IMG/VR virus record: IMGVR_UViG_3300006917_000164
Span: 1-22,831 of that record
Strand: one strand, 5' to 3'
DNA length: 22,831 nucleotides
Source: a virus
Positions 1 to 22,831 of this stretch are shown here, piece after piece. Below the pieces are notes generated by a model. That model was not told where the DNA came from and ran no database searches. It worked only from the letters and a program-made list of their open reading frames with translations. Position 1 is the first letter of the stretch, and the number at the start of each line of letters is the position of its first letter. Position numbers and translations under genes: made by a program.

Positions 1-57
1 AGGGGAGTCGAACCCCTGTCCAGGCAGAGTTACTGCCCGCTGTTAGCCTTTACACAG
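1..57 (-). ncRNA. ssrA: Partial tmRNA-like RNA (acceptor/T-arm end), cut by window edge
   Basis: Read on the minus strand, the edge shows a perfect T arm: a 5-bp AGGGG/CCCCT stem closing the 7-nt loop TTCGACT (positions 1-17). It is preceded by GGAC (18-21), then a GGCAG/CTGCC stem with a 5-nt loop (23-37), then a GTAAAGGCTAACAGC segment. No D arm or normal anticodon loop can be drawn upstream, so an ordinary tRNA fits poorly. From memory, GTAAAG-CT-AC followed by a helix, GGAC and a T arm is the layout of the tmRNA 3' domain. A one-piece tmRNA would need its 5' end at about 350, where I see none, so a permuted two-piece (alphaproteobacterial type) gene with its coding piece beyond position 1 fits better. 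A degenerate tRNA is the alternative. The acceptor stem and CCA lie outside the window. Confidence 0.5.
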
Positions 58-207
58 TCACGGCCCATGACTCGGGAAATCATAGATGTGCTCACGTGCG
101 GCCTCTTTGGGCGTCCAGTGGTAGGTGGGATGGAAGAAGAACCATGTGACCATCATGGCGTAGAGAAACCAGCTGATGGCGAGAACGTAGAGCATACGAT
201 TGGTCAT
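58..207 (-). CDS. 49-aa membrane miniprotein, unknown function
   Basis: This ORF begins MTNRMLYVLAISWFLYAMMV and contains one hydrophobic, aromatic-rich segment at about residues 5-27 that should cross the inner membrane. A short polar tail with a Lys-Glu-Ala-Ala-Arg-Glu run and a C-terminal His-Gly-Pro follows. The chosen ATG at 207 has GAGG six bases upstream; an in-frame ATG at 219 would add four residues but lacks a ribosome binding site. A conserved CGCTTCCTATCA box lies just upstream. The stop codon abuts the tmRNA-like RNA. I do not recognise the family. Phage miniproteins of this type are often early host-takeover or lysis-modulating factors, but nothing here shows which. Confidence 0.62.
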   Translation of the reverse strand: MTNRMLYVLAISWFLYAMMVTWFFFHPTYHWTPKEAAREHIYDFPSHGP

Positions 208-220
208 GGGGTGCCTCATG

Positions 221-240
221 GTGAATTATGATAGGAAGCG
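221..240 (-). promoter_or_regulatory. Conserved CGCTTCCTATCA box, copy A (putative phage promoter)
   Basis: On the minus strand this reads CGCTTCCTATCA followed by TAATTCAC, just upstream of the 49-aa gene. A near-identical box (CGCTTCCTATCA, CAAATTCAC) sits at 1882-1902 upstream of the 22-aa gene. The shared sequence is about 20 nt with one substitution and one indel, both copies are on the same strand, and both lie 5' of a miniprotein start. This is what a phage-specific promoter or transcript start/processing site would look like. It does not match the sigma70 or T7 consensus. Confidence 0.35.
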
Positions 241-269
241 TGCGGCCTATGTTCCTGGCCCTGAAAGGA

Positions 270-297
270 GCGACCCCTAGCGTTAGCCAGGGGTCGC
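270..297. other. GC-rich hairpin
   Basis: A perfect 9-bp stem, GCGACCCCT/AGGGGTCGC (270-278 and 289-297), closes a 10-nt loop. It lies between the repeat array and the 49-aa gene. There is no T tract on either strand, so it is not a standard intrinsic terminator. An RNA processing or stabilising element is possible. Confidence 0.5.
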
Positions 298-316
298 GAG
301 TCGGGGTCATGGGGGT

Positions 317-635
317 GAGCAGTTGGTTCGTCCTTGCAGCCAATAGGGTGCGTGAGACGGGCACTTGCTCAGGTGCCAAAGGAGGGAGCAGTTTCGTTTT
401 ACGCTTGGCGCGTGGGACGACTTGCTCAGGTCACCAAGAGGAGGGAGCAGTTTTGTTAGCCCTTATCCCGCGGGAGTTTGGCACAGTGCTTGCTCAGGCA
501 CTGAAGGCTTTGACTAAGATCTTCTGTAGTCTGATAGTTTCCAGATAATGAAACGCATTTTAGGATTCCTTCTTGGCATACTCCCACAGCCCCAAGGAAG
601 GAGAGCAGTTTAGTAGACTGTCTTGCTCAGGACAG
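317..635. repeat. Four-unit structured repeat: GAGCAGTT box plus hairpin with TTGCTCAG core
   Basis: Four units share the same order: a GAGCAGTT box, then a hairpin whose central sequence is TTGCTCAG. Boxes start at 317, 386, 445 and 603. Hairpins are at 360-377 (GGCAC/GTGCC), 419-432 (GAC/GTC, weak), 484-503 (CAGTGC/GCACTG) and 618-635 (CTGTC/GACAG). The stems differ in sequence but stay complementary while the loop is invariant, the signature of selection on RNA or cruciform structure. The GCTC of each loop is complementary to the GAGC of each box, so loop-box pairing (pseudoknot or kissing) is possible on either strand. Boxes 2 to 4 are embedded in purine-rich GGAGG-like sequence but are not followed by start codons. 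The family is unrecognised. Confidence 0.65.
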
Positions 636-670
636 CTGCCAACCCGGTTACAGCCGGGGTCTCTCAACCC

Positions 671-1321
671 TCAGACGCGACGAACACCGTTGTTCGGGGT
701 TTCCGTCGCAGGGTTATTCATACGCGAAGCCGAACGATCAGCGGCTTTCTTGGTCTCACCGAGGATACGCGCCAGCTCTTCGGGAGACAGCTTGACCTGC
801 TTGGCTTCCGACTTGGTGGTGGACTTGCCGGTGTATTCCCACGGCTCATTGAAGATGTTCATGTAGACCGTCTGGAAGGCGTCCATCAGGTCCATATGCA
901 GATTGTAGCGCGCCTCGTTGACGTAGAACCAATGTTGCGTCTTGAGGTCTTCCTCGTTGATCGTGCCTGTCTTGGCGATCTCTTCCTTGGCCTTGTTCCA
1001 AGCGATCTCCGACTTCAGGAGACGCTGGCGATTGTTGTCGTAGGTGTTGGTGATCTCCTTGCCATCAGCACCCTTCTTGGTGACCGTGATCACGCCGAAG
1101 TTCTGACGATAGAGGTTGGAGAGAACCCCAGAGAGAAGGAAGCGAATACCGTTGTCTCGCGTGGAGGCTTTCTCGACACCGATGTCGGCTTCAGCCATCT
1201 GCTCCTTGAAGACGCCGAAGTTGTCCATCTGATCATCGAGAGCTGCAATCAGCGGGTGGAAGGCGTCCATGAGGCCACGAACGAGGAGAGAGTCGACCTT
1301 GGTGGATTTCTTGGTAGCCAT
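671..1321 (-). CDS. Hypothetical phage protein, 216 aa
   Basis: A soluble, charged protein beginning MATKKSTKVDSLLVRGLMDA. It is predicted largely alpha-helical, with a tryptophan/tyrosine-rich middle (QHWFYVNEARYNLHMDLMDA at about 128-147) and a basic, low-complexity C-terminus. AAAGGAAT sits about 7 bases upstream of the ATG at 1321. There is no signal peptide or membrane segment, and no catalytic motif that I recognise. It is the largest gene of the leftward cluster and is separated from the upstream 75-aa gene by a 153-bp structured spacer. The lysine-rich start and highly ordered core would suit a DNA- or RNA-associated early protein, but this is a guess from composition. Confidence 0.75.
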   Translation of the reverse strand: MATKKSTKVDSLLVRGLMDAFHPLIAALDDQMDNFGVFKEQMAEADIGVEKASTRDNGIRFLLSGVLSNLYRQNFGVITVTKKGADGKEITNTYDNNRQRLLKSEIAWNKAKEEIAKTGTINEEDLKTQHWFYVNEARYNLHMDLMDAFQTVYMNIFNEPWEYTGKSTTKSEAKQVKLSPEELARILGETKKAADRSASRMNNPATETPNNGVRRV

Positions 1322-1390
1322 GATGTGATTCCTTTTGTTGTTTCCTGTTATCGGTAGATACTTTTCCTTGATAACCCCTACAGGCCCTCA

Positions 1391-1435
1391 CAGCCGGATC
1401 GGGAGGCGCAAGCGCCTTCTCGAGGGACCCGGCTG
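1391..1435. other. Nested hairpin in the spacer upstream of the 216-aa gene
   Basis: An outer stem CAGCCGG/CCGGCTG (1391-1397 and 1429-1435) encloses an inner GGCGC-AA-GCGCC hairpin (1405-1416). It lies in the 153-bp spacer between the stop of the 75-aa gene and the ribosome binding site of the 216-aa gene. It has no T tract. It may be an RNase processing site or mRNA stabiliser that uncouples expression of the two genes. Confidence 0.5.
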
Positions 1436-1474
1436 TAGGCGAAGCCGAAGCTGGGACGGAAGGGGCTTGTCGGC

Positions 1475-1702
1475 TCACGAACGGACTGTGAGAGCCGAGA
1501 GTTCATTTCTGATTTGCTCGATTGAGCGAGCGTAAGCGACCCATGCTGACTGAACTTCGGTTTTCTCCTGTAACTCCAGAAGAGTCGCGAGAGAGGACTG
1601 CAATACGCGATACCGCCGCTGTTTCCAATTCTCGGCATGATGGTTAATTTTTTGATAACCAGGGCGGTTGTGATAGGAAGGGAAGTAGTGTGTAGCGTTC
1701 AT
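1475..1702 (-). CDS. Hypothetical phage protein, 75 aa
   Basis: Begins MNATHYFPSYHNRPGYQKIN; the rest is one long amphipathic helix with a heptad-like Leu/Ala pattern (VLQSSLATLLELQEKTEVQS), so a coiled coil is likely. The ATG at 1702 overlaps the stop of the upstream 31-aa gene (ATGA), and AGGAGAA lies 6-7 bases upstream. The N-terminal PSYHN is encoded by a third copy of the TTCCTATCAC box (1671-1680), which may be coincidence. The family is unknown. Coupling to two membrane miniproteins suggests a joint role. Confidence 0.68.
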   Translation of the reverse strand: MNATHYFPSYHNRPGYQKINHHAENWKQRRYRVLQSSLATLLELQEKTEVQSAWVAYARSIEQIRNELSALTVRS

Positions 1703-1794
1703 GGTCTGTTCTCCTGTTGGATTAGCATGTAACTAACGAGTGCGATGATGAGTGATGATGCTACCATTACTGATGTGAAGGACTCAGGTGACAT
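1699..1794 (-). CDS. 31-aa membrane miniprotein
   Basis: Reads MSPESFTSVMVASSLIIALV and continues with a short polar tail ending QQENRP. One hydrophobic segment (residues 8-25) should cross the membrane. Its ATG shares one base with the stop of the 22-aa ORF (TGATG) and its own stop overlaps the next start by four bases (ATGA), so translation is coupled on both sides. The double coupling is the main evidence that such a short frame is real. It is too short for family assignment; a holin-like, anti-holin or regulatory membrane peptide is possible. Confidence 0.55.
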   Translation of the reverse strand: MSPESFTSVMVASSLIIALVSYMLIQQENRP

Positions 1795-1862
1795 CACATC
1801 TCCGTGAGTGCGAGAGCAATGAGGAAGACGATGTCGAGTGCGAACCAGTCGAGAATGGTCAT
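1794..1862 (-). CDS. 22-aa membrane miniprotein leading the minus-strand cluster
   Basis: The ORF reads MTILDWFALDIVFLIALALT plus two residues and is almost entirely one hydrophobic helix. CGGAG lies six bases upstream of the ATG at 1862, a good ribosome binding site. The conserved CGCTTCCTATCA box is about 30 bases upstream. The stop couples to the 31-aa gene. It could be a functional membrane peptide or a leader peptide whose translation sets expression of the downstream genes. Confidence 0.5.
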   Translation of the reverse strand: MTILDWFALDIVFLIALALTEM

Positions 1863-1881
1863 TGTTGATCTCCGTGTATGT

Positions 1882-1902
1882 GTGAATTTGTGATAGGAAG
1901 CG
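1882..1902 (-). promoter_or_regulatory. Conserved CGCTTCCTATCA box, copy B (putative phage promoter)
   Basis: Second copy of the box seen at 221-240, on the same strand, here upstream of the 22-, 31- and 75-aa gene cluster. It sits at the mouth of the divergent intergenic region, where a leftward promoter is expected. The core CGCTTCCTATCA is identical in both copies. Confidence 0.38.
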
Positions 1903-1906
1903 AATG

Positions 1907-1957
1907 TGATTAGTGGGTAGGCGAGCCGTTGCCCTACCGGCGATGTTTCACTAATCA
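1907..1957. other. Bulged hairpin near the leftward promoter box
   Basis: An outer stem TGATTAGTG/CACTAATCA (1907-1915 and 1949-1957) and an inner stem GGTAGG/CCTACC (1916-1921 and 1933-1938) are separated by a 10-nt one-sided bulge. It lies immediately upstream of the copy B box for leftward transcription, so it could be an operator-like cruciform or the start of a leader RNA. Confidence 0.5.
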
Positions 1958-2007
1958 AGTTTGTTATGAGTCCTCACTCCCCGCCTTTCCCAAGGGGGGA
2001 TCTCGAT

Positions 2008-2373
2008 GACTCTGCCGGTCCACTCTGGTCGATTTGCGTACTGTCCAGCGCAGCAGTGCTACCGTCGGATCTTCCGCATTCCCTTGGAACCTAGGTCGGC
2101 AGCTCTTTACTTATCTATGTCGTCGTCTGCCGTTGGACGTTAAGAACCACAGCCACAAGAGACTCTGTCAACTACGAGCGACAACGCTGGGCATTACCCC
2201 GAGAGGCGCAGAAGGGAGAGCTCGTTGTTGATAGAGATGAGGCTGTGGTTTAGTCCAACATAAAGGCAGACGGCGGCATAGATAAGTGCTGGTGACAGGA
2301 GACAACGGATGCGGAAGATGCGGCAACACTGGCTGCCCGTCAGCTAGCAAAGCGAGCAGAGTGGACCGGAGTC
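2008..2373. repeat. Long imperfect inverted repeat, candidate structured RNA or origin
   Basis: Two arms of about 170 and 154 nt face each other across a 40-nt loop. Paired blocks, outside to inside: 2015-2027 with 2357-2369 (13 perfect); 2054-2064 with 2321-2331 (9 of 11); 2069-2079 with 2309-2319 (11 perfect); 2109-2131 with 2265-2287 (23 nt, 21 Watson-Crick plus two G-U); 2145-2154 with 2241-2250 (10 perfect); and 2163-2179 with 2220-2236 (17 nt with one G-U and one mismatch). Blocks stay collinear with small internal loops, giving one rod-like fold. The 23-nt block and the innermost block hold their G-U pairs on plus-strand RNA; the 2054 block would hold them on minus-strand RNA, so the transcribed strand is unclear. 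The arms have diverged while keeping pairing, which argues for function. Confidence 0.75.
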
Positions 2374-2423
2374 GTGATTCACACTCTCTCAGCATTCTGC
2401 GATAGGGACACCAACCCGAAGGG

Positions 2424-2467
2424 CAGAGACAAAAGGAATAGACTTCAGGCTATTTCTTTTGGCTCTG
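2424..2467. other. 18-bp hairpin
   Basis: Stem 2424-2441 pairs with 2450-2467 (17 of 18 positions including one G-U; one A-G mismatch) around an 8-nt loop, ACTTCAGG. The middle of the stem is A-rich on one side and T-rich on the other, so it could act as a bidirectional transcription barrier, but there is no T tract directly after the stem on either strand. Confidence 0.6.
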
Positions 2468-2507
2468 TTCATTGGTGGCCCGGCCAAACGAGTCGACTGA
2501 GCGCCGA

Positions 2508-2637
2508 GGCCGTAAGGCCGAAGGAGAATGCGAAGGAGCGAGTGAGGCATCGCCCATAGCCTCACTCTCAATGGCATCTAGGATGGGCAGGGAAGGCTGC
2601 TGATGAGGCTACAGCAGCAGGGCGCTACCCTGGTAGC
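2508..2637. other. Cluster of four perfect hairpins
   Basis: Four short perfect hairpins follow one another. They are GGCC-GTAA-GGCC with a GNRA-type tetraloop (2508-2519), GAGTGAGGC/GCCTCACTC with a 10-nt loop (2540-2567), GCTGCTG/CAGCAGC with a 9-nt loop (2596-2618), and GCTACC-CT-GGTAGC (2624-2637, whose tight turn would open one pair). No frame with a credible start crosses them. Together with the upstream inverted repeat they suggest one long structured transcript or a replication/packaging locus. Confidence 0.55.
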
Positions 2638-2906
2638 TGACTATGGATGTGAGGATACTGTGGGTGAGAAGAGAAGAGATGGGCTGGTGATGAGCTGGGA
2701 GAGACCAGCCTGGTGCTTGATCACCCTGTATCCCTAGAAGAACAAGGGATTGTGGCTGGTATCAATGGATATACTACATCTTGTATGTGTGGAATAGAGG
2801 AGAACAGTGAGCCTATGGCTGTCTCGAGGGGTGTATTGCACCCTCATTGTCTACCCCTCAGGCTACTACCGCAAGAGACAGCATCAAGTCATAGCCACGA
2901 GAGACA

Positions 2907-2946
2907 CCCCCTCCCCTCCCCCTACTGTGGGGGCTGGGGGTGGGGT
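2907..2946. repeat. C-run / G-run low-complexity tract
   Basis: Three plus-strand C runs are followed after six bases (TACTGT) by three G runs (5, 5 and 4). The two halves can pair imperfectly into a hairpin. The G half could take part in a G-quadruplex if a fourth run joins. Such tracts stall polymerases and fit an origin, a terminator or a recombination-prone site. It marks the border between the GC-rich hairpin region and the AT-rich promoter region. Confidence 0.5.
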
Positions 2947-3028
2947 TATCCTGGTGAATTACACCTTGAATTTTTCTAGCAGAAATTCCCCATTTAGAAA
3001 ATATTTCTTCGTTTTACTCTTGAAGTAC

Positions 3029-3058
3029 TTGACAAGGGCCCATTCTTCATGATATACT
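3029..3058 (+). promoter_or_regulatory. Sigma70-type promoter facing the structural operon
   Basis: TTGACA (3029-3034) and TATACT (3053-3058) are separated by 18 bases, with an A/T-rich stretch upstream that could act as an UP element. Transcription would start near 3065 and run into the leader that ends at the 3213-3257 terminator. A host-RNA-polymerase promoter here would allow the phage to transcribe rightward with the host enzyme. Confidence 0.6.
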
Positions 3059-3067
3059 TTAAGTATA
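3053..3067. promoter_or_regulatory. Operator-like palindrome over the -10 box
   Basis: TATACTTTAAGTATA is a perfect 7-1-7 inverted repeat covering the whole -10 hexamer and reaching about the expected start site. Position and symmetry fit a dimeric repressor site, but an AT-rich palindrome can arise by chance. Confidence 0.35.
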
Positions 3068-3079
3068 GACCTAGGGGAT

Positions 3080-3248
3080 AACCTTAGGTTTAAACAGAAG
3101 GGCCCCTAAAGGCATAATCTGTTTTCCCCTCTGTAACCTTAGGATATAACCTAAGGCATAAACGAGGGTCATAATCAGTAGTTCTGTTTCTTTTCCTTTC
3201 CCTTTCCTAAGAACCTATAGTCTATAACCTAAGGTTATATCCTATAGG
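3080..3248. repeat. Cluster of CCTWAGG-type palindromes in an AT-rich leader
   Basis: The heptamer CCTTAGG or CCTAAGG occurs at 3082-3088, 3137-3143, 3150-3156 and 3228-3234, mostly inside (A)TAACCTWAGG. Related CCTAGG, CCTAAG and CCTATAGG variants lie at about 3070, 3206 and 3241. The 3137/3150 pair forms a 7-bp hairpin with an ATATAA loop. Iterated AT-rich palindromes between a promoter and the first gene fit iterons for a replication initiator or a multi-site operator. Confidence 0.5.
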
Positions 3249-3257
3249 TCTTTTTTT
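3213..3257 (+). terminator. Intrinsic terminator ahead of the structural operon
   Basis: The stem ACCTATAG/CTATAGGT (3213-3220 and 3242-3249) encloses TATAACC/GGTTATA (3223-3229 and 3233-3239) with a 2x2 internal loop and a 3-nt apex. One C follows, then seven Ts (3251-3257) and further T-rich sequence. It lies between the 3029 promoter and the 3317 gene, so it can stop rightward host transcription about 150-190 nt after initiation unless antitermination occurs. Confidence 0.7.
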
Positions 3258-3296
3258 GTTCTTTTCCCGCCCACGGCCTCCCTCCAAAATATATGA

Positions 3297-3312
3297 GCAA
3301 TCTTTAGATTGC
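3297..3312 (+). promoter_or_regulatory. Hairpin in place of a ribosome binding site before the small terminase
   Basis: GCAATC-TTTA-GATTGC is a perfect 6-bp hairpin ending four bases before the ATG at 3317. No Shine-Dalgarno sequence is visible in this interval. If formed in the mRNA it would occupy the ribosome landing site and could limit or regulate initiation. Confidence 0.45.
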
Positions 3313-3316
3313 GTTA

Positions 3317-3850
3317 ATGGATCAGCGATCCTTTATGGAAAAAGTTAACAACCCCTTCCGTAACCCGGTCTCCAACCAACGCTACACCAAGGGTCTGTTT
3401 TTTGAACAGACGTTGGCCGACAAATCGACGGTCGTCTACACGCTCAAGGATGTAGACCACGAAGGTTACCCGTCCCTTTACAGGCTTTACATGGAGCTGG
3501 ACGATCCCACGGAGTGGGAAGTGGCCCAGAAGCTCGTGGACGGCTGGGAGCACTGGGAGCAGCTTTGTTCGTGTACCTGGTTCAAGCCCTTCATCGAAAG
3601 GTGGCGAAAGGAACTGGAGCTGCGGATGAAGTCCAGGGCTCTGGCCAAGATCAAACAGGAAGCGAAGACAGGCTCCAAGGAAAGCTTCGGAGCCAACAAA
3701 TATCTCCTCGAGAAGGGGTGGGAGCCCAAGGAAGGCTCCAGAAACGGCAGAGGCCGCCCCTCCAAGGATGAAATCAGGAAGGCTGCTGAGGCCATTGCCC
3801 AGACTTCCTCCCAACTCTCAGAAGACTACAAGCGACTAGGATTCCAGTAA
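3317..3850 (+). CDS. terS: Terminase small subunit (DNA packaging), 177 aa
   Basis: Probable small terminase, which recognises phage DNA and loads the large subunit for packaging. The pattern is familiar from podovirus small terminases: a W-x-H-W and WF segment (about 73-87), then a basic helix FIERWRKELELRMKSRALAK, then an Ala/Lys-rich helical stretch with NKYLLEKGWEPKE, a glycine/arginine hinge RGRPSKDE (about 145-152) and a short helical tail. The length fits the family. It is the first gene after the promoter-terminator region but is separated from the large subunit by about 6 kb of tail and lysis genes, an unusual split. The ATG at 3317 is the only sensible start; an ATG at 3293 is followed at once by a stop. 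Family assignment is by remembered pattern, not by search. Confidence 0.62.
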   Translation: MDQRSFMEKVNNPFRNPVSNQRYTKGLFFEQTLADKSTVVYTLKDVDHEGYPSLYRLYMELDDPTEWEVAQKLVDGWEHWEQLCSCTWFKPFIERWRKELELRMKSRALAKIKQEAKTGSKESFGANKYLLEKGWEPKEGSRNGRGRPSKDEIRKAAEAIAQTSSQLSEDYKRLGFQ

Positions 3851-4960
3851 TTGGCTAAACCCACTTTTACCAGACTCACGTCTCTGGTTAATGGCGTCAC
3901 AGCCATCAATGGCGTCATCTCCGAGATCGAGTCTGCTTTCCAGAATACCTTTTCGAGAGACGGATCCTCCCCCAATACGCTGACGGCCACCATGGACGCC
4001 AACAGCCAGAGGATCATCAATCTCCCGGCCCCCTCTTCCGACAACGAACCTGTCCGCAACGGAGACTATCAGGCCCAGCTCCTTTCAGGATCCCTTGTTG
4101 TTCCCCTGACCGTCGGTCTCGGTGGCACAGGCTCCTCCACCGCGGCAGGAGCCAGAACGTCCCTGGGCCTCGGCACTGCTGCTGTTCTCGATGTCGGCAC
4201 CACGGCCAACAAAATCGTCCAGCTGGATGGCTCAGCCAAGCTCCCGGCGATCGATGGCTCCCAGCTGACGAACCTTCCAACCGCAACTCTCAGCCCTACT
4301 ACAGGCACTCTCGGCAGCTGGGTACGGTCTACTTCTCCCACGCTGACCAATGTCACTTACGCGGCAGGCACCACTGGCCTCGCCCCTTACGTGATGACTG
4401 CCGGGACAAATCTCACTAGCCCCGTTGCAGGAGCTTGGGAGTATGACGGGACAGTTTCGTACTTCACACCCAACACCAGCAATCGCACCCTGAACCTATG
4501 CGAAAATTTTGTTATTCTCTCTTCCACGCGGTCTTTTCTCAGTAATACATCAGCCCAAGCAATCTTTGCAGGAGGAGGTGGGCCTACTAACGGCACTCTT
4601 ACACTTCCTGCTGGCACCTACACATTTACTCTATATTTCGCTGTCAGTGGCCTGAGTGCGTCAACACATAGTTTAACATTCACTTACGGCGGGACTGCTA
4701 CTATCGGTTCAGTGCTCACTTATGACGTTTGGAATTCTATCGCTAGTACAACTAGCTCGATTAGCATTCAGAGCAGTTCTACGAGCACTTCCACGATCTT
4801 CTACGCTATTGGGGTAATCAGAGTCACAAACGGTGGCACGCTAATTCCAAGCCTGACACAGACAACCAACACAGCTGCTGCAACCGTAGCTATCAACAGC
4901 TTCTTCAAAATCACCCAAGTTGGCTCTTCTTCTGCCGCGTATGTCGGTAACTGGTCGTAA
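3851..4960 (+). CDS. Tail fibre / tail appendage protein, 369 aa
   Basis: The N-terminus, with its LTSLVNGVTAINGVISEIES helix followed by a SRDGSSPNTLTATMD segment and RIINLPAP at about 55-62, is the usual attachment domain of podovirus tail fibres. The middle contains the fibre-type phrase LPAIDGSQLTNLP (about 131-143). The C-terminal half is a Gly/Ser/Thr-rich beta region with an aromatic FTLYFAVSGLSAS strand, probably a trimeric binding domain. The start is TTG, placed directly after the TAA of the small terminase; no ribosome binding site separates them, so re-initiation is likely. It opens a block of four to five virion surface genes. Confidence 0.72.
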   Translation: MAKPTFTRLTSLVNGVTAINGVISEIESAFQNTFSRDGSSPNTLTATMDANSQRIINLPAPSSDNEPVRNGDYQAQLLSGSLVVPLTVGLGGTGSSTAAGARTSLGLGTAAVLDVGTTANKIVQLDGSAKLPAIDGSQLTNLPTATLSPTTGTLGSWVRSTSPTLTNVTYAAGTTGLAPYVMTAGTNLTSPVAGAWEYDGTVSYFTPNTSNRTLNLCENFVILSSTRSFLSNTSAQAIFAGGGGPTNGTLTLPAGTYTFTLYFAVSGLSASTHSLTFTYGGTATIGSVLTYDVWNSIASTTSSISIQSSSTSTSTIFYAIGVIRVTNGGTLIPSLTQTTNTAAATVAINSFFKITQVGSSSAAYVGNWS

Positions 4961-4963
4961 CCC

Positions 4964-5290
4964 ATGGGTATCTACGATGCAGACGGCAAGATCCGCCTAA
5001 CCCTTTCCAACGGAAGCGGATGGAAGGGTCTCTACGCCCCTGATGGGTCCTGGTACGTCACCGTATCTCCTGGCACCTCTTTTGTAGGCGCCTACGCCCC
5101 TGACGGCTCTCTTTACATCACCAATGCGACAGGTTCCTCAACGGTAGGTCGCATTGCTTCAGACGGCTCTTTAAGGGTGACCCTCTCTTCTGAAAACAAC
5201 GGAGCTCTGAGAGTTTCAGGTATCACTTTTTCACCTGCTGTTACAGGCAACCCAATTGGCCTTCTTCTGGCCCTCACCTACACTGCTTAA
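4964..5290 (+). CDS. Small beta-repeat virion protein, 108 aa
   Basis: The protein is built of short repeats around the consensus G-x-Y-A-P-D-G-S-x-x-V-T: YDADGKIRLTL, YAPDGSWYVTV, YAPDGSLYITN and ASDGSLRVTL. After the fourth repeat comes a short hydrophobic tail. Such beta repeats occur in small podovirus tail or capsid appendage proteins. It starts at an ATG three bases after the fibre stop. A role in fibre trimerisation or decoration is likely, but the exact function is unknown. Confidence 0.62.
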   Translation: MGIYDADGKIRLTLSNGSGWKGLYAPDGSWYVTVSPGTSFVGAYAPDGSLYITNATGSSTVGRIASDGSLRVTLSSENNGALRVSGITFSPAVTGNPIGLLLALTYTA

Positions 5291-5307
5291 AGGACTCGGT
5301 TTAAACA

Positions 5308-5814
5308 ATGGTTGACAACGTCGCAATTACCCCTGGCACAGGCGCTACTGTTGCAGCGGATGACATTGGTGGGGTTCTTTACCAGCGTATCAAGCTAGCT
5401 CTGGGTGCAGACGGTGCTGGTGTCGATGCTGTAGCTGGCGCAGGCACTGTTGGCACTGGTGTCCAACGTGTAACCATTGCTACGGATGACCAAACGGCAG
5501 CCAACCTTAATAACGCTCTTGTCGGTGACTACGAGACGGTTGCTGCGTCTGCAACGGATCAAGTCCTCGGAGCAACCGGAGCGACTGGCGACTTTCTTTC
5601 CGGTTTGTTGATTGTTCCCGCTACGACTTCTCCTGGGGCTGTGTCCATCAAGGATGGAGCCGGATCCGCCATCACGATTTTTACAGGCGGTGCTTCCAGT
5701 GTCTCGAGCCTTGTTCCGTTTATGGTCCCGCTTGGTATGAAGTCCGCTGCAGGAGCTTGGAAAGTTACTACGGGCGCTAGCGTTTCTGTCATTGGAATTG
5801 GAAACTTTACTTAA
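5308..5814 (+). CDS. Virion structural protein (decoration/fibre-associated), 168 aa
   Basis: Opens MVDNVAITPGTGATVAADDI followed by GGVLYQRIKLALG, a phrase common to phage structural proteins next to fibres or capsid genes. The rest is Ala/Gly/Thr/Val-rich beta sequence ending in IGIGNFT, with no cysteine and no membrane segment. AAGGA sits about 13 bases before the ATG, longer than usual. Its stop overlaps the next start (TAATG). It is probably a tail or baseplate-like appendage, with function inferred from context. Confidence 0.62.
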   Translation: MVDNVAITPGTGATVAADDIGGVLYQRIKLALGADGAGVDAVAGAGTVGTGVQRVTIATDDQTAANLNNALVGDYETVAASATDQVLGATGATGDFLSGLLIVPATTSPGAVSIKDGAGSAITIFTGGASSVSSLVPFMVPLGMKSAAGAWKVTTGASVSVIGIGNFT

Positions 5815-8066
5815 TGTTTTTTCAGACGCTCTACCGCACAGTCAGTATCGCCGCGCTAGTATCGTCTGGTGCTATTTCACCTGAGGTTTTTGGCGATTTT
5901 ATTGCCGACCTTGGCGACTACACGACGCTCTCCACCCTGTCCTCCATGCCGACAGACGGCAGCGTGAGCCGCTCGGGCAACGCTTACTATTTCGACAATA
6001 CCGGGACGCTTCAGACGGCGGGCACGAATACGGCTCGGTTTGATTACGCATGGAACGGCTCGGCGTGGGCAGCAAAGGGACTGCTCATTGAAGGCGCGCG
6101 AACCAATGTGTTCCTCAACAGCACGACGCCTGCGACGCAGAGCATCACGGTAACTGCTCAAGCATACACGCTGTCATTTTACGGCACCGGCACGATTACG
6201 CTATCCGGCGCGTCAACCGCAGGCCCTCTCGTCGGGACAGGCGCGAACAACAGGGTTACGCTGACATTCACGCCGAGTGCGGCCAGCCTGACGCTCACTC
6301 TCAGCGGCACGGTGAACTATCCGCAGCTTGAGGCCGGTTCGTTTGCGTCGAGCTATATCGTCTGCGGCGGCACGGCGACGACACGAAATGCGGAGACGTT
6401 TACCCTCGCCAACTACACCAACCGCCTTGTCGAAAGCTTCTACGTTGACGAGCAGACGGGCGGCTCTTGGTCAGCGAACATCGCCCCAAGCGCGACAAGC
6501 CCGCTCTCTATCGGCACGCCGACATTCGGCTGGGTCACGTCTCTGCGCGCGTATCTGAGCGGCGCTGCGGGGTCCATCGCAACGCCAAGCTGGATCGACA
6601 ACAGTGGCACTGTCGGCAACCGGATGATGTATGACAGCACGGGGTTGTTGACGTTCGCCCCGGCAAATTTGCTGACGGGCAGCGCCACCCTGTCAACGCA
6701 AACAGTTACGGACGGCGTTGCGGCAGGGCGAAATTTTGTCCTCTCCTTCAAGGGAACGGGTTCCGTTGTCGTCAAGGAAACGAACTCGGGTGGAACGACG
6801 ATTGTCACCATCAACGGCACTGGCGCGTCAGACCGTGTGTGGGGCGCTTTCACCGCGACTGTTGCGACGCTGTATGTCTCCGTCAGCGGAACGGTTACGG
6901 AAGCACAACTCGAACCCGTCACCTACCAGACCGCCCCACGCCCATATATAGCCACGACCACCGCCGCCATCTATCTCCCCCGCTACGACTATTCGCCCGC
7001 GACCACCCCGGCCACGCCGCTCGGGATGCTGGTGGAAGAGAGCCGGGCGAACCTTGTCACGTATAGCGAACAGTTCAACAATGCCGCGTGGACCGGCAGC
7101 GGCCTTCTGGCATTTGGGTCAGGTTCGACCGCAGACGCTACAGTCGCCCCCAGCGGAACAACGACTGCCGATTTGCTGACGGAAAACTCTTCGACTTCCA
7201 CGCACTATATCGACTGCACGTCGATTACGTTCACAGCCGCCAAATACACGATCTCCGTCTTCGCCAAATACAACGGACGGCGCTACCTGACTATGCAGGG
7301 CAGTTCTGTCGTATTTTCGACGGACATCGCGTCTTTCGACTTGGTGAGCGGATCGGCCTCGTTTGCATCCGCAGGGTCGACAGCGACGATAGCTGCGGTT
7401 GGAAACGGCTGGTATCGGTGTTCGTGGACGATCACGACTGCGGCGGCAAGCGGCGTCGTCACGCTCCTGCTTTCCGATGTATCGGGAACAAGAAGCCGCA
7501 GCTACACAGGCGACGGCGTGTCTGGGATATATCTGTGGGGCGCACAGGTCGAACTCGGAGCATTCCCCACCTCCTACATCCCGAATAACTCCGGCTCCGG
7601 CTCGGTCACGCGCGCAGCGGACATCGTGAAACTGACGGGGTCGGCGCTGACGACGATTGGCGGAACTGCCGGAACTGTTGTCGAGGAAATCAATCTGCGC
7701 GGAACGACAGCCGCCACGCAATACGGCATATACGGCAACAGCGTTTCGCCCGGCTATTTCGACAGCGCGCTTGTCGTGAAGGCGACGAACGGAACGAATG
7801 TGCTGTCCTCTGGAGTGACGGCGGTTGTTGGGACTGCCGGGCGTTTCGGGCTTGCGTGGGACGCTTCTGGGCGCGCTATCAGCTACAGCGGCTCGGCTGC
7901 GGTGACTGACGCCAATGGCTTCGGCACAATCGGTTCGACCGTCTATATTGGCTCAAACAACGCCTCGAACACGGCGAACGGGTGGGTGCGCTCTATGGCG
8001 CTCTACAACCAGAAACTGTCCAGCGCGACGCTTGCCCAGAAAACTACAGTGGGAGCTTCCTACTAA
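5814..8066 (+). CDS. Large modular tail fibre / receptor-binding protein, 750 aa
   Basis: A short N-terminal anchor (1-35) is followed by three beta-sandwich modules of about 200 residues, each closing with a QLE/QVE plus SYI-type signature: QLEAGSFASSYI at 171, QLEP...RPYI at 365 and QVELGAFPTSYIP at 578. The second and third modules are separated by the phrase GMLVEESRANLVTYSEQFNN. The C-terminal 140 residues resemble a concanavalin/LamG-like sandwich ending in a SSATLAQ helix. These are carbohydrate-binding folds typical of fibres that bind surface glycans. I see no polysaccharide-lyase or hydrolase signature. Codon use turns strongly towards CG-rich codons compared with the genes before 5814 and after 8482, a sign of module exchange. 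Confidence 0.75.
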   Translation: MFFQTLYRTVSIAALVSSGAISPEVFGDFIADLGDYTTLSTLSSMPTDGSVSRSGNAYYFDNTGTLQTAGTNTARFDYAWNGSAWAAKGLLIEGARTNVFLNSTTPATQSITVTAQAYTLSFYGTGTITLSGASTAGPLVGTGANNRVTLTFTPSAASLTLTLSGTVNYPQLEAGSFASSYIVCGGTATTRNAETFTLANYTNRLVESFYVDEQTGGSWSANIAPSATSPLSIGTPTFGWVTSLRAYLSGAAGSIATPSWIDNSGTVGNRMMYDSTGLLTFAPANLLTGSATLSTQTVTDGVAAGRNFVLSFKGTGSVVVKETNSGGTTIVTINGTGASDRVWGAFTATVATLYVSVSGTVTEAQLEPVTYQTAPRPYIATTTAAIYLPRYDYSPATTPATPLGMLVEESRANLVTYSEQFNNAAWTGSGLLAFGSGSTADATVAPSGTTTADLLTENSSTSTHYIDCTSITFTAAKYTISVFAKYNGRRYLTMQGSSVVFSTDIASFDLVSGSASFASAGSTATIAAVGNGWYRCSWTITTAAASGVVTLLLSDVSGTRSRSYTGDGVSGIYLWGAQVELGAFPTSYIPNNSGSGSVTRAADIVKLTGSALTTIGGTAGTVVEEINLRGTTAATQYGIYGNSVSPGYFDSALVVKATNGTNVLSSGVTAVVGTAGRFGLAWDASGRAISYSGSAAVTDANGFGTIGSTVYIGSNNASNTANGWVRSMALYNQKLSSATLAQKTTVGASY

Positions 8067-8482
8067 TGACTGAAATCATCTTCAACTCCGGCGATTACGC
8101 CACGCTCGTTGCCGACGCAGAACGCCTCGGCTTCACATACACCGACGCGCAGGGCGAGACGCAAATCCAAATCAGTGGCCCCATGGCCTCTGGCGGCGGG
8201 TATTTCCTTAACATTGTCGGGACGGTCTATGAGCCGCAGCCGCCGACGCCCATCGGAGAGACCCCGCCTGCGCCTGTCGCGCGCCCCGGCTACTGGGGTC
8301 GCCTCCGTGCCAACGGTTCAACCGGGGACCTCCCGGTGTTCTCGGACACCATCGTCCAGTACTTCTGGTCGCCCTCGGTTGGCGCTGTGGACCCCGACAC
8401 CGGACTTACCTTCGGTGGCTGGACTGCGGACGGTGTGACGCTCGCGCCGGATTGGGTTTCGACGATAGCGATGATTGCCTGA
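8066..8482 (+). CDS. Fibre-linked conserved phage protein, 138 aa
   Basis: Begins MTEIIFNSGDYATLVADAER, then a segment ending ISGPMASGGGYFLNIVG (about 38-54), a proline-rich linker (PQPPTPIGETPPAPVARPG) and a tryptophan-rich C-terminus with GYWGRLRANGS and FGGWTADGVTLAPDW. I recall similar small proteins directly downstream of fibres in phages of alphaproteobacteria; their function (fibre chaperone or tip) is not established. The ATG overlaps the fibre stop (TAATG); a longer frame from 7982 would overlap the fibre and is unlikely. It shares the CG-rich codon style of the fibre, so the two probably travel together. Confidence 0.62.
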   Translation: MTEIIFNSGDYATLVADAERLGFTYTDAQGETQIQISGPMASGGGYFLNIVGTVYEPQPPTPIGETPPAPVARPGYWGRLRANGSTGDLPVFSDTIVQYFWSPSVGAVDPDTGLTFGGWTADGVTLAPDWVSTIAMIA

Positions 8483-8856
8483 TGTCAGACCACGCTTGTG
8501 AACTTGTCGAAAAGGTTTTCTTGACGAGAAACCTCGCCCACCTCGCCCATTTCAAAACCAGTTCCTACGCAGAACACATGGCTCTTGGAAGCTTCTACGA
8601 AGACATTATCGAAATTATAGACAACTTTGTAGAAAGCTACCAGGGAGCCTTTGGGCTTCTCCGCTCCAAAGAGGAAAAGGAGCTTGAAGAGGAGGAAGGC
8701 GAAAAGGACATTTTGAAGACCCTCCAGAAAGACGTCCAATGGATGAACAAGAATCGATCGAAGATCGCCCGGGAAGTCCCGGCTCTAGAAAACATTCTTG
8801 ACGAGATCGTCGGCGTCTACCTCCGCACCATCTACAAATTGAGGTTTCTTTCCTGA
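8482..8856 (+). CDS. Dps/ferritin-like small phage protein, 124 aa
   Basis: An all-helical protein beginning MSDHACELVEKVFLTRNLAH. The phrases LAHFKTSSYAEHMALGSFYE (about 21-40) and FVESYQGAFG place His and Glu residues as in Dps-like four-helix bundles, and resemble a small phage family I remember as DUF5856-type. A charged stretch EEKELEEEEGEK follows, then a helix to the C-terminus. The ATG overlaps the previous stop (TGATG); a frame from 8452 would overlap the upstream gene. The function is unknown; a host-modulating or structural role is possible. Confidence 0.62.
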   Translation: MSDHACELVEKVFLTRNLAHLAHFKTSSYAEHMALGSFYEDIIEIIDNFVESYQGAFGLLRSKEEKELEEEEGEKDILKTLQKDVQWMNKNRSKIAREVPALENILDEIVGVYLRTIYKLRFLS

Positions 8857-9234
8857 ATGAATTTACCCTCCACAAGCATCAAGCGGCTTGAAGGCGTCCA
8901 CCCGGATCTCGTAAAGGTCGTCAAACGAGCTGCAGAGCTCACTGATGTGCCTTTCATTGTCACCGAGGGTCTACGCACCCTGGCCCGTCAGAAGCAGCTG
9001 GTGGCTGCGGGAGCCTCCAAGACAATGAAGTCCCGCCACCTCAATGGTCACGCAGTCGACCTGGCGGTGGTGCTCAACGGGAAACTCTCCTGGGACTGGC
9101 CGCTCTACCACAAGCTGGCCAAGATCGTGAAGCAGGCGGCAGCTGAAGTCAAAGTTCCCATCGAATGGGGCGGCGACTGGAAGTCCTTTAAGGACGGCGT
9201 CCATTTTCAGTTGCCTTGGAGCATCTACAAATAG
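8857..9234 (+). CDS. Endolysin, M15-family L,D-type peptidoglycan peptidase, 125 aa
   Basis: A zinc peptidase that cuts peptide stems of peptidoglycan, freeing progeny at lysis. The motif SRHLNGHAVDLAV (59-71) supplies zinc ligands His61 and Asp68. The second motif, EWGGDWKSFKDGVHFQL, supplies the catalytic acid Asp113 and the third zinc ligand His116. EGLRTLARQKQL (37-48) carries the conserved Arg and Gln that bind substrate. Length and layout match single-domain phage M15C enzymes related to T5-type lysins. No signal peptide is present, so a holin is needed for export. The ATG directly follows the previous TGA. It lies about 7 kb from the spanins, so lysis genes are split. Confidence 0.88.
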   Translation: MNLPSTSIKRLEGVHPDLVKVVKRAAELTDVPFIVTEGLRTLARQKQLVAAGASKTMKSRHLNGHAVDLAVVLNGKLSWDWPLYHKLAKIVKQAAAEVKVPIEWGGDWKSFKDGVHFQLPWSIYK

Positions 9235-9666
9235 ATGCCCTACAAGAATCCGGAAGACCGAGCCAAAGCTCGTAAAAGGTACTACGAAAAGGTAAGACAA
9301 GACCCTATCCGGTGGGCCCATAGAAAAAGAGTGACTGCCGAAGGTTTAAGAAGGTTGAAAGAAAGGGACCCTCGGAGACCTCTCTTTATGAGTGCCAAGG
9401 AAAGAGCCGTAAAATTTGACCTACCTTTTCTAATTTCTCTTGAGGATATTATTATTCCACCTTTATGTCCGGTGTTAGGCAGCCCTTTAAAAATTGCTAA
9501 AGGGTACGCACAACCAAACTCCCCTTCTTTAGACCGGATTAAACCAGAACTCGGCTACGTACCAGGAAACATAATTGTCATGTCCCACAGAGCAAATCGA
9601 ATCAAAGGCGACGCCTCTTTACAAGAACTTGAGCAGGTTATCTCCTTCTTGAAGGAGTATCCCTGA
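9235..9666 (+). CDS. HNH-type homing endonuclease, 143 aa
   Basis: A basic N-terminal helical region (1-60) leads to CPVLGSPL (78-85), then SPSLDRIKPELGYVPGN (96-112), IIVMSHRANRIKGDAS and a final helix. This S-x-D-R-I ... GY-x-x-GN ... N-R-x-K pattern is the core of small phage HNH/His-Me-finger nucleases. Only one cysteine is seen, so a full zinc ribbon is absent. Its codons are more AT-rich (TTA, TTT, AAA) than its neighbours, in keeping with a mobile, selfish gene inserted between endolysin and terminase. The ATG follows the endolysin TAG directly. Nuclease class is well supported; homing activity is inferred. Confidence 0.75.
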   Translation: MPYKNPEDRAKARKRYYEKVRQDPIRWAHRKRVTAEGLRRLKERDPRRPLFMSAKERAVKFDLPFLISLEDIIIPPLCPVLGSPLKIAKGYAQPNSPSLDRIKPELGYVPGNIIVMSHRANRIKGDASLQELEQVISFLKEYP

Positions 9667-9890
9667 TGCTTGATGAATCTATCGAGTGTTTGTTAGGACG
9701 TATGGAGCAAAAGATCGAAGACATCCAGTCCGACCTGAAGGACATCAAGGAGGAGCAGAAGAGGCTCGCTGCCTGGGTCGACACCGAGAGGATCGGCATG
9801 AAGCTCCTGACAGCCCTCGCAGTCTCTCTCGGCGGACTCTTCGTCTACTACAAAGAACACCTAGAGAACTTTATCTTTGGCAGTCGCTAA
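9666..9890 (+). CDS. XhlA-like coiled-coil membrane protein, possible holin partner, 74 aa
   Basis: Residues 10-42 form a charged coiled coil (LLGRMEQKIEDIQSDLKDIK), followed by one membrane helix (about 46-62, LLTALAVSLGGLFVYY) and a short C-terminal tail. This is the layout of XhlA-type and related small lysis or holin-associated proteins. It lies one gene after the endolysin and overlaps the large terminase start by 14 bases. The ATG overlaps the previous stop (TGATG). The 53-aa protein at 15757 is a second holin candidate, and I cannot tell which makes the lesion. Confidence 0.6.
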   Translation: MLDESIECLLGRMEQKIEDIQSDLKDIKEEQKRLAAWVDTERIGMKLLTALAVSLGGLFVYYKEHLENFIFGSR

Positions 9891-11433
9891 AACCAAAAAG
9901 GAACTGATCAGGGAGCTGGCCCTTTCGGACCTCGCCTCCTTCATCAAGCTGGTCCATCCCCAGAGGTGCCTCGGCTCCATTCACGAGGAGCTCATCCGCT
10001 GGTGGACCCGCGAGGACGGCAAGTCCCACCAGCTCGTGCTCCTTCCCCGCGACCACGGCAAGTCCGCAATGGTCGCCTACCGGGTGGCCTGGGAGATCAC
10101 CAAGAATCCCACGACCCGCGTCCTCTATATTTCTGCGACAGCTAATCTGGCCCAGAAGCAGCTGAAGTTCATCAAGGATATTCTCACGAACGACATCTAC
10201 CGGACCTACTGGCCGGAGATGGTCAACCTCTCGGAAAATGACCGGGAGAAGTGGACAGAGACGGAAATCTCCGTCGACCATCCGCTCCGCAAGAAAGAAG
10301 CTGTCCGTGACCCCACGATCTTCACCGCGGGCCTCACCACCACCATCACCGGTCTTCACTTCGATATCGCCGTCCTCGATGACGTGGTTGTCAGGGAGAA
10401 CGCCTACACCGATGAAGGACGAGAAAAGGTCAAGAGCCAATACTCCCTTCTCTCTAGTGTGGAGTCAGCAGACGCCTCAGAGTGGGTTGTCGGAACAAGA
10501 TACCATCCCAAGGATCTATACAACGATCTCCTCGCCATGGGCGTGGATCAGTATGACGAGAATGGGGAAATCACTGGTTCCGACCCTCTGTATGAGATTT
10601 TCGAGCGCCAGGTAGAAAGCATCGGAGACGGCACGGGAGAGTTCCTGTGGCCGAGGCAGCAGAGGCACGATGGCAAGTGGTTTGGCTTCGATCAGCAGAT
10701 CCTCGCCAAGAAGCGCGCCCAGTACCTCGACAGGATCCAGTTCCGGGCCCAGTACTACAATGATCCAAACGATTCCGAAAACGCTTCTATCCCGCGAGAA
10801 TGCTTCCAGTACTATGACCCCAAACACCTCAGTCGATTCCAGGGAAAGTGGTTCATCAAAGGAAGACGCCTCAACGTCTTTGCTGCTGTTGACTTTGCCT
10901 TCTCACTTAGACAAAAGGCAGACTATACAGCTATTGTCGTTGTTGGGGTTGACAGTGACAACTCCTACTACGTCCTCGACATCGACCGATTCAAAACAGA
11001 TAAGATTAGCGATTACTTCGCCAGAATCCTGAAGCTGCACCAGAAGTGGGATTTCAGGAAGCTCAGAGCCGAAGTCACCGTCGCCCAGCAGGTCATCGTC
11101 AACGACCTCAAATCCAACTACATCCGGCAGCATGGACTGGCCCTCTCGATTGAGGAGTTTCGTCCCAACCGCCACCAGGGCACCAAGGAAGAGCGCATGG
11201 AGGCGATCCTCCAGCCGCGCTACAACAATCGCCAGATCTGGCATTACCAGGGCGGCAATTGTCAGGTCCTCGAAGAGGAACTGGTCCTCGTCAACCCTCC
11301 CCACGATGACGTCAAGGACTGTCTGGCCTCTGTGATCGACGCCTGCATCCCCCCGACGACCGGAGCCCTCAGGGGCTCTCCCGACAATGTCATTAATTTC
11401 AATACCCACTCACGCTTTGGAGGCGTAGCATAA
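9877..11433 (+). CDS. terL: Terminase large subunit (packaging ATPase and nuclease), 518 aa
   Basis: The motor that pumps DNA into the procapsid and cuts concatemers. The Walker A-type loop is PRDHGKS (57-63) and Walker B is IAVLDD (164-169). VVGTRYH (204-210) is a further conserved ATPase-domain motif. The C-terminal RNase H-like nuclease shows AAVDFAFS with Asp339, RAEVT with Glu399 and HDDVKDCLAS with acidic residues at 477-481. Order and length fit T7 gp19-type terminases. The start is a TTG inside the end of the upstream gene; no earlier ATG gives a better N-terminus. Followed immediately by the portal (TAATTG). Confidence 0.92.
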   Translation: MAVAKTKKELIRELALSDLASFIKLVHPQRCLGSIHEELIRWWTREDGKSHQLVLLPRDHGKSAMVAYRVAWEITKNPTTRVLYISATANLAQKQLKFIKDILTNDIYRTYWPEMVNLSENDREKWTETEISVDHPLRKKEAVRDPTIFTAGLTTTITGLHFDIAVLDDVVVRENAYTDEGREKVKSQYSLLSSVESADASEWVVGTRYHPKDLYNDLLAMGVDQYDENGEITGSDPLYEIFERQVESIGDGTGEFLWPRQQRHDGKWFGFDQQILAKKRAQYLDRIQFRAQYYNDPNDSENASIPRECFQYYDPKHLSRFQGKWFIKGRRLNVFAAVDFAFSLRQKADYTAIVVVGVDSDNSYYVLDIDRFKTDKISDYFARILKLHQKWDFRKLRAEVTVAQQVIVNDLKSNYIRQHGLALSIEEFRPNRHQGTKEERMEAILQPRYNNRQIWHYQGGNCQVLEEELVLVNPPHDDVKDCLASVIDACIPPTTGALRGSPDNVINFNTHSRFGGVA

Positions 11434-13284
11434 TTGGTTGGTCGCGTATTCGATATTGACGCTGCGGTAACTGAGGACCAACTCGCTACCCGCATTTCGC
11501 AGCAATACATCCAATGGGAAATCTATCGCCAGGAAAAGGTGAAGCAATGGGAGGAGCTGCGGAGGTACGTCTATGCCACGGATACCCGCACTACTACCAA
11601 CGCTACTCTCCCATGGAAAAACACTACAACCATTCCCAAGCTTTGCCAGATCAGAGACAATCTCTTTTCCAACTATATGGCTTCTCTCTTTCCCAAGAGG
11701 AAGTGGCTGGTTTGGCAGGCTGACTCGAAGGAAGACTCCAAGAGGCAAAAGAAGGAAGCCATCACCGACTACATGAAATACGTCATCGATCAGGACGGTT
11801 TCAAGAAGGAGATGGCCAAACTCATCCTCGACTACATCGACTACGGCAATTGCTTCGCTACCGTCGAATGGAAGGACGAGACCCAGGAGCTCGAGGACAA
11901 AACCCAGGTCGGCTATGTCGGCCCCGGCATCAAGAGGATCTCGCCTCTCGACATTGTCATGAACCCCACGGGGTCTGACTTCATCAACACCCCGAAGATC
12001 ATCCGCTCCATCCTCACCAAGGGTGAGGTCAAGGAGCTCCTCTCGAGACTCTCCACAGACGCCACCCAGACGCAGTACGAAGAGCTCTGGGACTATATGA
12101 AGAGCCTCCGGAGCCATGCGTCGAACTTCTCGACCACCACGGAAAAGTCGAAGAATGACATCTACCGGGTCGACGGCTTCACCTCCTACCGGGCCTACCT
12201 TCAGTCCGATTATGTCGAACTCCTTACCTTCTACGGCGACATCTACGACGAAGAATCGGACGAGTTCCTTCGAAATCACGTTATTGTGGTTGCTGATCGT
12301 CATAAGCTTATTCACAAATCTCCCAATCCCTCCTTCTTTGGACACCCCCCGATCTACCATGTCGGATGGCGTGTAAGGCAGGACAACCTCTGGGCCATGG
12401 GCCCGCTCGATAATCTCGTCGGTATGCAATACCGCATCGACCATGTCGAGAACCTGAAATCGGACGTCTTCGATCTCCTGACCTTCCCGCCTCTCAAGGT
12501 AAAAGGCTTCGTGGAGGACTTCAAATGGGGACCCTTTGAAAAGATCTTTGTGGGCGATGACGGAGATGTCGATATCCTCGCGCCTCCTTTTCAGGTGCTC
12601 CAGGCCAACACAGAAATCGATATTCTCCAACAGCGTATGGAGGAAATGGCGGGCTCCCCGAAGGAGGCCATGGGTTTCAGGACCCCCGGAGAGAAGACTG
12701 CCTATGAGGTCCAGCGCCTCGAAAATGCGGCGTCGAGGATCTTCGCAAACAAAATTTCTCAATTCGAAGAACAACTGCTGGAACGACTCCTGAACGCCAT
12801 GCTGGAACTGGCGAGACGGAGTATGACCTCGACCTCCATCAGGGTCTTCGACGACCAGATGAAGATCGAGACCTTCCGGACCCTCACCCCGGACGACATC
12901 ACCGGCAACGGTCGCATTCGTCCCATGGCGGCGAGACACTTCGCTGAAAAGGCCGAGACGGTCCAGAACCTGAACAACTTCTTCGCTTCGGCCCTCGGAG
13001 CCGATCCCGACATCAAGGCGCACTTCAGCTCGATCAAGCTGGCGGAGCTGTTCGAGGATCTTCTCGAGGTCCAGGATTACGAAATCGTCCAGCCCTACAT
13101 CCGGCTCTCGGAACAGGCGGACGCCCAGAGACTCGCTCAGGCGCATCAGCAACAGGTTGCGATGGAAGCCCAGACCCCGGCGGGCATCTCGGCAGACGAC
13201 TTCGACCAAGACATGCAAGGAATGCCGAATGGGTCTCCCAACCCCATGGGTCCGCCACCTCAAGGAGCAGGACCGCAAGGATAA
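11434..13284 (+). CDS. Portal (head-tail connector) protein, 616 aa
   Basis: Ring-forming protein at the capsid vertex through which DNA enters and leaves. Position (directly after the large terminase), length, a tyrosine/arginine-rich N-terminal region and the PGEKTAYEVQRLENAASRIF segment (about 419-438) fit podovirus portals. This segment, with the following long helix to LELARRSMT, corresponds to the stem/crown helices. The C-terminus is Gln/Ala-rich then Gly/Pro-rich (PNGSPNPMGPPPQGAGPQG), probably disordered. The start is TTG, one base after the terminase stop. The last 56 bases overlap the next small gene in another frame. Confidence 0.88.
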   Translation: MVGRVFDIDAAVTEDQLATRISQQYIQWEIYRQEKVKQWEELRRYVYATDTRTTTNATLPWKNTTTIPKLCQIRDNLFSNYMASLFPKRKWLVWQADSKEDSKRQKKEAITDYMKYVIDQDGFKKEMAKLILDYIDYGNCFATVEWKDETQELEDKTQVGYVGPGIKRISPLDIVMNPTGSDFINTPKIIRSILTKGEVKELLSRLSTDATQTQYEELWDYMKSLRSHASNFSTTTEKSKNDIYRVDGFTSYRAYLQSDYVELLTFYGDIYDEESDEFLRNHVIVVADRHKLIHKSPNPSFFGHPPIYHVGWRVRQDNLWAMGPLDNLVGMQYRIDHVENLKSDVFDLLTFPPLKVKGFVEDFKWGPFEKIFVGDDGDVDILAPPFQVLQANTEIDILQQRMEEMAGSPKEAMGFRTPGEKTAYEVQRLENAASRIFANKISQFEEQLLERLLNAMLELARRSMTSTSIRVFDDQMKIETFRTLTPDDITGNGRIRPMAARHFAEKAETVQNLNNFFASALGADPDIKAHFSSIKLAELFEDLLEVQDYEIVQPYIRLSEQADAQRLAQAHQQQVAMEAQTPAGISADDFDQDMQGMPNGSPNPMGPPPQGAGPQG

Positions 13285-13489
13285 GTTCGAACAGGCTGTT
13301 CGAGCCTCGATCACCGCTCTCTCCCGCCTCTACGACCTCATGGAGGAAAAGGAGAGGGACCTTCTCACCGAAGAAACCAAGACAGAAGACTTCGACTCTC
13401 CATCCTGGGCCTACAAACAGGCTTATCGCAATGGACAGAAAACCCAGATCAGGGATCTGAAGAAACTTCTGGAATTCATAAAAGGATAA
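13229..13489 (+). CDS. Small helical protein between portal and scaffold, 86 aa
   Basis: Starts MGLPTPWVRHLKEQDRKDKF and is almost wholly helical and charged, with LSRLYDLMEEKERDLLTEET in the middle and a lysine-rich end. I chose the ATG at 13229 because AAGGA lies 7 bases upstream; a frame open from 13157 has no such site. It overlaps the portal end by 56 bases. The function is unknown; its place suggests a morphogenesis factor. The part beyond the portal stop is the best supported. Confidence 0.55.
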   Translation: MGLPTPWVRHLKEQDRKDKFEQAVRASITALSRLYDLMEEKERDLLTEETKTEDFDSPSWAYKQAYRNGQKTQIRDLKKLLEFIKG

Positions 13490-13492
13490 AGA

Positions 13493-14251
13493 TTGACCGA
13501 TCTCTTTACCGCTCCGACCACGAGCGACACGACTGCCACCGAGGCCACTTTCGAAGCGCTCGTTGGCGAAGGCAAGAAGTTCAAGACCCCTGAAGACCTT
13601 GCTAAGGCAAAGGCGGAATCGGACCGCTTCATCCAGCAGCTGCAGGGTGAACTCTCCGGACTCCGTCAGGAATTGAGCACACGCCAGACCCTCGAACAGT
13701 TGATGGACAAGGTCAACACCCAGAGGGCACCCGATTCAACCAGCCAGAGTCATAACCAAAACTCCCAGGATGGTGAAGGGACTACGGCTGTGAAATCGCT
13801 CACCGAGGAAGACATTGGCCGACTTGTCGAACAGCGTCTCACCCAGGCCGAGCAGGCTCGCATTCATCAGTCCAATCTGAACCAGGTCAAACAGGCTCTC
13901 TCCGAGTCTCTCGGTCCAGATTACGTCACCCATCTCAAGGCCAAGGCCCAGGAGCTGGGGGTGACGGAAGAGTATCTCTCCGGCCTCGCCAAGGAAGCCC
14001 CAAAAGCGCTTCTGAAGCTCGTAGGAGCAGGAGAGACCCAGAAGGCTACTGCCCCAGGGCTCTTCACGCCACCCGCATCCCACACTCTTCCCAACGCGAA
14101 TAAACAGGGGTTTGCCCCTACGGGTCAGCGGAAGCAGTCGTGGTACGAAAATCTGAGGAAGTCCAACCCGACCGAGTATTGGTCGCCCGCTACCCAGAAT
14201 CGTATGCACCAGGAAGCCATCAGCCTTGGAGAGTCATTTTTCGATCTCTAA
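13493..14251 (+). CDS. Capsid scaffolding protein, 252 aa
   Basis: Internal scaffold that guides capsid assembly and leaves before or during packaging. It is acidic and rich in Gln, Glu and Lys, with coiled-coil segments at about 38-75 (QLQGELSGLRQELSTRQTLE) and 100-140. A flexible Ala/Pro/Thr region follows, then a conserved-looking C-terminus with KQSWYENLRKSNPTEYWSPA, as expected for the capsid-binding end. The position just before the major capsid gene is typical. The start is TTG, with AAAGGA 6-7 bases upstream. Confidence 0.82.
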   Translation: MTDLFTAPTTSDTTATEATFEALVGEGKKFKTPEDLAKAKAESDRFIQQLQGELSGLRQELSTRQTLEQLMDKVNTQRAPDSTSQSHNQNSQDGEGTTAVKSLTEEDIGRLVEQRLTQAEQARIHQSNLNQVKQALSESLGPDYVTHLKAKAQELGVTEEYLSGLAKEAPKALLKLVGAGETQKATAPGLFTPPASHTLPNANKQGFAPTGQRKQSWYENLRKSNPTEYWSPATQNRMHQEAISLGESFFDL

Positions 14252-14268
14252 GGAGAACTTTTTAAACT

Positions 14269-15219
14269 ATGGCTGGTTTTAATTATAATACCAACGAACA
14301 TCTCGTTCGTTCCAACCTCTGGTCCTCGCAGATCAAGGAAGTCCTGCTGGACGAGCTCTTCGCCCAGAAATACGTGGACATGATCACCGACTTCCCGGAT
14401 GGTGATACGCTCAACATCCCGTCGATCGGTCAGGCCGAAGTCATCGATTACGATGAGGGTCAGGCGGTTCGTTACACGGCGATGGATACCGGTAACTTCA
14501 CCTTCACCATCAATAAGTACAAGAGCTCGGCCACCTACATCACGAACAAGATGAAGCAGGACAGTTTCTATATGTCCCGCCTTGTCTCGTCCTTTGTCCC
14601 CAAGCAGCATCGCGCTATCGCCAAGGCGATGGAAGTCGACATTCTGAATCTCGGTTATGCGGGTCAGACGGCGTCGAACCTCAACAACATCAACGGTGCG
14701 CCCCACCGCTGGGTTGCCGCGGGCACCAACAATGTCCTGGTTCCGCAGGATTTCGCCAAGGCGCGCTTCTCGCTGCAGAAGGCCAACGTGCCGATGACGA
14801 ATCTCGTCGCCATCGTGGACCCCTCTGCCGAATATCAGCTGTCCACGCTGACGAACATCGTCTCGCTCACGAACAACCCGAAGTGGGAAGGCGTGGTGCG
14901 TGAAGGCGCTTCGACGGGCATGAAGTTTCTGTTCAACATCTACGGCTTCGACGTCTATGTTTCGCAGAACCTGCCCAACGGCAAGACCGAGACCATCAAC
15001 AGCCGCACGGTGTCCACCAACGGCGTTGCGAACTACTTCTTCTCGGCGTCTTCGGATGTCCTGCCCTTCGTCGGCAGCGTCCGTCAGCCCCCGAAGGTTG
15101 ACTCCGAGTACAACAAGGACCTCCAGCGCGAGGAGTATGTGACGACCTGCCGCTATGGCTTCAAGCTGTATCGTCCGGAAAACCTCGTCACGGTCCTCTC
15201 CGACGCCTCCCAGGTCTAA
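14269..15219 (+). CDS. Major capsid protein, 316 aa
   Basis: Main shell protein, probably HK97 fold as in T7 gp10. The N-terminus has NTNEHLVRSNLWSSQIKEVL, a helix, then the extended segment FPDGDTLNIPSIGQAEVIDY, typical of the N-arm/E-loop region. The middle has a long spine-like helix (KQHRAIAKAMEVDILNLGYA). The C-terminal P-domain includes FNIYGFDVYVSQNLP and closes with YGFKLYRPENLVTVLS. AAGGAGAA lies about 12 bases before the ATG, and the codon use is highly biased, as expected for an abundant virion protein. Confidence 0.9.
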   Translation: MAGFNYNTNEHLVRSNLWSSQIKEVLLDELFAQKYVDMITDFPDGDTLNIPSIGQAEVIDYDEGQAVRYTAMDTGNFTFTINKYKSSATYITNKMKQDSFYMSRLVSSFVPKQHRAIAKAMEVDILNLGYAGQTASNLNNINGAPHRWVAAGTNNVLVPQDFAKARFSLQKANVPMTNLVAIVDPSAEYQLSTLTNIVSLTNNPKWEGVVREGASTGMKFLFNIYGFDVYVSQNLPNGKTETINSRTVSTNGVANYFFSASSDVLPFVGSVRQPPKVDSEYNKDLQREEYVTTCRYGFKLYRPENLVTVLSDASQV

Positions 15220-15245
15220 CTGATTTAATATAGGAGTTAATTTTT

Positions 15246-15746
15246 ATGGGTTGGTATAATTCTGACGGTCTTTACGTCAAGTTCGGCACCGAAGAGGGCG
15301 CGTCCGCCACGATTGGCGAGAACAAGACCTTCGGTCCGCAGCGTGAAGTAGAGGTCATCCTGGATCTGACGACGCTGACGTCGACCTCGGCTATCCTCGA
15401 CTACACGCAGTTCATTCCATCGAACGCCTTCATCGAGGCGGTCGAGATTGAAACGCTGACCAGCGCCACCTCCGGTGGTTCGGCTACGTTGTCTGTCGGT
15501 CTCTACAAGTCGGATACGACCACGGCCATCTCGGAAGTGGCTTTTGTGTCGGCTCTGGCTGTAGCCACCATCGGCAACGCCGGTACCCGTCTTACCCTCA
15601 CGCTTGGGTCGACCGGCGTGGGTGACAAGATTGGCACGACCCCGGCTTTCCCGGGTCTGATCTCGGCCAAGTACGGCACGGCTGCTTTCACGGCTGGCCG
15701 TGTGGCGATCCGCATCCGTTACAACCAGGGTTACAAGACCATCTAA
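15246..15746 (+). CDS. Head decoration or minor capsid protein, 166 aa
   Basis: Starts MGWYNSDGLYVKFGTEEGAS and continues as a beta-rich protein with repeated Thr-Ser-Ala strands (VEIETLTSATSGGSATLSVG) and a closing VAIRIRYNQGYKTI strand. It follows the major capsid gene with a strong TAGGAG site, so high expression is expected. Length, composition and place fit a decoration protein or short head fibre. No catalytic or membrane features are visible. Confidence 0.7.
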   Translation: MGWYNSDGLYVKFGTEEGASATIGENKTFGPQREVEVILDLTTLTSTSAILDYTQFIPSNAFIEAVEIETLTSATSGGSATLSVGLYKSDTTTAISEVAFVSALAVATIGNAGTRLTLTLGSTGVGDKIGTTPAFPGLISAKYGTAAFTAGRVAIRIRYNQGYKTI

Positions 15747-15756
15747 CGGAGAAGTC

Positions 15757-15918
15757 ATGAAAGACCTCATTGTCTCCAAACTGAAGGAAGGCTCCACCTG
15801 GGCTGGCGTCGGCGCTATTGTCGCAGCCCTGAGCTTTCCCCACGCTGCGGAATTGGGCGTGCTGATGCCGTCCGTTGGCGTCGTTGTGGCTGGCGTTCTC
15901 GCCATCTTCTTCCCGTAA
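15757..15918 (+). CDS. Putative holin, 53 aa
   Basis: MKDLIVSKLKEGSTWAGVGA leads into two hydrophobic stretches (about 14-28 and 33-52, VLMPSVGVVVAGVLAIFFP) broken by a polar turn with HAAEL. This is like short podovirus holins with a WAG-type first helix. GGAGAAGTC provides a good ribosome binding site. It sits one base ahead of the i-spanin gene, giving a holin, Rz, Rz1 order. Holins make the inner-membrane hole that lets the endolysin reach the wall. The 9666 gene is a competing candidate. Confidence 0.66.
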   Translation: MKDLIVSKLKEGSTWAGVGAIVAALSFPHAAELGVLMPSVGVVVAGVLAIFFP

Positions 15919-15919
15919 G

Positions 15920-16171
15920 ATGTGGCTGAGCATTGTCGGAGCGGTCCTTGCGCTGCTGACGACAATCGCCCAAGGCTTTGGCTCCCTGGTCTCCTTGATC
16001 AGGGAGTCGAACCTTAAGAAGCAAGGAAAAGAGGAGGCGGAGAACGCTCTCCTCAAACAGGAAACAGAAGTCCTCGGAAAAGCAATTGAAGCACGTCAAG
16101 AAGCTCGCATTGCTAATGGCGCTGTCCCTGAGTCTGACAGCCTGCCAGACGATGGCTACAGACGGGATTGA
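15920..16171 (+). CDS. i-spanin (Rz-like), 83 aa
   Basis: The inner-membrane half of the spanin pair that breaches the outer membrane. A short N-terminal membrane helix (about 2-25, WLSIVGAVLALLTTIAQGFG) is followed by a periplasmic coiled coil with heptad Leu/Ala/Glu (KKQGKEEAENALLKQETEVL) and an acidic tail. I chose the ATG at 15920, one base after the holin stop; the frame is open from 15875 but that would overlap the holin. The o-spanin begins inside it in another frame, the classic nested Rz/Rz1 layout, which implies a Gram-negative host. Confidence 0.8.
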   Translation: MWLSIVGAVLALLTTIAQGFGSLVSLIRESNLKKQGKEEAENALLKQETEVLGKAIEARQEARIANGAVPESDSLPDDGYRRD

Positions 16172-16286
16172 CGTCAAGGCTGCCTGCAAGGCCTTCCAGC
16201 CGATCACCTGGTCCAGGAAGGACACTCGGCTGACCCAGGAACAAATCGTGGAATACAACAAGGTTCGGAAAGCAGTCTGTAAATGA
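16086..16286 (+). CDS. o-spanin (Rz1-like lipoprotein), 66 aa
   Basis: Outer-membrane lipoprotein partner of the i-spanin. The signal peptide MKHVKKLALLMALSLSLTAC ends in a lipobox LTAC with the lipid-modified Cys at residue 20. The mature 47-residue protein has no proline-rich run but includes two cysteines and a basic end. The start is TTG at 16086, which gives the KHVKK basic n-region; no ATG gives a full signal peptide. It overlaps the i-spanin by 86 bases in a different frame, and its TGA overlaps the next ATG. Confidence 0.82.
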   Translation: MKHVKKLALLMALSLSLTACQTMATDGIDVKAACKAFQPITWSRKDTRLTQEQIVEYNKVRKAVCK

Positions 16287-17188
16287 AATACACCGTTCTC
16301 GAAATGGTTCAGGATATCCTCTCGGCAATGGACTCCGACGAGGTCAACTCCATCAACGACACCATCGAGGCCCAGCAGGTCGCCCGCATCGTCAAGAACT
16401 GCTACAACGACATCACGACGAGTGTAGAGCTTCCCGACCAGTATTCCCTGCTTGCCCTCGATCCTTCCGGCGATACGGCCAAACCGGTCGTCATGTATAT
16501 TCCGGAAGGCTGGTCCAACATCGAGTGGATCCGCTACGACAAGCACGGGGACGGAACGCCTTCTACCCCCGGCTCCGGCAGCTGGACCTCTCCTGACGGG
16601 ATCACCATCTACTACGGTCCCTCGGAAGCCAACTTCGGTTCTGCCGCCACAGGCGACACCTACCAGCAGTTCAGGGAAATCACCTACCTCCAGCGGGAAG
16701 AGTTCCTCAATCTCGTTCAGGACTACAACAGCGAAGACACGACTACGGACACCTACACGATTACGGAAGGATTGAACAACATCCCTCTGCTTTGCCGTAA
16801 CGACAAGATGCCCGACTTCTGGACGGTCCTCGACAACCGCATTATCGTTTTCGACAGCTACGACAGCAATGTTGACGATACATTGCAGTCCTCAAAGACC
16901 ATGTGCTACGGCAAGAAGATTTCCAGCTTCACGCTGAGCGACGGTTGGGAGATCGATCTCGATGACAAATACACCTCCTACTTGTTCAACGAAGCGAAAG
17001 CGACTGCCTTTGCCGAGATCAAGCAGCAGATGAATCCGAGGGCCGAGAAGATGGCCAGGATTGCGAAGATCAAGACACAGAAGATCAAGAAGGCGGCTCC
17101 CTACGGGGAAGCAGCCACGGACGATACGCCCAACTACGGCAGGCGCTATGGTCCCTCCCATTTCATCAACAAAGGATACTACAGGTAA
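16283..17188 (+). CDS. Tail tubular protein A-like adaptor, 301 aa
   Basis: Head-tail adaptor that docks on the portal ring, similar to T7 gp11 and P22 gp4. The N-terminal helix pair MVQDILSAMDSDEVNSINDT and VARIVKNCYNDITTSVELPD (about 30-55) is the family hallmark. Its middle has a YIPEGWSNIEWIRYD segment, and the C-terminus carries a helix EAKATAFAEIKQQMNPRAEK with a basic tail ending YGRRYGPSHFINKGYYR. It is longer than T7 gp11 because of an inserted beta region. The start ATG overlaps the o-spanin stop. Confidence 0.82.
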   Translation: MKYTVLEMVQDILSAMDSDEVNSINDTIEAQQVARIVKNCYNDITTSVELPDQYSLLALDPSGDTAKPVVMYIPEGWSNIEWIRYDKHGDGTPSTPGSGSWTSPDGITIYYGPSEANFGSAATGDTYQQFREITYLQREEFLNLVQDYNSEDTTTDTYTITEGLNNIPLLCRNDKMPDFWTVLDNRIIVFDSYDSNVDDTLQSSKTMCYGKKISSFTLSDGWEIDLDDKYTSYLFNEAKATAFAEIKQQMNPRAEKMARIAKIKTQKIKKAAPYGEAATDDTPNYGRRYGPSHFINKGYYR

Positions 17189-17191
17189 TCT

Positions 17192-17431
17192 ATGGCCTAC
17201 ACGGAAGAATTTGAAGTCAGCGAATACGAAATCGATCGCTCTTTCAAGGTTGACAATAATGTCCTTCATGTTCGTCGCCACGACCCTTACGGTTTTTGGT
17301 TATGTCATTACGAAAAGGGCACGGTCCCCGCGGAACTCACTGGCTCCTATACGAGTTTCTACGAAGCGGAAAAGGCCGTTCTGAGTTACCTCGAGAGACG
17401 GGCCGAGAAGAACACCCCAAAGGCTGCCTAA
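17192..17431 (+). CDS. Small hypothetical protein between tail tube genes, 79 aa
   Basis: Begins MAYTEEFEVSEYEIDRSFKV and contains a DPYGFWLCHYEKG turn and a C-terminal helix (FYEAEKAVLSYLERRAEKN). The composition suggests a compact alpha/beta fold. There is no signal peptide. It lies between the two tail tubular genes with short spacers, so a tail-assembly or regulatory role is possible. I do not recognise the family. Confidence 0.68.
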   Translation: MAYTEEFEVSEYEIDRSFKVDNNVLHVRRHDPYGFWLCHYEKGTVPAELTGSYTSFYEAEKAVLSYLERRAEKNTPKAA

Positions 17432-17450
17432 CACAGGATACCAGAAAAGT

Positions 17451-19568
17451 TTGCCTCGTCAGATTGTCAATCAGGTAGAAAGTAATTTCTCCGGTGGCCT
17501 CATTACCGAGGCGACTGCTCTCAATTTTCCCGAAAACGCCTGCACGGCTGCAGACAACGTCATCTTTTCCCCAAAAGGTGGCGTTTCTCGTCGTCCGGGC
17601 CTCGACTATGAAAATGGTTACACAACCAGGTCTGTCACGCTTGCAGGCAACGCCATGTCTTACACGACATGGAAAAATCCCGCCGGTGCTGACGAGACCT
17701 ATTTTGTTATTCAGATAGGCCGTTACCTCTACTTCTATGAGGTAAAGGACGCCGCCATGTCAGCCTCGGCGCATTCAACCGTCATCGACATGGACAGTTA
17801 CAAGACTTCGACGGCTACGCTGCTGGCTCAAAACGAATGTCAGTTTGCTTTTGGCCAGGGGTATCTCTTTGTCGTTCACCCTTACTGCGAACCTTTTTAC
17901 GTCCAGTATACGGAAGCGACGGACGCTCTCACTTCCTCAACAATCACCGTCTACACCAGAGATACGGACGGGATTATCGATGAGCTGATCTACGATTACG
18001 ATACGCGCCCGACGTCTTTGACAAATGCGCATAAATATAATCTTTACAACCAGGGTTGGTCACCCAATCCAACTGACTACATTACGGCCTGGCGGACAAA
18101 TGTTACCCATACAGAAGCTGTTTACGCAGGAAACGGTATCTGGGTTTCAAATACTGTAACAGACTCCGTTGGCAATTCCAATTATCCATCCAACGCAGAC
18201 GTATGGTGGATGTGCCTGAACTCAGACAATGTTTTCTGGCCGAGTCTTGCGACATCGAACAAAAGAGGTAATACCCCGGCTCCAAAGGGCTATTACGTCC
18301 TCAACGCCTGGAACATGGATCGGGCGACGGCTTCGGGCATTACCGGCATCGCCTCCACCACCAGCGGCGTCAACCGTCCTTCCGCCATTGCTTTCTTTGC
18401 AGGCAGGGTTTTCTACGCCGGATGCAATGCAGACGGCTACGCCAACAAGATCTTCTTTACCCAGGTCATCAAAAGCACGGAACAGTTCGGACGCTGCCAT
18501 CAGCTCAATGATCCGACCAACAAGGATCTGTTCGATCTTCTGGCGACCGATGGCGGTTTTGTCTCCATCCCAGAGGCTGGTCGCATCCTCAAGCTAGTCT
18601 CTATTCAGACAAGTTTGATCGTCTTTGCGACCAATGGCGTCTGGGTCATCACCGGCAACCAGAACATCGGCTTTTCTGCAGGCGATTACGCCGTACGTAA
18701 AATCTCTTCGATCCCGGCAGTGTCGGCTTCGTCCTTTGTTGACGTCGAAGGCTTGCCCTGTTGGTGGAACTATGACGGGATCTATATTGTCTCCCAGGTT
18801 GGGGACACCAACTACTCCGGTGGCGTCAAGATCGACTCCCTGACCCAGATGTCCATCCGAACCTTTTTCAAGGAAGAAATTCCAGTCGCCTCCAAGCTTT
18901 ACGCCAGGGGCTCTTACAATCAACTGAACAAGGAAATCAGCTGGACCTACCGGTCTTCAGCCATCACCAATTTTGAAGACAATTACGCTTTCGACAGGGT
19001 GTTGACCTACTCGACCATCAACCAATCCTTCTACCCCTGGTCGTTTGGAGGCAACGTCAAGATTCATGGCGTGACATCTCAAAGAACAAGAGGAACCTTT
19101 CGCCAGACTGTCAGTGGAACAAGAACCGATGTGACCTCCATGCAGGGATCTGTATCCAAATTTGTCGTCTCCTCTTCAGGTAATCTTTCCTTTGCCGAGA
19201 CCAAGAACTCCGGTTACCTCGATTTTGGAACGACAGATTATACGAGCTACCTTGTCACTGGTTACAACTTCGATCAGGCAGCCCGAAAGCTGCAAGCTAA
19301 TTACGTCACCATTTTCTCAAGGTTCCAGGACGTTCCCCAGTTCTATTTTCAGGGAATCTTCGACTCAGGCAATACGGCAAATTCAGGCCGGTGGGGAACC
19401 AACCAGCTGGTGACGTTCCCTGAGATCGGAGACTACGACTACTACAAGAAGAAACTGAAAGTTCGAGGCACAGGCAACGTCCTCCAGTTCAAGGTTTCTT
19501 CGGTTACAGGCAAGCCATTCGATATTGCCGGATGGTTCAAATGGCAAACAGCCAATGCGGGTATTTAA
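17451..19568 (+). CDS. Tail tubular protein B-like nozzle protein, 705 aa
   Basis: Forms the distal tail nozzle, as T7 gp12 does. The N-terminal phrase NFSGGLITEATALNFPENAC, with DNVIFSPKGGVSRRPGLDYENG (about 36-57), is the family hallmark. Beta-propeller-like repeats with many Trp/Tyr strands follow, including GVWVITGNQNIGFSAGDYAV (about 398-417), then a C-terminal domain with the QVPQFYFQG-type strand and FDIAGWFKWQ near the end. The start is TTG at 17451, which yields MPRQIVNQVESNFSGG; no ATG precedes it in frame. Confidence 0.86.
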   Translation: MPRQIVNQVESNFSGGLITEATALNFPENACTAADNVIFSPKGGVSRRPGLDYENGYTTRSVTLAGNAMSYTTWKNPAGADETYFVIQIGRYLYFYEVKDAAMSASAHSTVIDMDSYKTSTATLLAQNECQFAFGQGYLFVVHPYCEPFYVQYTEATDALTSSTITVYTRDTDGIIDELIYDYDTRPTSLTNAHKYNLYNQGWSPNPTDYITAWRTNVTHTEAVYAGNGIWVSNTVTDSVGNSNYPSNADVWWMCLNSDNVFWPSLATSNKRGNTPAPKGYYVLNAWNMDRATASGITGIASTTSGVNRPSAIAFFAGRVFYAGCNADGYANKIFFTQVIKSTEQFGRCHQLNDPTNKDLFDLLATDGGFVSIPEAGRILKLVSIQTSLIVFATNGVWVITGNQNIGFSAGDYAVRKISSIPAVSASSFVDVEGLPCWWNYDGIYIVSQVGDTNYSGGVKIDSLTQMSIRTFFKEEIPVASKLYARGSYNQLNKEISWTYRSSAITNFEDNYAFDRVLTYSTINQSFYPWSFGGNVKIHGVTSQRTRGTFRQTVSGTRTDVTSMQGSVSKFVVSSSGNLSFAETKNSGYLDFGTTDYTSYLVTGYNFDQAARKLQANYVTIFSRFQDVPQFYFQGIFDSGNTANSGRWGTNQLVTFPEIGDYDYYKKKLKVRGTGNVLQFKVSSVTGKPFDIAGWFKWQTANAGI

Positions 19569-19572
19569 GTAA

Positions 19573-20076
19573 ATGGATCCAATTACCATTGGTATGACGG
19601 CCCTGAGCGTCGGCTCGGGCCTCTTTGGAATGTTCGGAAACAAGAAGAGCGGTCAGGTCAACCCCCAGATGGCCGCCGCATACAACCAGTTCGAAATGCA
19701 AAACAACGAACTGGAACAGAGGCGGATGAACCTCGACGCCACACGGCGCAAGAGAGACATCATTCGTCAGGCCCAGGTGGCCACGGCGAACGCAGAGAAT
19801 GCAGCCGCTAACGGCGGAGCCATCAACTCCTCGGGCATCGAAGGAGCAAGGGCAGGGATCTCCGGACAGGCAGGGGTCAATTATCTTGGCGTTTCCCAGA
19901 ATCAGGAGATCGGCAACACTCTCTATACGAACCAGAGGGCCATGGGGTTACTTAACTACCAAATGCAGGGACAGAAGGCGACAACCCCGAATTACGGAGC
20001 TCTCGGGGCCGAGTTCATGTCCAACAATACGGATCAGCTGACCCGTCTTCTCAAGTGGGGATTCAATATCAAGTAA
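19573..20076 (+). CDS. Internal virion protein, gp14-like, 167 aa
   Basis: The N-terminus MDPITIGMTALSVGSGLFGM is a glycine-rich amphipathic/hydrophobic segment, followed by a long Gln/Asn/Ala-rich coiled helix (NELEQRRMNLDATRRKRDII) and a Gly/Ser turn with GINSSGIEGARAG-like sequence. A glutamine-rich tail follows, ending with LLKWGFNIK. Length, composition and position between nozzle and the large internal protein match T7 gp14-like core proteins that are ejected into the host envelope. The stop overlaps the next start (TAATG). Confidence 0.74.
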   Translation: MDPITIGMTALSVGSGLFGMFGNKKSGQVNPQMAAAYNQFEMQNNELEQRRMNLDATRRKRDIIRQAQVATANAENAAANGGAINSSGIEGARAGISGQAGVNYLGVSQNQEIGNTLYTNQRAMGLLNYQMQGQKATTPNYGALGAEFMSNNTDQLTRLLKWGFNIK

Positions 20077-22831
20077 TGGTAGAAACGACGAACAAGACCC
20101 CCGGTCAGAAAGACGTCAATCAGCCTCTGGGTTACACTTTTGGGGGTTTTTCCATCGATATGACGGAACCCGGAGAGAAACTTGCCCAGGCTCCCGAGAC
20201 GAGCTTTTCGGGAGTTTCTCTTGTTGACGACAAACCCAATCCCGGACTGACCTCTCTCGTCGGCTCCGTCCAGCCCACGCAACTGACGGACGAGGAGCTG
20301 GCCAGAAAGGTCGACAAGTTTTCCTTCGCCCTCGGCAAGGACTTTTCCAGGGACGACATCCATCGTTACCTCTCGACGGGGAACGAGGACCAGCTGCGCC
20401 ACTATGCGGCTGCCGTCAAGGATACGAAGGACGAGCAGGCGCGCAAGGTCACGCTGACGGATATCCTCTCGGGCGGTCTGCCCGATGATCCGTCTCAACA
20501 GTCGATCATGTATTCCAACGTCAAGGCTCTGGGCAAGTTCAAGCCCGCCAACAATCCGATGACGGTTGTGGAGGAAGCCTACGCCAAACGCTTTGTCGAG
20601 TCTGTTCCCGATGTCGGCCCCAAGGACTCCGCGATCAACCGCCTCATCAGCGGCATCAGCGAGAAGGTGGTCGATGAAGAGAGCAGGAAGCGTGTCTCTG
20701 AAGCCCAGGATTCCGTTCTCACCACCATGGAGAAGGCGGAGCGTCTGAAGCTCTATCAGGAGAACGCCAAGGATATTCTCGAGAAGGCCGAGACCCGCTA
20801 CGCCCAGGAGTCGCTCTTCGGCAAAGTCATCGACTTCGGCAAGTCGGCTGTCCCCTTCTACGACTATTACAACATGGTCATGGACGTTCCGGGCATGGAG
20901 GCTGCAGGCGTCCTCCCCGGCACCACCATCGCCCAATGGGTCACCAAGCTCTACGACCAGACCCCAGCCGTCCAGAAGGAGTGGCTGGAGAAGGCCGTCA
21001 CCACCATTGGCGCCTACAACCCCCAGCTGGCCGTCAGGGTGGCCGAGGCGGCTGTCTCCTATTCCACGACCGACGAGGCCATGGACAATTTCTTCGGCGT
21101 TCTCGACGTCAAGGATGTTCCCGGTCTCGGAGCCGCCGCTGTCGGCACGGCTGTCTTCTCCTCGAAGCTGGCCTTGATGACGCTCGACCATCTGGAGGCC
21201 CGCAGGGCGTTCCAGCAGGCGGTCAGGGCCGGAGCCAGTCCCAACGCCACTGCGCCCGGCTTCAACGCCGCCATGGGCAACATCAATGGCGCTGCTGTCC
21301 ACAATGTGGCTACAGCGGCCCCGGGAGCCTCTCCCAGCCCTCAGCAGATGGCTGCAGCTACCCCTACCTATGTCAACCCTATGGCCGCTCCAGGGGCCAC
21401 TACAGGCCTTGCAGGAGCGCAAACCGGAAGGTTCGCCTCCTTCGTGGCCCAGAGGGCTGGGCAGCTGCAGGCGAAGGTGGAGGCCCTCATCCGTGTGAAC
21501 CGTCTGCCCGAAGAGGCCCTCCAGGCTGGCTTTGCCGGTATGAAGGTCGAGTTCGAGAACACGATCAACCAGAGCTTCAACAACGCCATCCAGAACGCCT
21601 CCAGGCTCCCCGGCAATGTCCAGAGGCCTGTCGGTCCCGTGGCTCCCGTCAATCTGACGGTGGGCGGCAGGACCGTGCGTCCCGAGAAGACGAAGGAGAA
21701 CCTCGGTCGCTGGGAGTTCGAGGTCACCAAGCCCAATGGTCAGCTCTTCTCCAGCGCCCACAACTTTGCCGAAGTCCACACCTGGGCGCGGCTCATGGGT
21801 CTGCAGCGGGGCGACTATGGCATCAAGCAGGTCGGCAATGGCCATGTGATGACCCTCTCCCGTCCCCTGGACGAGACGCGGCCCTATGTCCGTGACGCGC
21901 TCATCACCACCAAGAACAAGACCAATCCGGTGACGCCGCTCATCGGCGGCCTCAAGCGGGGTGGGGGACGTGTCTCGGAGTTCTCGGCCAATAACCGCAT
22001 CGCCTATGTCTCCGGTCAGGAGAAGCTCAGGGAGACGATCGAACCTCTGGTCTCGGATCTCCTGAGCCTCAAGGAGCCTCATGTGGACGCGCTCAACCGT
22101 GTCATGACGGAAGAGATGAACCGCATCGATCCCGCGACCAATCTCCCGGGCTACTTCTTCGCAGACCACCGTGAGTTCTCGGACGCCTACCGCCGTCTCA
22201 ACGGACGCAGTCCGACGCGCAAGGAGACCAACGCCTACATTTCTGCGAGAATCCTGAACGACCTCGAATACGGAATGCGCTATTCCTCCTACTACAAGGA
22301 GCTGGCGCGTCTCGGCATCAAGAAGATCGAACTGAAGACCAAGGTCATCGACCAGAAGACCGGTCAGCCTGTCTTCGGCAAATCCGTCTTCGAAGGCAAG
22401 GTGATCGACAGAATCCCCGTTGAAGCCCAGGACGCCAAGGCGAGAGCCATGGTGGTCCTCTACCACGAGGGGGATGTGGATCCGAAGATCGTTCCGCTGC
22501 ACGCCCTGATGACCGAGAAGGGTCAGGGGCACCTGGAGGAGCTGAAGGCCCAGGGCTACAAGTTCATCCAGACGGCCAACCCTGTCCGCAAGCCGGGCAA
22601 GGAGGTCTTTGGAGAGGACGAGTCCGTCAACTTCATCATCACCAAAGATTTCCACCAGAGGGAGCTCGGAACCGATCTCATCCCCTACCGGGAGGGTTGG
22701 CACCAGATCTACCCTTACAAGTTCTACGTCAAGCAGCCGGTCGTCCGCAGGATCGACAGGACCGACGCTGCGACGGGAAGAACCTTCACGCATCACCTCT
22801 ACGAGGGCGAGACGACCCTGATGGGCGTCCA
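20076..22831 (+). CDS. Large internal virion / DNA ejection protein, partial (over 918 aa)
   Basis: The frame opens at ATG 20076 (MVETTNKTPGQKDVNQPLGY) and remains open to the window edge, so at least 918 residues are encoded and the C-terminus is missing. It is helical and Lys/Glu/Ala-rich, with a hydrophobic SAVPFYDYYNMVMDVPGMEA stretch (about 256-275) and a Pro/Ala-rich linker (about 410-450). A later region contains LPGYFFADHREFSDAYRRLN and ARILNDLEYGMRYSSYYKEL. It takes the place of T7 gp15/gp16-like proteins that build the internal core and the ejection channel. I see no lytic-transglycosylase motif in the part present; it could lie beyond the edge. Confidence 0.78.
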   Translation, partial: MVETTNKTPGQKDVNQPLGYTFGGFSIDMTEPGEKLAQAPETSFSGVSLVDDKPNPGLTSLVGSVQPTQLTDEELARKVDKFSFALGKDFSRDDIHRYLSTGNEDQLRHYAAAVKDTKDEQARKVTLTDILSGGLPDDPSQQSIMYSNVKALGKFKPANNPMTVVEEAYAKRFVESVPDVGPKDSAINRLISGISEKVVDEESRKRVSEAQDSVLTTMEKAERLKLYQENAKDILEKAETRYAQESLFGKVIDFGKSAVPFYDYYNMVMDVPGMEAAGVLPGTTIAQWVTKLYDQTPAVQKEWLEKAVTTIGAYNPQLAVRVAEAAVSYSTTDEAMDNFFGVLDVKDVPGLGAAAVGTAVFSSKLALMTLDHLEARRAFQQAVRAGASPNATAPGFNAAMGNINGAAVHNVATAAPGASPSPQQMAAATPTYVNPMAAPGATTGLAGAQTGRFASFVAQRAGQLQAKVEALIRVNRLPEEALQAGFAGMKVEFENTINQSFNNAIQNASRLPGNVQRPVGPVAPVNLTVGGRTVRPEKTKENLGRWEFEVTKPNGQLFSSAHNFAEVHTWARLMGLQRGDYGIKQVGNGHVMTLSRPLDETRPYVRDALITTKNKTNPVTPLIGGLKRGGGRVSEFSANNRIAYVSGQEKLRETIEPLVSDLLSLKEPHVDALNRVMTEEMNRIDPATNLPGYFFADHREFSDAYRRLNGRSPTRKETNAYISARILNDLEYGMRYSSYYKELARLGIKKIELKTKVIDQKTGQPVFGKSVFEGKVIDRIPVEAQDAKARAMVVLYHEGDVDPKIVPLHALMTEKGQGHLEELKAQGYKFIQTANPVRKPGKEVFGEDESVNFIITKDFHQRELGTDLIPYREGWHQIYPYKFYVKQPVVRRIDRTDAATGRTFTHHLYEGETTLMGV

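Follow-up and report, generated by a model that had tools for sequence, protein, structure and literature searches.

The divergent intergenic region of this phage raises the question of what a 366-nt imperfect inverted repeat (here called the rod) does between two sets of genes that point away from each other. The window, by which we mean the whole stretch of DNA analyzed, is a 22.8-kb viral sequence record. Its terminase, portal, capsid, and tail proteins are those of a tailed phage resembling the Zobellviridae, and the portal is 49% identical to that of Vibrio phage ICP2. The rightward genes from position 3317 include those for the large terminase, portal, capsid, tail, and endolysin, and a gene of the same PHROG as the putative small terminase gene is found directly 5′ of the large terminase in several Zobellviridae. 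No conjugative-plasmid transfer genes were seen among the window proteins tested. The repeat does lie, as had been described, in the divergent intergenic region, with the two leftward ORFs on one side and the small terminase gene on the other (Table 1). The 216-aa product of the second leftward ORF was modeled with AlphaFold2 at low confidence (pLDDT of 57) as mostly helices. Since the strong sigma-70-like promoter predicted at 3029-3058 belongs to the rightward genes, the rod and the hairpin described below would be upstream of the terminase transcript and outside it.

Table 1. Coordinates of features in and around the divergent intergenic region of the window
Feature	Position	Strand	Basis or remark
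Second leftward ORF, 216 aa, family not assigned	671..1321	-	L083 homologue; weak similarity to L134 leftward gene
First leftward ORF	1475..1702	-	Would be read by Frpo-type transcription; L083 homologue at same place
Rod 5′ arm; inferred template arm for leftward transcription leaving the hairpin	2008..2179	+	Fold
Rod apical segment, 40 nt, weakly paired	2180..2219	+	Fold
Rod 3′ arm, core TCCAACATAAAGGCAGAC kept in L083	2220..2373	+	Fold; L083 alignment
Weak candidate promoter in rod 3′ arm: TTGATA, 15 nt, TTTAGT	2228..2254	+	Sigma-70 scan; alone no stronger than chance
Frpo/ssi-type hairpin: P1, GAA mini-hairpin, P2 with variable apical stem	2405..2481	+	Model R1, E value of 6e-17 (hairpin is in the training set, so not independent)
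Sigma-70-like promoter TTGACA-18-TATACT, for rightward late genes	3029..3058	+	Promoter scan; equivalent in L083
Putative small terminase gene	3317..3850	+	PHROG 8035, unnamed in PHROGs

The inverted repeat itself was confirmed, with the arms and apical segment given in Table 1. Its arms contain four ungapped blocks of 13 to 26 nt with 88 to 93% complementarity, which the fold joins into one rod. Folded as RNA, the rod had a minimum free energy of -200.9 kcal/mol for the + strand and -191.4 kcal/mol for the - strand (z scores of -11.1 and -10.8), and in the comparison of both strands with shuffled sequence that the preliminary description had proposed, none of 100 shuffles was as good as the rod on either strand. 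With DNA parameters, the z score was -10.6, and the inverted-repeat score was 145, whereas no shuffle exceeded 71. The proposal of a long single rod was correct, but the + strand fold gave 133 pairs (76 GC, 51 AT, and 6 GT) rather than the approximately 150 claimed. The statement that differences between the arms are often G-U compatible proved to be overstated, since G-T accounted for only 4.5% of the rod pairs. A naive sigma-70 scan found no convincing -35/-10 pair in the rod, and the same scan also fails on the Frpo of plasmid F. Opposite the weak candidate promoter, the paired 5′ arm carries a candidate box at 2166-2171 (TGTCAA) which reads TTGACA on the complement. Rfam searches at E values up to 10 returned chance matches only, for both the rod and the hairpin.

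When exact patterns of the rod core were searched for in IMG/VR, they were found only in contig 3300011338_000680 (L083), which is the nearest relative of the window, with a small terminase 67% identical. The L083 rod lies between homologous leftward ORFs (28% and 36% identity) and the terminase gene, with z scores of -7.0 as RNA and -5 to -9 as DNA. In this comparison, which involves one close relative, the outer rod arms were largely diverged with pairing retained, and the common core comprised GTCGGCAGCTCTTTACTTATCTATGT..GTCTGCCGTTGGA in the 5′ arm (2095-2138 of the window) and TCCAACA(A)TAAAGGCAGAC in the 3′ arm. The suggestion that the fold has been maintained gained support from L083, which has a rod in the corresponding position, and also from the adjacent hairpin, which strongly covaries. 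This hairpin became apparent because conservation between the window and L083 continues just past the rod, to 2405-2481 in the window and 5341-5396 in L083. The inverted repeat is real but makes up only half of the feature; the preliminary description had missed the conserved hairpin.

The hairpin is located approximately 31 to 32 nt 3′ of the rod on the same strand and has the consensus GGGAYAC..CCCGAAGGGCARAGAC..GGCTYTGTTCA..GCCC. Its stem P1 is ACCAA/TTGGT in the window and ACTCA/TGAGT in L083, and is followed by a CCC-GAA-GGG mini-hairpin and P2. A first pattern search recovered the hairpin from more than a dozen further viral contigs, others came from a second pattern, and a relaxed pattern produced 112 stretches. 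The first 15 contigs were recruited by a pattern that fixed the GAA loop, and for these the loop is therefore not independent evidence. Among the elements, which were recruited by pattern from metagenomic contigs, two P2 positions that the relaxed pattern had left free were complementary in 77 of 81 distinct elements. For 18 phage hairpins, 97.5% of the cells paired, and 9 pairs were changed on both sides compared with 3.9 in shuffles.

Frpo is a promoter of conjugative plasmids that acts on single-stranded DNA (ssDNA), switching genes on just after cell entry, when the DNA arrives single stranded. A covariance model, R1, was built from phage hairpins only, so that the F plasmid Frpo1 and Frpo2 were outside the training set. 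R1 nevertheless matched plasmid F (L133) at 6112-6167 (E value of 4.8e-10) and 11500-11555 (E value of 1.2e-8), and it also matched the leading regions of other plasmids with E values down to 3.7e-14, whereas a control of 837 kb of other viral loci gave zero matches. Both F matches fell inside an 89% identical repeat pair, one copy being upstream of ssb and the other upstream of an ORF that precedes a DUF932 gene. These positions agree with those published for Frpo2, upstream of ssb, and for Frpo1 in the paper that describes Frpo function in F (PMC9849209), and the F matches were therefore assigned to Frpo1 and Frpo2. A blastn search of plasmids with the hairpin consensus matched about 100 plasmids, and those of the F type that were examined carry the hairpin between TraM and psiB, within the leading region.

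The resemblance to F extends to the arrangement of the locus. On the transferred strand, both F copies show a rod of approximately 320 nt followed by the hairpin, the order seen in the window. In the phage set and the F-type plasmids, the 400 nt 5′ of the hairpin was strongly structured and the 3′ side was not; this difference persisted in the wider hairpin set (paired Wilcoxon test, P value of 5e-5), yet many of its members lacked a rod. In nearly all of the terminase-associated phages, including the window and L083, the genes flanking the hairpin on its 5′ side are directed away from it, as are psiB and ssb in plasmid leading regions and the 5′-side genes of Frpo1/Frpo2 (ssiD). There are also differences. 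The gap between rod and hairpin is about 31 nt in the window but approximately 110 nt, with extra hairpins, in F, and the rods of the window and F have no detectable sequence similarity and could not be aligned, similarity being confined to the hairpins. Moreover, F is a conjugative plasmid, the leading region of which has neighboring transfer genes and oriT, whereas the window is from a tailed double-stranded DNA (dsDNA) phage without oriT and encodes phage structural genes. Frpo-like promoters are widespread in conjugative elements (PMC11541004), and no report of Frpo in phages was found among the open-access papers listed.

The loops of the mini-hairpin are suggestive of a DNA fold. GNA and GNNA loops closed by C-G form unusually stable DNA hairpins, and nearly every mini-hairpin loop took the form C[GNA]G or C[GNNA]G. 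In one tally, triloops were GNA in 37 of 37 cases (one, in L122, probably a chance match) and tetraloops were GNNA in 8 of 9, the other being TTTA; the exceptions in the relaxed-pattern set were AAC, AGC, TTTA, TTCA, and GCAG. Several observed loops (GACA, GCCA, and GTCA) are outside the GNRA class of RNA. Juxtapositions of G-T outnumbered those of A-C on the + strand (209 versus 157 over 17 loci). G-U content was also tried as a strict test of RNA versus DNA and was set aside, as both strands were below shuffles and the support was weak. The hairpin was further found at both ends of the contigs L223 (whole, 4,526 bases) and L226 (whole, 6,576 bases), which correspond to circular genomes of approximately 4.4 and 6.4 kb. 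Both encode a Phage_F capsid and a REP protein, indicating that they are microvirus-type ssDNA phages, and they carry the hairpin on the gene-sense strand, which in such phages is the packaged strand. In these genomes it is a candidate complementary-strand origin.

Within the Zobellviridae-like phages, the rod and hairpin were found together in the window and L083, and probably also in L113 and L117; the hairpin of L121, from the same group, had no rod within 400 nt, that of L134 was also without a rod, and many hairpins of the wider phage set had none within 400 nt. The combination was also present in a second, podovirus-like group (L095, L099, L135-L141, L107, and L110), whose small terminase (Terminase_2) is unrelated and which has a connector of PHROG 332 and a capsid of PHROG 3437. 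In both groups the combination is found between leftward genes and the small terminase. Among 50,697 sequenced phages, no DNA similarity to the rod was found, and the hairpin was absent at blastn sensitivity. It was also absent from most other Zobellviridae loci examined and from EXVC031P, MEP301, and BcepC6B, the reference phages reached via the large terminase of the second group, while the divergent regions of SIO1, CRP-5, and ICBM2 had neither rod nor hairpin. In Lentibacter phage ICBM2, strong inverted repeats were observed inside a tail-protein gene (L090:560-830). An inverted repeat with the same synteny in L082 was rejected as a relative of the rod, being a Fur-box-like tandem repeat array; tandem GAATGATAATCATTCGCA-like repeats resembling Fur boxes occupy L082:8021-8260, in the divergent region that precedes a small terminase gene of Zobellvirus type. 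Four contigs classed as viral (L167, L188, L212, and L220, with parents G014, G034, G050, and G054) hold four to six hairpin copies on both strands and may be phages, phage-plasmids, or misclassified conjugative elements. A hairpin (E value of 2e-9) was also seen at L156:3879-3934, on a 736-kb Palleronia abyssalis contig, directly upstream of a 436-aa ORF, in what is probably an integrated mobile element.

From the computed fold, the homology of the hairpin to Frpo1 and Frpo2 of F, the rod-then-hairpin order on one strand, the direction of the neighboring genes, and the finding that ssDNA phages carry the hairpin on their gene-sense strand, we consider it likely that 2008-2481 is a single-strand initiation locus of the Frpo/ssi type, at which the host polymerase would start leftward transcripts or primers. 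In the proposed mechanism, the + strand, once exposed as a single strand, would fold to form both the long rod and the small hairpin, and by homology with Frpo the folded strand would be recognized as a promoter by host RNA polymerase. The polymerase would then copy the + strand in the leftward direction, through the ORFs at 1475-1702 and 671-1321, which are probably early genes; alternatively, the product would be a primer for complementary-strand synthesis. On return of the region to the double-stranded state, the fold would be lost and the site turned off. A single-stranded stage has to be assumed, since the phage is a dsDNA phage. Speculatively, ssDNA might come from replication or from 5′ end resection near a genome terminus, and if the genome end is to the right of the hairpin, resection in the 5′-to-3′ direction would expose exactly the + strand. 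Such a route would be consistent with ICBM2, where the equivalent region contains the terminal repeat.

The main rival is a strict ssi site, that is, a complementary- or lagging-strand origin that primes DNA synthesis only and has no role in gene expression. The F Frpo also primes DNA synthesis, according to Masai and Arai 1997 as cited in PMC7736820, and in the microvirus-type phages a leftward transcript from the hairpin would run antisense to the genes and could serve only as a primer. In the window and most terminase-associated phages, nevertheless, the copied side carries genes oriented for expression, and we regard a site confined to priming as rather unlikely, while noting that a primer role need not exclude gene expression. 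The origin cruciform or replication hairpin suggested earlier was the closest of the three options in the preliminary description, as ssDNA is the template on which Frpo/ssi sites initiate transcripts and primers. The phage structured RNA, also among them, is not favored. A packaging or regulatory RNA acting in trans would require the rod and hairpin to be transcribed from the + strand, and z scores near -11 as RNA, the conserved core in L083, and the covariation of the hairpin are all compatible with it, as is the slight excess of G-T over A-C on the + strand, which fits + strand ssDNA equally well. Against it, there was no Rfam match and no promoter-like site on the + strand upstream of 2008, the loops are GNA/GNNA, G-T is rare in the rod and below the shuffled level, and homologous hairpins occur on the gene-sense strand of ssDNA phages and in F, where the homologue is a known ssDNA promoter. 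We therefore judge this explanation improbable.

Equally improbable, in our assessment, is a site for terminase recognition or concatemer processing beside a genome end, comparable to the hairpins proposed in T7 end formation. In two terminase groups that are unrelated to each other, the hairpin is near the gene for the small terminase, and the terminal repeat of ICBM2 lies in the region equivalent to the divergent region of the window; however, most Zobellviridae lack the hairpin yet package DNA, and conjugative plasmids, which do not undergo packaging, commonly carry it. A functionless mobile repeat or recent inverted duplication might account for the contigs that hold several copies of the hairpin, but it is very hard to reconcile with the same syntenic position in the window and L083, the diverged arms and compensatory changes, the one-sided placement, and the deep spread across plasmids and phages, and we give it almost no weight.

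The favored explanation, an Frpo/ssi-type locus, has partial parallels in other phage systems. The complementary-strand origin of M13-type phages is an ssDNA hairpin read by sigma-70 RNA polymerase and resembles the locus in the proposed start of host polymerase on folded ssDNA, but it is a far smaller site in an ssDNA genome, and the likeness to the window is one of proposed action. The promoters of the phage N4 virion RNA polymerase are likewise formed by small-loop DNA hairpins, but these comprise just a few base pairs and are used by a virion-encoded polymerase. The phi29 pRNA, a 174-nt packaging RNA, is likewise a structured element located close to packaging genes and an end of the genome; it is an RNA, whereas the feature in the window has no Rfam match and the evidence points to DNA.

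If the Frpo/ssi reading is true, part of the genome of a dsDNA tailed phage is single stranded and transcribed during infection, and the data suggest that some such phages expose and use ssDNA at a key moment of infection. A broader proposal, which we put forward tentatively and would not yet call probable, is that at least two unrelated groups of tailed dsDNA phages use Frpo-type promoters beside the terminase/early-gene boundary, that an obligatory ssDNA stage serves as a timer or sensor for early expression, and that the hairpin module is common to conjugative plasmids and microvirus-type phages. One DNA-level signal would then link plasmids, microvirus-type phages, and tailed phages, and the covariance model can find more examples. 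Since the plasmid genes behind Frpo are rich in anti-defense functions (PMC11541004), the leftward genes of the phage are candidates for such functions as well.

Two repeat arrangements were also observed in the DNA flanking the locus. A 17-nt direct repeat, TTGTGATAGGAAGNGAA, occurs at 1668-1684 and 1888-1904, ahead of the leftward ORFs, and is perhaps a repeated leader or regulatory sequence. After the late promoter, the A+T-rich region at 3060-3250 contains repeated palindromic CCTAAGG/CCTTAGG boxes, with similar boxes at 5810-5950 of L083, and is possibly an operator, iteron, or terminal-repeat region.
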